A stretch of DNA of 64,000 bases from Nostoc sp. 106C (GTDB lineage: Bacteria > Cyanobacteriota > Cyanobacteriia > Cyanobacteriales > Nostocaceae), in contig NZ_MTAW01000201.1 in NCBI RefSeq assembly GCF_002154725.1, forward strand, positions 1 through 64,000. Direction: 5' to 3'. A program made the translations under genes and the position numbers. The notes beneath the pieces were generated by a model. The model was not told the origin of the DNA and ran no database searches. It saw only the letters and a list, made by a program, of their open reading frames with translations. Positions 1 to 64,000 of the stretch are shown one piece after another. Position 1 is the stretch's first letter; each line of letters begins with the position of its first letter.

Positions 1-90
1 GTTGGGATTTTATTCTTGACGCTTTATTTGTATCAGGCTTTTCGTGAATTGGTATTAGCGCTCTTCCGTCACTTTGGGGAGAGAAAATAA
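1..90 (+). CDS. 3' end of a membrane-protein gene (partial)
   Basis: Frame 1 is open from the first base to a TAA at 88-90 and encodes 29 residues. The start lies outside the window. The peptide is hydrophobic at first (VGILFLTLYLYQ) and ends in a basic stretch (RHFGERK), which looks like a last transmembrane helix followed by a cytoplasmic tail. No family can be named from so short a piece. The dispersed repeat at 93-216 begins two bases after the stop, so it sits exactly at the gene's 3' end. Confidence 0.55.
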   Translation, partial: VGILFLTLYLYQAFRELVLALFRHFGERK

Positions 91-92
91 AT

Positions 93-216
93 GTAGGTTG
101 GGGAGCCACTCACGTGGGCGGGTTTCCCGACTTGAGTGAAGTGGCGTTTGAACGCAGTGAAACCCAACTAGATCAAGGTTTAAGGATGTTGGGTTTCGTT
201 CCTCAACCCAACCTAC
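93..216. repeat. Dispersed repeat with GTAGGTTGGG ends, copy 1
   Basis: This 124-bp stretch begins GTAGGTTGGGG and ends CCCAACCTAC, so its ends are inverted repeats. A second copy in opposite orientation lies at 63573-63697 and shares the same internal blocks: the CACGTGGGCGGGTTTCCCG segment, a GTGAAGTGGCGTTTGAA segment and a GTTGGGTTTCGTTCCTCAACC segment. It has no ORF. Such elements are common between cyanobacterial genes and may be non-autonomous mobile elements. That reading is inference. Confidence 0.7.
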
Positions 217-476
217 GCCTAAATTTATCAAAGTCCAGCATAATAAGGGTTGTAGATTTTTATCTCACGAGAGTGATTAAAGAGCGTTAGACAATACAAG
301 GTTGGGTTTCACTTCGTTCAACCCAATGAATACTGAAAAATGATTGGATTAGCCTGTGGCAAGCCCTTCGGGCGACGCTCGTTCCTCAAACGCCACTGGA
401 CTCAAGCCGAGAAACCCGTCATAGGCAATGTCTCCCGCTTGTGGGCAGTCTTGTAACCAGCACTCAGCACTCTTCA
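217..476. other. Intergenic, with a fragment of the same repeat family
   Basis: No gene is seen here. At 302-327 there is a short inverted repeat (TTGGGTT...AACCCAA) that resembles the end of the repeat at 93-216. The stretch around 370-420 again has repeat-like words such as GTTCCTCAAACGCCACT. This looks like decayed repeat material downstream of the PadR gene, which is transcribed towards it. Confidence 0.4.
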
Positions 477-779
477 TTACTCCTCAAATAATTCGCCAAA
501 TAATTCCCGCACCTTTTGTTTGGCATCCTCTAACATCATTTTTCCCAAGTCGGTAGCTCGGTAGAGTCGTCGGCTTTGTCGCCCCGAGCGCTCTTCAACA
601 GAGTAGAGATATCCTTTGCGCTCCATATCATGCAGCATTGGGTAGAGTGTTCCAGCACTGAGTTTGTAGCCGTGACGTGCCAGTTCTTCAATAATGCCTA
701 GTCCAAAAATTGGCTCCTGAACTGCATGATGCAGAATGTGAAGCCGAATTAAACTGGAGTAGAACTCTCGACCATTCAT
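477..779 (-). CDS. PadR family transcriptional regulator
   Basis: The 100-residue protein has the winged-helix signature of PadR regulators: FGLGIIEELARHGY followed by LSAGTLYPMLHDMERKGYL, then an RLYRAT wing strand and a short acidic C-terminal helix for dimerisation. PadR proteins are usually repressors of their own promoter and of a neighbouring efflux or stress gene. The frame can be extended to a TTG at 800, but the ATG at 779 (MNGREF) is preferred because the wHTH begins right after it. The partial membrane-protein gene at 1-90 is on the opposite strand and converges on it, so its target is not obvious. The ligand is unknown. Confidence 0.85.
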   Translation of the reverse strand: MNGREFYSSLIRLHILHHAVQEPIFGLGIIEELARHGYKLSAGTLYPMLHDMERKGYLYSVEERSGRQSRRLYRATDLGKMMLEDAKQKVRELFGELFEE

Positions 780-1005
780 CAGGCAAGGATTTTGCAACAA
801 TAAGTCAAGATTTCATTTTCGCCTATATTTAGCCTAGGTATTATTAATCGCTGTTATAGCTAAGTAATTTTCACTCATAGAACTATGTTTAGTGGAGATC
901 GAATTCAGGAGGGTTGTTTGTCTTTGGCTGCGATCGCTCCCTTCAGATACATAACCTACTTGTACAATTGAGTAGGAAACATCAAAGCTTTTAGGCGCAA
1001 AGCTT

Positions 1006-1860
1006 GTGAACTTTTTTATTGGATGTGCAGTTTGGGCATATAAAGGATGGGTGGGCGAACTCTATCCCCAAGGTACTCGCACAACTGAGTTTCTTTCCCT
1101 TTACAGTCGGCGCTTTACGACTGTTGAGGGTAATACCACTTTCTACGCCATCCCTAATCAAGAAACTGTGACTCGTTGGGCAACAGAAACACCCCCTGGA
1201 TTTGAATTTTGCTTGAAACTGCCGCGAGATATCACCCATCAAGGTTTGCTACAACCCTATATTCCAGCTGCTTTAAAATTTCTGGAGGGGATGCGTCCTT
1301 TAGGTAGGCATCTAGGCCCCATATTTGCCCAATTACCACCAAGTTACGCACCTATATTAATAGAAGATTTGGCTAGCTTTCTAGAGGCTTGGCCGCGTAC
1401 TGTAGCACCCTTAGCCCTAGAAGTTCGCCATCAGGATTGGTTTAAAGAACCCCATGCTAGTAATTTGACAGCGCTGTTAGAGAAGCTAAATGTGGGCAGG
1501 GTACTGTTAGATTCGCGCCCTATCTATACAGGAGATAATGATCCCCAACTACACTCGGAACGACGCAAACCCAAATTACCAGTGCAATTTAGCGTCACAG
1601 CACCTTTTAGCCTGATTCGGTTCATCTCTCATCCCAATTTGGCTGTGAATCAGCCTTTTATGGAAGAGTGGGTAACGCAGATTCAGCAGTGGTTACAGGC
1701 GGGAGTGCGGATTTATTTCTTTGTTCATTGTCCGATGGAAGAGCGATCGCCCAGCACAGCACGTCACTTCCAAAAGTTACTAGAACAGCATGGTGTCGCA
1801 GTTCCGCCTCTACCTTGGAATAACCTCGAGCATCCGCCCAACCAGTTGAGTTTATGGTGA
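1006..1860 (+). CDS. DUF72 (YecE-like) family protein
   Basis: The 284-residue product starts with a GTG codon and reads MNFFIGCAVWAYKGWVGELYP, then RFTTVEGNTTFYAIP. Both are hallmarks of the DUF72/YecE family, a TIM-barrel fold of unknown biochemical role. Length is normal for the family. Later motifs include FEFCLKLPRDITH, LGPIFAQLPPSY, ALEVRHQDWF and YFFVHCPMEE, all in the usual order, so the gene looks intact. It starts 226 bp from the divergent PadR gene, and the two could share a control region. The function is not known for the family, so none is assigned. Confidence 0.85.
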   Translation: MNFFIGCAVWAYKGWVGELYPQGTRTTEFLSLYSRRFTTVEGNTTFYAIPNQETVTRWATETPPGFEFCLKLPRDITHQGLLQPYIPAALKFLEGMRPLGRHLGPIFAQLPPSYAPILIEDLASFLEAWPRTVAPLALEVRHQDWFKEPHASNLTALLEKLNVGRVLLDSRPIYTGDNDPQLHSERRKPKLPVQFSVTAPFSLIRFISHPNLAVNQPFMEEWVTQIQQWLQAGVRIYFFVHCPMEERSPSTARHFQKLLEQHGVAVPPLPWNNLEHPPNQLSLW

Positions 1861-2220
1861 GCATCCTCATTTGTTAGTAATTTCAACTGATTGATGTTGT
1901 CTAAAAAGCCAAAAATCAGTCCATTAAAGATGTATCTGCTGACATTTTGCTGATTACTCTTATTTGTGCATTATATAGATATTTCTCTATCAAGCTTTCT
2001 AATTTCTATTGATGATGGAGACATTATCATGAGATTTCACTCAATCCAATTCAGGATTTATTGACTTTTGCAATATATCTAATACCTAATAATTTCAAAA
2101 AGAGTGATAATTGTAGTTGCATACTTTTCTGATATGCCTCTATTATTTCTATTCTCCTAAAAAAAGGGGGGATAGCCCTCTTTGCAAAAAGATAATGTGG
2201 AGATATAGCTTCCACTACTA
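1861..2220. other. Intergenic region without a recognised gene
   Basis: AT-rich sequence with no supported ORF. A weak 8-bp hairpin with one G-U pair (2163-2170 with 2176-2183, AAAGGGGG/CCCTCTTT) is present. It lacks a following T-run and lies about 300 bp beyond the DUF72 stop, so it is not called a terminator. Confidence 0.4.
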
Positions 2221-2247
2221 ACTAACAGTAATATGTCACCTGTTAGT
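2221..2247 (+). promoter_or_regulatory. Hairpin in the leader of the 2301 gene
   Basis: ACTAACAG (2221-2228) and CTGTTAGT (2240-2247) form a perfect 8-bp inverted repeat with an 11-nt loop. It lies just before a short ATG-led ORF and about 50 bp before the strong ribosome binding site of the gene at 2301. It could be an operator or an mRNA hairpin. Nothing in the sequence decides between them. Confidence 0.35.
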
Positions 2248-2304
2248 ATGGAGAAAATTGAGGCAGAACTCAGGGAGCACTTACACCAAAGGAGGTTGAG
2301 ATGA
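2248..2304 (+). CDS. Possible 18-codon leader ORF coupled to the next gene
   Basis: An ATG at 2248 opens an 18-codon reading frame (MEKIEAELREHLHQRRLR). Its stop TGA overlaps the ATG of the next gene in an ATGA arrangement at 2301-2304. The ribosome binding site of the downstream gene is inside this ORF. The overlap is typical of translational coupling, but so short an ORF can occur by chance and no ribosome binding site precedes it. Treat as a candidate only. Confidence 0.2.
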   Translation: MEKIEAELREHLHQRRLR

Positions 2305-2741
2305 GTCGTCTTCTTTATGAAAGCTCATTGTCATATAAAGGATATCTCATCATTCCATTTGTTTTTGGCAAAGCCGATAATTACGAAATTTATTCATATA
2401 AATTATTGGCAGAAGTTGGGCATAAAAGCCAATTTCACAAAACAGAGAATCCAGCGGGAATTTATGGCAGTAGTATCAGTAATATCATTGATATTGCCAA
2501 AGAACATATCGAGCAGCAGTCCGACTTTGTTAGCTACGGGGATAGTTTTAAATCTCGCTATATTTACCGCCACAACTTAATTATTGTCTGCCAAGAGGAG
2601 GGTAAATATTTTTACGACCATTACCCACCAGACTTATTGAATAATATTGCTGCACCAAAATTATTCAAATCAGAATATGAATGCCTGAGTTGGATTAAAC
2701 AAGGGCTGGATGGGCGATATACACGACAAAGAATTAGATAA
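2301..2741 (+). CDS. Hypothetical protein, 146 aa
   Basis: The start is well fixed: AAAGGAGG (2288-2295) lies five bases before the ATG, one of the strongest Shine-Dalgarno sequences in the window. The product is soluble, rich in Tyr, Ser and Ile, and has no signal peptide or membrane segment. Its middle (ISNIIDIAKEHIEQQ) is probably helical and the C-terminus is basic (GRYTRQRIR). I do not recognise a family. A second ORF in another frame at 2317-2580 is a shadow. The gene stands alone, with hairpins directly after the stop, so it is probably monocistronic. Confidence 0.7.
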   Translation: MSRLLYESSLSYKGYLIIPFVFGKADNYEIYSYKLLAEVGHKSQFHKTENPAGIYGSSISNIIDIAKEHIEQQSDFVSYGDSFKSRYIYRHNLIIVCQEEGKYFYDHYPPDLLNNIAAPKLFKSEYECLSWIKQGLDGRYTRQRIR

Positions 2742-2812
2742 AAAACCATACCCCTTGTAAGCATGGTTTTTGGGCACAGGGCATAGGAAAGATTTTCTTA
2801 TGCCCTGTGCCC
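2741..2812 (+). terminator. Double hairpin after the 2301 gene
   Basis: Two inverted repeats follow the stop directly. AAAAACCAT (2741-2749) pairs with ATGGTTTTT (2763-2771). Then GGGCACAGGGCATA (2772-2785) pairs perfectly with TATGCCCTGTGCCC (2799-2812), 14 bp. The first has a T-run in its 3' arm and could terminate transcription. The second resembles the GGGCAC-type palindromes dispersed elsewhere in this window (30291-30353, 61873-61930) and may be a repeat element. Confidence 0.55.
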
Positions 2813-3227
2813 ATTTTCAAATTAGAAATACAAAAAACCTTGATTTAAGTAAATAACGAAGTTTGTAACAAATAACTGTAATTATTACTACATTATTTGT
2901 AAAAGACTGTTTAGCTAATTAAAAAGCTGAGAAAATTTTTTTCTTTTGTCCAGCAAGCGTTTTAGGTAGTTATTTCTGATTGATTAAAAAATAAGTATTG
3001 TAAAGTTATATTTCCGTTTTTACCCGGATCTCGGCTTTAAAACTATTAGATTCAATAGAAATAGAGGAATCAACAATGGTTTACTTTTTGATGTTTCATA
3101 TTTGACAGCCAACATTTTTGGATGAACATCCTCGATAGTTCGCCAACAAAAAGCTCAGATGTTGAGCTAATTTAAACCTGCGATCGCATAGAAACCCGAT
3201 AATCTCCGCTGGAATTCAAAACTGACC
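2813..3227. other. Intergenic, upstream of the hybrid kinase gene
   Basis: AT-rich, without an ORF or a clear repeat. It should contain the promoter of the kinase operon that starts at 3228. I could not pick out a convincing -35/-10 pair. A GCGATCGC-like word at about 3180 is a HIP1 site. Confidence 0.35.
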
Positions 3228-6200
3228 ATGAGCCAACGATTCTCATCTGAAAACCCCCAGACAAATGTTGGAGCGAAAACTGGTGTGATAGGAAATAACC
3301 AGGCACAAATCGCTCTGTGTGAGAGCGCAGCATATTTGCAAGAAGCAATTGACTATGCTCCTGTGGCGATCGCCATATTCGATCGAGAAATGCGTTATCT
3401 AAGTGTCAGTCGCAAATGGCTAGAAGAATATCACCTGAGCGATGATATTATCGGACGCTCTCACTACGAGATATTTCCTGACATTACACCAGAGTGGAAA
3501 CAAATTCATCAACAGTGTTTAGCAGGAGCGATCACACAACGCGATGAAGATCCCTATCCACGAGCCGATGGATCTATGGAGTGGGTAAGCTGGTCAATCC
3601 GCCCTTGGCATACCCCCAACGATGAAATCGGCGGCATTACGTTGTTGAGCGAAAACATCACTCAACGCAAGCAAGCGGAGTTAGTGTTACAAGAACGTGA
3701 AGAACAATTCCGTTTAACTTTTGAACAAGCAGCCATAGGCATTTGTCATGTGAGTTTAGATGGATGTTGGTTACTGGTTAATCAACGTTTCTGTGACATT
3801 GTAGGGTATGAGCGTGAGGAAATATTAGCACTGACGTTTCAAGATATTACTCATCCCGACGATCTGGACACCGATTTAGAATATGTCCAGCAATTGCTTC
3901 AAGGTATAATTCCTCGGTACTCAATGGAGAAGCGATATATCCATAAGAACGGTTCGATCGTTTGGATTAACCTTGACGTTTCCTTGCTGCGTAAAGTCTC
4001 TGGAGAACCTGTATACTTTATTTCTACACTTCAAGATATTGGCGAGCGCAAACAAGCGCAAATAGCACTTCAGCAAAGTGAAGAACGTTACCGTTCGCTA
4101 ATTGCGGCAACTTCTCAAATTGTCTGGACAGCGGATACTGAAGGGCGATCGCCAGATATGCCGAGTATGAGAGCTTACACCGGACTAACCGAATCAGAGA
4201 TAATTAATTTGGGTTGGTTGAATGCAATTCATCCAGAAGATCGCGAAAAAACGACTCAGGCATGGATGCAGGCTGTGCAGACTACTAGCCTGTATGAGGT
4301 AGAATATCGTATTCGAGGCGCGGATGGAAACTACCGCTATTTTCAAGGTCGGGGTGTTCCCATCCTCAATGAGAATGGCACTATCCGGGAGTGGGTAGGC
4401 ACTTGTACTGATATCCACGATCGCAAACAAGCTGAAGAAGCCTTAAAAGAAAGTAACATTCTCTTACGTTCTATTTTGGAAAGTACACCAGACATCATTG
4501 TCGTCAAAGATCGTGAAGGGCGTTATGTTGCTCTCAACTCTAATACGGCAAACTTTCTTGGAAAAACAATTGAGGACATTCTCGGCAAAGACGATTCTGA
4601 AGTATTTCCGCCTGAAATTGCGCGTGAAATGATGGCAAAAGACCGCCAGATTATCAGCACAGGTATTACTGAGGCTTATGAAGAATATCTCTCCAATGGT
4701 GTCACCAACTGCACCTTTATAACGACAAAGGCTCCTTGGCGTGATGCTGCTGGCAACATTCTTGGCATCGTTGCCACAACAAGAGATATTAGCGATCGCA
4801 AACAAGCAGAACTAGCGCTGCAAAAGAGTGAAGAACGATTCCGTTCGCTAATTGAAGCGACATCTCAAATTGTTTGGAGTACTGATGCTGAAGGTGCATT
4901 TGTTACCGACCAACCACAATGGCGAGCCTTTACAGGACAAACAGTTGAAGAACTCTGGGGTTGGGGTTGGCTAAATACAGTACATCCTGAAGATAAAGCT
5001 GACACTACCGAGGTCTGGTTAGCAGCACTTGCTAACCGCACTGTTTATGAAGCCGATCTACGGATTCAGCGTGATGACGGTGAGTATCGCTACTTCAATG
5101 CGCGTGGTGTACCAATTTTGAATGCAGATAGTACTATTCGAGAGTGGGTAGGAGCTAACACTGATATTACTGAACGCAAGCAAGCAGAAATCGCCCTTGC
5201 CAAAGCCAAAGAAGCAGCAGAAGCAGCGAGTTACGCCAAAAGCGAATTTTTGGCCAACATGAGCCACGAGTTACGGACTCCCCTCAACGGTATCCTGGGA
5301 TATGCCCAAATTCTTCAACGTTCCAAACATTTGCAAGAAGAAGAGCGATCGCGTGTAGATGTGATTTACCAATGCGGTTCTCATTTGCTGACTTTAATCA
5401 ATGACATCCTAGATTTGTCAAAAATAGAGGCGCAGAAAGTGGAACTCATGCCTAGTGATTTCCATCTCCCAGCATTCTTGCAAGGCGTAGCCGAGATGTG
5501 CCGCATCCGCGCCGAACTGAAAAATATTAACTTCCAATATCAATTAGCCTCAGAATTACCTATTGGCATTCGTGCTGATGAAAAACGCTTGCGGCAAGTA
5601 TTGATCAATCTTCTGAGCAACGCCATCAAATTTACCGATGCAGGCAGCGTTACCTTTACAATTAGCTATGCTTGTGAAGAAAAAATTCGCTTTGAAATCC
5701 GCGATACAGGTATTGGTGTCCCCCAAGATAAACTCCAAGCCATTTTTCAACCCTTTGAGCAAGCAGGAGATAGCCGCCGCCAAACCGAGGGCACTGGGTT
5801 GGGATTGGCAATCAGCCAAAGAATTGTGGAATTAATGGACAGCACCATTCACGTTCAAAGTGAGATGGGGGTTGGTAGTATTTTCTGGTTTGATGTCAAC
5901 CTGCCCGAAGCTGATGAATGGGTGAAAACATCGCAAGCTGACGACAAAGGGCAAATTATTGGCATCAAAGACTGGCATCCCAAGGTTCTAGTTGTTGATG
6001 ACAAATGGGCAAATCGCTCAGTCATTGCCAACTTGCTCATTCCCATCGGCTTTGAGATTGCCGAAGCGATAGATGGGCAAGAGGGTTGGGAGAAAGTTTG
6101 GGAATTTCAGCCAGATCTCGTTCTCACAGACTTGTTAATGCCAAAACTTGATGGATTTGCTCTGATTAAGCGCATTCGTGAGTCAGATGCATTTAAAGAT

Positions 6201-6593
6201 ATTGCCATTATTGTTTCTTCTGCAAGTGTGTTTGAAACCGATCAACATCGCAGCTTAGAAGTAGGTGGAAATGATTTTCTTCCCAAACCCGTACAAGCAA
6301 TAGATCTATTCCAGAAATTGCGGAAATATCTTCATCTAGAGTGGGTTTATGAGGAAAAGAAAGTTTTAAGTCTCTCAGAGCCAGAAAATAGTGAGTTAGT
6401 TGCTCCACCTCCAGCAGAAATGGAAACTCTGTACGAGTTAGTGATGAAAGGTAACTTTAAAGGAATTATTAAACAAGCAGCATTGATAGCAGAAATGGAT
6501 GAAAGATACATCCAGTTTGCTCAAAAGCTGCACCAATTGGCAAAGGGTTTTCAAGATCAAGACATTCTCGCACTCATTCAACATTACAAATAA
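3228..6593 (+). CDS. Multi-PAS hybrid sensor histidine kinase
   Basis: The 1121-residue protein has five PAS/PAC units (about residues 35-150, 160-280, 285-405, 410-530 and 535-655), each ending in a D-I-x-x-R-K-Q-A linker. A HisKA domain follows with phospho-acceptor His680 in NMSHELRTPLNG, then a HATPase with N box (LINLLSNAIKF), G1 box (DTGIGVP) and G2 box (GTGLGLAIS). A receiver domain has phospho-Asp968 in LVLTDLLMP. The last 80 residues are helical and may act as an HPt-like or interaction tail. No transmembrane segment is seen, so it is probably a cytoplasmic sensor. PAS3 and PAS5 resemble each other closely (ATSQIVW...WGWGWLN), which suggests internal duplication. It is six bases upstream of the next kinase gene. 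Confidence 0.95.
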   Translation: MSQRFSSENPQTNVGAKTGVIGNNQAQIALCESAAYLQEAIDYAPVAIAIFDREMRYLSVSRKWLEEYHLSDDIIGRSHYEIFPDITPEWKQIHQQCLAGAITQRDEDPYPRADGSMEWVSWSIRPWHTPNDEIGGITLLSENITQRKQAELVLQEREEQFRLTFEQAAIGICHVSLDGCWLLVNQRFCDIVGYEREEILALTFQDITHPDDLDTDLEYVQQLLQGIIPRYSMEKRYIHKNGSIVWINLDVSLLRKVSGEPVYFISTLQDIGERKQAQIALQQSEERYRSLIAATSQIVWTADTEGRSPDMPSMRAYTGLTESEIINLGWLNAIHPEDREKTTQAWMQAVQTTSLYEVEYRIRGADGNYRYFQGRGVPILNENGTIREWVGTCTDIHDRKQAEEALKESNILLRSILESTPDIIVVKDREGRYVALNSNTANFLGKTIEDILGKDDSEVFPPEIAREMMAKDRQIISTGITEAYEEYLSNGVTNCTFITTKAPWRDAAGNILGIVATTRDISDRKQAELALQKSEERFRSLIEATSQIVWSTDAEGAFVTDQPQWRAFTGQTVEELWGWGWLNTVHPEDKADTTEVWLAALANRTVYEADLRIQRDDGEYRYFNARGVPILNADSTIREWVGANTDITERKQAEIALAKAKEAAEAASYAKSEFLANMSHELRTPLNGILGYAQILQRSKHLQEEERSRVDVIYQCGSHLLTLINDILDLSKIEAQKVELMPSDFHLPAFLQGVAEMCRIRAELKNINFQYQLASELPIGIRADEKRLRQVLINLLSNAIKFTDAGSVTFTISYACEEKIRFEIRDTGIGVPQDKLQAIFQPFEQAGDSRRQTEGTGLGLAISQRIVELMDSTIHVQSEMGVGSIFWFDVNLPEADEWVKTSQADDKGQIIGIKDWHPKVLVVDDKWANRSVIANLLIPIGFEIAEAIDGQEGWEKVWEFQPDLVLTDLLMPKLDGFALIKRIRESDAFKDIAIIVSSASVFETDQHRSLEVGGNDFLPKPVQAIDLFQKLRKYLHLEWVYEEKKVLSLSEPENSELVAPPPAEMETLYELVMKGNFKGIIKQAALIAEMDERYIQFAQKLHQLAKGFQDQDILALIQHYK

Positions 6594-6598
6594 AAACT

Positions 6599-7927
6599 AT
6601 GAATCTTGTAACTGAACAATCTGCAACAGTTCTGATTGTTGATGATAATCCTGCTAATTTAGGTGTGTTATCTGATGCCTTAGATCAGGCTGGCTTAGAA
6701 GTGTGGGTAGCGAAATCTGGGAAGGTAGCTCTAGAACGAGTTACATATGCTCTACCCGATTTAATTTTGTTGGATATTATGATGCCAGAGATGGATGGTT
6801 TTGAAACTTGTCGTCAATTAAAAGCTAATCCGGCAACTAAAGATATTCCAGTCATTTTTATGACCGCACTCTCTGATACTGCCAACAAAGTTGAAGGTTT
6901 TGAAGTTGGGGCTGTGGACTACATCACCAAACCTTTCCAGCAAGAAGAAGTTTTATCACGGGTTAAATTACACTTAAAAATCTATGATTTAGCACAGAAA
7001 TTAGAGCAAAAAAATACTCTTTTAGAGGGTAAAGTTGCAGAAGTTAGCCTTGCTTATGATGACTTGCAACAAATGCAAATCAAGCTAATTCAAAGCGAGA
7101 AACTATCTAGCTTAGGACAGATGGTGGCGGGAATTGCTCATGAAATTAACAATCCCGTGAATTTCATTTATGGCAATCTTAGTCATGCCAATGAATATAC
7201 CCAAGAAGTGCTGAATCTCCTGCATCTTTATCAAGAAGAATATCCTAATCCCACTCCTCGCATTCAAAAAGAACTGGAAACGACTGATTTAGATTTTATC
7301 GAGGATGATTTGTTAAAGCTGCTCAACTCAATGAATATCGGCGCAAAACGTATTCGTGAAATTGTACAGTCTATGCGGATTTTCTCTCGCTTAGATGAAG
7401 TCAACATGAAACCAATGAATATCCATGAGGGTATTGATAGCACACTTACCATTTTGAATTATCGCTTAAAAGCAAGACCAGAACATCCTGGTATCGAAGT
7501 AATTAAAGAGTATGGTCAGTTGCCGTTAGTTGAGTGCTGCGCTGGACAAATTAATCAAGTATTTATGAATGTGCTCGCCAATGCCATTGATGCCTTAGAT
7601 GAATACAATCAACAGCGTTCATTTGAGGAAATTCAAAAGCAACCAAGCCGCATTAAGATTCGTACCACCATGATGGGGGATGATTGGATCGGCATTTACA
7701 TTACTGATAATGGTCCAGGAATTTGCGAAGATGTCAAAGCCAAGTTGTTTGATCCGTTCTTTACAACCAAACCTTCGGGAAAAGGAACCGGATTAGGGTT
7801 ATCGATTAGCCACCAGATTGTTACAGAAAAGCATGGCGGTAGTCTCTCTTGTCAATGCATACCTGGAAAGGAAACGGAATTTGTAATTCAAATTCCAATT
7901 CAACAGCGAGTTGCGCAAGTTGCTTAA
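6599..7927 (+). CDS. Receiver domain-histidine kinase
   Basis: The 442-residue protein starts with a receiver domain (about 8-125; phospho-Asp59 in LILLDIMMPEMDG, conserved Lys in DYITKPF). A coiled-coil linker (LEQKNTLLEGKVAEV) is followed by a dimerisation/phospho-acceptor helix with His181 in GIAHEINNP. A HATPase domain has DNGPGI and GKGTGLGLSI. This order (REC-HK) is common in cyanobacterial phosphorelays. With the start only six bases after the upstream hybrid kinase stop, the two are almost certainly one operon, and this protein is the likely next step in the relay. The final output is not in the window. Confidence 0.93.
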   Translation: MNLVTEQSATVLIVDDNPANLGVLSDALDQAGLEVWVAKSGKVALERVTYALPDLILLDIMMPEMDGFETCRQLKANPATKDIPVIFMTALSDTANKVEGFEVGAVDYITKPFQQEEVLSRVKLHLKIYDLAQKLEQKNTLLEGKVAEVSLAYDDLQQMQIKLIQSEKLSSLGQMVAGIAHEINNPVNFIYGNLSHANEYTQEVLNLLHLYQEEYPNPTPRIQKELETTDLDFIEDDLLKLLNSMNIGAKRIREIVQSMRIFSRLDEVNMKPMNIHEGIDSTLTILNYRLKARPEHPGIEVIKEYGQLPLVECCAGQINQVFMNVLANAIDALDEYNQQRSFEEIQKQPSRIKIRTTMMGDDWIGIYITDNGPGICEDVKAKLFDPFFTTKPSGKGTGLGLSISHQIVTEKHGGSLSCQCIPGKETEFVIQIPIQQRVAQVA

Positions 7928-7940
7928 ACAGCCAGTTTTC

Positions 7941-8097
7941 ATATCATGTCCGGTTAAACACTTGTAATTGCGTACTCCTTCGGAGAACCCGAATGGTAGG
8001 TACGGAGTAAAGCAATCTCCAAAACCTCGCGATTGCTACGTTCCACTGTGTTGCACTCGCTGCGGACATATCACAAGTAATTTGCCGGACATGATAT
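7941..8097. repeat. MITE-like element with ATATCATGTCCGG ends
   Basis: ATATCATGTCCGG at 7941-7953 is matched exactly in inverted orientation at 8085-8097, and similarity continues inwards for about 12 more bases (CACTTGTAATT against AAGTAATTTG on the other strand). The 157-bp unit carries only a 60-codon ORF without features. This is the form of a non-autonomous mobile element. The rest of the intergenic region to 8355 shows only a short GCGGT...ACCGC inverted repeat near 8195. Confidence 0.65.
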
Positions 8098-8355
8098 CAT
8101 TGGTCATCCTAGCCTCCAGCTTTCAAGAACTTGCCGCAACAGCTCACTGAACCAGTGTGCCATTCGTATAGATCCTCTAAATACTACCTAACATTGCGGT
8201 TGACTCACCGCAGACAACCTTGCTTGCATCGATTTGGTGCAACTAGGTTGTTATCCTGCGGCGATCACTTGATTGAAACTATTGCATAGATTCAAGAACC
8301 AGTCTTTTCGATAGGATATGGAATGCTGGCAAATACTTAACTTCAGGCGTGAAAC

Positions 8356-9705
8356 TCATCCAATCAGTAATCGCGCCAGACTGGGCAATGCTTCGCCATA
8401 GGTGGGATGGATATGAACCGATTGTTCAAGTAACTGCCAATTCGCTCCTGCTTCCATCAGCGACAGAAACACATGCACTAATTCAGCTGCTTCATAACCC
8501 ACTAAAGTTGCTCCCAGAACTTTGTTAGTATCTGTATCTACCACCATGCGGTAGAAGCCTAAATCATGCCCCCATTCGATCGCACGAGCAATGTTAGCCA
8601 TTGGTAGAGTTACGCATTGGGCATTAATGCCTTTGTTTTGAGCATCTTCTATTGTCATTCCGACTCGCCCAACTTGCGGTTCGGTGTATATGGCATAACC
8701 CAACACACGGTCATTGCGAGTCCGATTCTCTCCACGTAAAATCGCCTTCACACGGCGGTAGTCTTCCCAGGAAACATGGGTGAAGGCGGGCTGCTTGGCG
8801 GCGTCACCGATCGCATACACACCATCGCATGTCGTCCGAAATTGATCGTCAATTTTGACATAACCTTTTTCATCTAGCTCAACACTAGTAGCAGCCGCGT
8901 TCAAAGCACTGGTGTTAGGCTTACGTCCGGTCGCAATTAACAATGCCTCACTTTGCAGTTCCTGACCATTGTCTAACTTGAGGGTAAACACATCATTGGC
9001 ATAAATGACTTTCTCAGTATTTGCATTCAAGTGAATTTGAACGCCATCTCGCCTGAGTGCCTCGGCTAAGGTTTCGCTGACATCAGGTTCCTCGCGATCG
9101 AGGACACGTGAGCCGCGCACAATCATCTGGGTTTCGCTACCCAAACGCGCTAATCCCTGTCCCAGTTCTAGACTAATATAACCAGCCCCAATCGCGAGTA
9201 GCCGTGGTGGCAACGTTTTCAAGTCAAAAAAATTCCGGTTTGTAAGGTAAGGCGTACCCGCTAAACCAGGAATGTTGGGTGTGAATGATGATGTACCTGT
9301 GTTAATTACGACTAACGGTGCTTGAACGGTAAGATCGCCGCCCGTAACTGTACGTTCTCCAGTGAAGGACGCTTCTGCACACACCACCTTCACGCCTGCT
9401 TCATCCAACCGTCTTTTCACTCCTTGATTGAAGCGATCGCGAACTGAGCGTACCCGTTCTATAACCGTAGGAAAATCAACTTCGACTTGAGCGTGAACTC
9501 CTAAATTCTTTGCTTGACGGGCACGACCGGCAGCATGAGCAGCTGCCAAAAACGCTTTAGAAGGAGTGCAACCATAGTTGATACAACTACCACCTAGTGA
9601 ATCTCGTTCAAACAGAACTACTTTGCGACCTTCTTTCGCAAAGTCTGCCGCTAGTGGCACCCCTCCTTGACCGCTACCGATAATAACCACATCTGCTATT
9701 TCCAT
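8356..9705 (-). CDS. FAD-dependent pyridine nucleotide-disulfide oxidoreductase, mercuric reductase-like
   Basis: The 449-residue flavoprotein opens with an FAD-binding GxGxxG (IIGSGQGGVPLA) and has the class I redox disulfide in GGSCINYGCTPSK. An NAD(P)-binding segment follows (AIGAGYISLELGQ), then a second FAD motif (GVYAIGDAA), and it ends with the dimer-interface HPTYGEALPSL, whose His-x4-Glu acts as the acid/base pair. It lacks the N-terminal metal-binding domain and C-terminal Cys pair of true MerA, so mercury reduction is not established. It could equally reduce another disulfide or dihydrolipoamide. The ATG is preceded by AGGAG on the minus strand. It stands alone. Confidence 0.88.
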   Translation of the reverse strand: MEIADVVIIGSGQGGVPLAADFAKEGRKVVLFERDSLGGSCINYGCTPSKAFLAAAHAAGRARQAKNLGVHAQVEVDFPTVIERVRSVRDRFNQGVKRRLDEAGVKVVCAEASFTGERTVTGGDLTVQAPLVVINTGTSSFTPNIPGLAGTPYLTNRNFFDLKTLPPRLLAIGAGYISLELGQGLARLGSETQMIVRGSRVLDREEPDVSETLAEALRRDGVQIHLNANTEKVIYANDVFTLKLDNGQELQSEALLIATGRKPNTSALNAAATSVELDEKGYVKIDDQFRTTCDGVYAIGDAAKQPAFTHVSWEDYRRVKAILRGENRTRNDRVLGYAIYTEPQVGRVGMTIEDAQNKGINAQCVTLPMANIARAIEWGHDLGFYRMVVDTDTNKVLGATLVGYEAAELVHVFLSLMEAGANWQLLEQSVHIHPTYGEALPSLARLLIG

Positions 9706-10300
9706 ACTTTACTCTCCTGTAAAATCACAATTTACATATGCGTAGAGTTAAGGCTGCTGATGAACGGCGATGCAAGTTTTACATTAGACTTTTTAACGCT
9801 ACCAGAACCTAAAGCTTAATGGCGCATTTCACTAATTTCTTTACTCCAGCGATCGCTGAATAATTTGCCTAAATATTCCATCAGTTGGAGAACTTAATGA
9901 ATTAGAGACCTTTGTTTTCAATATCTCGATAGCTAAGAGAAGAAGGGTAGAGCGGCATCAGAGGCTAAAGTTATTAGAAAAGTTGCCTGATGGATATGCC
10001 AAACTCTACCAAATCTATATAGCAAATTGCAGATTTTTTTAAAAAATAGCTTGACAAAATCCCTACATACATATATGTGAGATAAACTAAGTAAGTAGAT
10101 GGCAAGAAAACAAACTAATAAATAAATATCCAAAATTTGTTTTTCGCCTATATTGAATACCCTATAGCTTAGACCTGAACGAGTCGAAATTGATGCTCAC
10201 GCAGCGATTGAGCAGAGATTTTTCATAACTGTTCAGAGGTAATAGCTATGGGAATGAAATGGTGTTTGTGATTACCCACATTAAATATGTGAGGTTGGCG
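9706..10300. other. Divergent intergenic region
   Basis: This carries the upstream regions of the disulfide reductase (minus) and the UbiA gene (plus). A stop-free frame at 9860-10042 reads protein-like (LKLLEKLPDGYAKLYQIY) but has no start codon. A promoter-like block at 10051-10080 is listed separately. After it, an ATG at 10099 opens only eight codons (MARKQTNK). The word TTTTCGCCTATATT at 10141-10154 also occurs upstream of the PadR gene (about 817-830). Confidence 0.45.
10051..10080 (+). promoter_or_regulatory. Promoter-like block with overlapping palindrome
   Basis: TTGACA at 10051-10056 is a consensus -35 box. The 10-bp palindrome ACATATATGT lies at 10069-10078 and overlaps the expected -10 position. 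AT-rich ATGT-type palindromes are the usual PadR operator form, so this could be a repressor site, but that link is inference. The next clear gene start is 220 bp downstream (10301). Confidence 0.4.
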
Positions 10301-11239
10301 ATGAGCGAACAATTGCATATTAACAAAAAAGCTGGTGTGCTCACTTCTGCGTCAGGAGAAAATGCTTATCCTTCTCCTGAAAAGAGTAACAAAATCAGAC
10401 TGATTCGTGATTTTGCCCAGCTTTTCCGACTACCAGTTGCTATTGTTGCTGCTTTAGCAGGCTGTGCCACAATTCATGCGTTGAATTCAGCAGCTACATT
10501 ACAGCAATATCTATTAACGGCAACTATTTTAGTCTGTACACACTCTGCGGCTTGTGCGATTAATGACTATTGGGATGTGGATAAAGACCGTATAGATCAC
10601 CCCGAAAGACCACTCCCATCTGGTCGCCTTTCACCCGATCAAGTTTGGTGGGCGGCTTTGATTCTGTTTATCGGCGCGGCGATCGCAGCCATTCCTTTAG
10701 GAATATCTTGCTTGCTCTTGGTAGTAGTAAGTTCCATCTTGCTCTGGAATTATTCCCATATACTACTCCAAAGTGGTATTTTCGCAAATTTCATTGTGGC
10801 AACGATCACTGCGGCGATAATTTTTCTAGGGAGTTTGGTAGTAGATCGACCTTTAGCCATGCTTTACCCAATCTGCTTTCTATTCTTCTATACATTGGCT
10901 AAAGAAATTATCTGGGATTTTCACGATACAGTAGGCGATCGCACTCAGGGAATTGTCACAATTCCCAATAGCTGGGGAAAGGAAACGGCTTTTTGGATTG
11001 CTTGGGGATTAATTGCCATGTTGATTGTGTCAATTCCGATAGCGTTGCTAGTATTACCGATGGCACATCCCCTCTTGTTTTTAGTCTTTGCCACAGTGAT
11101 GATGCTGATTGTGAGTATCGTACTGGCACACTATCAACAACAAGATAGTGTCAGTGCTTATGAAGGATTTGTTTTCTGGGAGCGTATTGGGATGCTATTG
11201 GGAATAGTAGGACTGTTAGGGACGCCTCCAGCATTGTAA
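10301..11239 (+). CDS. UbiA family prenyltransferase
   Basis: This is a 312-residue polytopic membrane protein. It has the first Asp-rich motif NDYWDVDKDRIDHPERPLPSG, which binds the prenyl diphosphate through Mg2+, and a second one in KEIIWDFHDTVGDRTQG. About eight or nine hydrophobic segments surround them. UbiA enzymes transfer prenyl chains to aromatic or polar acceptors in quinone, chlorophyll, tocopherol or archaeal-type lipid synthesis. The acceptor cannot be told from sequence. The frame extends to an ATG at 10259, but 10301 (MSEQLHI) has GAGG six bases upstream and is preferred. Confidence 0.88.
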   Translation: MSEQLHINKKAGVLTSASGENAYPSPEKSNKIRLIRDFAQLFRLPVAIVAALAGCATIHALNSAATLQQYLLTATILVCTHSAACAINDYWDVDKDRIDHPERPLPSGRLSPDQVWWAALILFIGAAIAAIPLGISCLLLVVVSSILLWNYSHILLQSGIFANFIVATITAAIIFLGSLVVDRPLAMLYPICFLFFYTLAKEIIWDFHDTVGDRTQGIVTIPNSWGKETAFWIAWGLIAMLIVSIPIALLVLPMAHPLLFLVFATVMMLIVSIVLAHYQQQDSVSAYEGFVFWERIGMLLGIVGLLGTPPAL

Positions 11240-11377
11240 CTTGAGGAATATTTAGGATTAGATCCGTTTACCCTAATAGTCTCAAAAATCCAACTTTCTT
11301 AGATGTGTTTCGCTAGAGCTTTATTACTTACACGCTTTTTCTGCCGAAAACTCAAGATTTTTTCCAAGGCTGATATT

Positions 11378-12244
11378 TTAGCTAGATTTTTCAACATCTC
11401 TAACTAATTTATCTAACTCCTGCTGCATTTGGATATGAACTAATTCATAACAAGCATTCACGTAGTCGCGATCTCTAGCTGCATCTTTGCCATATCGTTC
11501 AAAAATAATTGGTTGGCAGACACGAGTATGAATTTGCACAGGTAGAGGAATATTAGGTAAAGGACCAATAGATAAGCCCCAAGGTAAACCTAGGTAAATT
11601 GGAAAGACTCCTGGGTCTATTTGATATAACCACGGCAATCCCCAATTATGCAATTGTTTTACTAAATCATAACAGTCAAATAAAACTATTAAGGTATCAT
11701 GAGCGCCCACTGATATCAAAGGAATAATAGGAACTTCTTGTTTTAAAGCTAGCTTAATAAAGCCTTTATGACCTGCCAAATTAATTTTATAGCGTTGGCT
11801 GTGAGGACGAAACATATCATATTGTCCTCCTGGATATACCAGAACGCTAGCATCTATATCAAAAGCAGCACTAGCCATTTTTGGATGTGCGACAATAGCT
11901 CCTAGTTTTTGAGCTAGTTCGGCTATTTTGGGACTTACCTTCCAAGCGGAAGGATGCATTAAACCATAAACCAAACGCTTCGTGCCAAATCTAGAAAACC
12001 AATCGTACATCATCATTATCAGGTCGGGAGAAGCCATTCCACCATTATGTGAGCCAACTAGTAGTACCTTTCCTTCTGCTGGTATGTGATGCCATCCGTC
12101 AGTTTTTACTTGAAAGTAGTAACGGTAAAACCATTCCCATACAGGCATTAACATCTCAATAAACTGAGCATCTCGCTCTGTTAATGACCAACCTGGTATA
12201 CGGGCAGATACATTCCTTGACGTTCCAAACAAATCATTGGTCAT
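11378..12244 (-). CDS. Lysophospholipid acyltransferase family protein
   Basis: The 288-residue product has a PlsC-type core: LLVGSHNGGMASPDLIMM carries the acceptor His, VLVYPGGQYDMFRP the E/G-type substrate block, and VPIIPLISVGAHDTLI the last conserved strand. The spacing after the His (H-x7-D) resembles the MGAT/DGAT-like branch rather than classic HxxxxD LPAAT. Related cyanobacterial and plastid enzymes make triacylglycerol or phytyl esters, so a role in neutral-lipid or fatty-acid ester synthesis is possible but not shown. It is transcribed convergently with the UbiA gene and stands alone. Confidence 0.78.
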   Translation of the reverse strand: MTNDLFGTSRNVSARIPGWSLTERDAQFIEMLMPVWEWFYRYYFQVKTDGWHHIPAEGKVLLVGSHNGGMASPDLIMMMYDWFSRFGTKRLVYGLMHPSAWKVSPKIAELAQKLGAIVAHPKMASAAFDIDASVLVYPGGQYDMFRPHSQRYKINLAGHKGFIKLALKQEVPIIPLISVGAHDTLIVLFDCYDLVKQLHNWGLPWLYQIDPGVFPIYLGLPWGLSIGPLPNIPLPVQIHTRVCQPIIFERYGKDAARDRDYVNACYELVHIQMQQELDKLVRDVEKSS

Positions 12245-12824
12245 ACAGCTGTCCTTAAAAATTTAAATTACTTACAGATAATCCTAATTTTATTTGAATA
12301 TTTATTCTAGTAATGTAAAAGCTGATTTTGGATTTTAAATATTATTTAATTTGGAAAAATTTGAAATATTTATTTTATATCAGTGCTTAAATCATCATTA
12401 CGAAATACAGATTCAAATCTAGGTTGATAGATTTGAATCTGTTGCCTAAATTTATAAAATTGCTATTGTAAATCTTTAGATAGGCAAATATTAGCCCAAG
12501 CTGTACAAGAAAATTAGCTTATAACATGTAGTAATAGTTGTCGCTATTTTCTTAAATCTGACATTAAATAGTTGGAAAAATTAAGTTGCTGAAAAAGAAA
12601 ATTGTCGACGAAAAAGCCGGAAATTCTTCTGTGTTGATGTTCGTGCAGCGATCGCAATATTTTGGGATGAGATTGGCATAGCAAAGTAGATACAAAGCGC
12701 TTTAGTCAAAGCAGAACTTGTACCCTGTGGTTCAGGCGATCGCATTTAGGAATTGAGGAGTGCGATCGCCTGACTTGGCCTCTCAACTACCATTCTTCAA
12801 GGCGAAGCGGGAAGTTAGTTGAAG
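12245..12824. other. Intergenic region with a HIP1-type hairpin
   Basis: There is no supported gene in 580 bp. The left part is very AT-rich and probably holds the acyltransferase promoter. At 12732-12744 and 12761-12773 a perfect 13-bp inverted repeat (TCAGGCGATCGCA) includes two HIP1 octamers with a GAGGAG-containing loop. A similar HIP1 hairpin lies at 13452-13486. Confidence 0.5.
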
Positions 12825-13043
12825 CTAAGGGTCTTGAGCAAGCATTGATTCTTTCGCTGCTTGTACTAACTCTTCTTCTGTGCATTGATACAAATCTCGC
12901 AGGCGAAATACTTGCCATACTTCCATTTTCGGTGTTGTTCTTCCCTTTTCCCAATTGCGAATTGAAGATTCCGCGCAGTCTAGCTCTTTCGCTACATCAA
13001 AGACTCTCAGCCCTGCACGTTCTCTCAAGGCTCTCAAATCCAT
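12825..13043 (-). CDS. Small XRE-type helix-turn-helix regulator
   Basis: The 72-residue protein is little more than one Cro/CI HTH domain: LRERAGLRVFDVAKELDCAESSIRNWEKGRTTP, with the recognition helix around SSIRNWE. A short helical tail (LYQCTEEELVQAAKES) follows. Such small XRE proteins often regulate their own divergent promoter. Here the promoter region carries two direct repeats and a palindrome (13069-13106) between this gene and the plus-strand gene at 13193, so both may be its targets. Confidence 0.8.
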   Translation of the reverse strand: MDLRALRERAGLRVFDVAKELDCAESSIRNWEKGRTTPKMEVWQVFRLRDLYQCTEEELVQAAKESMLAQDP

Positions 13044-13068
13044 AGCTGACTAGACCTTTGATATAAGT

Positions 13069-13106
13069 TTTTAGCGTTAACTTTTAGCGTTAAATATTGA
13101 CAATAT
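13069..13106. promoter_or_regulatory. Direct repeats and palindrome in a divergent promoter
   Basis: TTTTAGCGTTAA occurs twice in tandem (13069-13080 and 13082-13093, 13-bp period). It is followed at once by the odd palindrome ATATTG-A-CAATAT (13094-13106). The block lies 26 bp upstream of the XRE gene start. This arrangement fits an operator for the XRE protein, which is inference from position. Confidence 0.5.
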
Positions 13107-13192
13107 GTAGTCGTTTGCACTTTAATCATTATTGAAGAGGCGTTAGTGCATCCCCGGCAAGAGACTCGCTAACGCCCTTCACTAAACTGTTT

Positions 13193-13444
13193 ATGGATAA
13201 ATTAATCATGCCACAAAACAACGAATACAACGATTTCTCGTTAGAGACTCAGGCGATTGCATATAAAGAGCGTTTGAACCCTTGGGCTATTACTCGCCTA
13301 CTTCCAGATATGCAACGGATAACAGTTGCAAGATTCCGCACTCGGTCTGATGCAGATGGTCATTTGCAACGGTTACGTCAACTTATACCTGATGCTAGCT
13401 TTATGGTGGTTTTTGATTGTCAGCGTGAGGAAGTAGTGATTTAG
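13193..13444 (+). CDS. Hypothetical protein, 83 aa
   Basis: This small soluble protein has a C-terminal alpha/beta pattern: ITVARFRTRSDADGHLQRLRQLIPDASFMVVFD. It looks like a single SPOR-like or ferredoxin-fold strand-helix-strand unit in which a residue string is read for position. The family is not recognised. The start is taken as ATG 13193; ATG 13208 (MPQNNEY) is an alternative and neither has a strong ribosome binding site. It is divergent from the XRE regulator and may be under its control. Confidence 0.6.
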   Translation: MDKLIMPQNNEYNDFSLETQAIAYKERLNPWAITRLLPDMQRITVARFRTRSDADGHLQRLRQLIPDASFMVVFDCQREEVVI

Positions 13445-13451
13445 AGGAATT

Positions 13452-13486
13452 GCGATCGCACTTTTTGGGGTGAGGAGTGCGATCGC
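13452..13486. repeat. HIP1-bearing hairpin
   Basis: GCGATCGCACT (13452-13462) and AGTGCGATCGC (13476-13486) form a perfect 11-bp stem with a 13-nt loop, just after the stop of the gene at 13193. Both arms contain a HIP1 octamer. It may help terminate the upstream transcript, but it has no T-run. Confidence 0.5.
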
Positions 13487-13494
13487 TACAAAAT

Positions 13495-13586
13495 AGGACT
13501 TACGCAAAACATCACGAAAGTAGCGGTAATTCATGAATTACCGCTACGCAATAATAAGCTTTTCGGTCACATCTTGCGTAAGTCCT
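13495..13586. repeat. 92-bp MITE with a 28-nt perfect internal palindrome
   Basis: AGGACTTACGCAA (13495-13507) and TTGCGTAAGTCCT (13574-13586) are exact 13-bp terminal inverted repeats. Inside, 13520-13547 is a perfect 28-nt palindrome centred on ATTCATGAAT. No ORF is present and no clear target duplication is seen. The AGGACTTACGC end is of a type often seen at ends of cyanobacterial insertion sequences, so a non-autonomous derivative is likely. The rest of 13587-13805 holds only HIP1 sites. Confidence 0.75.
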
Positions 13587-13805
13587 GCAAAAGTTGAAAC
13601 TATACAATCAAGCTTGGAGAATTAAGAGGGCGATCGCAACTCACATCAGCTAGTGTTTCAGATGAAAGTGTCTTAAAGCTACGATTTTTGAGCGAGTATT
13701 GATTTTCCTCATGCCTTTTCCCAAGTAAAGGCGATCACAAAATCAGTGTATTGTCTCACCTCTGAAGGCTGAAAAGCTAGCACAATATCACTAGCCGGAA
13801 GATAT

Positions 13806-14729
13806 TCAAGAATAACTCCGATCTTCGTATTGAATTTTCTTGGTTATATTTTTCTGTGTTAGTTCCTTAACTTCTTCTGATAGACTTTGATAAATATCTA
13901 GAAAACGATCAATTTTAGAATCATGCCTTAACCAAATTTCTAGTGTTGGATCAATCCATTTAATTACTCTGTAAATCTCGTGATATCTTTTTTCTATATC
14001 ATAGTATTCCCATATTATCGGTTCATGATGAAATATTCTATTGCGTAATTTTAGGATTCTTTCTAAAATCGGTTGAATGGTAGAAGTATTACGTTCAGAA
14101 TTTCTTGCATTAGGGAATATACCTTTTACACAAGGAATAAAAATATTATTGAAATAATTATTATTTCCTTTTTTATTTTGCGTTAAAAGTGTTATCCAAA
14201 AACCTAAGCTTAAGTTGGCAACAATTCTATCTCTGTTTTCTATAATTTTAAATTCTTGCTTTTCACTAGATTTTCTACCCGATTTTTCAAATATATTTTT
14301 TATAGAATCTTCTATAGCATAAACAACTTTTTGCTCTTCACATTCTAATAATATTTTGGTAGAAGTTTTTGGTATAACAATATTAATATTATGTTTATTT
14401 CTTAAATATAATATAGATTCATGGAAAGAATCCGTGTTAGCAAAAAACCAATTTGATTGATGCCTAGCACTTAGATTTAGATCTATACAATTACGAAGAG
14501 CTATTTCTAAAGTATGCAAACTTACATATAAGGACTCACAATATATCATGTTAATTTGATAAAGCCGTATAGCTTTCTTAATATTTTCATGTTTGGCTTT
14601 GTTGGGTTGGTATACAGCTTTCAAATATTTTTCTATTCTTGCACTTGAAAAAGCTTTTTCAAAAAAATTAAGATTATCCAGTTTAGGTTTTACTAAATTA
14701 GGTCGATTAAGACAAGTTTGGTTGAGCAT
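13806..14729 (-). CDS. Abi_2 (AbiD/AbiF-like) HEPN-domain protein
   Basis: The 307-residue product matches the Abi-like layout: an N-terminal FFEKAFSSARIEKYL, a central LHTLEIALRNCIDLNL, and near the C-terminus LRNRIFHHEPI (about 14022-14048). The last carries the R-N-x3-H type motif of HEPN ribonucleases. Abi_2 proteins are linked to abortive infection by phage, probably through RNA cleavage. The gene is clearly more AT-rich than its neighbours and lies in an island with a MITE, a toxin-antitoxin pair and an IS, which suggests transfer. ATG 14729 (MLNQT) is chosen over the TTG at 14750. No antitoxin partner is adjacent. Confidence 0.75.
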   Translation of the reverse strand: MLNQTCLNRPNLVKPKLDNLNFFEKAFSSARIEKYLKAVYQPNKAKHENIKKAIRLYQINMIYCESLYVSLHTLEIALRNCIDLNLSARHQSNWFFANTDSFHESILYLRNKHNINIVIPKTSTKILLECEEQKVVYAIEDSIKNIFEKSGRKSSEKQEFKIIENRDRIVANLSLGFWITLLTQNKKGNNNYFNNIFIPCVKGIFPNARNSERNTSTIQPILERILKLRNRIFHHEPIIWEYYDIEKRYHEIYRVIKWIDPTLEIWLRHDSKIDRFLDIYQSLSEEVKELTQKNITKKIQYEDRSYS

Positions 14730-14837
14730 TATTAGTAATAAGGTTGACAAAATAAAGATGAATGAGCTATGATTGGAATTGTAAATTCTACGGTGATCCC
14801 CTCCTTGCTATAAGTTAACAGCAAGTGATGACCCTAG

Positions 14838-14868
14838 AGTATAACATAGTACAAATTTATTTCGTCAA
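14838..14868 (-). promoter_or_regulatory. Possible promoter of the Abi_2 gene
   Basis: On the minus strand TTGACG (14868-14863) is followed after 19 bp by TATACT (14843-14838), about 110 bp before the chosen start. The spacing is a little long. A perfect Shine-Dalgarno-like AAGGAGGGG on the minus strand near 14801-14809 has no start codon at the right distance, so it is unexplained. The remaining stretch to 15115 holds the terminator at 14920. Confidence 0.35.
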
Positions 14869-14919
14869 CACAGAAAAGTTCCTCTACCGAGGTTCTAGGT
14901 CAGGCTGACTCAAATGAAA

Positions 14920-14939
14920 ACCTCCCTATTTAGGGAGGT
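14920..14939 (-). terminator. Rho-independent terminator
   Basis: ACCTCCCTA and TAGGGAGGT form a 9-bp GC-rich hairpin. On the minus strand it is followed by TTTTCATTT, a T-rich tract, while the plus-strand side starts GTAAAAA. It therefore suits termination of minus-strand transcription coming from the RelE/antitoxin genes at 15577-15116. Confidence 0.6.
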
Positions 14940-15115
14940 AAAAATTTTGAAAACTTAATAAGGTTGCCATGTTCAGGATTATAAAGACTTCATAGTATAT
15001 ATCTTTGGCTGGCATTGTGCACCCTTCTATACTTAGATTAACGCAAACTACTAGCTGGCATACCCAAAATATCCTCAATTTTGGGCATTTCTTACAACGG
15101 AATTATGCCCCATCT

Positions 15116-15313
15116 TCAAGAGATTAATATCTTTTTTACTTCATCTAAAGGTACAGAAAGACTATCTTTTTCTTCTTGTTTGGCTTCACGTAAATCTCTC
15201 AAATCTTCTAAATCTTCTAACAATTCTTGAATTTGCAAAAATTCTTCGTATGGCAAAACAGCAAATTCCTTTTGCCCATTTTTTGAGATAAATTCAGGAT
15301 GTAATTCAATCAT
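15116..15313 (-). CDS. Type II antitoxin (Phd/RelB-like)
   Basis: The 65-residue acidic protein has the short beta-helix start typical of Phd/YefM-type antitoxins (HPEFISKNGQKEFAVLPYEEFLQIQELLEDLEDL). A charged, probably unstructured tail would embrace the toxin. It lies 15 bp downstream of a RelE-type toxin gene on the same strand. The toxin-first order is less common than antitoxin-first, but occurs often for this family in cyanobacteria. Confidence 0.8.
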   Translation of the reverse strand: MIELHPEFISKNGQKEFAVLPYEEFLQIQELLEDLEDLRDLREAKQEEKDSLSVPLDEVKKILIS

Positions 15314-15328
15314 TTTTAGCCTATCCTT

Positions 15329-15577
15329 TTACTCATAAGCCTTACTGCGATGTTTAACCCTATAAATCATTATAGTTTGTTCTTCAATTTCAAACAAAAC
15401 GCGATAATCACCTACTCGTAATCGGTATTCTGGAGTAAAGTTAGTTAAGTGTTTAACATCGCCTTGCAAATTATCTTGCATTGCTTCGATTTTAGAAATT
15501 ATCCGTTCTCTAATATCGGCTGAAAGTTGCGCTAAATCTTTAATAGCTTTGGGTTTAAATTCTATTTGATACTGCAC
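15329..15577 (-). CDS. RelE/ParE-type toxin
   Basis: The 82-residue basic protein has the RelE fold signature: IEFKPKAIKDLAQLSADIRERIISKIEAM, then LTNFTPEYRLRVGDYRVLFEIEEQTIMIYRVKHRSKAYE. The RLRVGDYRVLFE strand and YRVKHRSKAYE end hold the basic residues that in RelE relatives act on mRNA at the ribosome. The start is GTG at 15577. The antitoxin follows after 15 bp. Family membership is firm. RelE activity rather than ParE gyrase poisoning is a family-level guess. Confidence 0.87.
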   Translation of the reverse strand: MQYQIEFKPKAIKDLAQLSADIRERIISKIEAMQDNLQGDVKHLTNFTPEYRLRVGDYRVLFEIEEQTIMIYRVKHRSKAYE

Positions 15578-15640
15578 ATAATTTCCCTTTTGACTTACAT
15601 TAATTTAAAAAACACTTATTTTTTCATCTAACTTAGCTTT

Positions 15641-15985
15641 TTAGGCGATCGCAAACTCAGTCAATTTACGAGTTTCTGGAGCATGAAAAGCTAAAACAAT
15701 ATCTTCTTTCGGTACACCTTCCCTTAATAGCTCAGTAGCGATTCCTTCTTCTGTCCAATCTTCCTCAATATAAATTTTCTCATTTTTGATGCGAACATAA
15801 ACAGAAATTGCTTTAACTCGTTTTCTTTCGTTCCAACCAACATCAAACCACAGATATTGATCTCTTTCTTCATCAAAAGCTAACACAGTATCAACTCCAG
15901 AGATATTAGGAGTTTGCCCTGCTAGTTGATCGTATTCAGTTAAGATTTTTTTGATGATTGAACGGTAATGATTTAATTTATCCAT
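15641..15985 (-). CDS. xisI: XisI-like fdxN-element excision controlling factor
   Basis: The 114-residue product has the XisI pattern: MDKLNHYRSIIKKILTEY, VDTVLAFDEERDQYLWFDVGW, RVKAISVYVRIKNEKIYIEEDWTEEGIATELLREGVPKEDIVLAFH. In Anabaena XisI with XisH and XisF is needed for developmental excision of the fdxN element. Most cyanobacterial genomes, however, have many xisHI copies unlinked to that element, and their role is unknown. Its ATG overlaps the end of xisH by 13 bases, so the pair is one translational unit. The gene itself looks intact even though its partner is disrupted. Confidence 0.9.
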   Translation of the reverse strand: MDKLNHYRSIIKKILTEYDQLAGQTPNISGVDTVLAFDEERDQYLWFDVGWNERKRVKAISVYVRIKNEKIYIEEDWTEEGIATELLREGVPKEDIVLAFHAPETRKLTEFAIA

Positions 15986-16166
15986 TGCACAATTTCCTCG
16001 CGATCAATGTTAATAACAATAAGTAAGATTTGATATTGTTCGATAACCAGTTTTATACCTGGTTGCTGAAAGAAAGTTTCGTAAATTTCTTGTTCAATCC
16101 CCAAATAAACATTTTGCTGAGGATTAATCACAGATAAAAGTGTACGGTATAAAATATATTGACCTA

Positions 16167-17006
16167 GGGCGTGTCATCAATTGAGCCAAATAACAGAAGC
16201 AGCCAGATAAATTGCACCTAGAAAGTTTGCAGCGCGTTTGTCGTAGCGTGTTGCGATTGCTCGGTACTGTTTGAGTTTGGCAAAAAAGTTTTCAATAAGA
16301 TGACGAGCTTTGTATAAATCACGGTCATATTCACGAGGATGATTACGGTTACGCTTGGGGGGAATGACTGCGGTTTTCCCCTGTGTCTGAAGCCGCTCAA
16401 TTACTCGCTCATCCGCATCATAGCCTTTATCTGCTAACACTGTATCAGCAACAATGTTGGGTAGCAGTTGGTCGGCTCCATCAAGGTCGCAGGCTTGTCC
16501 TGGAGTAAGCGTGGAAGCTTATTGGGTTGCCTAACGCATCCACTACAGCATGAATCTTGGTACTTAATCCACCTTTACTGCGACCAATAGCTTCTGTAGA
16601 TCCATCCCCCCTTTTGCACCCGCGCTGTGTTGATGGGCACGGACAATTGTTGAGTCAATCATCGCATATTCGTTGTCGGCATCATCTGCCAAGTGCTGAA
16701 ATACCTGCTCCCACACGCCTGTTTTTGACCATCGACTGAAGCGGGTGTGAATCACACGAAAATCTCCAAATCTTGCTGGTAAGTCACGCGGCTGGTATGC
16801 CTGCAAGGGGAAGATATAACACTGCTTCAACAAACAATCGATTATCTTTCGCCGTCACTCCCACATAGCCCTCTCGCCCAGGTAGCAGGTCTTTGATTCT
16901 TTCCCACTGGTCATCTCGTAGTGCGTATCGGCGCGTCATCGTTTTCAAGAGTGTTTATTCTTTTTCAGCAATTCTGATTCCAGTTTACCTAATTGATGAC
17001 ACGCCC
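16167..17006 (-). mobile_element. IS5-family insertion sequence, 840 bp
   Basis: The ends are perfect 16-bp inverted repeats: GGGCGTGTCATCAATT at 16167-16182 and its complement at 16991-17006. The element is flanked by a TA duplication (16165-16166 and 17007-17008), which fits the IS427-like group of the IS5 family. It carries one transposase gene in the minus direction, broken by frameshifts. It inserted into xisH, and removing it plus one TA restores that gene. Confidence 0.92.
16177..16939 (-). pseudogene. IS5-family DDE transposase, frameshifted
   Basis: Reading begins at ATG 16939 (MTRRYALRDDQWERIKDLLPGR). It leaves frame near 16795, where an extra base follows AGIP, and again near 16610 in an A/G-run (AAAAGGGGGG). 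A third shift near 16515 precedes LTPGQACDLDGADQLL. The catalytic triad can be followed across the frames: Asp in AMIDSTIVRAH, Asp in VLADKGYD and Glu in HLIENFFAKLKQYRAIATRYDK. Members of this group may use a programmed frameshift at one site, but three breaks point to a dead gene. Transposition would need an enzyme supplied by another copy. Confidence 0.85.
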
Positions 17007-17281
17007 TAAAGCACATTGAAATTCATGAATGGGAGAAAGACCAAGAAAACTCTTAATCTCAACTACTATATTAGCTTCGGCTTTTTGTGCAGAAAACAAT
17101 TTTTTACCTGACAGATCGGCAAATAGCTTTAGCCCCTCGTAGATAATAGTATAAGGATCGCGAGTAATTGTCCAACCATCCTTAATTAAGGCGTTTTTAA
17201 ATCCGTCATGGTAGGTATCTTTTGCTGGCATTGTCACCCTGGCAATAACAGTCAGGTGGGCATTAAACCCACCTGATAAAA

Positions 17282-19912
17282 CTATACCAACAAAGCCTGC
17301 TGCTCCTTAGTAATCACTCGCCCTTCATCCTCAAAACCGGCAATTTGATCGAAGTTCAAATACCGATACAAATTCTCGGCAAAAGGATGAATTTTGTTTG
17401 CCACAATATCCAGGTATTCCTGTACTGTGGGAATGCGTCCTAATAACGCACAAACTGCGGCTAATTCTGCGGAACCTAAATACACTCTTGCACCTTTACC
17501 CATGCGATTATTAAAGTTGCGGGTAGAGGTGGAAAATACAGTTGTGCCATCAGCAACTCGCGCTTGGTTACCCATACATAAACTGCATCCTGGCATTTCT
17601 GTCCTAGCACCCGCAGCACCAAAAACGCTATATACACCTTCTTCTTTAAGCTGGTATTCATCCATGCGGGTTGGGGGTGCTATCCACAGGCGTGTTTTTA
17701 CTTCACCTGCACCTTCCAAAACTTTCGCTGTTGCGCGATAATGACCGATATTTGTCATACAAGAACCAACGAATACTTCTTGCACCGGATCGTTAGCAAC
17801 TTCCGATAATAATTTCACATTATCGGGGTCATTGGGAGCAGCAACAATTGGTTCTTTGATTTCGTTCAAATCAATTTCAATTATCTCGGCATACTCTGCA
17901 TCGGCATCAGCTTCAAGTAAAACGGGATTGGCTAACCATTCTTCCATTTTGGCGATGCGTCGTAAAATAGTACGCTCATCATGGTAGCCTCTGGCTATCA
18001 TATTCTTTAACAGCGTGATGTTAGAACGCAGATATTCAGCAATTGTTTCTGTACTCAGTTTAATGGTGCAACCTGCACAGGAACGTTCTGCTGATGCATC
18101 TGTTAATTCAAAGGCTTGTTCGACTTTTAAATCGGGCAAACCTTCCATTTCTAAAATCCGCCCAGAGAAGACGTTTTTCTTGTTCTCTTTCTCTACTGTT
18201 AGCAATCCTTTTTGAATGGCGACGTAGGGAATGGCGTTAACAATATCTCTGAGAGTAATACCTGGTTGTAATTCTCCTTTGAATCTTACCAAAACTGATT
18301 CTGGCATATCCAAAGGCATCACACCCAAAGCTGCGGCAAAGGCTACTAACCCGGAACCTGCGGGGAAGGAAATACCTAAAGGAAAGCGGGTGTGAGAGTC
18401 GCCGCCAGTTCCTACGGTGTCGGGTAGTAGCATCCGGTTTAACCACGAGTGGATGATACCATCACCAGGACGCAGGGCAACGCCGCCACGCTGGGCGAAA
18501 AAGTCGGGGAGTTCGTGATGAGTTTGGATATCTACTGGTTTGGGATAAGCTGCGGTGTGACAGAAACTCTGCATCACCAAATCAGCACTGAAACCGAGAC
18601 AGGCGAGTTCTTTTAACTCGTCGCGGGTCATGGGGCCTGTGGTATCTTGGGAACCAACGGTAGTCATGATGGGTTCGCAAGATGTACCGGGACGCACACC
18701 AGGTAATCCGCAAGCTTTCCCTACCATTTTCTGTGCGAGGGTGTAGCCTTTACCTGTATCTTCAGGTGCTTGGGGACGGATAAATAAGGTGCTGGGTTCT
18801 AAACCTAGTGCTTGGCGGGTTTTGTCGGTGAGGGTACGCCCAATTAACAAAGGTATGCGTCCACCTGCACGAACTTCATCGAGAATGGTATCTGGTTTGA
18901 GGGTGAAGGTGGAAATGACTTCGCCGGCTTCGTTGGTGATTTCCCCTTTGTAGGGATGGATGGTAATTACATCACCTGTTTCTAACTTGGTGACATCACA
19001 CTGAATCGGCAAAGCACCGGCATCTTCAGCTGTATTAAAGAAGATAGGCGCGATCGCACCACCTAAAATATACCCCCCAGCTCGCTTGTTGGGAACAAAG
19101 GGAATATCATTTCCCATGTGCCACAATACCGAGTTGATAGCAGATTTACGGGATGAACCTGTACCAACTACATCACCTACGTAAGCAACAGGATGCCCTT
19201 TTTTCTTTAACTCGGCAATGGTTTTCAAGCTTCCCGGTTGCCGTGACTCTAGCATCACTAAGGCGTGTAAAGGAATATCAGGGCGGGTGGTAGCACTTTG
19301 TGCAGGGGATAAGTCGTCGGTGTTCGTTTCACCAGGAACTTTGAAGACTGTAACGGTGATTTCTTTGGGTAGTTGGGGACGAACGGTAAACCACTCAGCT
19401 TCCGCCCAAGAGTTAATCACCTGCTTGGCGTAGGGATTGGTTTTGGATAATTCCAAAACATCATGGAAAGCATCATACACCAACAGAATTTTACTTAAAG
19501 CGTTGGCGGCATAGGCGGCGATTGGTTCTTTTCCTTGTCCCCCCATTACTAGCGGTGTTTCGGAAGAGTCGGAAACTGAGGTGGTAGGAGTTTGCAGCAA
19601 TTCAATTAAAGATTGCACATTGTAGCCACCTACCATCGTTCCCAGTAATTCTACCGCCTGGATAGGCGAAATTAAGGGGCTTTTCGTTTCACCTTTGGCA
19701 ATGGCAGTCAGAAACCCAGCTTTTACATAAGCGGCGCTATCAACTCCAGGAGGAACGCGATCGCGCAATAAATGCAATAATGTATCTTCTTCCCCTTTGG
19801 GCGGATTTTTTAGTAATTCGCACAGTTCTGAGGTTTGCTTTGCATCTAGCGGTAAGGGGGGAATTCCTAATTCTGCTCTTTCTACAACGTGTTGACGATA
19901 TGATTCCAACAT
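17282..19912 (-). CDS. acnB: Aconitate hydratase B / 2-methylisocitrate dehydratase
   Basis: The 876-residue enzyme isomerises citrate to isocitrate in the cytoplasmic TCA pathway. AcnB order is seen: the helical N-terminal domain ([21 protein letters not shown]), the swivelling domain 4 placed before the core ([37 protein letters not shown]), then the Fe-S domains. The [4Fe-4S] ligands are the Cys in [13 protein letters not shown] and the pair in [12 protein letters not shown], with [10 protein letters not shown] and [22 protein letters not shown] also present. ATG 19912 is preferred to the TTG 19924. It is monocistronic and divergent from the ferredoxin gene. Confidence 0.97.
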
Positions 19913-20199
19913 TCTAGACTCCAAATATTAGCCACAGAGGGTTTTAGTGTTTATAATCACTGCCTATATTTCAGGAGAATTTTAGCTTACAGGTCTTTAT
20001 CGACAGTATCAACTGCTAATAAGTCTCCCTACTTCAAGTTTTTGGTCTGGCCAGGACTTATAATTATCACTGTATAGCGACTTTTGCCAATAAATCTATT
20101 TGAAAATAATTCTTGGGTTGGCATTTCTCGACTTGGTTGTGTGTCTATTCATCAGATAAAATATTTCCTTTGTTAGTTAATTTACACTCATGTTTGTAT

Positions 20200-20517
20200 A
20201 TGTCCAAAACATACACCGTTGAAGTAATCCATCAAGGCAAGAGTCACACTTTACAAGTCCCTGAAAATGAAACTATCTTAGCAGTTGCCGATCTAGCTGG
20301 TTTAGAATTACCTAGTTCTTGTCATGCGGGTGTTTGTACAACTTGTGCGGGTAAAATTATTTCCGGATCTGTCGATCAAACCGATGGTATGGGCGTTAGT
20401 CCAGAATTACAAAAACAAGGCTATGTGTTGCTTTGTGTAGCCAGACCTCTTTCTGATATAAAAGTTGAAACAGAAAAAGAAGATACACTCTATCAGTTGC
20501 AATTTGGCAAAGACTAA
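20200..20517 (+). CDS. Plant-type [2Fe-2S] ferredoxin
   Basis: The 105-residue protein has the cluster ligands in SSCHAGVCTTCAGK (C-x4-C-x2-C) and a fourth Cys in YVLLCVARP, in a beta-grasp fold. It resembles the non-photosynthetic ferredoxins of cyanobacteria more than PetF, with a basic start (KTYTVEVIHQGKSHTLQVPE) and the tail DTLYQLQFGKD. It transfers single electrons to soluble partners not identified here. The frame extends back to 20113, but the ATG at 20200 gives the normal family N-terminus. It is followed by a small hypothetical gene 122 bp on. Confidence 0.92.
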   Translation: MSKTYTVEVIHQGKSHTLQVPENETILAVADLAGLELPSSCHAGVCTTCAGKIISGSVDQTDGMGVSPELQKQGYVLLCVARPLSDIKVETEKEDTLYQLQFGKD

Positions 20518-20639
20518 TTAAAGAATGAACGCTAAAGGCTAAAGGATGAAAATTTGACAGAAATTTCTCTTTTAATACTTCATCCTTTATGCTGATATCA
20601 GTTATTCTAGAAAGCACAAATTACCAGGAATAGGTGAGA

Positions 20640-20825
20640 ATGACTACACATTTTATTACCGCAGAAATTGACCTCCAAGAAACTCCCACAGAGTTAGAGC
20701 AAGTAATCACGGCAGAATTACAAACACAAGGTGAACCTTTACGTTGGGCAATTACCTCTGTGGATACAGAACAGCAAAAGGCTACTGTGGAAGCTGTTGT
20801 CACCAAAGTTAGTGCTGAGTTGTGA
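20640..20825 (+). CDS. Small conserved-looking hypothetical protein, 61 aa
   Basis: The acidic 61-residue protein (MTTHFITAEIDLQETPTELEQVITAEL...) has a strand-helix-strand-strand pattern with no Cys and no membrane segment. Start is ATG 20640; an in-frame ATG lies two codons earlier. It is between the ferredoxin and the DUF3326 gene, all on the plus strand, and may be cotranscribed with them. An inverted repeat AAAGGATGAA/TTCATCCTTT (20541-20550, 20579-20588) separates it from the ferredoxin. Function unknown. Confidence 0.6.
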   Translation: MTTHFITAEIDLQETPTELEQVITAELQTQGEPLRWAITSVDTEQQKATVEAVVTKVSAEL

Positions 20826-20960
20826 GTCCTGAGTCCTGAGAGTGGGAAGTGCTAGAAGAGTAAAGCTACTGTCTGGTTACTTAGGAATCAACACTTCATA
20901 CTTCACTAATTAATTTGAAACTCTTTTTCCTTCTTATCTCTCAGCACTCAGCACTTTTTA

Positions 20961-22025
20961 ATGCAAAGTCCATATACTGCTATTTTAATTGTACCAACTG
21001 GCGTGGGGGCAGCAATCGGAGGTTATGCTGGAGATGCTTTGCCAGTAGCCAAAGTTATATCACAGGTGTGCGATCGCCTCATCACTCACCCCAATGTCCT
21101 CAATGGTGCGAGTTTGTATTGGAATCTGCCAAACACTTTCTACGTTGAAGGTTATGGACTTGACAAATTTGCCGCAGGCTACTGGGGATTGCGTCCTGTA
21201 CATAGTAACAAAATAGGTTTGCTTTTAGACCAGGGTATAGAACCAGAATTGCGGCTAAGACACTTGCAAGCAGCGGATGCAGCCAGAGCAACTCTAGGCC
21301 TAAGCCTGACAGATTATGTAATTACAGATACTCCATTAAATATAGAATTACGAACTTCGCCATCGGGGATTAGTTGGGGAACAATTGGTAACCCAGATAG
21401 TTTATTAAGAGCAGCAGAGGTATTAATTAAACAAGCGGGGGCAGAAGCGATCGCAGTTGTTGCGCGTTTCCCCGATGATATGGATGAGGAAGCAGTAGAA
21501 AACTATCGTCGCGGCAAAGGTGTCGATCCTTTGGCGGGTGCGGAAGCTGTCATCAGCCATTTAATAGTCCGTACCTTTCAAATTCCTTGTGCCCATTCTC
21601 CAGCCTTAGCCTCAGCACCCCCAGATCCTGATTTATCTCCCCGTTCCGCCGCCGAAGAATTAGGTTACACCTTCTTACCGTGCGTGCTTGTCGGCTTAAG
21701 TCGCGCACCACAATTTATCATAGAGAAAGAAACAATCAAATATCTATCAGAGGATATTTGGGCAGATCAAATTGATGCTGCAATAATACCAGCAACTGCT
21801 TGTGGTAGTAGTGCAATTCTGAGCTTAAATCAGAAGCGATGCCAAATTATCACTATTGAGGACAATAAAACTCAAATCCAAGTTCCTCCCCAACCCTTAA
21901 AGATCAAGCCCATACAGGTAAACTCTTATCTAGAAGCAGTCGGTGTATTAGTAGCACATAAAGCTGGTGTTGATCCATCTGCTCTCCGTCCTCAAATCAA
22001 TTCGTTACAGCAACTTAATTATTAG
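20961..22025 (+). CDS. DUF3326 family protein
   Basis: The 354-residue protein starts AILIVPTGVGAAIGGYAGDA and continues HPNVLNGASLYWNLPNTFYVEGYGLDKF. Both blocks are strongly conserved in DUF3326, a family nearly confined to cyanobacteria and plastid-bearing relatives. Other conserved blocks are GIEPELRLRHLQ, ARFPDD, GVDPLAGAEAVISH and AHSPA. No membrane segment is seen. The biochemical role is not known. It is 95 bp upstream of the CPBP protease gene on the same strand, with a C-rich spacer. Confidence 0.85.
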   Translation: MQSPYTAILIVPTGVGAAIGGYAGDALPVAKVISQVCDRLITHPNVLNGASLYWNLPNTFYVEGYGLDKFAAGYWGLRPVHSNKIGLLLDQGIEPELRLRHLQAADAARATLGLSLTDYVITDTPLNIELRTSPSGISWGTIGNPDSLLRAAEVLIKQAGAEAIAVVARFPDDMDEEAVENYRRGKGVDPLAGAEAVISHLIVRTFQIPCAHSPALASAPPDPDLSPRSAAEELGYTFLPCVLVGLSRAPQFIIEKETIKYLSEDIWADQIDAAIIPATACGSSAILSLNQKRCQIITIEDNKTQIQVPPQPLKIKPIQVNSYLEAVGVLVAHKAGVDPSALRPQINSLQQLNY

Positions 22026-22120
22026 TCAATAGTCATTTGTTATTTCTCACTTGTCCTCCTTGTCCCCCCATCCCCGCGTCCCCACTGTCTGTTTGTCGTC
22101 CCCCATCCCTGTAAATACCC

Positions 22121-22702
22121 GTGGTTGAACAACAAAAACAAGAGCCAGAAATTCCATACCTAACACGCGTCCAAGTACTGGGGGCGATGGGAGCAACTGC
22201 AATTATTTTGTGGATAGTTGCCAAACTGTGGCTACGCTTTGGCGACTTTTCTATATTTTCTTGGCAGTGGAACGAGAAAGATTTGCTTTTTGGGATAGGG
22301 TTAGGATTAATTATCACCGCTTTGAGTGGCTTAACTTATCGCTTTTGCCCTCCCTACCGTAAAAGTGCAGATTATTATTTAGACTTGGTGCTCAAGCCTT
22401 TAGTATTACCAGACATAATTTGGCTAGGGTTGCTACCGGGGTTAAGTGAAGAATTATTATTCCGGGGTGTGATGTTACCAGCCTTAGGAGCAGATCATGT
22501 AGCTGTAATTGTATCGAGTCTTTGCTTTGGGGTATTGCACCTGAGTGGTTCTGAACAATGGCCTTACGTACTATGGGCAACCATTGTCGGGCTAATTTTC
22601 GGGTATAGCGCTCTGTTGACAGGCAACTTATTAGTACCGATTATTGCCCATATTATGACGAATTTGATTTCTAGCTATTTGTGGAAATTGCGCCGGGTGT
22701 AG
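22121..22702 (+). CDS. CPBP family intramembrane glutamic endopeptidase
   Basis: The 193-residue polytopic protein carries the CPBP (Rce1/abortive infection-like) motifs: GLSEELLFRGVMLP with the catalytic Glu pair and Arg, the His in CFGVLHL, and NLLVPIIAHIMTN with the last His and Asn. Four or more hydrophobic helices surround these. Rce1 cleaves prenylated C-termini in eukaryotes, while bacterial members act in bacteriocin immunity or maturation and in regulated proteolysis. In photosynthetic organisms several members are housekeeping. The start is a GTG. The substrate is unknown. Confidence 0.9.
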   Translation: MVEQQKQEPEIPYLTRVQVLGAMGATAIILWIVAKLWLRFGDFSIFSWQWNEKDLLFGIGLGLIITALSGLTYRFCPPYRKSADYYLDLVLKPLVLPDIIWLGLLPGLSEELLFRGVMLPALGADHVAVIVSSLCFGVLHLSGSEQWPYVLWATIVGLIFGYSALLTGNLLVPIIAHIMTNLISSYLWKLRRV

Positions 22703-23030
22703 AGCGAAAATTATAGTAATAGCTTAAGCAGAGTGTAAATTACTAAAGTGCTAACCCTATCCTTTGGGAACGTTTGAGAGCGAACAGGTGACGCTCGTAC
22801 CTCATCAGTGCTGTGTACTAAGAGCGCAGTCGTTCCTCTACGTACCCGTCGCTAACTCACTACGAACTCATCATCTTTACTCTGCGAGAGCTTATAGCTA
22901 AGAGGTAGAAACTAGTAATTATTAATAAATATCACATTTTTATATACTGCTTGCATAAATTTAGGAAGTCCGAGAAATATATCTGTAGAGAAAATAAAAC
23001 ATCTTTTCAACAGATTTTTAAAGCTTTCCT
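22703..23030. other. Intergenic, upstream of the TPR-CHAT gene
   Basis: There is no ORF of note. The middle part has repeat-like words (GACGCTCGTACCTCA, TCGTTCCTC) resembling the repeat debris at 370-420. The last 100 bp are AT-rich and should hold the promoter of the TPR-CHAT gene. Confidence 0.35.
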
Positions 23031-26000
23031 ATGAATCGACCTCTACAATTTGGCAAAAATAGCACATATCGCTTCTCTACAATTACCGCAACCTTGATAA
23101 TTTTGATAGTTGCGACTGTATTCGGTCAAGTAAAAATCTATAGCGCTGTAGCACAAACACCAAATACAGGTACAGTAACCCCAGCGCCAAACCGTAAGGC
23201 TGAAGCCGATAAACTTGTGGAAACAGGAACTAAGCAGCTTGATGAAAATCAATACGAAGCGGCTTTGCAATCTTTCCAACAAGCACTAGCTATTTATAAA
23301 CAAATTAAAGACCGTCAGGGAGAAGGTAAAGCATTGCAAGGTTTAGGTAGTGCTTATGTCTTCTCCGATAAGAATCAGAAAGGGATTGAATATTCTCAGC
23401 AAAGTTTAGCAGTTGCACAGGAAATCAAAGACCGTACGCTAGAAGGAAAGTCTTTAAGTATACTAGGTGTAGCTTACAAATCCTTAAAGGACTATGCCAA
23501 ATCTCTAGATTACCAACAGCAAGCACTGGTCATTGCCAGAGACATTAAAAATCGTGAACTTGAGGCAGATAGTTTACGGCGATTTGGTCATGTTTATTAT
23601 GCTCAAGAAAATTATCAAAAAGCAATTGACTACTATCAGCAAAGCTTGGTAGTTGCACAACAGATTAACAATGGTTACTTAACAGCTTCTGCTCTATCCA
23701 GCTTGGCGGATTCTTGTAACTCACTAAAAGATTACCAAAAAGCAATTAATTACTATCAGCAAACTCTAGAAATATCAAGAAAAATCAAGCGGCGTGATGG
23801 TGAATTATACGCTCTAAATACTATAGGTAATATTTACTATGATTCTCTCCATGATTACCAAAAAGCCAGTGATTACTATCAGCAAACTCTAGTAATTGCT
23901 AAAGAAATCAAAAACAGTGAATATCAATCTATAAGCCTACAAAATCTTGGTCAAGTTTACAACTATAAACTCAAAGACTACCAACAAGCGATTAATTATT
24001 ATCAACAAGCATTAGCACCTACACGAAAGATAAAAAATAAGGATCGGGAGTCCAGTATTTTATATGGCATTGGTAAAGCTTACCAGTCTTTGAAAAATCA
24101 GCCAAAAGCCCTAGAGTACATTCAGCAGAATGCCAAAATTAATTTAGAACTTAAAAAACTCAATTGTGACTCACTAGATATTTATTCTCTCGGTGCAGCT
24201 TATGAAGACTTAGAAGAATATACCAAAGCAAGTGATTATTATAATCAAGCATTAGTAATTGAGCGGAAAACTAACAAGCGTGATTGTGAGTTAAATATCC
24301 TAAAATCTCTGACTGACACTTATAATTCTCTAAAAGATTATCAAAAGGTAATTAGCACGTCACAACAAGCTTTGATAATTGCTAGAGAAATTAAAGACCG
24401 GGAAAGCGAATTTAAAATATTAGCTTATGGTTTTGGTAAGGCATATAATTCGCTACAGGAATATGCAAAAGCAATTGAATATTATCAGCAAAGTCTCGCA
24501 ATTGTGCGGAATTTAAAGAAGCGCGAGCAAGAATCTGATTTATTGAATGATATAGGTAGCATTTACCACGATTCACTTAAAGAATATCCCAAGGCAATTG
24601 AATATTTCCAGCAAGCATTAGTTATTGCTCAAGAAATTAAAAATCGACCATATCAACTCACTTCTATTAGAGGTCTTGGACTGGCTAATTATAAATTACA
24701 GAAATCTCAAAAAGCAATTGAATATTATCAGCAAGCACTTGCCATTGCCCAAGAACTTAAAGACTGGGAAAAAGAAACAAAACTACTAATAAATTTAGGC
24801 GAGGCTTTTAGCGATATTAAAAACGAACCTCAAGCAATTACCTATTATCAGCAAGCTATCAAAGTGGCAAGGGAGAGCAAAGACCGAGATTTAGAACAGC
24901 GTACCCTAACGCAAGTGGGAACGAGTTATTTGTTACAGGGAAATTTACCCCAAAGCATTGAATACTATCAGCAAGCCCTAGTCATAACACGGGAAACTAA
25001 AAATCGCGATGACGAGGGGAAGATTTTAATGCTTTTAGGAATTGATTACAACTACATGGGTAACTTGCCAAAGGGATTTGAGCTACTTCAACAAGCGTTA
25101 TCCATTACCAAAGGAACTGAATTTGAAAGTGGTGTTTTGGTCAATATTGCTGTTATTTACATGGCACAGGGAGATTATCTCAAAGCCATTGACTTGAGTC
25201 AGCAATCCTTAGCAATTGCCAGAGGCGAAAATCCTTCAAAAAATGGTCAGCATATCAAAGACCATGATACAGAAGGGCTAGCATTAATTATTTTAGGTGG
25301 TGCTTACTCTGCTGGGCAAAATGATGATCAAAAAGCTATTGAGTTGCTACAACAAGGCTTGACTATTGCGCGGGAAAGTAAAAACCGTTTTTTAGAATCG
25401 ATGGCTTTGAGTTATTTAAGTATTGCTTATGTAGATCTCAAGGAATATCCCAAAGCAATTGATTTTGCCAAACAAGGTTTAGCTATTGCTCAAGAAATCA
25501 AAAATCCAATAGCAGAATTAATATCTTTACCTTCACTAGGTATTATTTACGGGAATTTGGGAGACTATCCACAGGCAATTTCTTTCAATCAAGAAACTTT
25601 GAAAATTGCTCGCAAAACGCAAAATCATGTAATGGAAGGTATTACACTGCTATCGTTAGGCGGCATTTATGATGACCAAGGAAATACCCAAAAAGCAATG
25701 GAAGTGGCGCAGCAAGCAGCAGCAGCATTTGAGGAAAGTAAAAGTCCTGTGTTCAAAGCTGTGGCGCTAATGAGTTTGAGCGGTGGTTATGAAAGGTTAC
25801 AAGACTATCCAAAAGCTATTGCTACAAGCCAAGAAGCATTGACTATTGTGAGGAAGCTAAAAGACCGATCGCTAGAGTCTAATGCTTTAGGCAATTTAGG
25901 TTATATTTACCGCAAATCGGGACAATTTCAACAGGCGATATCCTTCTATGAAGAAGCATTGAAAACAGATCCGACTCCAAATATTCCAGGGAGTGGTGCT

Positions 26001-27650
26001 GGTGCTTATACAGGTTTAGCTCGTGCTTATCGCAGTTTAAATCAGCCACAGAAGGCTATTGAATATTACCAAAAAGCTGTTCGTGGAATAGAGCAAGTGC
26101 GGCAAAAAATTCAAGGTTTACCTCCACAGTTGCAAACATCATTCCTACAAGCTGGTCGCAAAGGAGAAACTAGGGCAGATATTTATCGCGAGTTGGGTGA
26201 TTTATTACTTGCTCAAGGTAAGATAGCCGAGGCACAGCAGGTATTAGATTTGCTGAAACTGCAAGAGGTGAAAGATTTTCTGCGTATTAGCCAAAGAACT
26301 AGGTCACTAGAACGACCAACTGACCCCAATACTAACGCCATCCTTGATAAAGCAGTAGCATTGGGTAAGGAATTAGACACACTCGAAAAAATTCAACCTA
26401 CTAAAAGAACAAGTAGCCAACAACAGCGAATTGTAGAATTGCGGAAATCTCAAACAGATATTCGCAAACAGTTTGGTGAATTTCTCAAAGACCCAGAAGT
26501 AGAGAAACTTGTGGCAGAGTTACAACAAAGTACTGGGGGAGAAAATATTAATTTAGAAACGCAAGTAAAAACTCTCCAAGATAATCTTCAGCGACTTAAG
26601 CAAGATGCAGTAATTCTCTATCCGTTGGTTCTTAAAGATCGTCTGGAATTGGTGTTAGCTACTCCCTACGGGCCTCCTATTCACCGCACAGTTGCGGTGA
26701 CTGAGGAACAACTGAATAGTACCATCGAAAAATATCGCCGTGATCTAAAAAGTCCAATTAGCAATGCTAAAGTTTCTGGCGGTCAACTCTATGAATGGCT
26801 AATTAAACCTATAGAAAAAGACTTGTCTGAAGCCAAAACCAAAACCATTATTTACGCTCCCGATGGTAAACTGCGTTATATTCCGTTAGCCGCTTTATAT
26901 GATGGTAAACAATGGTTAGTACAACGCTTCCGCATCAATAATATTACTGCTCTGAGCTTGACAAATTTCACCACTAAACCACAGCCACAATTGCAAATTT
27001 TAGCAGCGGCATTTGCTAATTCTCAACGTAATGTCGATATCAAAGTTGGCAACAAAGATTTCAAATTTCAAGGGCTACAATTTGCAGGTCGTGAGGTGGA
27101 AGGAATAGCAGCCACAATTCGGGATACTAAAAAAGTAGTTGATGAGCAATTCAACCCAGATATTGTTTACTCAATGAATGATTACAACGTTGTACATTTG
27201 GCAACTCATGCTGCTTTTGTTGCTGGCCAACCAGAAGATTCTTTCATTGTTTTTGGTAATGGCAAATATGCGACTCTAGGGGATGTCCAAAACTGGAATT
27301 TACCCCACGTAGACTTATTTGTATTGAGTGCTTGCGAAACTGGCTTGGGTGATAAATTAGGCGACGGTAAAGAGATTTTGGGCTTTGGTTACCAAATTCA
27401 AAGAACAGGAGCAAGAGCTGCGATCGCCAGTTTATGGTCTGTTGATGATGGCGGTACGCAAAGTTTAATGAATACTTTTTATAGCGCACTAAAAAAACCG
27501 AACACGACGAAGGCTGAAGCCCTGCAAGCAGCACAAATAGCATTAATTACTGGGAATTATGAGGCTTTAGGTAAACAGCAAGATGGAGGAGATCACCTCA
27601 GCCACCCCTACTATTGGGCACCGTTCATTCTCATTGGTAATGGATTATGA
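23031..27650 (+). CDS. Giant TPR-CHAT protein (caspase-like peptidase)
   Basis: This 1539-residue protein has an N-terminal hydrophobic segment (about 17-41, ending YSAVAQT) that may be a signal peptide. About two dozen TPR units of roughly 40 residues follow, from about 55 to 1065, built on the YQQALxIAxExKxxxxE pattern. A helical linker (1065-1210) precedes a CHAT domain (about 1215-1537). The catalytic dyad of clan CD peptidases is intact: His1393 in HLATHAAF and Cys1435 in LSACETGLGD. CHAT peptidases fused to TPRs are activated by partner recognition in some type III-E CRISPR and cell-death systems. Here no effector or CRISPR gene is adjacent. The substrate and whether it is exported are unknown. 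Confidence 0.92.
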   Translation: MNRPLQFGKNSTYRFSTITATLIILIVATVFGQVKIYSAVAQTPNTGTVTPAPNRKAEADKLVETGTKQLDENQYEAALQSFQQALAIYKQIKDRQGEGKALQGLGSAYVFSDKNQKGIEYSQQSLAVAQEIKDRTLEGKSLSILGVAYKSLKDYAKSLDYQQQALVIARDIKNRELEADSLRRFGHVYYAQENYQKAIDYYQQSLVVAQQINNGYLTASALSSLADSCNSLKDYQKAINYYQQTLEISRKIKRRDGELYALNTIGNIYYDSLHDYQKASDYYQQTLVIAKEIKNSEYQSISLQNLGQVYNYKLKDYQQAINYYQQALAPTRKIKNKDRESSILYGIGKAYQSLKNQPKALEYIQQNAKINLELKKLNCDSLDIYSLGAAYEDLEEYTKASDYYNQALVIERKTNKRDCELNILKSLTDTYNSLKDYQKVISTSQQALIIAREIKDRESEFKILAYGFGKAYNSLQEYAKAIEYYQQSLAIVRNLKKREQESDLLNDIGSIYHDSLKEYPKAIEYFQQALVIAQEIKNRPYQLTSIRGLGLANYKLQKSQKAIEYYQQALAIAQELKDWEKETKLLINLGEAFSDIKNEPQAITYYQQAIKVARESKDRDLEQRTLTQVGTSYLLQGNLPQSIEYYQQALVITRETKNRDDEGKILMLLGIDYNYMGNLPKGFELLQQALSITKGTEFESGVLVNIAVIYMAQGDYLKAIDLSQQSLAIARGENPSKNGQHIKDHDTEGLALIILGGAYSAGQNDDQKAIELLQQGLTIARESKNRFLESMALSYLSIAYVDLKEYPKAIDFAKQGLAIAQEIKNPIAELISLPSLGIIYGNLGDYPQAISFNQETLKIARKTQNHVMEGITLLSLGGIYDDQGNTQKAMEVAQQAAAAFEESKSPVFKAVALMSLSGGYERLQDYPKAIATSQEALTIVRKLKDRSLESNALGNLGYIYRKSGQFQQAISFYEEALKTDPTPNIPGSGAGAYTGLARAYRSLNQPQKAIEYYQKAVRGIEQVRQKIQGLPPQLQTSFLQAGRKGETRADIYRELGDLLLAQGKIAEAQQVLDLLKLQEVKDFLRISQRTRSLERPTDPNTNAILDKAVALGKELDTLEKIQPTKRTSSQQQRIVELRKSQTDIRKQFGEFLKDPEVEKLVAELQQSTGGENINLETQVKTLQDNLQRLKQDAVILYPLVLKDRLELVLATPYGPPIHRTVAVTEEQLNSTIEKYRRDLKSPISNAKVSGGQLYEWLIKPIEKDLSEAKTKTIIYAPDGKLRYIPLAALYDGKQWLVQRFRINNITALSLTNFTTKPQPQLQILAAAFANSQRNVDIKVGNKDFKFQGLQFAGREVEGIAATIRDTKKVVDEQFNPDIVYSMNDYNVVHLATHAAFVAGQPEDSFIVFGNGKYATLGDVQNWNLPHVDLFVLSACETGLGDKLGDGKEILGFGYQIQRTGARAAIASLWSVDDGGTQSLMNTFYSALKKPNTTKAEALQAAQIALITGNYEALGKQQDGGDHLSHPYYWAPFILIGNGL

Positions 27651-27724
27651 GAGCAATTTTTGACTTTGGATTAAAAGTGTAGTGTTGTGGCAGGCAATGC
27701 CCACCCAACAGAATTGTTAATTTT

Positions 27725-28399
27725 TCAAGAATGATTGAGGATTGGCGATCGCCTTTGTGCTGCTAGTGCGATCGCCTGGGGCAAAATTTGATGTTCCTGA
27801 AGTTGAATCCGCGCATGGAGGGTTTGGGCTGTGTCATCTGGAAGGACTGGTACTGCCGCTTGCATTAATATTGGGCCGCTATCTACTTCTAAGCAAACTA
27901 GATGCACCGTACAGCCAGCAATTTTTACACCAGAGGCTAAGGCTTGTTCTACTGCATGGATACCTTTAAAACTAGGCAACAAGCTGGGATGGACATTAAT
28001 AATTCTGTCAGCAAAGGCATCAATTAATACTGGCGTTAATAGCCGCATCCAGCCTGCCAAAATCACCCATTCCACATCGTACTGTCGTAAAGTTTGTACA
28101 AGTTGCTCATCAAACTTTTCCCGGCTTTTGTAATCGCGGTGATTCAGCAATACCGCTTCTACACCCCTGTTTGCAGCCCGAACAGCAGCCTTAACCCCAG
28201 GGTTGTTATAAATTAAAACTTGAATTTGAGCATTTAGTTCCCTTTGTTCAATAGCTTGGGCAACAGCCTCAAAATTACTGCCATTTCCAGAAGCGAGAAT
28301 CCCTAATTTTAAGGGAGTGGTAGATGCCAATTGGTTACTAGAAATCTTGGGAGAAATCAAACTACTAGTAGCAGTAACCGTAATAGGATTATTACTCAT
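27725..28399 (-). CDS. purN: Phosphoribosylglycinamide formyltransferase
   Basis: This enzyme transfers formyl from 10-formyl-THF to GAR, the third step of purine synthesis. The 224-residue protein has LGILASGNGSNFEA, which binds phosphate, AGWMRLLTP, and the catalytic Asn/His in INVHPSLLPSFKG. The folate-side Asp is in VDSGPILMQAAVPV. About 28 residues precede the usual PurN start (LKLGIL), an extension rich in Ser and Thr of unknown role. Its ATG overlaps the stop of the upstream proline-rich protein gene (28396-28399), so the two are cotranscribed. Confidence 0.95.
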   Translation of the reverse strand: MSNNPITVTATSSLISPKISSNQLASTTPLKLGILASGNGSNFEAVAQAIEQRELNAQIQVLIYNNPGVKAAVRAANRGVEAVLLNHRDYKSREKFDEQLVQTLRQYDVEWVILAGWMRLLTPVLIDAFADRIINVHPSLLPSFKGIHAVEQALASGVKIAGCTVHLVCLEVDSGPILMQAAVPVLPDDTAQTLHARIQLQEHQILPQAIALAAQRRSPILNHS

Positions 28400-29019
28400 A
28401 AGCGAAGGTCGATAATTTTGACATTCTCCGGTAATTTCGTGTTCTCGGAAACTTTTGTGAGTAGGGCTGCTGTGGGAGAGAAAGCTGTAGGTCTGGGTTG
28501 TCCTGGGTCGGTGTTATCTAATTGCAGTCGCAGCTGACCATCAGGAGTAAATTCAAAAATTGTTAGTGCTTGTTTTTGCTCAGCGGAAACTGTGATATCC
28601 AAATGCATTGGTTGTGGTGTTGGGTTAATGCTGTACTTAAATTCCACAGCCATCGGCTTTTGCGGATTGGGCGAGAGAATATATAATTTACCATCCGGCG
28701 AGAAAATAAAAGTGAGTGCAACATTCGATGAAGGGTCTTTACTTTGCCATTGCCCTAATAATTTCTGGGAAATTGGGTTTGTCGGCTGATTTGTTGGCGA
28801 TGGCGTTGTGATTGGTGCTTTTGTTGGCTGATTTGTGGACGATGGCGTTGGGATTGGTGCTTTTGTCGGCTGATTTGTTGGCGGTGTTGGGATTGGTGCT
28901 TTTGTTGGTTGAGCCAGCACAGCTGTATCGAGTGTCATCGATAATGCTATAAGTACGCTAGAGGTCAGCATGGTGCTGGCGATGAAAAATTTGCCAAAGA
29001 AGGGGAAAATTTTAGGCAT
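28396..29019 (-). CDS. Exported protein with Pro/Thr-rich tandem repeats
   Basis: Start at ATG 29019 (MPKIFPFFGKFFIASTMLTSSVLIAL) gives a signal-peptide-like N-terminus with possible cleavage after AVLA; the frame is open to 29073. Then come about four imperfect repeats of TNQPTKAPIPTPSP (roughly residues 48-90). A C-terminal domain of about 110 residues starts LLGQWQSKDPSSNVALTFIFSPDGKLYIL and looks like a beta-rich lipocalin-type fold. It is the first gene of a two-gene unit with purN and overlaps it by four bases. Function unknown. Confidence 0.7.
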   Translation of the reverse strand: MPKIFPFFGKFFIASTMLTSSVLIALSMTLDTAVLAQPTKAPIPTPPTNQPTKAPIPTPSSTNQPTKAPITTPSPTNQPTNPISQKLLGQWQSKDPSSNVALTFIFSPDGKLYILSPNPQKPMAVEFKYSINPTPQPMHLDITVSAEQKQALTIFEFTPDGQLRLQLDNTDPGQPRPTAFSPTAALLTKVSENTKLPENVKIIDLRL

Positions 29020-29085
29020 TTGTTTGAGCCAATAGAATGAAAGGATCTTAGCAGTACCTCTGCGTAGAATCACACTCTACCGCAT

Positions 29086-29991
29086 TTGATAGCCAAAATA
29101 GCTATGAAACCATCCCGTTCTTCTGACATGCAACTGCTGGATAATGATACAGTTGCCGCCTGGATTTTTCTGACACCAGCATTGATTTTACTGGGTCTGT
29201 TTATCATTTGGCCGATCGCCTATTTGTTTTATCTGAGTTTTACCGCTGGTAGTTTTACTTCAAAAGGCACTTACCTAGTAGGCTTAAAAAATTACTGGCG
29301 GTTGTTATTCAATTCCGATTTTTGGCAAGTTTTAGGTAACACCGTTTATTTTACCGTTGCCACTGTCATTCCCAGTTTAGTTATTCCCTTAGGGTTGGCA
29401 GTACTATTAAACCGTTCTGTACCTGGACAAGGCACAATGCGAAGTGCCTACTTTCTGCCTTCAATTATTTCTCTTGTCGCCGCAGGGTTAGGATTTCGCT
29501 GGTTATTTCAAACCGCTGGCCCGGTAAACGCATTTTTAAATATATTTGGCATCCCATCAATTCCTTGGTTAGGAGACACATTTTGGGCTATGCCAGTACT
29601 AATTTTAGTAAGTATTTGGAAACAACTCGGTTTTAATATGGTGGTGTTCTTAGCAGGATTGCAAGCAATTCCCCCCAGTCGTTACGAAGCTGCGGAACTG
29701 GATGGTGCAAATGGTTGGCAACAATTTTGGCATATCACCCTCCCTGGATTGCAACCGACTTTAATATTTGCGATTGTCACCACTGCGATTTTTACCTTGC
29801 GGAGTTTTGAGCAAGTTTATGTAATTACAGGTGGTGGGCCGTTAAATTCCACAAATTTGCTGGTTTATTACATTTACCAAGAAGCCTTTGGTCAATTTGA
29901 TTTTGGTTATGCAGCCGCAGCCGCGACAGTATTACTAGCAGTAACCCTAGTGTTTGTGTATTTGCAATTACGAACTTGGGGTGAGGAATGA
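29086..29991 (+). CDS. Sugar ABC transporter permease (MalF/UgpA type)
   Basis: The 301-residue inner-membrane protein has six hydrophobic helices and the EAA loop YEAAELDGANGWQQFWHITLPGL, which contacts the ATPase. The opening LTPALILLGLFIIWPIAYLFYLSF is typical of carbohydrate uptake (CUT1) permeases. No second permease or ATPase follows; instead a tandem repeat array starts 39 bp after the stop. A CUT1-type binding protein gene lies 14 kb away (43918-45252) and might be its partner, which is inference. The start may be ATG 29086 or 29104. Confidence 0.9.
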   Translation: MIAKIAMKPSRSSDMQLLDNDTVAAWIFLTPALILLGLFIIWPIAYLFYLSFTAGSFTSKGTYLVGLKNYWRLLFNSDFWQVLGNTVYFTVATVIPSLVIPLGLAVLLNRSVPGQGTMRSAYFLPSIISLVAAGLGFRWLFQTAGPVNAFLNIFGIPSIPWLGDTFWAMPVLILVSIWKQLGFNMVVFLAGLQAIPPSRYEAAELDGANGWQQFWHITLPGLQPTLIFAIVTTAIFTLRSFEQVYVITGGGPLNSTNLLVYYIYQEAFGQFDFGYAAAAATVLLAVTLVFVYLQLRTWGEE

Positions 29992-30030
29992 TGATGGCAG
30001 ATGGCAGGAGGCAGAAGGTTAAACTGAACG

Positions 30031-30261
30031 GAGTCTTTGATACTCGGCGATGAGTCTTTGATACTCGCGGACGAATCTTTAATACTCGCGGACGAGTCTT
30101 TAATACTCGTGAATGAGTCTTTGATACTCGTGAATGAGTCTTTGATACTCGGCGATGAGTCTTTGATACTCGGCGACGAGTCTTTGATACTCGTGAATGA
30201 GTCTTTGATACTCGCTAACGAGTCTTTGATACTCGCCGATGAGTCTTTAATACTCGTGAAT
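30031..30261. repeat. Tandem array of eleven 21-bp units
   Basis: Eleven units of exactly 21 bp follow one another. Each has a 15-bp core GAGTCTTTGATACTC, with an occasional G to A change, then a 6-bp variable part of the form G-N-N-N-A-C/T (GGCGAT, GCGGAC, GTGAAT, GGCGAC, GCTAAC, GCCGAT). The core ends GAGT and ACTC are complementary, as are ACTC and the next GAGT, so hairpins can form in two registers. The 21-bp period keeps both strands free of stops. It lies behind the ABC permease gene. Confidence 0.93.
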
Positions 30262-30290
30262 GAGAAAATAGACACAGCAAAGTATACATG

Positions 30291-30353
30291 GTAGGGGCAC
30301 GGCATCCAAAATTTTTCTACAAGCTGATAATATTAATGATGCCGTGCCCCTAC
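30291..30353. repeat. Palindromic repeat with GTAGGGGCACGGCATC arms
   Basis: A perfect 16-bp inverted repeat (30291-30306 with 30338-30353) encloses an AT-rich 31-bp loop. The same family appears with one mismatch at 61873-61930, and a related GGGCACAGGGCATA hairpin is at 2772-2812. No ORF is present. Confidence 0.75.
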
Positions 30354-30450
30354 TACGATAATTTTCCTTAACTGAACCGTATTGAAACCAGACTCATAGC
30401 ATTTCAGTTTAATAATGATACAAATACACGGCTAAGGGTTTAGCAATGCT

Positions 30451-30690
30451 CATACGTGTCAACTTAACGTGAAACCCTTGTTAAAACGTGATTTTGTATT
30501 CACTCACCTACCATTACAATCCTCGTCACCCCACCCCAGTTTTGTCTAAAGCCAAAACTTCCCCTCCCCGCAGGCGGAGAGAAGTTGCGTGCGGGGGTTC
30601 CCCCCCGTTGAGCAAACTTCGGGGGAGGGGATTAAGGGGAGGGGTAAAACGTATGTGGGATAAGCGTTTGAGCTTAAGTTGACACCAATG
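30451..30690 (+). repeat. 240-bp MITE-like element, copy 1
   Basis: The ends CATACGTGTCAACTTAA and TTAAGTTGACACCAATG are 17-bp imperfect terminal inverted repeats (three mismatches). The element is flanked by a perfect 9-bp direct repeat AGCAATGCT (30442-30450, 30691-30699), as expected for a target duplication. The interior is C/G-rich with CCCCTCCCCG-type blocks and no convincing gene. A nearly identical copy in inverted orientation is at 35156-35394. The region 30354-30441 has no feature. Confidence 0.85.
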
Positions 30691-30753
30691 AGCAATGCTA
30701 AACCCCTACGAAAAATCTATATTTACAGCAGTTTACATATTCATGGAATACGC

Positions 30754-30781
30754 GTAGAGACGTTACATATAACGTCTCTAC
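30754..30781. repeat. GTAGAGACGTTA hairpin
   Basis: GTAGAGACGTTA (30754-30765) and TAACGTCTCTAC (30770-30781) form a perfect 12-bp stem with loop CATA. The word is typical of short dispersed palindromes in Nostoc-type genomes. It lies 43 bp after the stop of the minus-strand gene at 30824 and may act as its terminator, although no T-run follows. Confidence 0.65.
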
Positions 30782-30823
30782 ATTGATTGTTGGAGATGTC
30801 CAATCAACAAATCAACATCTAGC

Positions 30824-31300
30824 CTAAGAACCAGAAGCAACCTTAACAGGTTTATTTTTCATTGCTTTAAAGCGTTCACCCAACTGTTCAGCAATAGTTT
30901 TCAAACCTGGAGTCTTTTTAGCCGCAGTCTTCACATAATCATAAACCGTCAAACTGCTGCTCATCGCTTCGCTACCGACCGCCAATAAAGTATCATCAAC
31001 TTGTTCTGTGACTTGGCGCAGTCCGGTTAACAATTCCGTCAGTGTTGCAGCTAATTGATAATCTCGCGTAAACTCCTCTACATCAAAACTGGCTGGGAGA
31101 ATATCGCGGTTAGTCTGAGCAGCAGTCAGACTATTATTGACAAAAGCCAAGCTTTTATCGCCCATTTTAAATAACTTACGTCGTTCTTCCACACTTAGAG
31201 TAACCAGAAACGGCAGCTTTTTTTGAATTGTTTGCAACGCTGCTTTGATTTCTTGGATATCTTCTGGCGTAAGGGAGGCGGTAATATTTTGATATGGCAT
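30824..31300 (-). CDS. Hypothetical protein, 158 aa, helical
   Basis: The protein is predicted from composition to be mostly helical: LTPEDIQEIKAALQTIQKKLPFLVTLSVEERRKLFKMGDKSLAFV, then a region with RDYQLAATLTELLTGLRQVTEQVDDTL. It ends in a basic tail (RFKAMKNKPVKVASGS). There is no signal peptide or membrane span. I do not recognise the family; the LSVEERRKLFKMGDKS block recurs in bacterial proteins of unknown role. It lies inside the segment bracketed by the two inverted MITEs, 154 bp beyond hicB on the same strand. Confidence 0.65.
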   Translation of the reverse strand: MPYQNITASLTPEDIQEIKAALQTIQKKLPFLVTLSVEERRKLFKMGDKSLAFVNNSLTAAQTNRDILPASFDVEEFTRDYQLAATLTELLTGLRQVTEQVDDTLLAVGSEAMSSSLTVYDYVKTAAKKTPGLKTIAEQLGERFKAMKNKPVKVASGS

Positions 31301-31454
31301 GGGAGAATTACCCTGATGATTTAACTCTCTCTAGGATTCCCAGCGATAAATGCGATCGCACATCTTACAACCAATCAGTCACAATAAATCGCAAAATTCC
31401 TCAATCTTCCCTTCCTCTCTGCGCCTCCGCGCCTCTGCGTGAGGATAAAAATCT

Positions 31455-31679
31455 TTAAGCTACCTGCAATGGCTGTCCGAGAGTTTTTGGTTCCGGGAGA
31501 GGTTCACCAAGTTCCAAGGCTTTTTCAATTAACATCTCTAGTACCTCTTGGGCATTCTTCAGCGCTTCTTCGTAAGTATCTCCGTGAGTACAAGGCTGCA
31601 TGACATTGGTAAACTCAGGCAACAGCACAACATAACATTGGTCTTCATCTGACCATTGAATAATAATTGTATATTTCAT
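31455..31679 (-). CDS. hicB: HicB-family antitoxin
   Basis: The 74-residue protein has the partial RNase H-like fold of HicB: MKYTIIIQWSDEDQCYVVLLPEF, then THGDTYEEALKNAQEVLEMLIEKALELGEPLPEP. It lacks the C-terminal HTH or RHH DNA-binding domain of larger HicB proteins. HicB neutralises the HicA RNase. Its ATG overlaps the hicA stop by four bases. It comes last in the NACHT-hicA-hicB row. Confidence 0.88.
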   Translation of the reverse strand: MKYTIIIQWSDEDQCYVVLLPEFTNVMQPCTHGDTYEEALKNAQEVLEMLIEKALELGEPLPEPKTLGQPLQVA

Positions 31680-31870
31680 TCTTCTGTTTCCTCTGGTTCT
31701 ACTTCTATAGTCTTGAGTTGTTCCAGCGCTTCATTAACTTGTTTTTCTAGATAAGGCTTGGCATCACTACCATCTTTGCCAGCGATGATAATAGCTTGAG
31801 GTAATTGTGGATGTATCCATTTACTATGGCTACCTTTTGCTGGTTTATAGGCAAACCCTGCTTGCAGCAA
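31676..31870 (-). CDS. hicA: HicA-family toxin, start codon apparently lost
   Basis: The 64-residue frame has the HicA dsRBD-like core: LLQAGFAYKPAKGSHSKWIHPQLP with the catalytic His in GSHSKW. In-frame codons before the TTG at 31870 still read PKKIRELKSL, the normal HicA start, but no ATG, GTG or TTG precedes them. The codons there are TAT CCC AAG, and one inserted base (ATG CCC AAG, near 31900) would restore the usual MPKKIREL. So either the toxin starts at the internal TTG and lacks its first helix, or it is silenced. The would-be ATG lies about 10 bases after the NACHT stop. Confidence 0.75.
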   Translation of the reverse strand: MLQAGFAYKPAKGSHSKWIHPQLPQAIIIAGKDGSDAKPYLEKQVNEALEQLKTIEVEPEETEE

Positions 31871-31911
31871 TAAGCTTTTTAATTCTCTAATTTTCTTGGG
31901 ATAACCTCAGC

Positions 31912-34830
31912 TTACATTCTGGCTCCCCACTTCCTCAATTTATTCTGAGCGAACTCTCGCAGTTTCTCATCTGGGTCATTCTCTGCTCTGTCAAGCAAAA
32001 GTGGTAAAGTTTGGGGATGCTGAGGAAATTGCTCAATAATGAACGCAAGTGCAACACGCCGAGGATTTAGCCAGTAGCTTGGATGCTTGAAAGAGTCTGT
32101 GACAGTACAATCATGCAAAAATTCAAATATTCCAGGTTCATCTTTCCAATCTTGAGCTAGACATACTATTGCTAATCTTCGTACTGGCCAAGCTTTATCA
32201 AAACGAGCGCAGACCTTGAGAATTGAAAAAGTATCAGGATCGTGTTTCCCAATACTAGCTAATTCTAGTATTGCGCTTCGTCGCACACGCATATCGCTAT
32301 CCTGTTGAATACAGATTTTAAGAATAGACAAAGTATCAGAGTCTCTTATCCGTTTCCTAGCTAGTGCTTGTATTGCTGCTATTCGCATATGAACATCATC
32401 TGATTGAGCATATATCTTTAGCATTGGTAAATTATTAGCATCAATTGCTAATTCTGTGACTAACTCATCTATAAATGCCTGAGCTACAGCCCAATAGCGA
32501 GTACAATCAAGGACATTTTTAAGGTAAGGTAGTGTTTCTGGATGACTTTTCCAAGTAGTTGCAATTGCCGAAACTGCTTGAGCGCAAACTTGACTAATTA
32601 ACTCAAACTCTTCTGTATTTGTAGGTTCTTTGCCAGTTTCATACTGCGTTAAGTTTTTGAGGTAGTTTAAGAGTCTATTATCAGTTGCAGAGATTGCATT
32701 CCTATTTCTGACTTCTGCTAAACACTTAGCCGCTAAAAATAGGTTGACAAACTTCTGTGGTTCTCCATCTTGTGCCATTAAGTGCTCAAGAATTTCACCA
32801 ACAAATTTTGGCTCAATCATTCCGGCAATTAGCAGCAAAACCTCATGCCAAGTTTCATCTTGCCAGTGTTTGCCAAAAACTTCAGTTGTTAAATACTCAA
32901 TTGTAATACTGCGTTCTTTCTCAAACTGCCAGACAAACTCCCAAGCACAGAAATATTCCAAAAATGTTCTATGCACAAAAGCATAGTAATCTGCACCCAA
33001 GAAACATAACATAAAGTTGCGAGTCCGCAGTTGATTAATCATCACCCTCGCAGCTTCTCTGGCTTGGCTGACTTCTATAGTTTTGAGATAGTCAGTCAAA
33101 ATTTTAACTAAATCATCTTCTTTAATTAAATTACCTGCTAAACCTTTGTCGCCAGTTTGCATATAATAAGCAACCTGACGCAGCATCGCTTGCTTATCTT
33201 TATAATCAATAGTTTTAGGATCTATTCTTTTATCTTCCACCAAAGCACATTCTACATCCCATTGATGCAACAGTACCCGCGATGCTTGGTTATAAAGTTC
33301 GGCCCTATCTCTTGGCAATTCCTGATTACGATTGAGAATCGCCATCATCGTTAACAATAGGGGATTCCCCGCTAGTTCTGTAATAGCTTTGGAAGTTTCA
33401 ATTCCTTTTTGCAATCGTTCGCGTTTCCTAACTTTATCTGCTGTATCGCTAAAAGTTAACTCATGCCAACGGTAAATAAAATCCTGAATTTGTGATGAGT
33501 CTAAATCTTGCAACATAAAGTGATGAAATTGAGCATCCCTTAATCGTTGCGGTTTATAGCCAATCACGCGAGAAGTGACAATCACCTGCACATTAGGATA
33601 TTCATTGGTGAAGCGATGAATAGCTGTAATAATATCCTCACGTTTACCAGGGTCAAATACTTCATCCAAACCATCAAACATCACCAAAGCGTTACCAGAC
33701 TTTAGCTGTGCTTGTAATTGATGCTGATTGAGGTGAGAAATTGCACCGGGACTTTGATGAAAGAACTCTAAAAAATTCTTGCAATGTCCGTCATCAGAAT
33801 TTCGCATATAAGCGCGTAGTTCAATTAGCAAGGGAATTGGTGGTAAAACAAATCCCGCTTTATCGAGTTGATCGATAGTTTTTTCTACCCAATCTAGCGC
33901 TAGGTATTGCAATAACGTAGACTTACCCGCACCAGGATCGCCTAAGATGACTATGTATTTATAAGTTTGGGGCTGATTGACAATATCTAATACTGAATGT
34001 ATCGGCTGTTCAAAATAAACTCGTTTATATTTTTCTAATTCTTCTAAAGCAACTTCTTCTGCTTCTACTTGGTCAGTTTCTCGCAGTCGCCGCAGATGTT
34101 CTTTAGGTAGTTCGTGGATTTGGGGTAAAACTTGGTGAACTTCTCGCACATTTTGCGCGATAAATATTCCCCATAATCTCAGTTCGTTATAGGCGTAACC
34201 GCTGGTATCTAAACTATCTAATTTTAAATTGACATAGCGCTCGCGAATTGCTTCTTGATATTGCCGCAAGTCAAATTCTGGTTTAATCTCGCCTCTACCT
34301 TGATTATCTTTGCTAATATCATCGAGCTTCTGGAGAATTAAAATATCGCGTAAATCTTTTGATTCAGCTAAAATTTGTTGGCATTTTCTCAGATAATTAT
34401 CAGTCACTAATTGCCAGCTAAATCTAGCTGGTAAAGCAGGGAAATTCAGACTCTTCCAAATTTCTTCCAGAGTTTGATAATCCAGCTCATCACAATCTGG
34501 ATCAAAAGCTTTACCGAGTATTTCTTTAACCGACTTGTGGTAGATAAATTTTTTGAGTGGTTTCTGGAATTTCTTGATGTCTTCCTCAGAAGCCTTGCGA
34601 AACTTTAACTCATCTTCTAGCAGTTGCAAAAATTCCTTGAGTGCTTTAGCAATAGCTTTGTGAATAGGTTCTTTCTTAAATAGGTCAGGAACGTTGTTAA
34701 AACGGTCTTTAAAAAAATCTTTGGCGTAGTCCTTAGCTAAATCATTGGCAAATTCTGAGGTAAGAATATTTTTGACCAGAAATCCCACAGCATTGGTTGC
34801 TACCCAGCCAACTAGCCATTCCACTATCAT
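31912..34830 (-). CDS. NACHT-HEAT STAND NTPase
   Basis: The 972-residue protein has an N-terminal helical domain (about 1-200) that starts with a hydrophobic stretch (VEWLVGWVATNAVGFLV). The NACHT NTPase follows, with Walker A GDPGAGKST (297-305), Walker B LVMFDGLDE (382-390) and sensor IVTSR (417-421). Then come the winged-helix/arm region (FVHRTFLEYFCAWEF) and C-terminal HEAT-like repeats (about 800-970; RIAAIQALARKRI, RRSAILELASIG, RRLAIVCLAQDW). Bacterial NACHT proteins include phage-sensing defence NLR-like proteins, where the repeat end senses and the N-terminal domain is the effector. The effector type here is not recognised. hicA and hicB follow at once on the same strand. Confidence 0.9.
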   Translation of the reverse strand: MIVEWLVGWVATNAVGFLVKNILTSEFANDLAKDYAKDFFKDRFNNVPDLFKKEPIHKAIAKALKEFLQLLEDELKFRKASEEDIKKFQKPLKKFIYHKSVKEILGKAFDPDCDELDYQTLEEIWKSLNFPALPARFSWQLVTDNYLRKCQQILAESKDLRDILILQKLDDISKDNQGRGEIKPEFDLRQYQEAIRERYVNLKLDSLDTSGYAYNELRLWGIFIAQNVREVHQVLPQIHELPKEHLRRLRETDQVEAEEVALEELEKYKRVYFEQPIHSVLDIVNQPQTYKYIVILGDPGAGKSTLLQYLALDWVEKTIDQLDKAGFVLPPIPLLIELRAYMRNSDDGHCKNFLEFFHQSPGAISHLNQHQLQAQLKSGNALVMFDGLDEVFDPGKREDIITAIHRFTNEYPNVQVIVTSRVIGYKPQRLRDAQFHHFMLQDLDSSQIQDFIYRWHELTFSDTADKVRKRERLQKGIETSKAITELAGNPLLLTMMAILNRNQELPRDRAELYNQASRVLLHQWDVECALVEDKRIDPKTIDYKDKQAMLRQVAYYMQTGDKGLAGNLIKEDDLVKILTDYLKTIEVSQAREAARVMINQLRTRNFMLCFLGADYYAFVHRTFLEYFCAWEFVWQFEKERSITIEYLTTEVFGKHWQDETWHEVLLLIAGMIEPKFVGEILEHLMAQDGEPQKFVNLFLAAKCLAEVRNRNAISATDNRLLNYLKNLTQYETGKEPTNTEEFELISQVCAQAVSAIATTWKSHPETLPYLKNVLDCTRYWAVAQAFIDELVTELAIDANNLPMLKIYAQSDDVHMRIAAIQALARKRIRDSDTLSILKICIQQDSDMRVRRSAILELASIGKHDPDTFSILKVCARFDKAWPVRRLAIVCLAQDWKDEPGIFEFLHDCTVTDSFKHPSYWLNPRRVALAFIIEQFPQHPQTLPLLLDRAENDPDEKLREFAQNKLRKWGARM

Positions 34831-34973
34831 ACTCGCGCCTGCTTCAGCTTTTGACTACGAGTATATACACCAGCATCAGTAATTTTCCCAGATTTCCGAG
34901 ATATTAAAGAAAGTAGTTTTGTAATAGTCAACATATCGTGCTGACCTTCATCCCGCCCAGAACTGAAGTTCCG

Positions 34974-35048
34974 GGCTAATAGCGCAAGTCCACTCAAGTG
35001 GACTGAAATATGCAGCTAGTCTACTTCAGTAGACTTTAGCTATTAGCC
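34974..35048. repeat. Y-shaped repeat: outer stem with two sister hairpins
   Basis: GGCTAATAGC (34974-34983) pairs with GCTATTAGCC (35039-35048). Inside lie AGTCCACTCAAGTGGACT (34987-35004) and AGTCTACTTCAGTAGACT (35018-35035). The two hairpins differ by C to T in one arm and G to A in the matching position of the other, so pairing is kept. This is a dispersed-repeat type without ORF, upstream of the NACHT gene and beside the second MITE copy. Sequence 34831-34973 shows nothing else. Confidence 0.7.
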
Positions 35049-35155
35049 TTGGAATTGATTCTAAGGCGAGATGACAACGAAGCGGGAGTATTTTGTGGTG
35101 AGTGGTCAGGCACATCATCAATTAATAACAGCATTGCTGTGCCCTTTGCAATGCT

Positions 35156-35394
35156 CATTGGTGTCAACTTAAGCTCAACGCTTATCCCACATACGTTTTA
35201 CCCCACCCCTTAATCCCCTCCCCCGAAGTTTGCTCAACGGGGGGGAACCCCCGCACGCAACTTCTCTCCGCAGGCGGGGAGGGGAAGTTTTGGCTTTAGA
35301 CAAAACTGGGGTGGGGTGACGAGGATCGTAATGGTAGGTGAGTGAATACAAAATCACCTTATAACAAGGGTTTCACGTTAAGTTGACACGTATG
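35156..35394 (-). repeat. 239-bp MITE-like element, copy 2 (inverted)
   Basis: This is the reverse complement of copy 1 (30451-30690), with only a handful of differences: a few substitutions, a three-base change in the CAGGCGG block and a one-base indel in GCGTTTGAG. Its ends are CATTGGTGTCAACTTAA and TTAAGTTGACACGTATG. The 9-bp flanks match in 7 of 9 (TGCAATGCT, AGCATTGCT). A 15-bp direct repeat AGCATTGCTGTGCCC also lies at 35130-35144 and 35395-35409. A 60-codon ORF inside is not a gene. Confidence 0.85.
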
Positions 35395-35449
35395 AGCATT
35401 GCTGTGCCCCTACCCCTACAATTTAGGAAATTTATTTTTTGTTACCCGC

Positions 35450-37039
35450 TTAACTAACTACCGCCTCTGCCTTTTCCTTCACAGGTGGCACATAAGGTTT
35501 TTCTGCACCTTGGGCGAGATATTCGGCTAGCTGACTTTCAATTTGATCGCGCACAATTTGGCGATATTCGAGAAAATGCTCATTGTGGGCACAAGCTGAA
35601 AGGTAATGCTCGGCAACTCCTGGGTTATGCTTGATGATGCTAAATAAGTGATGCCAGAATTTCCAGCGGGTTTCGCGTTTGATGCCTTGTCGCCAGATGA
35701 CAATTAATAGCGCTTTAATTACTATCAACTCTGGCCATTTAAATGGCGCTTTCCACGTTGGCGCACCCATCATTAAAAAGCAGCGGTAGGTGCGATCTAA
35801 ATACTTCACTGGATCGTATAAGGCACAAAATGCTTCAATGTATTCTCTGGCAATATCTTCCAAGGGACGGGTAGCAACAAAGTTCATCAAGGTTGTCTGG
35901 TTGATGTTACCGTCTTTGTTTTCCCGTAATCTCCCTTCTTTTTTCAGGCGATGCCACAGGGCTGTGTTGGGTAGCGCTTGCAACATGGCAAAGGTAGTGG
36001 AAGGAATTGCAGCTTGTTCAGCAAACCGGACAATGCGATCGCCTGCACCTGCTTTTTCGCCATCAAACCCGATAATAAATCCAGCCATTGGGCGTAATCC
36101 AGCTTTGATGATGGTTTGCACAGCGTCGGTGAGGGAACTGCGGGTATTTTGAAATTTCTTCGTCATTTGCAAGCTATCTTCATCTGGGGTTTCAATCCCC
36201 AAAAATACCGCCGCAAAACCAGATTCAACCATCAACTCCATCAATTCTGGATCTTGTGCTAAATCAATTGAAGCTTCAGTATCAAAGCGGAAGGGATATT
36301 GATGTTCTTGCATCCAAACTTTTAACTCTTTCAGCAACAATTTCACATTGCGTTTGTTGCCAATAAAGTTGTCATCAACCATGAACACACCCCGCCGCCA
36401 ACCCAATTCATAAAGATAATCCAACTCTGCTAATAGTTGGGCTGGGGTTTTGGTGCGTGGTTTGCGACCGTAGAGAACAATGATGTCACAGAATTCGCAT
36501 TGAAAAGGACAACCCCGCGAAAATTGCACGGACATCATATCGTAGGCATCAAATTCTAATAAATCAAAGCGGGGTACTGGTGTGCTTGTGACATCTGGTT
36601 TTTCACTCGTGCGGAAAGTACCAGATGTATCACCCCGTTGAATCGCCTCAACGAACATAGGTAAGGTGATTTCCCCTTCATCCAAAATCAGGAAATCTGC
36701 GCCCACGTTTTGCACATCATGGGGTGTAGAGGTGGGGTAGGGGCCGCCCACAGCGACTAACTTACCACGCCGCTTGGCTTCTTGGATTTGGTCTAGTAAG
36801 TCCTGTTTCTGGACAATCATGGCGGAGAAAATAACTACATCAGCCCAAGCCCATTCTTCCTCGGTAACTGGACGGATGTTGCGATCGACTAGTTTATATT
36901 CCCATTCTTGAGGCAAAATTGCCGCCACTGTCACTAAACCCAAAGGTGGTAACAAAACCTTGCGATCGACTAACGCCAAAATTTTTTCGTAAGACCAAAA
37001 GGTTTTTGGAAATATTGGATACACCAGTAGGACTCGCAT
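35450..37039 (-). CDS. B12-binding radical SAM protein with DUF4070
   Basis: The 529-residue protein has an N-terminal cobalamin-binding Rossmann-like part (about 1-150; LLPPLGLVTVAAIL, VAVGGPYPTSTPHDV). The radical SAM core has the cluster motif RGCPFQCEFCDII (C-x3-C-x2-C, about residues 180-190), GGRGVF-like VFMVDDNFIGNK and FLGIETPDEDSL. A C-terminal DUF4070 segment follows. Family members methylate unreactive carbons; HpnP, the hopanoid C-2 methylase, has the same architecture, but many cyanobacterial paralogues exist and the substrate here is open. It stands alone next to MITE copy 2. Confidence 0.88.
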   Translation of the reverse strand: MRVLLVYPIFPKTFWSYEKILALVDRKVLLPPLGLVTVAAILPQEWEYKLVDRNIRPVTEEEWAWADVVIFSAMIVQKQDLLDQIQEAKRRGKLVAVGGPYPTSTPHDVQNVGADFLILDEGEITLPMFVEAIQRGDTSGTFRTSEKPDVTSTPVPRFDLLEFDAYDMMSVQFSRGCPFQCEFCDIIVLYGRKPRTKTPAQLLAELDYLYELGWRRGVFMVDDNFIGNKRNVKLLLKELKVWMQEHQYPFRFDTEASIDLAQDPELMELMVESGFAAVFLGIETPDEDSLQMTKKFQNTRSSLTDAVQTIIKAGLRPMAGFIIGFDGEKAGAGDRIVRFAEQAAIPSTTFAMLQALPNTALWHRLKKEGRLRENKDGNINQTTLMNFVATRPLEDIAREYIEAFCALYDPVKYLDRTYRCFLMMGAPTWKAPFKWPELIVIKALLIVIWRQGIKRETRWKFWHHLFSIIKHNPGVAEHYLSACAHNEHFLEYRQIVRDQIESQLAEYLAQGAEKPYVPPVKEKAEAVVS

Positions 37040-37204
37040 ACAGTATCAATCCTCACACTTTGATTGTTATCCCACTTTAACGAAAATTAAGACTCATTGA
37101 CTTTTTATCTAAGCAGCTTCAGCTGTTTACTAAAATTTTTTTCTTATTGCTAATAAAAGCAATACCTACGGTAAGCGACGCTAACACTATAGGGGGTAAT
37201 AACT

Positions 37205-37615
37205 TTAGAGAGGAGAACGCCAATTTTCGATTTGCAAACTGGGTATCCGTTGAAATTCTCTAACGTTAGATGTAACAACAATGTGATTATGGGTTACTGC
37301 TGTTGCGGCAATCAGTACATCATAAGCACCTATAGGAGAGCCTGCTGTTTTCAGAATTCCTCTGATTTGGGCTGCTTGATCTGCTTCGGTTGAACCAAAA
37401 GGTAAAACTATAATTGCTTTTAAAAATGCTTCAATCAACGGTTGAATTTTAACGGCTCTTTCTGGATTGATTGCTAATCCATATTTGACTTCCATAACCG
37501 TTAAAGATGAAATAAAAACCTCAGTAGGAGAGATAACTTTTAATTTCTTTAAGGTGTTTTCTTCTCCTTTGACAAAATCGCTAATTACGCAAGTATCGAG
37601 TAGATAACCCATCAT
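37205..37615 (-). CDS. PIN-domain toxin (VapC type)
   Basis: The 136-residue protein has the PIN acidic residues: Asp in YLLDTCVISDFVKG, Glu in SLTVMEVKYGLA, Asp in GAYDVLIAATAV and the last block HNHIVVTSNVREFQRIPSLQIENW. VapC toxins are Mg-dependent RNases that cut tRNA or rRNA. Here the start overlaps the antitoxin stop in a TAATG arrangement, so translation is coupled. All catalytic positions appear intact. Confidence 0.9.
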   Translation of the reverse strand: MMGYLLDTCVISDFVKGEENTLKKLKVISPTEVFISSLTVMEVKYGLAINPERAVKIQPLIEAFLKAIIVLPFGSTEADQAAQIRGILKTAGSPIGAYDVLIAATAVTHNHIVVTSNVREFQRIPSLQIENWRSPL

Positions 37616-37830
37616 TAAAATTCTACTTCTTTAGGTGGTAGAAGCTCATCTCGATAGGATTCAAAGTTGATACTTTCGGCTACACCTTGATATTCCATAA
37701 TTATTTCTGGCCAAGTTGTAGCTTTTATTTCTAAGAAAGTAACAAAGACTGGGCTTTCAGTAATACCCTGTGGTTTTTCAGCAAGTTCAATTTTGCCGTT
37801 CTTATAAATTCCTTGAATAGTTTGTAACAT
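37615..37830 (-). CDS. Antitoxin of the PIN-domain toxin
   Basis: The 71-residue partner starts MLQTIQGIYKNGKIELAEKPQGI, a short beta-strand start like that of DUF104/AbrB-like antitoxins. It then has VFVTFLEI and an acidic C-terminal tail (YRDELLPPKEVEF) that would bind the toxin. ATG 37830 is taken rather than the adjacent TTG. Antitoxin-first order and one-base overlap with the PIN gene support the pair. Confidence 0.8.
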   Translation of the reverse strand: MLQTIQGIYKNGKIELAEKPQGITESPVFVTFLEIKATTWPEIIMEYQGVAESINFESYRDELLPPKEVEF

Positions 37831-37931
37831 CAACTTTCCTTAATTCTAATGGTCTCCTCTCTCATAGTATAAACAACAATTAATAACCGAGCCTTGCCAC
37901 ATGCTCTAATAATTCACTCTTATTCATTCCC

Positions 37932-38900
37932 TCAACGGGTCTTGACAACGCCACTTTTCACGCCGCTAATTTTCAAAACATCAGTCATAGTTGCACAGTA
38001 ATTTGGTAACCCAAAACTGGCAGGATTGATAGCGTTTTCGTAAGTAAACTGTCGATAGTTCATGCAGAATCTATCCCAAGCAGCCATCTGAATTCGGAAG
38101 ACAGCAATAATCAAGTTGGCTAATGTTATAGATAATGGAACGCGAAAGTAAATCTTTTTACCCAAATAGGCGCAGACTTCTTCTACGGCATCGTTAACAG
38201 TCAATTGCTCTTGACCTAAAACAAACTTGCGTGGTTCCTGTCCAGCCGAGGGATGTTCAATTAAATATTTGACTGTGGTCGCAATGTCTCTTCCGTGGAT
38301 AAAGTGGAAACTTCCATCTGCTTGCAAAAACCGAATTATATTAATATATTTTGTGACTTCAGGGATACCAGATGTTAAATGAGAATAGGGTTTTTTGGCA
38401 TCACCACCTAAAACTAAAGTGGGAAAAACTGTGGTAATTTTAGGTGCGATCGCCAATTTTGAGATTTGGTGCAAGCATTCATACTTAGAACTGACGTAAT
38501 CTGTACCAATTTCTCCAGCTTCTTTGAGTGGTTGATTGTGTCGATCCAAAACGCTAGCTGTAGAAAAGTAAATTACTTGTTCGCATCTGTCTGGATCTAG
38601 CAGCTTCAGCAATTCTAAAGTCTTATTTACATTAATATTAAAGGTTTCCTCACCACCCCAAGCTGTTGCTGTTAGCACCGCAATATCAATTGTGGATAGC
38701 AATTCAGCAAACTGGCCAATTTGTTGCATATCACCTTGCAACACGGTGATACCCGGACGCGCCTGAATATCAACTTGCAATTTACTTGGGTTTCTAACTA
38801 GGAGATACAGCTCGTAATCTGTTTCTTGAATTAAGGCTTCACTGAGGTAGTGACCTATGCAGCCACTTGCACCAGTCACTAAAATTCGTTTCTGGCTCAT
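37932..38900 (-). CDS. NAD(P)-dependent epimerase/dehydratase (extended SDR)
   Basis: The 322-residue protein has the Rossmann motif ILVTGASGCIGHYL and the catalytic Ser/Tyr/Lys in YFSTASVLD and YVSSKYECL. It also has PTLVLGGD in the middle and FHFIHGRDIATTVKYL near the substrate domain. Extended SDRs act on nucleotide sugars, isoprenoids or chlorophyll side chains. No sugar cluster is present here. It is downstream of hemE on the same strand with a 222-bp gap, which may or may not be a shared transcript. Confidence 0.87.
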   Translation of the reverse strand: MSQKRILVTGASGCIGHYLSEALIQETDYELYLLVRNPSKLQVDIQARPGITVLQGDMQQIGQFAELLSTIDIAVLTATAWGGEETFNINVNKTLELLKLLDPDRCEQVIYFSTASVLDRHNQPLKEAGEIGTDYVSSKYECLHQISKLAIAPKITTVFPTLVLGGDAKKPYSHLTSGIPEVTKYINIIRFLQADGSFHFIHGRDIATTVKYLIEHPSAGQEPRKFVLGQEQLTVNDAVEEVCAYLGKKIYFRVPLSITLANLIIAVFRIQMAAWDRFCMNYRQFTYENAINPASFGLPNYCATMTDVLKISGVKSGVVKTR

Positions 38901-39122
38901 AGAGAGTTTTGAGTTTTATTTATTAGTTGCTTGTAATGAATTTTTAGTTCCCGGTGTAGCTCTATGAGTAATACACAATCAGCTATAGTAATGCTAAATC
39001 ATTTAGGAAAAATTAATATTTTTTGCTTCGTGCCTTTATGCCTTTGTGGTTAAAAAATTATTCTCTAAACACAAAGACACGAAGACACAAAAAGTAAAAC
39101 CGCGAAACAGATTGACAACTGA

Positions 39123-40175
39123 CTAAACCAGTACATTAAGCTGCTTTGCAGTTTCAAAGAAGAAAGCGACATTTTCTTCTGGAGTTTCTGGTAGTACACC
39201 ATGACCGAGATTGAGAATATGACCCCAATTGCCAGCTTTGCGAACAGTATCGAGGATGCGATCGCGGATAAACTGTTTGGAACCAAATAGTACGCCTGGG
39301 TCGAGATTTCCCTGAACTTTCACATGCTTGCCCAATCTGGCTCTTGCTTCTGCCATATCTACTGCCCAGTCTACAGTCACAACATCAGCACCAGATTTTG
39401 CCATTCTCTCCAATACACCAGCACTACCGCTAACCAGCAAAATTAAAGGTGTATCGGGATGGGTTTGCTTGACTTGCTCAAAAACCCGTTGCTGATATGG
39501 CAAAGCAAAGGTGTCATAATCTTGAGGACTCAATTGACCTGCCCAGGAGTCGAACATTTGCACAACTTGAGCACCACAGTCAATTTGGTAGCGTGCGTAA
39601 ACGGCGATCGCATCTGCTAATTTCGCTAAAAATTGATGCAGAATTGTCGGGTCAGAAAACGCCATATTCTTGATGATGGAATAGGTTTTAGAACCTTTTC
39701 CCTCGACTGCATAAGCAGCCAATGTCCACGGCGCACCAACAAAGCCTAACACCGTTGATTGATGCCCTACCTCTAGACGCAACGCCTGCAATATAGTTTT
39801 GATAAACGGCAGGGATGCTTCGGGATCGAAGGGACGCAGGTTATCTACTTGTTCTTGAGTGCGAATGGGCGAGTGAATAATTGGTCCTTTACCTTCCGCA
39901 ATATCCATGTCAATGCCTAAACCCGGCAATGGCGTTACAATGTCGGAAAATAAAATTACCCCGTCTGGTTGAAAGGCTCTCCAAGGCTGTAGGGAAACCT
40001 CAATCGCTACTTCGGGAATTTCTGAGCGATCGCGGAAAGAAGGATACTTCTCCCTTAAATCTCGATATGCTTTCATATACCTTCCCGCTTGTCGCATCAT
40101 CCATACAGGGGGACGGTCTACTACTTCACCACGAGCTGCTCTCAGGAGTCTAGGAGCTGTTGAGGAAACACCCAT
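39123..40175 (-). CDS. hemE: Uroporphyrinogen decarboxylase
   Basis: This enzyme converts uroporphyrinogen III to coproporphyrinogen III by four decarboxylations, in the shared haem and chlorophyll pathway. The 350-residue protein has the signature [17 protein letters not shown], whose Arg residues bind propionates. [15 protein letters not shown] carries the catalytic Asp. [30 protein letters not shown] and [16 protein letters not shown] follow. Length is normal and the ATG is clear. It is divergent from the membrane-protein gene at 40288. Confidence 0.97.
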
Positions 40176-40287
40176 TTAACACTTCATCCTAAGTCACTTT
40201 TTTATGCCACTGTTTAGCTTATCATTCTGAGATTACGCTTTTTCAGGAGGCTGGTCTCACTCTAGTCTCTGCTTAACTTAACTTCAT

Positions 40288-41043
40288 ATGCAAGCTGATT
40301 CCAACACTTCCTCTCATGTTGCATCGACTCAGAACGCTCCCAAACTCGGAAAGTTTTTGATCCCGCGTTCTCAAACCAAAGGTTTCCTGATCAAGTTTAC
40401 CTTCATGACCTGTCTGGGATGGGTTGTGGGTGGCCTTGTCAGTATAGCTTTGGAAAATCTTCTAGATAATCTCTCACCCGCTTTTTTTCCAGATGCCCAA
40501 ATGTGGAATAGCTTTGCCAGCTTTCTGGGTAGTCTTGTCTTTGCCTTGATTTTCGGTGCCGATCAAGCGCTGGTTCTACGTCCATACATCCCTGGGTGGT
40601 GGTGGTTGCTAGCTACTAGCATCGGTTGGCTAATTGCCAACAGCGTTTCTACAGCCTGGATTAACTATATTTCTTCCATTGCCGCATCCTTTAACGAAAC
40701 TTTATCTTCTGAGGCAATGGTGGTCTTGGGATGCTTGTCTACTATTTCATATATTATTTCGGGAATTTGGCTTGGACTTTGCCAATGGCTGGTATTGCGG
40801 CGATATACAGTCAATGCTTGGTGGTGGAATTTTCTACCGGCAATTTGCTTCTTCTTCATCAGTACTTTAATTTGGCTGCTTTCTCTGTTGCAAAATTTTA
40901 TTCCCGAAGCCAACCGGACTTCGATATTGTATTGGAATGGGCAAGGATTTACAGCATTTATTCTGGGATTTATCCCAGCAATTGGCTTGTGTACTTTAAA
41001 GAGAAAACAACACCACAAAACTGTAATTCCTGGCCCATCATAA
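40288..41043 (+). CDS. Polytopic membrane protein with an internal repeat
   Basis: The 251-residue protein has about 40 polar N-terminal residues and then six likely transmembrane helices. Two related blocks, GADQALVLRPYIPGWWWLLATSIGW and LCQWLVLRRYTVNAWWWNFLPAI (about 90-120 and 170-200), show an internal duplication of a Q-x-L-V-L-R-x-Y-x5-WWW motif. This WWW-containing pattern is frequent in cyanobacterial membrane proteins of unknown role. No transporter or enzyme motif is seen. It starts about 110 bp from the divergent hemE. Confidence 0.75.
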   Translation: MQADSNTSSHVASTQNAPKLGKFLIPRSQTKGFLIKFTFMTCLGWVVGGLVSIALENLLDNLSPAFFPDAQMWNSFASFLGSLVFALIFGADQALVLRPYIPGWWWLLATSIGWLIANSVSTAWINYISSIAASFNETLSSEAMVVLGCLSTISYIISGIWLGLCQWLVLRRYTVNAWWWNFLPAICFFFISTLIWLLSLLQNFIPEANRTSILYWNGQGFTAFILGFIPAIGLCTLKRKQHHKTVIPGPS

Positions 41044-41079
41044 GATTACTAGGCAGCGAACTGCTGCTTGTTATTGATG

Positions 41080-43149
41080 ATGCATAAGGATAAGCTTTTA
41101 CACAATATAACTAAACCACCAGTTGCCGAGAAACAGCCACAGGTTTTGGAGTTACACGGCGATCGCCGCATTGACAACTACTTTTGGCTACGCGATATTG
41201 ATAACCCTCAAGTTCTTGCCTATCTAGAAGCAGAAAATTCTTATACAGCAGCGATAATGGCACATACCCAAGCGCTGCAAATAACACTCTATAATGAAAT
41301 GCTGGCACGGATTAAAGAAACTGACTTATCGGTGCCATACCGCAAAGACGACTACTACTATTATGTACGTACCGAAGAAGGCAAAGATTATCCTATTTAT
41401 TGTCGCAAAAAAGGTAGCTTAGAAGCACCGGAAGAAGTCCTTTTGGATGAAAATGAACTAGCAAAGGGACACGAATTTTTCAGCTTAGGCGTGTTTGATA
41501 TTAGCCCCAATCATCAAATCTTAGCTTACTCAGTTGATACTAGTGGTTCTGAGCAATACACGCTTTTCTTCTTAGACTTAACTACATTTGAACTATCGGC
41601 TGAAACTATCCCTGATACCTATTTCTCTCTGGCTTGGGCTAACGATAACAAAACAATATTTTATACCAAAATTGATGATGCTAATCGTCCTTATCAGCTA
41701 TTTCGCCATACTTTAGGTACTGCTGTTGATAACGATATTTTAATTTATGAAGAACTGGATGATATTTACCATTTATATGTTGAGAAAACCCGCAGTGAAC
41801 AATATCTTCTGATGCTTTTAAAAAGCAGCATTACAACAGAAGTTCATTATTTAGATGCAAATTATCCTGAAAAAGATTGGAATTTAATTCATCCACGTAC
41901 TACAGGAATGGAGTACGATGTCGATCATCACAGCGATTACTTTTACATTGTTACCAATGATGAGGCGACCAACTTTAAACTGGTAAAAACCTTGGTAGCT
42001 TCCCCAAGTAAAGAAAATTGGCAGACTATAATTCCCCATCAGGAAGATGTGCTGCTATCAGGAATTAGTCTTTTTGCCAATCATTTAGTAATTTATGAAA
42101 GAAAAGGGGGGTTAGAAACTGCCAGAGTAAAAAACCTATCAACAGGTGAGGAAAGTAATATCAATTTTCCAGAGCCTACCTATGAATTTTACGAAGGCAA
42201 TAACCCAGAGTTTAATACTACCATCCTGCGTTTCCATTACACCTCTTTTATTACTCCGCCATCAGTTTTCGATTACAACATGGAAACACACCAGCGCGAG
42301 TTAAAAAAAGAAACAGAAGTGCTTGGCGGCTATGACAGAACACAGTATCAAAGCGAGTGGTTGATGGCTACCGCTGAAGATGGTACACAAATTCCCATAT
42401 CGATTGTGTACAAACAGGGTATGCAAAAAAATGGACAAAATCCCTTGTTACTTACAGGATACGGTGCTTATGGTGCTTCTTACCCAGCAACATTTTCATC
42501 AAATCGCCTCACATTGCTAGATAGAGGAGTAGTGTTTGCCATTGCCCATATTCGTGGTGGAGAAGAAATGGGGCGTAAATGGTATGAAAATGGCAAATTT
42601 TTGCAGAAAAAGAATACCTTTACAGATTTTATCGCCTGTGCTGAATATTTAATAGATGAAAATTGGACAACGAGCGATCGCCTAATTATTACAGGCGGTA
42701 GTGCAGGCGGCTTATTGATGGGAGCAGTAATTAATCTGCGTCCCGAACTATTCAAAGCAGTAGTTGCTCATGTCCCCTTTGTAGATGTAGTAACTACTAT
42801 CTTGGATACTTCATTGCCTCTGTCTGCAATGGAATGGGAAGAATGGGGTAATCCCAACGATCCAGTTTATTACGAGTACATGAAATCCTACTCGCCCTAT
42901 GATAACGTTGAGGCGAAAAATTACCCAGATATGTTAATCACTGCTGGCTTAAATGATTCTCGCGTCAAATATTGGGAACCAGCTAAATGGACAGCTAAAC
43001 TTAGAGAAATCAAAACAGATCGCAACATTCTCCTGTTGAAAACTAATATGGGTGCAGGACATAGCGGTGCATCTGGACGTTATGAAAGCTTGCGAGAACT
43101 GGCTTTTGAATATGCTTTTATTCTGGATAGATTAGGTTTGTCAGAGTGA
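41080..43149 (+). CDS. Prolyl oligopeptidase / oligopeptidase B
   Basis: The 689-residue S9 peptidase has an N-terminal part (HGDRRIDNYFWLRDIDNPQVLAYLEAEN), a beta-propeller (about 75-400) and an alpha/beta-hydrolase domain. The catalytic Ser is in ITGGSAGGLLMGAV, the Asp in AGLNDSRVKYWEPAKW and the His in NMGAGHSGASGRY. The block YGAYGASYPATFSSNRLTLLDRGVVFAIAHIRGGEEMGRKWYE is nearer to oligopeptidase B (cleaves after Arg or Lys) than to prolyl oligopeptidase. There is no signal peptide, so it is likely cytoplasmic. ATG 41080 (MHKDK) is taken; the frame extends to 41068. Confidence 0.93.
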   Translation: MHKDKLLHNITKPPVAEKQPQVLELHGDRRIDNYFWLRDIDNPQVLAYLEAENSYTAAIMAHTQALQITLYNEMLARIKETDLSVPYRKDDYYYYVRTEEGKDYPIYCRKKGSLEAPEEVLLDENELAKGHEFFSLGVFDISPNHQILAYSVDTSGSEQYTLFFLDLTTFELSAETIPDTYFSLAWANDNKTIFYTKIDDANRPYQLFRHTLGTAVDNDILIYEELDDIYHLYVEKTRSEQYLLMLLKSSITTEVHYLDANYPEKDWNLIHPRTTGMEYDVDHHSDYFYIVTNDEATNFKLVKTLVASPSKENWQTIIPHQEDVLLSGISLFANHLVIYERKGGLETARVKNLSTGEESNINFPEPTYEFYEGNNPEFNTTILRFHYTSFITPPSVFDYNMETHQRELKKETEVLGGYDRTQYQSEWLMATAEDGTQIPISIVYKQGMQKNGQNPLLLTGYGAYGASYPATFSSNRLTLLDRGVVFAIAHIRGGEEMGRKWYENGKFLQKKNTFTDFIACAEYLIDENWTTSDRLIITGGSAGGLLMGAVINLRPELFKAVVAHVPFVDVVTTILDTSLPLSAMEWEEWGNPNDPVYYEYMKSYSPYDNVEAKNYPDMLITAGLNDSRVKYWEPAKWTAKLREIKTDRNILLLKTNMGAGHSGASGRYESLRELAFEYAFILDRLGLSE

Positions 43150-43181
43150 AATGCTACTTAATGGACGGAGGTAAAAGCGTG

Positions 43182-43463
43182 ATGTCTCAGCAGTATTCGA
43201 TAGATCAGGTTCCCAGGAACCTAGACAAAATTTTTCAGAAAGTTGAACAAGGCGAATCAGTGCAAATTACTCGAAAAGGAGAGCAAGTGGCTGTTATCGT
43301 GTCTGCGGCTGAATACGAACGTTTAATCCGTAGAAAACCAGGTTTTTGGGAATCTATGGAGCAATTCCGTGAAGAAATGATTGAAGAAGGAACCGAAATT
43401 AACCCCGATGAAGTTTGGCATGATGTGCGCGACAATTCTCCCGGACGTCAGGTAATCTTGTGA
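43182..43463 (+). CDS. Phd/YefM-type antitoxin
   Basis: The 93-residue protein has the Phd fold start: SIDQVPRNLDKIFQKVEQGESVQITRKGEQVAVIVSAAEYERL, a DNA-binding beta-helix unit. An acidic tail follows (EMIEEGTEINPDEVWHDVRD). GGAGG at 43165-43169 supports a start at GTG 43179 or ATG 43182 rather than the GTG at 43146 that overlaps the peptidase gene. The toxin gene overlaps its last four bases (GTGA). Confidence 0.88.
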   Translation: MSQQYSIDQVPRNLDKIFQKVEQGESVQITRKGEQVAVIVSAAEYERLIRRKPGFWESMEQFREEMIEEGTEINPDEVWHDVRDNSPGRQVIL

Positions 43464-43879
43464 GTCGCTTTTTACTTGATACTAACGTTATCTCTGAACC
43501 GTTAAGACCGCAACCGAATCCAGCTGTTATCCAGAAATTACAACAGTATGAGGAGGAAATTGTCATTGCATCCGTTACCTGGCACGAACTGTTGTTTGGT
43601 TGCTATCGTCTACCTGCTTCTAAAAGGAGAGAGAGAATTGAGCGGTATTTCAAGGAAATAGTCCAGCCAAATATTCCCATCCTAGCCTATGATGATATGG
43701 CAGCTGAATGGTTTGCTTTGGAAAGAGCGCGACTAGTGAGGATAGGAAAAACTCCTGCATATTCAGATGGACAGATTGCGGCGATCGCAAAGGTAAATAG
43801 TCTAACTTTAGTGACTAATAATGTGTCGGACTTTGCCGATTTTCAACAACTTCCAATGGATAACTGGTTTGTTTATTAA
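43460..43879 (+). CDS. PIN-domain toxin (VapC type)
   Basis: The 139-residue protein has all PIN acidic sites: Asp in FLLDTNVISEPLRP, Glu in SVTWHELLFGC, Asp in TPAYSDGQIAAIA and the end block TLVTNNVSDFADFQQLPMDNW. Its GTG start overlaps the antitoxin stop, so the two are coupled. The pair is unrelated in sequence to the PIN pair at 37205-37830 except for the PIN fold itself. It is a likely RNase toxin of a type II system. Confidence 0.92.
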   Translation: MSRFLLDTNVISEPLRPQPNPAVIQKLQQYEEEIVIASVTWHELLFGCYRLPASKRRERIERYFKEIVQPNIPILAYDDMAAEWFALERARLVRIGKTPAYSDGQIAAIAKVNSLTLVTNNVSDFADFQQLPMDNWFVY

Positions 43880-43917
43880 AATTTCCTCTGCCATCAGTAC
43901 GATGCAGAATACAAAAT

Positions 43918-45252
43918 CTAACTTTTATTACTATCCCAAATTAAATCTAAACGTTCTTGCGCTATTTTCAGAGCATTTTCAGCAGTAGATTTACCCATTA
44001 ATGTAGACTCAATTGCTCTACCAAGACTATCTGATAAACGGCTATAGCCAGCAATAGTCGGTCGCGCATTAGCTACAGACATTTGTTCTACAAACACTTT
44101 TAACCAAGGTTTTTGGCTAAGATATTGCTGATAAGCTTCACTTTGAGCAGATTTGATATTCACAGGTAAAAAACCTGTGCCAATACTCCATTCTGTTTGG
44201 AATTCTTCACTTAAAACATATTCTAAAAACTTCAGTGCCGCTTTTTCTCTTTCTGCTGTGGTTTTCATCACATAAAGATTTCCGCCTCCTATTACCGTAG
44301 CTTGACCTACATTTGCAGGTATGGGAAAAACTCCATAATCAACGTCAGATTTTGTAATGTAAGTCCAAGGTCCTGTAATTTGCATCGCCACACGACCCGC
44401 AATAAATGCATCTTCTTCATAACCCCGTTCTGGGGGAGAAAGGGTTGCTGAACCATCTTTCATTAGGTCTTGCCAAAATTTTAAGGCGGTAATAGCTCCA
44501 GGATTTGTTAAATTCGGGTGATTATTTGTTACTACTTCTCCCCCAGCACTCAATAAAAAGGGAAACCAACTAAAAACCGTCCACTCTCCCTTTCCTAAAG
44601 GTAACAACATACCGTACTGTTCCGGTCGCTTGTCACCGTTGCGGTCTATAGTCAATTTTTTCGCAACTCGCCGTAATTCTTCCCAGGTTTTGGGCATTTC
44701 TGTGATTCCAGCAGCTTTAAAAAGCTTAGGTCGGTAAAAAATGCCGATATTGCTGGTGTAAAGCGGGACTGACCACAAGTGACCGTCTAATTTTAATTCA
44801 TTAAGTGAGTTAGGAACGACTTCCGACTTAATTGGCAATTTTTCTAACCAATCATCCAATGGTCGAACTGCGCCTAATTCTACAAACTGACCTGTAATCT
44901 GAGGATAGAATGACAAAATATCTGGAGGGGAATTGCCAATAACTGCTGTTAGTATCTTCGGCAATTGTTGGTCTAGTTCACCCGCAAATATAGATTCTAC
45001 TTGAATATCAGTATGAGCCTGATTAAATTTATCTACCAGCTTCTGAAATACATCTCGATTCGTTGGTGGATTGATTCCTTGCCATAGTGTAAGATGAATT
45101 ACTCCATTCTTTTGATGTACTGAACTTTGACAACTAGATAACAGAACTAAACATAAACTAAGAGAAATTGCTAAAGGTAGAAGATGCCTAATATAACTGA
45201 CAAACTGGCGAAATAAATTCTGAATTAGAGACGGGAAAAGGTGATTTTTCAT
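43918..45252 (-). CDS. Sugar ABC transporter substrate-binding lipoprotein
   Basis: The 444-residue family 1 solute-binding protein has a hydrophobic N-terminal segment ending in the lipobox LLSSC, so it should be a lipoprotein facing the periplasm. Conserved CUT1-type blocks are LTLWQGINPPTNRDVFQKLVDKFNQ, PDILSFYPQ, YTSNIGIFYRPKLFKAAGI, MPKTWEELRRVAKKL and RVAMQITGPW. It should capture a sugar or glycerol-phosphate for a permease such as that at 29086. No permease or ATPase adjoins it. The glycosyltransferase gene lies 18 bp upstream on the same strand. Confidence 0.9.
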   Translation of the reverse strand: MKNHLFPSLIQNLFRQFVSYIRHLLPLAISLSLCLVLLSSCQSSVHQKNGVIHLTLWQGINPPTNRDVFQKLVDKFNQAHTDIQVESIFAGELDQQLPKILTAVIGNSPPDILSFYPQITGQFVELGAVRPLDDWLEKLPIKSEVVPNSLNELKLDGHLWSVPLYTSNIGIFYRPKLFKAAGITEMPKTWEELRRVAKKLTIDRNGDKRPEQYGMLLPLGKGEWTVFSWFPFLLSAGGEVVTNNHPNLTNPGAITALKFWQDLMKDGSATLSPPERGYEEDAFIAGRVAMQITGPWTYITKSDVDYGVFPIPANVGQATVIGGGNLYVMKTTAEREKAALKFLEYVLSEEFQTEWSIGTGFLPVNIKSAQSEAYQQYLSQKPWLKVFVEQMSVANARPTIAGYSRLSDSLGRAIESTLMGKSTAENALKIAQERLDLIWDSNKS

Positions 45253-45270
45253 GCCAATTAGTTAGCTATA

Positions 45271-45924
45271 TCAGGAAATATGCTCTGAAAAAGTCTTGCT
45301 AACGCTAGTTTCTGCCCTGGTATAGAGATATGTTTGGGGTGTGACTATTTTTTGAATTCTAAAGGTTTTTTCTGCCCGTTCCCATAAATCTGTATCTTCT
45401 CCGTAAAGCATATGTTTGAATCCCTGTAAATCAAAAAATACATGCCTTTTGCCAAAAAAAGTTGGGCCTAATACACATTCTTGGATATTAATTTTTTCAC
45501 CAGGATTAAAATAATCTGCTACCCAAATATCTTCTTCAGTAGCAAAGCCACCTTGAATCAAATCAATTTCAGAATGAGCTTGCATATATTCCAGCCGCGA
45601 TTCTAGATGATTGGGTTTGTATGCATCATCACTGTCAAGAAATGTAATGTAATTGCCAAAAGACGCTTGAATTCCGGCATTTTTGGCATAGCATTGTTTT
45701 TTGTTGCGATGTTTTAAATAACGGATATTATTAAAATTTTCAATATATGAATCAATTATTTCAAAAGTATTATCCTGACTACCATCGTCAACTATAATTA
45801 ATTCCCAATCTTTAAAAGTTTGAGCAATCACACTATCAATAGCTTTATTTAAATGTTTAGCTCGGTTATAGGTGCAGATGACAATTGATATTTCAGGAAT
45901 TATGTCAAAAAAAATACTACTCAT
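45271..45924 (-). CDS. Family 2 glycosyltransferase
   Basis: The 217-residue GT-A enzyme has ISIVICTYNRAKHLNKAIDSVIAQTFKDWELIIVDDGSQD at the start. The metal-binding DxD appears as FLDSDDAY, with the Asp/Glu of YGEDTDLWERAEK near the acceptor site. It is short, with no membrane helix, so it probably modifies a soluble or lipid-linked acceptor in the cytoplasm. Donor and acceptor are not deducible. It lies directly upstream of the sugar-binding lipoprotein gene and may share its transcript. Confidence 0.9.
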   Translation of the reverse strand: MSSIFFDIIPEISIVICTYNRAKHLNKAIDSVIAQTFKDWELIIVDDGSQDNTFEIIDSYIENFNNIRYLKHRNKKQCYAKNAGIQASFGNYITFLDSDDAYKPNHLESRLEYMQAHSEIDLIQGGFATEEDIWVADYFNPGEKINIQECVLGPTFFGKRHVFFDLQGFKHMLYGEDTDLWERAEKTFRIQKIVTPQTYLYTRAETSVSKTFSEHIS

Positions 45925-45974
45925 GCTTATCCAAGATTAGAAAATTAAGGCTCTATTTAGGTTTAGTCAAAACT

Positions 45975-46086
45975 ATAGGACTCATATTTGATTTTTGAAA
46001 AAAACTCAGTACACTTTTATTCCTTCTTCACTGTTCCCTGTTCCCTCGCTACGCAAATAATTTCAGGAATCAAAACGGATTCCTAT
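45975..46086. repeat. 112-bp MITE-like element with ATAGGA ends
   Basis: The left end ATAGGACTCATATTTGATT (45975-45993) and the inverted right end (46068-46086, complement ATAGGAATCCGTTTTGATT) match in about 14 or 15 of 19 bases. The interior has two GTTCCCT words (a short heptamer repeat) and no ORF. The remaining intergenic sequence to 46284 is AT-rich without a clear feature. Confidence 0.5.
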
Positions 46087-46284
46087 ATTCAGTAATCAAC
46101 AAATGCAAACTGGGAATAATTTATCACAGTTACGTATAATTTACAGATGTCAATATACAGTGTTATTGTTGCAATTGGTTACAAAATATCGATTGTTCTA
46201 TTGCAGTTTGTAACTATTTTGTGCATCCTAAAGGCCTATTCCTTTAGACTGAATCTCAATTGAAAAATATTGGGATCAAGACAA

Positions 46285-46605
46285 ATGCATTCGGTAAACA
46301 TATTCTGTCATGAGTTTGTAGTTGCTGTTTCCTTTATTGCTTGTATCCTTGGTCTATTTTTACTTTGGGATGGCAAGCAGCAGAAAGATGATTTGGAAGA
46401 AACAGAGCAGATTCTGTTTAGAATGAGCTTTACTTACTGGCTAGTTTATTGTGTTGCTTTTAGCTTGGAAAAAATACTTTTACCAAGCTGGGAACCAATA
46501 GTAATGTCTTTAAAAATAACTACAGCGCTGTCATATTTTTTAACATTTTCTTGTATTCTCAGTTTGCCACTCCACAGATTTGCAGTACATCAGGTAGAAG
46601 AATAG
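46285..46605 (+). CDS. Small membrane protein, 106 aa
   Basis: The protein has three hydrophobic segments: VVAVSFIACILGLFLLW, FTYWLVYCVAFSLEKILL and TALSYFLTFSCILSLPL. An acidic linker (DGKQQKDDLEETEQ) separates the first from the second. ATG 46285 is preferred to the upstream TTG 46270. The family is not recognised. It converges on the DUF2103 gene. The pattern of codons and the strong membrane profile support a real gene. Confidence 0.6.
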   Translation: MHSVNIFCHEFVVAVSFIACILGLFLLWDGKQQKDDLEETEQILFRMSFTYWLVYCVAFSLEKILLPSWEPIVMSLKITTALSYFLTFSCILSLPLHRFAVHQVEE

Positions 46606-46653
46606 TTGAGAGTCAACAGTGCATAGTCGCTGGACTATGGACTATTGAAGTGA

Positions 46654-46947
46654 TTAACTTTTCATAGCGATCGCGATCGCTTCTAAGAGGCTATCTTGAT
46701 CTAAAGTCGTCAAAATAAATACCTCCTGCACTGTCTTCCCTTGTCGAGCGATGACTTTATAACCCCCCCGAATCGGTACAGACACACGCAGTTGCATTTT
46801 GGGAGCATGACTTTTAACTCGCCCAATTACGCCTGGGGTCACAGTTTGAATGCCATGCTGCTGACATAGACGTTCTAATATGGGGATGAGTCCACTAATG
46901 TGGGTTGAGTGGTTCCAGACTAATCTACCATCATTGGGTTTGCCCAT
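46654..46947 (-). CDS. DUF2103 family protein
   Basis: The 97-residue protein starts MGKPNDGRLVWNHSTHISGLIPILERLCQ and continues GIQTVTPGVIGRVKSHAPKMQLRVSVPIRGGYKVIARQGKTVQEVF. This matches DUF2103, predicted to bind metal or nucleic acid. A longer frame reaches back into clpS, but the ATG at 46947 is only two bases after the clpS stop and gives the family N-terminus. It forms an operon with clpS. The biochemical role is not known. Confidence 0.82.
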   Translation of the reverse strand: MGKPNDGRLVWNHSTHISGLIPILERLCQQHGIQTVTPGVIGRVKSHAPKMQLRVSVPIRGGYKVIARQGKTVQEVFILTTLDQDSLLEAIAIAMKS

Positions 46948-46949
46948 TT

Positions 46950-47255
46950 TTAAGCTGCCTCTAGAGGAGCCATTGTCAAACCCGCACGCCGTAGTTGTTG
47001 GTGATAAAGTTCTGCTGGTTCTTGCGGGCCTATCCAAACGATCGCTTGACCCTCAAAATGTATTTGGTGGGTCAGATCCCATGCGTTGTCGCTTGTCATC
47101 CCCGGAATATACTTCATTAGACAATCAGCCACGTGCTGAAATGTATTAAAATCATCGTTTAAAACGATCACTTTGTAATTTGGATATAGCTTGCGGGTAA
47201 CTTGATTAGACCGTTCAGGAGCTATAGTTGGTGATGTTGAGAGTCTGGTCACCAT
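46950..47255 (-). CDS. clpS: ATP-dependent Clp protease adaptor ClpS
   Basis: The 101-residue adaptor delivers N-degron substrates to ClpCP (ClpAP in proteobacteria). The core is YKVIVLNDDFNTFQHVADCLMKYIPGMTSDNAWDLTHQIHFEGQAIVWIGPQEPAELYHQQL. In it, the NDD-F-x-T-F-x-H loop and the downstream His in TSDNAWDLTHQIH shape the residue-binding pocket. The pocket residue usually Met is Cys (ADCLMKY), which may be within family variation in cyanobacteria. ATG 47255 (MVTRL) is taken. The N-terminal tail (SPTIAPERSNQVTRK) is of normal type. Confidence 0.92.
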   Translation of the reverse strand: MVTRLSTSPTIAPERSNQVTRKLYPNYKVIVLNDDFNTFQHVADCLMKYIPGMTSDNAWDLTHQIHFEGQAIVWIGPQEPAELYHQQLRRAGLTMAPLEAA

Positions 47256-48155
47256 AAAACAGTTAATCAACAGGATTTTATAACACTACACTACAAATAA
47301 CTAGTTTAGTCCATACTTCAGAGTCAAGAGTTAGACTTGGGATTTTATCTAATCTCTGATTTTATGTGCATGTGTGCGGCATTTAACACTAAGCCTACCT
47401 GGGTGGGCTAGATTTTTAGATTAAAGACATTTTTAAGAAAATTTACCCAGCTTTTACCACTTTTGCCAAAGGAACTGTTCAATTTTTGGACATAGCCAGT
47501 ATTTTGGCAAATTTGTATTATTTATTTGACCACAACAGCGAGGCAAATATACCCTCAGTTTAGTCAGCAGGCGCAATCTTATTTTGTTGTATTTTGATGG
47601 CAAATTGTAAGGACACAAAATATTCTGTCCTTACGTCTTTAATTTTCTTCAGTTCTGCCATTTTAAGTAGAACGGTGTAGAAAAACAAAACTATGTTTTG
47701 AAAAATCAAATAGGCTTAAACCCTCTTCCCTCCTGCCTTCTGCCTCCTGCCTCCTGCCTCATCCCAACGATAAATATTCACGCCGACCTACTTAGATGTT
47801 AAATGCTAAATCATAAAAAATTTTTTGGTAATTGTATTGAGCGAGGCATCTATCTTAATAATTTTTTAAATTGTCTGAAAATCGCTATAAATACTCTAGG
47901 CTGAAACAACTAAGCTGAGTTAGCTTACCGCGGAGTAAGAGCGCCAAAACCTGAGCTTAAACTCCTTTAAGCCGAAATAACTCAGATAATTCCATACAAA
48001 ATCAGCTTGCAGCGGAAATTTCTCCCACCAAGGTTTTTCTCATGATTTTTGCAATAAAATTTAGTGATTTTCCGCAATTGTCACCAGGACGATCGTGTAT
48101 ATCATTGTTTAATCTTTAACTAGACTGCGACATAGCCTGTATAGTATTTCTTCCT
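47256..48155. other. 900-bp intergenic region between clpS and a small ORF
   Basis: No protein gene is supported. Two details stand out. A 9-bp hairpin GTAAGGACA/TGTCCTTAC (47607-47615, 47626-47634) is followed by GTCTTTAATTTTC and could terminate a plus-strand RNA. Four tandem heptamers CTGCCTT/CTGCCTC lie at 47733-47760, a short tandem repeat of Nostoc type. The last 300 bp include related words (GCTGAAACAACTAAG, GCCGAAATAACTCAG) that might belong to a structured leader of the next small gene. Confidence 0.4.
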
Positions 48156-48335
48156 ATGGCTCCCAAACTTAAGAACGTTAAATTTCCACTTTGGCATTAT
48201 CTCAATCAGCCCTTGTTTAGTAGCCACACTAAATTAATATGGAATCCTCGTACTTTTGCTTCTATATGGCGAATTCAACTTTTAGAACGATGCTGGCATA
48301 GAGAATGTGATGCCAAGGGGCCTCAACAGCATTAA
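48156..48335 (+). CDS. Small basic protein, 59 aa
   Basis: An ATG at 48156 opens a 59-codon frame (MAPKLKNVKFPLWHYLNQPL...LERCWHRECDAKGPQQH). It is basic and rich in Trp and His, with no signal peptide. A strong rho-independent terminator starts 25 bases after its stop on the same strand (48361-48388), which supports transcription of this stretch. No clear ribosome binding site is seen. The family is not recognised. Two Cys and several His near the C-terminus (RCWHRECD) could bind a metal. Confidence 0.55.
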   Translation: MAPKLKNVKFPLWHYLNQPLFSSHTKLIWNPRTFASIWRIQLLERCWHRECDAKGPQQH

Positions 48336-48358
48336 ATGTTTATTATTAAGGGTGCAAA

Positions 48359-49654
48359 TTAAGCCTCGTCTAAAGTACGAGGCTTTTTACCGTCTAGTAA
48401 AGCACTGACTGTCATATCTCCCATAACATTGAGCGCAGTACGGCAGCGATCCAAAAACCAATCTACAGTTACCAACAAAGCTATATACTGCGTTGGCAAG
48501 CCAACCGAAGTAAACACCAAGGTCATCGTTACCAATCCCGCATTCGGAATACCAGCTGCGCCTACGGATGCAAAAATAGATGTGAGGATGACGATTAACT
48601 GCTGTCCTAAACTTAGATGTTGCCCTAGTACTTGGGAAATATACAATGCAGACATTGCCTCATACAGGGCAGTACCATCATTATTAAAGTTTGCGCCGAC
48701 TAATGCCCCTAAAGAAGCTGAAGATTCCCTTAAACCTATTTTTGTTTGCAAAACTTCAAAGGTAATCGGCATTGTCACCGTTGAGGAAGAAGTCGAAAAA
48801 GCTGTAATAAAAGCATCGGAACCACCAACGAGGAATCTTAATGGACTTACCCAAGAACCTATTTTTACCCTAGTGAGATAGTAACAAGCTTGTAACGTCA
48901 GAGCGACCAGTACTGCCACGATAAAGGCCCCCAAAGATTGGAAGGGAGCAAAACCTTTTTCAGCCACAGTTTTAGCGACAATTCCAAAGACAGCTAAGGG
49001 GACTAAGGCAATTACCCAGTTGAGGATGCGAATTACCGCCTCAAATAAAATCCCAATTACATCTTCTATTGGTTGGTATCCTGTTTTGCCTTGAGCAATT
49101 TGTTCTGATTTTAATGCCCGCAGCACAATCCCAAAGGAAAGGGCAATAACGATCAGTTGGATAACATTATTATCGACTAACGGCTTGAGGATGGCATCGG
49201 GTACAGCATCTTTGACTAAACCCCAAGGGTCGACACTTTGAGCAGGTATTTCCGTACCTGTTGGGGTCACTGCTAAACTTCCCCAACTACCTGGACGCAA
49301 GACGTTGGCTACAAGCAAACCTATGAGAATAGCGGCGGTAGTGTTTGTTAATAGTAATACTGCTAGCCGCCTACCAGCTGTACCAGGGATATTGGTAGTC
49401 ATGAAGGTATGCAGCACTGCTACCAAAATTAGCGGCGTAGCTAGGGCACGGAGAGCCTTTAGTACTAATTCCGCGGGAATGGCTAAGTTGGTAATAAATG
49501 TGGCATTGTCTGGGCTAGGATTTCCTGCACCGAGAACGATTCCTAAACTGACAGCAAGCACTAAGGCGATAACAATTTGTAATGTCAGAGGAATACGCAG
49601 CCACCAAGGACGGGTTTTGGCTTCAAGCGAAGTAATGCTCTCTGGTTCACTCAT
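48359..49654 (-). CDS. Dicarboxylate/amino acid:cation symporter (DAACS)
   Basis: The 431-residue transporter has eight transmembrane helices and two re-entrant hairpins. HP1 shows the serine-rich AFSTSSSTVTMPITFE, TM7 carries the substrate motif as GANFNNDGTALYEAMSALYISQ, HP2 is SVGAAGIPNAGLV, and TM8 reads LVTVDWFLDRCRTALNVMGD. The last Asp/Arg/Asn cluster binds the acidic amino acid or dicarboxylate in GltPh-type proteins. It should import glutamate, aspartate or a C4 dicarboxylate with Na+ or H+. Length is normal. It is monocistronic and convergent with the 59-aa ORF. Confidence 0.95.
   Translation of the reverse strand: MSEPESITSLEAKTRPWWLRIPLTLQIVIALVLAVSLGIVLGAGNPSPDNATFITNLAIPAELVLKALRALATPLILVAVLHTFMTTNIPGTAGRRLAVLLLTNTTAAILIGLLVANVLRPGSWGSLAVTPTGTEIPAQSVDPWGLVKDAVPDAILKPLVDNNVIQLIVIALSFGIVLRALKSEQIAQGKTGYQPIEDVIGILFEAVIRILNWVIALVPLAVFGIVAKTVAEKGFAPFQSLGAFIVAVLVALTLQACYYLTRVKIGSWVSPLRFLVGGSDAFITAFSTSSSTVTMPITFEVLQTKIGLRESSASLGALVGANFNNDGTALYEAMSALYISQVLGQHLSLGQQLIVILTSIFASVGAAGIPNAGLVTMTLVFTSVGLPTQYIALLVTVDWFLDRCRTALNVMGDMTVSALLDGKKPRTLDEA
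48361..48388 (+). terminator. Rho-independent terminator overlapping a gene end
   Basis: AAGCCTCGT (48361-48369) pairs with ACGAGGCTT (48377-48385) over a 7-nt loop and runs into TTTTT on the plus strand. It ends the transcript of the 59-aa ORF. The stem lies inside the last codons of the minus-strand symporter gene. Read from that side the hairpin is followed by TTAATTT, so it may serve both convergent genes. Confidence 0.8.
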
Positions 49655-49829
49655 TGTTATATGTTGGGTAACTGGACTGCTGTAACTATTTAAACATCAC
49701 TTGCGGAAGTGAAATTTTCACAAACGCGTTAATCTAAGATCCCGTTGCTTTCTTTGCAGAATCTTGCTCAAAAGGGTATGTCACTAGTATGCCCCAAGAG
49801 CTATCGTTGGCTTGTGGTTGGAGATCGAT

Positions 49830-52460
49830 ATGTCCTTTGTTCCTTTGCATATTCACAGTGATTACAGCTTGCTCGATGGAGCCAGTCAGCTACCAGAGTT
49901 GGTGGATCAAGCGATCGCTCTGGGGATGAAAGCGATCGCCCTCACCGATCACGGTGTGATGTACGGTGCGGTGGAACTGATCAAAATCTGCCGGAGTAAG
50001 AACATTAAGCCAATTCTTGGCAACGAAATGTATATCATTAATGGCGATATTGAAAAGCAAGAACGCCGCCCCCGTTATCATCAAGTTGTTTTAGCTAAAA
50101 ATACTAAAGGCTACAAAAATTTAGTCAAATTAACTACTATTTCCCATCTAAAAGGTGTACAAGGAAAAGGTATTTTTTCCCGTCCTTGCATTAACAAAGA
50201 ATTATTAAAAGAATATCATGAAGGATTGATTGTTACCAGTGCTTGTTTAGGTGGAGAAATTCCGCAAGCAATTCTTAGCAATAGACCAGATGCAGCGCGT
50301 AAAGTTGCTAAATGGTATAAAGATGTATTTGGTGATGACTATTATTTAGAAATTCAAGACCACGGTTCCCAAGAAGACAGAATTGTTAACGTAGAAATTA
50401 TTAAAATTGCTCGGGAATTAGAAATTAAAGTTGTTGCTACTAATGATTCTCATTTTATTTCCTGTTATGACGTAGAAGCACACGACGCTTTGCTGTGTAT
50501 TCAAACAGGTAAGCTAATTATTGAAGAAAACCGAATGCGTTATAGCGGCACAGAATATCTCAAATCTGCCGAAGAAATGAAGCTGCTATTTCGCGATCAT
50601 TTGCCTGATGATGTGATTGCGTCAGCTGTAGCCACCACCGAAGAAGTTGCCGATAAAGTCGAGCCTTACCAGATTATGGGTGAGCCGCAAATTCCTACCC
50701 CTCCCATTCCCTCTGGTCATACTGCTGATACTTACGCCGAAGAAGTTGCATGGAGCGGACTTTTAGAAAGGTTAAATCGCAAATCCCGCAGCGAAGTCGA
50801 TCCAACCTATAAAGAAAGGTTGGAATACGAACTAAAAATGATTCAACAAATGGGGTTTTCCAAATACTTTTTAGTCGTATGGGATTATATCAAATTTGCT
50901 AGAGATAATAATATTCCTGTGGGGCCTGGACGCGGATCGGCTGCTGGTTCATTAGTTGCTTATGCCATGCGCATTACCAACATCGATCCAGTACATCATG
51001 GTCTACTATTTGAGCGCTTTTTAAACCCAGAACGGAAATCCATGCCTGATATTGATACGGATTTCTGCATTGAACAAAGAGATAAAGTTATTGAATATGT
51101 AACTGAGAAATATGGTGCTGATAAAGTTGCTCAAATTATTACCTTTAACCGCCTGACTTCTAAAGCTGTATTAAAAGATGTCGCCAGGGTATTAAATATT
51201 CCCTACGGGGAAGCCGACAAAATGGCGAAATTAATTCCTGTAGTGCGAGGGAAACCAACTAAACTCAAGGTGATGGTTTCTGATGACACCCCAGCACCAG
51301 AGTTTAAAGAAAAGTATGATAATGAGCCTCATGTTCGCCATTGGCTTGATATGGCGATGCGAATTGAAGGAACTAACAAAACTTTTGGGGTTCATGCAGC
51401 AGGCGTGGTAATTTCTGCTGATCCTCTTGATGAAATTGTGCCGTTACAGAGAAATAACGACGGTTCCGTGATTACTCAGTATTTCATGGAAGATCTAGAA
51501 TCAATGGGATTGTTAAAGATGGACTTTCTCGGTCTGCGGAACTTGACCTTGATTCAAAAGACTTTAGATTTGATTGAACAAACTAATGGTTATCGCGTCG
51601 ATCCTGATGAAATTACAGGTCAAGAAAGAAAAGCGCAGAAGATATTAGCGAAAGGTGAACATAGCACTTTACCAAAAGATGTGCAAAAAACTTATGCACT
51701 ATTAGAAGCGGGTGAACTAGAAGGAATATTTCAATTAGAATCTTCTGGGATGAAGCAGATAGTCCGAGATTTGAAGCCATCTAATATCGAAGATATCTCA
51801 TCAATTTTGGCACTTTATCGACCTGGCCCTTTAGATGCGGGACTAATTCCTAAGTTTATTAACCGCAAACATGGTCGAGAAAATATTGACTATGAAACTG
51901 CTATTTTAGAACCCATATTAAATGAAACCTATGGAATTATGGTCTATCAAGAGCAAATTATGAAAATTGCTCAGGACATGGCCGGATATTCGCTAGGACA
52001 AGCCGACTTGCTGCGTCGCGCAATGGGTAAAAAGAAAGTGTCGGAGATGCAGAAGCAGCAGGAAAAGTTTATTGATGGTGCGACTAAAAACGGCGTTAAA
52101 AAGCAAGTAGCTGAAAAGTTATTTGATGATATGTTAAAATTCGCCGAATATTGCTTAAGCTATGATACGGAAGTTTTGACAGTAGAATATGGGTTAATTG
52201 CGATTGGTGAAATTGTCGAAAAACGCCTGGAATGCAGCGTTTATAGTGTTGATACCAATGGCAATGTTTATACTCAACCTGTAGCACAGTGGCATAATCG
52301 CGGTCAACAAGAAGTGTTTGAATATTGTTTAGAAGATGGTTCGATTATTCGGGCGACAAAAGACCATAAATTTATGACTACTGATGGAGAAATGTTACCG
52401 ATTGATGAAATTTTTGAACGGGGGTTAGATTTGCTACAGGTTCCGCGATTAACAAAATAA
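49830..52460 (+). CDS. dnaE: DNA polymerase III alpha subunit, N-terminal part with N-intein
   Basis: The product is 876 residues. Residues 1-774 form the N-extein: the PHP domain ([32 protein letters not shown]) and the polymerase core, with [22 protein letters not shown] and the acidic PDIDTDFC. The last 102 residues (from Cys at 52152) are the N half of a split intein: [15 protein letters not shown] at the splice site, block B with T-x2-H in [10 protein letters not shown], and the end [10 protein letters not shown]. The extein before it ends KFAEY. The partner dnaE-C gene must lie elsewhere, and trans-splicing joins the halves. ATG 49830 (MSFVPLH) is preferred to 49812. Confidence 0.97.
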
Positions 52461-52605
52461 GAACCCATAGCAATAGTTAATATTGGATACTCAAAGTAAG
52501 AAAATTCAGTCCTTAGTTTCTTACTTTAGTTGCTACAGCCGAGTCGTATCAAAAGTTTTGAGAGCCAGTGCCGAGCATCTCAATTGCGAAGTCGCAGCTG
52601 GGGGA

Positions 52606-52625
52606 GAAAAAAGCGATCGCTTTTT
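52606..52625. repeat. 20-nt palindrome centred on HIP1
   Basis: AAAAAAGCGATCGCTTTTTT is a perfect palindrome 146 bases after the dnaE-N stop. With no free loop it is a weak hairpin, but the T-run could help termination of the dnaE transcript. The rest of 52461-52717 shows no gene. Confidence 0.4.
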
Positions 52626-52717
52626 TGAAGAGTATGTACCAGATCATAAGTCCTAATTCTATTTAAGTTCTCGCTCAACAGCAGCAGAGTCCGGGACACA
52701 CAACAAATTTATATTGT

Positions 52718-53014
52718 TTATTTAACCAATGTTAAATCTACTTCCTTGTTACATTCTCGGTAAGCGATTACTTTGCAATGAACTCGTTGACCAACTTGTG
52801 GCCACAAAGAAGTGTCTGTCGGTAAACCAGATGAATCACAATCGGGCTTTGTAACAATATCTATAATTCCGCTTAGTTTATAACCGTCGATGACTTGATA
52901 GCCAAGGTACACAAAAATACCAAAAGGCTTGACCTTTGTAATTTCTCCATAAAATTTGTAACCAATGGGAAATTTCTGCTTTAAGTTCTCCCACTGTTTA
53001 TCGATATCACTCAT
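52718..53014 (-). CDS. S1-like RNA-binding domain protein
   Basis: The 98-residue protein contains one OB-fold of S1 type: FPIGYKFYGEITKVKPFGIFVYLGYQVIDGYKLSGIIDIV, then PQVGQRVHCKVIAYRECNKEVDLTLVK. It has an inserted loop (TKPDCDSSGLPTDTSLW) and no second domain. Single S1-domain proteins bind RNA or act at the ribosome. It stands alone, with no operon partner, and converges with dnaE-N. The specific role is unknown. Confidence 0.78.
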   Translation of the reverse strand: MSDIDKQWENLKQKFPIGYKFYGEITKVKPFGIFVYLGYQVIDGYKLSGIIDIVTKPDCDSSGLPTDTSLWPQVGQRVHCKVIAYRECNKEVDLTLVK

Positions 53015-53491
53015 ACACCTAATGATACGTTATAAGTTTTTGAAGCTATTATCGCGCAAGGAAGTTGTACAGTATTGGCGTCTGTAATCCTTATAAATAA
53101 AGCATTGTAGTAAGGAAATCAAATTTTTCTTAATTGCTTTTCTTACTTGCACCCAATTTTAGAGAATTGGTTTGAAGTCTTGACTACGAAAGTTTTATGT
53201 CATTTTGCGGAATCTCAAGTAACTGAGGAGTATAAACAAAAGCAAGTAGTTAAATATACACTTGCTGGAGTGCTATGCGCAATCGCTTCTTACCTTCACC
53301 CTGATAAATAGGGCTTTTGGGTGAATCAAGGAATTTCATTTCTTACTCAATTTTCTTAAAAATGCTCTGCGCGATCGCGATCTCAAGATAAATTCCTCAA
53401 AGCCTTGCTATGCAATATTTTGAATAATTTCATAATATTGCATAGCTGCGGAATGTAATTTGCACGATTAAGACAGGCGAAATCCCAACGC
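53015..53491. other. Intergenic with a 13-bp inverted repeat
   Basis: There is no gene in 477 bp. GCTATGCAATATT (53407-53419) and AATATTGCATAGC (53434-53446) form a perfect 13-bp stem with a 14-nt AT-rich loop, 46 bp past the sppA stop. It could be a terminator or part of a repeat, but no T-run follows. A HIP1-like GCGATCGCGATC block is at about 53372-53383. Confidence 0.45.
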
Positions 53492-55327
53492 CTACTCAAT
53501 TTTGAGGTTAAAGGGTAAGCGTGCGTAAACTCCTTGGGGATCGTTCATCTTTTGCAGAACTGCCAATTCCTGTTGCAGTTTTTGGAATTCAGCAGTGAGG
53601 GGATTGGAGGGTTTGATTTCTGTTCCTTTGATCCCTAAAGCACTCCGCGTCTCTTCAGTTGCTTTGCCAAAAAAGCGTTCTTCAAAGCTGCTAGTTTGGG
53701 GATACTCTTTGACTTGCCAATCTTTTCCCAACTTTGCTTGTTTAGCAGCATATTCTATAGCAGTACTCAAACCACCAATTTCATCTACTAAACCAATTTC
53801 TTTGGCGGCTGTACCTGACCAAACTCTTCCTTGGGCAATCTCTGCAACCTTGGTTTCTGGGAGTTTGCGTCCTTGAGATACTTTATTGAGAAACATATTG
53901 TAAATCCGGTTAACACTGCGCTGGTAAAGTGCTAACTCTTGGGGTGATTTTGGGCGAGAAACGGTTTGACTGTCTGCATAGCGTCCAGTTTTCACCGAAT
54001 CCCAAGTAATACCATTATCGTTTGCTAACTTTTGACCGTTGAATAGTAACCCAAATACACCAATTGAACCTGTAATTGTATTTGGTTCGGCAAAAATTCG
54101 GTTGGAGTCGCTAGAAATCCAGTAACCACCAGAGGCGGCGACATCTCCCATTGAAACTACAACTGGTTTGACTGCACGAGTGAGTCGCACTTCTCGTTGC
54201 ATTACCTCAGCGGCTGTAGCGCTACCACCAGGACTGTTAACTCGCAAAATCACAGCCTTGACATTATCATCTTGTCGCAGTTTGCTGAAGATTTTAGCAA
54301 AGCGATCGCCTCCTATTTCGCCATCGTCGCCTTTGCCATCAACAATCTCGCCTTCAGCATAAACAACGGCAATTTGATTTTTTGATTTACGTTCTACATC
54401 CAGGGACTTATTGGGAACTTGGGCGTAGTCGCTGAGGCTAATTTGGCGGAAGGTTTTATCATCTTTATCGCTAGCGGTTAGCTTTTTCAGGTCGCTAACC
54501 ACCTCATCAACATAAGCTACCCGATCTACCAAACCGCTAGATTTTGCTTCTGGTGCTTCCAACACTGCTTGATTATCTGCGATCGCCTGCAATTTATCAG
54601 CACCGATTTTGCGACTAGCTCCCACAGATGTGCGCCACTCCGCCCAAACATCATCTAACAATTTCTGAGTTTGCTCGCGGTTCTCTGGACTCAACTTTGT
54701 GAGGATAAACGGTTCGACTGCGCCTTTAAATTTTCCGACTCGCACAACCTGCACACCAATACCATATTTCTGCAATGCACCTGCCAAAAACATTGGTTGC
54801 GAACTTAAACCGTTGACTTCCATCATCCCCAGAGGATTGAGTACAACAGTATCTGCTACTGAACTGAGATAATATTCCCGTTCGTCCCAGTCCTTACCAT
54901 AGGCTACAACCTTTTTGCCCGCAGCGCGGAACTTCTCTAGTGCTTGCCGAATTTCTTTCATGGATGCATAGCCTGCGCTGTTAGTTGAGTTGGTGCGTGT
55001 TGCATCTAGATATATACCCACAATTCGGGGATCGCGCTGCGCCTTTTCTAAGGTATTCAGAACGCTGCGGAGTGACATCTGGTTTTCATCGACACCTGAT
55101 AGCGCTTTCTGAAAAAATTCAGCAGACTTAGGTTCGCCATCGGTGATGTTCATTGATAAGTCAAAAACTACAACAGACTTATCTTTTACTTCTGGCCCCG
55201 TATCTTTGGATGTAGCGGCGGCAAATAATAGCAATAATAATCCAGTAGCTCCAATACCGCTGAAAATAATTAGTCCTAGTAAACTGCCTAGTAAGCTGGC
55301 AAAAGTTTGTTGCAGAAAATTACGCAT
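53492..55327 (-). CDS. sppA: Signal peptide peptidase SppA (protease IV, 67K type)
   Basis: This 611-residue membrane-anchored peptidase digests cleaved signal peptides; in cyanobacteria it also affects light adaptation. The N-terminal anchor is at about 10-38 (LLGSLLGLIIFSGIGATGLLLLLFA). Two tandem S49 domains follow. The general base Lys is in VRVGKFKGAVEPF of the first, and the nucleophile Ser is in MGDVAASGGYWISS of the second. TITGSIGVFG follows, as usual. Length fits the long (double-domain) form. The gene is monocistronic. Confidence 0.95.
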   Translation of the reverse strand: MRNFLQQTFASLLGSLLGLIIFSGIGATGLLLLLFAAATSKDTGPEVKDKSVVVFDLSMNITDGEPKSAEFFQKALSGVDENQMSLRSVLNTLEKAQRDPRIVGIYLDATRTNSTNSAGYASMKEIRQALEKFRAAGKKVVAYGKDWDEREYYLSSVADTVVLNPLGMMEVNGLSSQPMFLAGALQKYGIGVQVVRVGKFKGAVEPFILTKLSPENREQTQKLLDDVWAEWRTSVGASRKIGADKLQAIADNQAVLEAPEAKSSGLVDRVAYVDEVVSDLKKLTASDKDDKTFRQISLSDYAQVPNKSLDVERKSKNQIAVVYAEGEIVDGKGDDGEIGGDRFAKIFSKLRQDDNVKAVILRVNSPGGSATAAEVMQREVRLTRAVKPVVVSMGDVAASGGYWISSDSNRIFAEPNTITGSIGVFGLLFNGQKLANDNGITWDSVKTGRYADSQTVSRPKSPQELALYQRSVNRIYNMFLNKVSQGRKLPETKVAEIAQGRVWSGTAAKEIGLVDEIGGLSTAIEYAAKQAKLGKDWQVKEYPQTSSFEERFFGKATEETRSALGIKGTEIKPSNPLTAEFQKLQQELAVLQKMNDPQGVYARLPFNLKIE

Positions 55328-55460
55328 TTTAGTTAATAGTTAATAGTCAATAAAAAGAGAACATGGAAGAGGTAACAGGGAACAGAAAATATTTATTTAA
55401 GCTAGGAAGATTTTTTATCTCACCTTAAAAATTGGATTCTGTTTATTACATACGCAATCA

Positions 55461-56510
55461 TTATTGTATCCGCTGTAAACTTCCAGAATGCTTTAATTGA
55501 TCTAAAGTTGCGTTACCAGTACAGAATAAAACTGTAGTGATTTCTGCAATTAATACCTCAACTAAATCAACAAGTGCTGCTTGTGATGTCACGGCTGCTT
55601 GCAGAAATGGCATAGCTAAACCAGCGATATCGGCCCCCAAGGCGATCGCCATTGCTACATCTAGTCCATGACGCAACCCGCCTGAGGCAATTAACGGCAC
55701 ATGAGGTGCGATCGCTCGAATAGTTGTAATACAATCTGCTGTTGGTAAACCCCAATCAGCAAAGGTCTTTCCCAAACGCCGTTGCAAGTCATTATCCGCC
55801 CGTTCGCTTTCTACTTTTGCCCAAGAAGTTCCTCCCGCACCCGCCACATCAATCGCCTTTACCCCAGCCGCGAGTAATTTCTCTGCCATTGCCGCAGAAA
55901 TCCCATTGCCTACTTCCTTGGCAATCACTGGCACTGGCAACTTAAAGCATAAGATAGCAATCTTGTCAAGCAATCCTCGAAAATTAGTATCACCTTTAGA
56001 TTGAATGCATTCTTGTAAAGGGTTAAGATGCAAAATTAAGGCATCGGCTTCTAAAATCTCAACTACTCGCAGGCATTCTTCTAAACCATACTTGTAGTTA
56101 AGCTGCACAGCACCCAAATTGGCTAATAACAGAACATCGGGGGCATACTTACGTATAGCAAAGGTATCAGCTACCTGAGGTTTTTCCACCGCTACGCGCT
56201 GAGAACCAACACCCATTGCAATTTTGTAATCTTGGGCAACTTGTGCCAAACGCTGATTAATGATCCCTGCTTGTTCAGTTCCCCCAGTCATGGAAGAGAT
56301 TAACAAAGGTGCGCCTAGGCGTTTTTCCAAAAAATTTGTACTGATATCTATATCATTGCGATCTAATTCTGGTAAGCAACAATGGCTGAAACGATAGCGC
56401 TCTAGTCCATTGGTTATTTGGTGACATTGAACATCTTCCTCTAGACAGATGCGAATATGCTCGGCTTTACGAGACTGGGTTTGTGCTGAGATGCTGTTGG
56501 GGACGTTCAC
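55461..56510 (-). CDS. fni: Type 2 isopentenyl-diphosphate delta-isomerase
   Basis: This FMN- and NADPH-dependent enzyme interconverts IPP and DMAPP. The 349-residue TIM barrel has the Fni signatures: [15 protein letters not shown] at the N-terminus, [54 protein letters not shown] and [16 protein letters not shown]. The [17 protein letters not shown] segment binds the FMN phosphate. Cyanobacteria use this type to balance isoprenoid precursors from the MEP pathway. The start is a GTG at 56510. It is 133 bp from sppA on the same strand. Confidence 0.96.
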
Positions 56511-56686
56511 TGGTATGTATGAATTAAGGCTGTTGCGATCGCTATTGTTACAGGTTCAGGGATTCTAGGAAACGGTATATATCAGGTATTGGGTGTTGGG
56601 CATTGCCATGAGTTGCTTATTTGATGTAGGGTGTGGCATTGACTAGCAAAACCTTGATATAGTGGGCACTGCCATCCTACTAGACA

Positions 56687-59600
56687 TTATTTACCAACTA
56701 AGACGGTTATGGCTTCAATAAGTGTAACAGGATCGACTGGTTTGGAAATATGCCTTTGAAAGCCTGCTGTGAGCGCTTGCTGGTAGTCAATTTCTCCGGC
56801 ATAAGCTGTCAGAGCGATCGCGCTAATCTGTCCTCCTTGTTCTGGCGGCAGAGATCTCACCTGTCGCATTAACATATATCCATCCATTTCTGGCATTCCA
56901 ATATCGCTCAACAGTATGTCTGGCTGGAACTGAGTAAAAGCGCTGAGTGCCTCGTTAGCGGAGGCGGCGGCTGTGATAGTTGCGCCATGCTTTTCTAGCA
57001 AGAAGGCAATAAATTCTCGTGTATCTGTGTCGTCATCCACTACTAAAATTTTTATACCCTTTAAATCACGGGATAGCTCAGACTGTTGAGTATCTTCATG
57101 GGTCTGAGATTGATTGTGCATCAGTGGCAATCTCACTGTAAAGGTTGCACCCCGATCGACGCCTAAGCTTTCCGCCTGGACTGTTCCACCATGCAATTCG
57201 ACTAACTGACGGACAATCGCCAGTCCCAACCCCAACCCCCCAAATTTACGGGTTGTGGCTGCATCTGCTTGACGAAAGTAGTCAAATACATAGGGAAGGA
57301 AATCAGGCTCGATCCCCTTACCTGTATCGCTGACGGTAATTTGAGCAACAGAGCCAATTTGTTCGAGTCGAATGTCTACCCGCCCCCCTTCTGGCGTAAA
57401 TTTGACGGCGTTGGAGAGGAGATTCCAGATTACTTGCTGCAATCGATTGGCATCACCGGAAACCAGAAATTTTGGATTTTGGATTTTGGATTTTAGATTA
57501 CCAGGTTGCTCGTTAGAGTTTGTAGATTTTGGACTGACATCAATATCTTCCAATCCAAAATCTAAAAACGGAAATCGTAAATTGATGGACTTGGCTTCAG
57601 CAGCCAGTCGCACCGTTTCCATTGCTGCTTGAATTATCGAAACCAAATTAACAGGGCAGACATTAAGGTTAAGTTTACCCCGTAGAATCCGGGAAACATC
57701 CAGCAGATCGTCAATCAGATCGGCTTGTAATTTGGCGTTGCGTTCGATGACAGACAACGCTTGAGTTGTTTTGGCAGCATCAAGTTTTTGGGTTCGTAAT
57801 AACTTTGACCAGCCTAAGATGGGGTTGAGGGGCGATCGCAACTCGTGAGACAGTACTGCTAAAAATTCATCTTTGATACGATTTGCTTGCTGAGATGCTT
57901 CGTAGAGCCGAACATTGTCAATTGCTGAAGCTGCCATCTGAGCCAGTTGTACCAAAATCGCTTCGTCTTCTGCGGTGAATTCGCCCTCATATTTATCGGA
58001 AAGCTGAATTAAACCAAGATTTTTACCATTACGGCTGGTGAGAGGTACAGCCAGCCAACCACGCATTGGGGGATGTTTAGCTGCGGCCTGACTAAATTTG
58101 CACCAATTAGGATGTGCTTCTAGTTCAGCTTGAGTCAACCGCATCGGCTTTTGTGTGCGGCAAATTAACGTATAAATCCCTGAGCCATCAGGGTTCTCGT
58201 TGTAGTTGCGCCACTGGGCATATTTATCTGAAAGCGATACTGTATGAATTCCTTGGACCCAGTTATCATCAACCGTCATACTGGTGACGGACTGGTGTGC
58301 ACCAATAATATCGCGGGTTTGGTCTGTAATTATTCGCAGTCTTTCGTTTAGTGATAGCGTCGAGTTGATACTCAAGGATGCCTCAGTCAGCTTTTGTAAC
58401 CGGGTTGTCTGCTGCTGCTCACGCAAGAGTAACCTAGCACGTTCTGCCTCACTGCGTTTGCGTTCAGTGATATCCAGCACGATCGCGATCGCGTATTGGG
58501 GTTTACCAGATGCATCACAGATTGCTGCGACGCTATTGCTCACCCATACCTGGGAACCATCTTTACGGATATAACGTTTCTCGATTGTGAAGTCATCTCC
58601 TGACGTTACCAAGTTGTAAAAAAGCTCTGTTTGCAAAGGCAAATCGTCGGGATGAACAATTTCCTCTATTCGCTTTTGAAATAATTCTGACCTTGAATAG
58701 CCAACGATGTCACAATACTGCTGGTTTACTAGCAGGAATCGACCTGTTAAATCGGTTTGTGCAATTCCTACTGCTGCCTGGTTGACGATCGCCCGAAACC
58801 GCTCTTCGCTGGCACTAAGAGCTGCCTCTGCCCGTTTGCGAGCCGTAATGTCGCGAAAATAAACGGCAACACCATCTGCGGATGGGTAAGCATGGATTTC
58901 CAGCCACATACCCATCGGTTCACCAAACTCTTCAAAGACAACGGAAATCTTCTCCTTCACAGCATAGTGGAGTTTCTGGTAACCCAAACTTCCCACTAAT
59001 TCTGGAAATACTTCTTGCCATACTTGCTTACCGAGCAATTCTTCCCGGGATTTTTGCAATAGTCTTGTAGCTTGTTCATTAACGTAGGTGTAGTGCCACT
59101 CGCGATCAAAAGCCACAAAGGCATCAGTGATACTTTCTAGAATGTTGCTAATTTGACTGCGGGCTGCTTCAGTTTGAATTCGTAGCTCTTGCTCCCGTCG
59201 CACTGCTTCTTGACGCATCTGAGCCATCTTCAAATTTGCCTCGACACGAGCCAGTAACTCCCGCGCCGAAAACGGCTTGATTAGGTAGTCGTCGGCTCCT
59301 GCTTCTAGACCTTGGATACGGGATTCTTCTCCAGCACGGGCAGAAAGCAGAATAATTGGCATTTCTCTGGTATTTGGATCAGCCCTTAGCTCTTGTAACA
59401 AACCTAAGCCATCCAGCCTAGGCATCATAATATCTGTCAGCACCAGATCGGGTAAATGCTGACGCACAGATGTTAAAGCCGCCAACCCATCTGATACTAC
59501 CTCAACCTCATACCCTTGAGTTAACAACAAACGCTGTACATAGTCGCGCATATCAGCGTTATCGTCAGCCAGCAGGATACGGGCAGAGGAAGATGCAACG

Positions 59601-61525
59601 ACACGGGGATATAGAGACGCGGGAAATGTTTGTGATACTTTCTCCTTGTCTGTCAGTCTCCGCATCCCCGTGTCCTCTTGAGGTAGCCAGCGTAAGGCTT
59701 CTTCGACATAGGCAGCTGCACCTATTGCAGTTGATGCCAATGAACGATTTGTCTGAATGCGAAGTGCACTATCGCGCCCCGCTACGCTAACGCTTGGTAA
59801 ATGAGCCGAGCCTGTAGGAATTGATACTTTAAAGCTGCTTCCTTGATTGATAATACTAGTAACTTTGATAGTACCGCCATGCAGTTGCACTAATTCTTTA
59901 ACTAAGGAAAGACCAATTCCCGATCCTTCATAAGTCCTTCCCTTTGCCCCCTGTACCCGATGAAAGCGCTCAAATAAATGGGGTATTTCTTCAGCAGGAA
60001 TACCTGTGCCCGTATCTCGCACTTCTAGTTCAACATGGTCACTGTAATAGCGCAAAGTAACTGCGATCTCTCCCGCAAAAGTGAATTTAAAGGCATTCGA
60101 GAGCAAGTTCAGAACAATTTTTTCCCACATTTCCCGGTCTACATACACGGGTTCAGGTAGTGGAGGGCAGTCTACCACAAGGCGCATCTCTGCCCGTTCG
60201 ATGGCGGATCTAAAGACTCCTGCCAAGTCTGTTGTCAACATTGCCAAGTCTGTTGGTTCATAGACCGCTTGGACGCGACCTGCCTCAATCCGGGAGAAGT
60301 CCAGCAGTGTATTTACCAGCTTCAGCAACCGCAGGGAGTTACGATGCACAATTTCCAACTGTTCGCGATCGCTGGGTAACAGCCCAGAAGAATCGGCTAG
60401 GATATCCTCCAAGGGGCCGAGCATCAGGGTGAGCGGAGTACGGAATTCGTGGCTGACGTTGCTAAAGAAAACGGTTTTTGCTCGATCTAGTTCTGCTAAT
60501 GCTTCAGTGCGCTTGCGCTCTTCTTCGTATGCTTGAGCGTTGGCAATGCTAGCTCCAATCTGAGATGAAACTAAATCGATAAATCTTTGATAGTTGTCGT
60601 CAAAGATTCTAAACGGGTTCAAGCCAGCAATCAAGATCCCAGCTTTTCCCGTCTGTCTCGATGGTGCGATCAGCACCGCCACTGCTTGGTGTGGAGGACG
60701 CTTCCAAGCGCCTGTTGGCAGGTTGGCAAAAGACGCTTCCAAATTAGACACCAGGCATGGCTTCTGGGTTTTGATGATTTCTGCAAAGGGCCAAACTGAA
60801 TCGGCATCAATATCGACTTTTTGCGGAACTGCTGCATTGTCTAGTTCGATACCGCAAGTCCCAGTTAACAAAACGCACTGCTGCTCTGGATCGACCAGAT
60901 AAATCATCGCAAAAGGTAGGTCGTAAGGGTTAGTTACCAAACAACTTGCACTTAGAGAGCAGGCTGCATCAAATGTGCGCGCGTCTGCTGTCCTAGCCGC
61001 TAGTTCCCGCAGTAGTGCCAACTGACGTTCGCTAATAATTCGCTGCGTGTCGTCTGAGTTGGCACAAATAATTCCACCTGTACCGCCTTGATCGTTAGGA
61101 ACTGGGCTATATGAAAATGTATAGTAAGTCTCTTCTGGGTAGCCGTTGCGCTCCATGATTAATAGCAGCGCTTCGTCGTAAGTACCTTCATTCTGCAACA
61201 GCGCTGATTCTGCCCGCGGCCCAACCTGATCCCAAATCTCTCGCCACACATAGGCAGCTGGCTGTCCTAGGGCAGAAGGATGTTTGCCACCAACAATCGC
61301 TTTGTAAGCATCATTGTAAAGGTTAATCAGTTCTGAACCCCACCAGACAAACATCGGTTGGCGGGATGTCAGCATAATTCGCACGCAAGTCTTGAGGCTC
61401 TGCGGCCATGCTGATACTGGGCCCAAAGACGTTTGTGACCAATCAAAAGATTGCATGAGCCTTCCCATTTCTCCACCACCAGCAAAAATGTCTTCGATGG
61501 TAGTGGCTTTCTTCTGTTGAGTCAC
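56687..61525 (-). CDS. Giant hybrid histidine kinase with two kinase modules
   Basis: The 1612-residue protein (GTG start) runs: PAS-like sensor (about 20-160), GAF (165-335), HisKA with His359 (NVSHEFRTP), HATPase (465-580), receiver with Asp698 (LTDIMMPRLDG), PAS (790-900), PAS (905-1030), GAF (1060-1205), a second HisKA with His1227 (VLSHELRSP), a second HATPase (1330-1450, DTGKGIEPD) and a second receiver with Asp1541 (LSDIGMPEMDG). All phosphorylation sites look intact. No transmembrane span is seen. The first kinase is of the LytS/LuxQ-like cyanobacterial type. Two repeat-derived stretches are inserted in frame (listed separately). No response regulator gene adjoins it. Confidence 0.94.
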   Translation of the reverse strand: MTQQKKATTIEDIFAGGGEMGRLMQSFDWSQTSLGPVSAWPQSLKTCVRIMLTSRQPMFVWWGSELINLYNDAYKAIVGGKHPSALGQPAAYVWREIWDQVGPRAESALLQNEGTYDEALLLIMERNGYPEETYYTFSYSPVPNDQGGTGGIICANSDDTQRIISERQLALLRELAARTADARTFDAACSLSASCLVTNPYDLPFAMIYLVDPEQQCVLLTGTCGIELDNAAVPQKVDIDADSVWPFAEIIKTQKPCLVSNLEASFANLPTGAWKRPPHQAVAVLIAPSRQTGKAGILIAGLNPFRIFDDNYQRFIDLVSSQIGASIANAQAYEEERKRTEALAELDRAKTVFFSNVSHEFRTPLTLMLGPLEDILADSSGLLPSDREQLEIVHRNSLRLLKLVNTLLDFSRIEAGRVQAVYEPTDLAMLTTDLAGVFRSAIERAEMRLVVDCPPLPEPVYVDREMWEKIVLNLLSNAFKFTFAGEIAVTLRYYSDHVELEVRDTGTGIPAEEIPHLFERFHRVQGAKGRTYEGSGIGLSLVKELVQLHGGTIKVTSIINQGSSFKVSIPTGSAHLPSVSVAGRDSALRIQTNRSLASTAIGAAAYVEEALRWLPQEDTGMRRLTDKEKVSQTFPASLYPRVVASSSARILLADDNADMRDYVQRLLLTQGYEVEVVSDGLAALTSVRQHLPDLVLTDIMMPRLDGLGLLQELRADPNTREMPIILLSARAGEESRIQGLEAGADDYLIKPFSARELLARVEANLKMAQMRQEAVRREQELRIQTEAARSQISNILESITDAFVAFDREWHYTYVNEQATRLLQKSREELLGKQVWQEVFPELVGSLGYQKLHYAVKEKISVVFEEFGEPMGMWLEIHAYPSADGVAVYFRDITARKRAEAALSASEERFRAIVNQAAVGIAQTDLTGRFLLVNQQYCDIVGYSRSELFQKRIEEIVHPDDLPLQTELFYNLVTSGDDFTIEKRYIRKDGSQVWVSNSVAAICDASGKPQYAIAIVLDITERKRSEAERARLLLREQQQTTRLQKLTEASLSINSTLSLNERLRIITDQTRDIIGAHQSVTSMTVDDNWVQGIHTVSLSDKYAQWRNYNENPDGSGIYTLICRTQKPMRLTQAELEAHPNWCKFSQAAAKHPPMRGWLAVPLTSRNGKNLGLIQLSDKYEGEFTAEDEAILVQLAQMAASAIDNVRLYEASQQANRIKDEFLAVLSHELRSPLNPILGWSKLLRTQKLDAAKTTQALSVIERNAKLQADLIDDLLDVSRILRGKLNLNVCPVNLVSIIQAAMETVRLAAEAKSINLRFPFLDFGLEDIDVSPKSTNSNEQPGNLKSKIQNPKFLVSGDANRLQQVIWNLLSNAVKFTPEGGRVDIRLEQIGSVAQITVSDTGKGIEPDFLPYVFDYFRQADAATTRKFGGLGLGLAIVRQLVELHGGTVQAESLGVDRGATFTVRLPLMHNQSQTHEDTQQSELSRDLKGIKILVVDDDTDTREFIAFLLEKHGATITAAASANEALSAFTQFQPDILLSDIGMPEMDGYMLMRQVRSLPPEQGGQISAIALTAYAGEIDYQQALTAGFQRHISKPVDPVTLIEAITVLVGK
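57469..57567. repeat. Heptamer repeats inserted in frame in a HATPase domain
   Basis: Four tandem heptamers ATTTTGG, ATTTTGG, ATTTTGG, ATTTTAG (57469-57496) and, about 55 bp on, an inverted piece AATCCAAAATCTAAAA (57552-57567) lie in the coding strand complement. They translate to a lysine- and asparagine-rich stretch (residues about 1320-1353: NLKSKIQNPKF, FLDFGLEDID) just before the N box of the second HATPase. Typical HATPase domains have no such stretch here, so it looks like an insertion. The frame is kept. Confidence 0.75.
59600..59674. repeat. 75-bp in-frame repeat-like insertion in a kinase linker
   Basis: GACACGGGGAT (59600-59610) and ATCCCCGTGTC (59664-59674) form a perfect 11-bp inverted repeat around low-complexity CTCC/GTCT-type sequence. 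The block is 75 bp, exactly 25 codons. It encodes residues about 618-642 (DTGMRRLTDKEK to LYPRVV) in the linker between the first HATPase and first receiver. This type of GGGGAT repeat is normally intergenic in Nostocales, so it may be a repeat captured in a gene. Confidence 0.65.
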
Positions 61526-61872
61526 AAGTCTCTGCTCCTCATGCTCGAAAATATTTATTTTGCAGATCCTGAGTGCGATCGCTCATTTGGTATAGTAACG
61601 CTTAAAGTTGTTTCAATGTTTAGGGTAAAAGTTTTGTTAGTCAGCTTTTCCAGCGTTTCTCTGGAATGAAACCCCTAGCTTAACTGCGAACTTTACTTGT
61701 GACAGTTTCAGGCGCTATGAGGTCTTGCGAACTAACTCCGCAAATCTTACTGTTTATTGCGGACATAAAGCACTGCTAACTTTGCTTTTCTAAGCGAGAC
61801 TTTACCACGTGCTATATTGCTCGTCGTATCTGCCAGAAGACACATAAATTTACAAAAAATTTCCTAAGGACT

Positions 61873-61930
61873 GGGGCACAGCATCAGTAAGTTTAGTTGC
61901 CCAACCCAGCGATTACAGATGCTATGCCCC
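61873..61930. repeat. Palindromic repeat of the GGGGCAC type
   Basis: GGGGCACAGCATC (61873-61885) and GATGCTATGCCCC (61918-61930) are inverted repeats with one mismatch around a 32-bp loop. It is the same family as the element at 30291-30353. It lies between the kinase gene start and the end of the double-glycine peptide gene; the rest of 61526-61967 shows no gene. Confidence 0.65.
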
Positions 61931-61967
61931 GACAAAGGTTATATTGTTTACCTCTAGATTTGTAACT

Positions 61968-62258
61968 TCATCTTCTGCCAAACAGCCTGGCAAAGCCTGA
62001 AAAGAAGCTCATAACATCGTTAACCGATTCAAAGCCCAAACCAATCACTTGAAATGCAGCAGAAGATATATAAGAAGATCTAAAAACAGAATTGCTGCCA
62101 AAACCCCTTCGCCTTGAACTTGTTCGCACAGATGACAACATATCTCTCTGCTCAAACATCGACCCTGATAAGAAAATATCAATTCCACCCGACACTTGAT
62201 CGAGTTCTTCGTTTGATAATTCAACGGGAGCGTTATTTATGACTTTCTCATGAGACAT
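61968..62258 (-). CDS. Peptide precursor with a double-glycine leader
   Basis: The 96-residue protein opens with a leader of class II bacteriocin type: VELSNEELDQVSGG, with Leu14, Glu18, Leu19, Val22 and Gly24-Gly25 in the expected places. Cleavage after Gly25 would free a 71-residue basic, Ser- and Arg-rich peptide (SSVRTSSRRRGFGSN, then a hydrophobic helix AAFQVIGLGF, ending RLFGRR). It has no Cys, so it is not a lanthipeptide. Such leaders are recognised by C39-peptidase ABC exporters, but none is in the window. It could be a bacteriocin, a signal peptide-like message or another secreted peptide. Confidence 0.72.
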   Translation of the reverse strand: MSHEKVINNAPVELSNEELDQVSGGIDIFLSGSMFEQRDMLSSVRTSSRRRGFGSNSVFRSSYISSAAFQVIGLGFESVNDVMSFFSGFARLFGRR

Positions 62259-62629
62259 GATTTTTTCCCTATCAATAGCTATTGATATTTAGATATCTCT
62301 CTAGGGTGATAACTTATGCCGTATTGCCTTACATCTTGAAAGGAATTAACAGGATAGAGGCTGGAGAAAACAGTAGCAATTACTTTCAGTAAATTGCCAA
62401 GTTTTCCTGGCAAAGAACGAACACCAGAAATTTGTAACTTGGAATACAATTTACCGCTTAACTACCTTAACCAATAGGTTAAAACTATTAGATTTACTTA
62501 TAGTAAAGCGATAATTATTTCTTAGTGTTACCTAGATAAAATATAGATACAATCAACGGTTTAAGATTTCCGTGCAACAGGTGCGATCTCTTAACTAAAA
62601 TAAATTAATAAAACTTTAAACGTGGCTCT
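62259..62629. other. Divergent promoter region of the peptide and Uma2 genes
   Basis: It contains the upstream regions of the double-glycine peptide (minus) and the Uma2 gene (plus). An AATAGCTATT palindrome (about 62273-62282) sits close to the peptide start. There is no ORF and no clear promoter pair that I would rely on. Confidence 0.4.
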
Positions 62630-63349
62630 ATGACCACCGCTATTCCTAACTCTCCCAAATCGGAAATTATTTATGCCAGCAGCGATGGAGAACCTGTGGC
62701 GGAAACTTACGACCATCTATATGCAATTTTAACTACACTAGAAGTCCTCAGACAGTATCTTCAAGGTCGTCGCGCCACAGTTTTAGCCAATCAATTCTTG
62801 TATTATGCACAAGGTTTCCCAAAATTGCGAGTTGCTCCTGATGTCATGGTTATCTATGACGTTGAACCGGGGGGACGCGATAACTACAAAATTTGGGAAG
62901 AACAACAAGTGCCAAAAGTGATTTTTGAAATTACCTCTAAAGGGACTCAGGAAGAGGACAAAACCGCTAAGAAAAATCTCTATGAAGGGCTAGAAGTACA
63001 GGAATATTGGTTATTTGACCCAAAGGGTGAGTGGATTGAACAAAAGTTGCAAGGGTATCGGCTGCGAGGAGATATTTATGAGCCAATTAGCGATAGTTGC
63101 AGCCAACAACTACAATTACGTCTTGCTGTAGAAGGAAAACTAATTGGCTTTTATCGCTTAGATAACGGAGAAAAATTGTTGGTGGCTGATGAGTTGGTTG
63201 AAGCACTCAGACAAGAGACTCACAAACGTATAGAGGCTGAAAGACAGGCAGAACAGGAACGCCAACGTGCAGAACAGGAACGTCAACGCGCAACGGAACT
63301 CGAGTCGCTACTTTCTCGTTATCGAGAACAGTTTGGCGAATTGCCATAA
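62630..63349 (+). CDS. Uma2 family (DUF820) endonuclease-like protein
   Basis: The 239-residue protein has a PD-(D/E)xK fold core: APDVMVIYDVEPGGRDNYKIW with the first Asp, then PKVIFEITSKGTQEEDKTAKKNLYEGLEVQEYWLFDP with Glu and Lys. An acidic/basic coiled-coil tail follows (RIEAERQAEQERQRAEQERQRATELESLL). Uma2 proteins are greatly expanded in cyanobacteria; a nuclease role is predicted, but their biology is unclear. It stands alone. The coiled-coil tail is the usual variable end of the family. Confidence 0.9.
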   Translation: MTTAIPNSPKSEIIYASSDGEPVAETYDHLYAILTTLEVLRQYLQGRRATVLANQFLYYAQGFPKLRVAPDVMVIYDVEPGGRDNYKIWEEQQVPKVIFEITSKGTQEEDKTAKKNLYEGLEVQEYWLFDPKGEWIEQKLQGYRLRGDIYEPISDSCSQQLQLRLAVEGKLIGFYRLDNGEKLLVADELVEALRQETHKRIEAERQAEQERQRAEQERQRATELESLLSRYREQFGELP

Positions 63350-63572
63350 CTGCAAAGACAGTTCCAACAGTTAAAACAGAAAGAAAAAGCTGTTACCTAT
63401 GCGATCGCGCTGGATAGACCCTTGCTCTTAGTCTCCTTTTGCTACAATTAGGGATTGACTACTTGGCAACATCATTAATAACACTGCTTTATATTGGTTG
63501 ATCGAGCAGATATAAGTAGAAAGACTAAAATAATTCACGCTAATACCATTTCACAAAAAATATGATGTAGAT

Positions 63573-63697
63573 GTAGGTTGGGTTGAGGAACGAAACCCAA
63601 CATTCCAAAGTCTTTTAATTGTTGAGTTTCACTCAGTTCAAACGCCACTTCACTCAAGTCGGGAAACCCGCCCACGTGAGTGGCTCCCCAACCTACG
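63573..63697. repeat. Dispersed repeat with GTAGGTTGGG ends, copy 2
   Basis: This 125-bp element begins GTAGGTTGGG and ends CCCCAACCTAC. It is the reverse complement of the copy at 93-216 over most of its length, with a diverged middle. It lies between the Uma2 gene and the gene at the right edge. The other parts of 63350-63882 show no gene. Confidence 0.7.
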
Positions 63698-63882
63698 CAT
63701 CTGTCTCATTTTTTGCTGGAATTGGTATAAGTCATTGCGAATGGAACAAAGTGCAATGAAGCAATCGCAAGGTTTATATCGATTTTACATTCTGTTACAT
63801 GGACAATATCCTCTTGCTTTGTCGCGCCAATAATACCTATCAGGAAAATGTAGGGCAAGCATTACCTACCCTACATGCTCAC

Positions 63883-64000
63883 TTAATGATGATGGTGGTG
63901 ATCGTGATGATGATGTGCGTCTAGTTGAGGATTAACCGTTACTGCTTCTTCTGTCCTCAACTCGCTAATATGAGACTCTGCCCATTGCGCTACCATTGCC
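63883..64000 (-). CDS. 3' end of a gene with a His-rich tail (partial)
   Basis: The minus frame is open from the window edge to a TAA at 63885-63883 and encodes at least 38 residues, ending VNPQLDAHHHHDHHHHH. An upstream part reads AMVAQWAESHISELRTEEAV. His-rich ends occur on metal chaperones, nickel or zinc GTPases and metal transporters, so a metal-related role is possible. Only the C-terminus is visible, so no family is assigned. The gene continues beyond the window. Confidence 0.6.
   Translation of the reverse strand, partial: AMVAQWAESHISELRTEEAVTVNPQLDAHHHHDHHHHH

Follow-up and report, generated by a model that had tools for sequence, protein, structure and literature searches.

Two short repeats of almost the same sequence lie in opposite orientation in the window (the whole 64,000-nucleotide stretch of Nostoc sp. 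106C DNA analysed here), and an earlier note, made from the sequence alone, had described them as MITEs of 240 and 239 bp bracketing a NACHT-HEAT NTPase gene, hicA, hicB and a hypothetical gene. Both elements and all four genes were found (Table 1), followed by a radical SAM gene, which served as the anchor for comparisons with relatives.

Table 1. Features of the two elements and of the region between and beside them
Feature	Position in window	Strand	Remarks
Left target copy of left MITE	30442..30450	.	9 bp, AGCAATGCT; single copy in G006
Left MITE	30451..30690	+	240 bp
Right target copy of left MITE	30691..30699	.	9 bp, AGCAATGCT
158-aa gene	30824..31300	-	no Pfam match; same place in G006
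hicB antitoxin-like gene	31455..31679	-	PF15919
Replaceable block, approximate edges	31464..35106	.	here hicAB and NACHT; TPR-CHAT in G006; nothing comparable in G058
hicA toxin-like gene	31676..31870	-	PF07927; usual start codon absent (by-eye comparison, five homologs)
NACHT NTPase gene	31912..34830	-	972 aa, with NNH2 and HEAT domains
Older intergenic flank, inner side of right MITE	35107..35129	.	first 19 bases identical in G058
8-bp inverted arms, 10-bp spacer	35130..35155	.	spacer in the opposite orientation in G058 and G006
Right MITE	35156..35394	-	239 bp
Outer target copy of right MITE	35395..35403	.	AGCATTGCT
Radical SAM gene	35450..37039	-	anchor for comparing relatives

Structure of the elements and the genes between them

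The two elements form an inverted repeat of 239 nt (95% in ungapped register) and differ in seven aligned columns, with 97% identity in a search of the own genome with the left copy. Their ends read CATNNGTGTCAACTTAA, that is 17 bp with two variable positions, and the window contains exactly four occurrences of the 11-mer TGTCAACTTAA, each at one of the two MITEs. The ends do carry the CAT proposed earlier; the spacing given with it was wrong, as three bases and not four separate CAT from TGTCAACTTAA. The perfect 9-bp repeat claimed for one element is present on both sides of the left MITE, and the right MITE is flanked by TGCAATGCT and AGCATTGCT, which are alike at 7 of 9 bases. Both elements are short, bounded by terminal inverted repeats and non-coding, with only short ORFs of 60–64 aa. 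RNA folding was strong for both (z −5.8 and −7.3), as expected from any long inverted repeat, and no claim is made from it. A promoter or terminator role for the right MITE was considered and dropped, with no promoter-like site in 34800–35450 (1.0 expected) and two terminator-like sites (0.8 expected).

A defence function may be suspected for the genes between the MITEs. The NACHT protein gave weak partial matches only with PADLOC (best E 3.3e-05) and, in NCBIfam, a partial match to the antiphage NACHT protein EruA (43.8 bits, far below the cut-off of 1000); no full-length match to a known anti-phage system model was obtained with either. A literature search on NACHT with hicA in cyanobacteria, judged by title, returned nothing related. 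The hicA start codon seen by eye in four of five homologs is absent from window 31855–31935, and also from L086.

Scanning of genome contigs revealed 55 loci with relatives of the NACHT protein. In at least 17 of these hicB follows within 1 kb, and in at least seven (L084, L086, L100, L111, L119, L121 and L125) the 158-aa gene comes next on the same strand, both counts being lower bounds because of contig ends. The end-motif 12-mer was found at two of the 55 loci, with a single occurrence in L080 and, in L111, one pair located past the 158-aa gene; none was bracketed by it on both sides. The same genes and flanks in genomes without the elements had been named in the earlier note as evidence against its reading; the gene order NACHT-hicB-158-aa was indeed seen at seven loci without bracketing, a result that concerns gene order and not identical outer flanks. 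In L084, L100, L111 and L125 these genes are followed by matches to the 21-bp repeat arranged in tandem at window 30035–30264. The NACHT gene itself is approximately 91% identical in DNA to G002, G003 and G004, where a related gene sits at another place, and this identity stops near window 32704; the C-terminal repeat part has diverged, with more repeats in G004 and G006. A second stretch of the own genome (G000:C156:68166-70370) is 79% identical to the NACHT gene. To the left of the locus, window 23031–27650 encodes a large TPR protein whose end looks CHAT-like by eye.

An abundant MITE family and an IS4-family element with the same ends

The own genome (8.66 Mb in 240 contigs) was searched with the left copy, and 40 of the 111 first-look candidates were scored, so that copy numbers are lower bounds: at least 47 matching stretches, among them at least 17 full-length copies (239–240 bp) and at least five shorter ones of 193–194 bp, the remainder being partial. 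With up to one mismatch, the end motif was found 116 times (63 + 53) in the own genome and not once in the reversed control, and the repeats are thus far above chance. Of 58 genomes, the own genome among them, 24 contained the exact motif, including all eight examined genomes of the genus; the reversed control gave nothing across the 58, save for one match in one motif-free genome. Among 21 own-genome copies scored, 12 had target copies identical at 9/9 bases and 18 at 8/9 or more. Terminal repeats, copy number and target duplications all support the designation as MITEs. Three copies elsewhere have exactly the sequence of the right MITE, and four others are one change away from the left MITE, whereas the two differ from each other by seven. 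The pair thus come from different sublineages, and the proposal of recent movement holds.

A full-length IS with the same ends, which the earlier note had suggested looking for, was found in a same-genus relative (G007), where an IS4-family element is delimited by end-motif pairs spaced approximately 1.4 kb. One copy (L238), 1454 bp long, carries CATTGGTGTCAACTTAA at both ends and encodes 453 aa in an uninterrupted frame; its transposase scored 206.3 bits against NF033592 (cut-off 115), with a DDE_Tnp_1 match and no match in PDB at E 0.01. The open frame has just 359 residues in three 1413-bp copies of this genome, and in L236 it is split in two. The MITEs thus share their ends with an autonomous IS. 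Target duplications were 9/9 in all four G007 copies and 8/9 in the single copy from G080; duplications of 9 bp fit the IS4 family. The own assembly of 240 contigs yielded no intact copy of such a transposase; it has matching IS ends at the contig ends of C43 and C69, and a 48-residue transposase remnant beside an end motif inside contig C185.

An ISAs1-family element (L056, 1375 bp, G000:C34:27121-28495) was considered as the parent and rejected despite the same outer ends, since it is nested in a 195-bp MITE known from uninterrupted copies; the ISAs1 part has ends of its own and a broken frame (two TAG, one TAA). CGTAGTATA flanks the broken element on both sides, the host MITE being of the same end type.

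Empty sites in relatives and the origin of the pair

The radical SAM gene is present in 115 of 118 genomes (own included), and the loci beside it were compared in 20 relatives. Sequence from the left side was kept in four of these (L162, L168, L179 and L180), of which only that of G006, a member of the same genus, is close. In G006, window 27745–30450 joins 30691–31463 directly, the two overlapping by the 9-bp target only, and the site of the left MITE is thus empty, with a single target copy between the same flanks. Beyond the equivalent of 31463, G006 has a TPR-CHAT gene in place of hicAB-NACHT and then rejoins the window at 35395; this gene (at locus L162) differs from the TPR gene at window 23031–27650. 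In G058, from another genus of the same family, a 19-mer equal to window 35107–35125 is followed by a palindrome and then by the radical SAM gene, with neither MITE nor cargo at the locus. Among all loci compared, this 19-mer was confined to this place in the window genome and in G058. Directly before the palindrome G006 and G058 have TTGCAAAGGGCAC in common, a stretch which the window carries reversed between 8-bp arms. The right MITE site is likewise empty in both relatives. Nothing matching 31464–35106 was found beside the radical SAM gene in any of the 20 loci. The comparison of relatives with and without the elements, as proposed earlier, yielded an empty site for each element, and the whole block was not recovered at this locus in the 20. 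One of them (L167, G004) has the exact end motif, approximately 280 bp away from the radical SAM junction; the motif lies near a contig end there, with 98 bp left to the end of the locus.

The pair is very probably the result of independent insertions of one abundant MITE family, presumably mobilised by an IS4-type transposase in trans, with hicAB-NACHT not carried by the MITEs and the pairing due to chance. The transposase of the IS4-family element of the same genus, whose ends match, would move the MITEs, generating a 9-bp target duplication and favouring the axis of host palindromic repeats. The left MITE would have landed between the 21-bp repeat array and the 158-aa gene, and the right one next to the radical SAM gene. 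The block that they flank is replaceable, and the inverted order and closeness of the two MITEs would be fortuitous. That the MITEs did not carry this block follows from the position of its edges, which lie inside both MITEs. Against this reading stand the imperfect target copies of the right MITE, the failure to find an intact IS4 transposase in the own assembly, its fragmentation into 240 contigs (although relatives back both joins), the 29 of 57 insertion sites without a palindrome score (see below) and the fact that the close empty site on the left comes from G006 alone, G058 being of another genus.

The earlier note had suggested that the pair could act as a passive composite transposon. 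In this reading the IS4 transposase would use the two outer ends and move the 4.9-kb hicAB-NACHT segment. The ends are indeed correct and in inverted order, an IS with the same ends exists within the genus, no hicAB-NACHT was found next to the radical SAM gene of the 20 relatives compared, and the two outer 9-mers are alike at 8/9. However, the edges of the cargo do not coincide with the elements: older flanking sequence lies inward of both (773 bp at the left MITE, about 49 bp at the right one), each MITE has its empty site in a relative, and the two belong to different sublineages. The outer 9-mers correspond to the common target anyway, and the outer palindrome arms do not match; those of the left copy pair with each other and not with the far outer flank. 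Nor is the closeness of the two copies above chance. The 88 exact motifs of the own genome represent 62 elements or single ends, among which three neighbour gaps of 4.8 kb or less were seen against 2.1 expected under random placement; this pair is one of the three, and two of the three involve single ends. The proposal fails at this locus and we regard it as highly improbable, although an IS with matching ends does exist and could in principle move a segment bounded by MITEs.

An equally improbable alternative is an inversion switch, in which the inverted MITEs, 240 bp long and 97% identical, could recombine and flip 30691–35155, perhaps in some cells only, altering gene expression. Yet the comparable inner parts, 30691–31463 and 35107–35125, are both in ancestral orientation with no trace of inversion, and the lack of promoter-like sites noted above also speaks against it. 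Misplacement of either MITE by assembly error is the least credible: in an assembly of 240 contigs with many MITE ends at contig ends joins could err, and copies L023 and L024 have unlike flanks, but both joins here are backed by relatives, in which the flanks of each MITE adjoin without it.

Palindromic targets and comparison with known systems

For target preference 57 insertion sites were scored: 21 copies from the own genome for which both flanks were available (L008 and partial copies having been dropped), 31 pairs from G001, G002 and G007, chosen among the matches listed and not comprising all copies, and five full IS. At least 8 of 10 complementary base pairs around the target centre were found at 25 of the 57 sites, compared with 0.06% of window positions; with a movable centre the figures were 28 of 57 and 0.4%, leaving 29 sites that did not score as palindromes. 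Target copies were alike at 8/9 bases or more at 41 sites, and the flanks of the left MITE make up a complete palindrome (10/10 pairs). REP-like palindromes, at their axis, are thus a favoured target of the IS and its MITEs, in line with what has been published on ISRm22. This is a preference and not a rule, as perfect 9-bp duplications also occur in non-palindromic DNA (e.g. L005, L007 and L016). The ends, duplications and target sites are observed, and the action of the IS4 transposase on the MITEs in trans is inferred.

At six of the 57 sites (L003, L010, L012, L021, L240 and L242) the central base of the palindrome is the sole difference between the two target copies, one having A and the other T; a C/G exchange was not encountered among the sites scored. 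Similar reversals are CCGC(AG or CT)GCGG within the MITE and window 35130–35155. In 25.5 kb aligned between C129 and G006:C259, five of eight substitutions at palindrome centres (arms of at least 4) were complementary, compared with 261 of 1502 over the whole alignment; the five amount to four events, since two of them are one event, and two of the four are MITE sites. The excess is too small to claim. It is conceivable, though we think it unlikely, that the IS4-type transposase attacks the axis of the REP palindrome in a strand-symmetric form (e.g. extruded), so that target copies can emerge reverse-complementary, with A/T at the centre. To our knowledge, this outcome has not been described for IS4 elements.

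An attractive but mistaken example of a defence unit carried by MITEs is thereby eliminated, and the comparison shows that claims of this type are settled by empty sites in relatives. The IS with its open transposase frame, the numerous MITEs and the defined palindromic targets also make up a clean set with which the choice of REP palindromes by IS4-type transposases in cyanobacteria could be studied. No published account of this MITE family was found among the papers listed for the end motif (unrelated, judged by title), for MITEs with IS4 in Nostoc, for MITEs in Anabaena, for IS with REP targets or for Nezha.

The closest parallel is ISRm22 of Sinorhizobium meliloti, also of the IS4 family, with nine copies in REP elements, inserted at the palindrome axis (PMC1525189). 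It comes from another phylum and uses another REP, and the parts of that report available to us mention no MITE derivatives. Many of the present targets have the form GTAGGGG...CCCCTAC, palindromic and repeated, and resemble in this the GTAG-type REPs of filamentous cyanobacteria as outlined in PMC3733652, a likeness rather than a family assignment. Nezha, as cited in PMC3733652 and PMC3049150, is another cyanobacterial MITE for which movement by an IS, in that case ISNpu3-like elements, has been proposed; the likeness is one of description. In the related genus, Anabaena sp. 90 has 147 complete or partial MITEs of 77–541 bp and IS4-group IS in its genome (PMC3542288). According to the portion of that account consulted, those MITEs are without similarity to the IS ends of their genome, whereas the MITEs described here share theirs with an IS.
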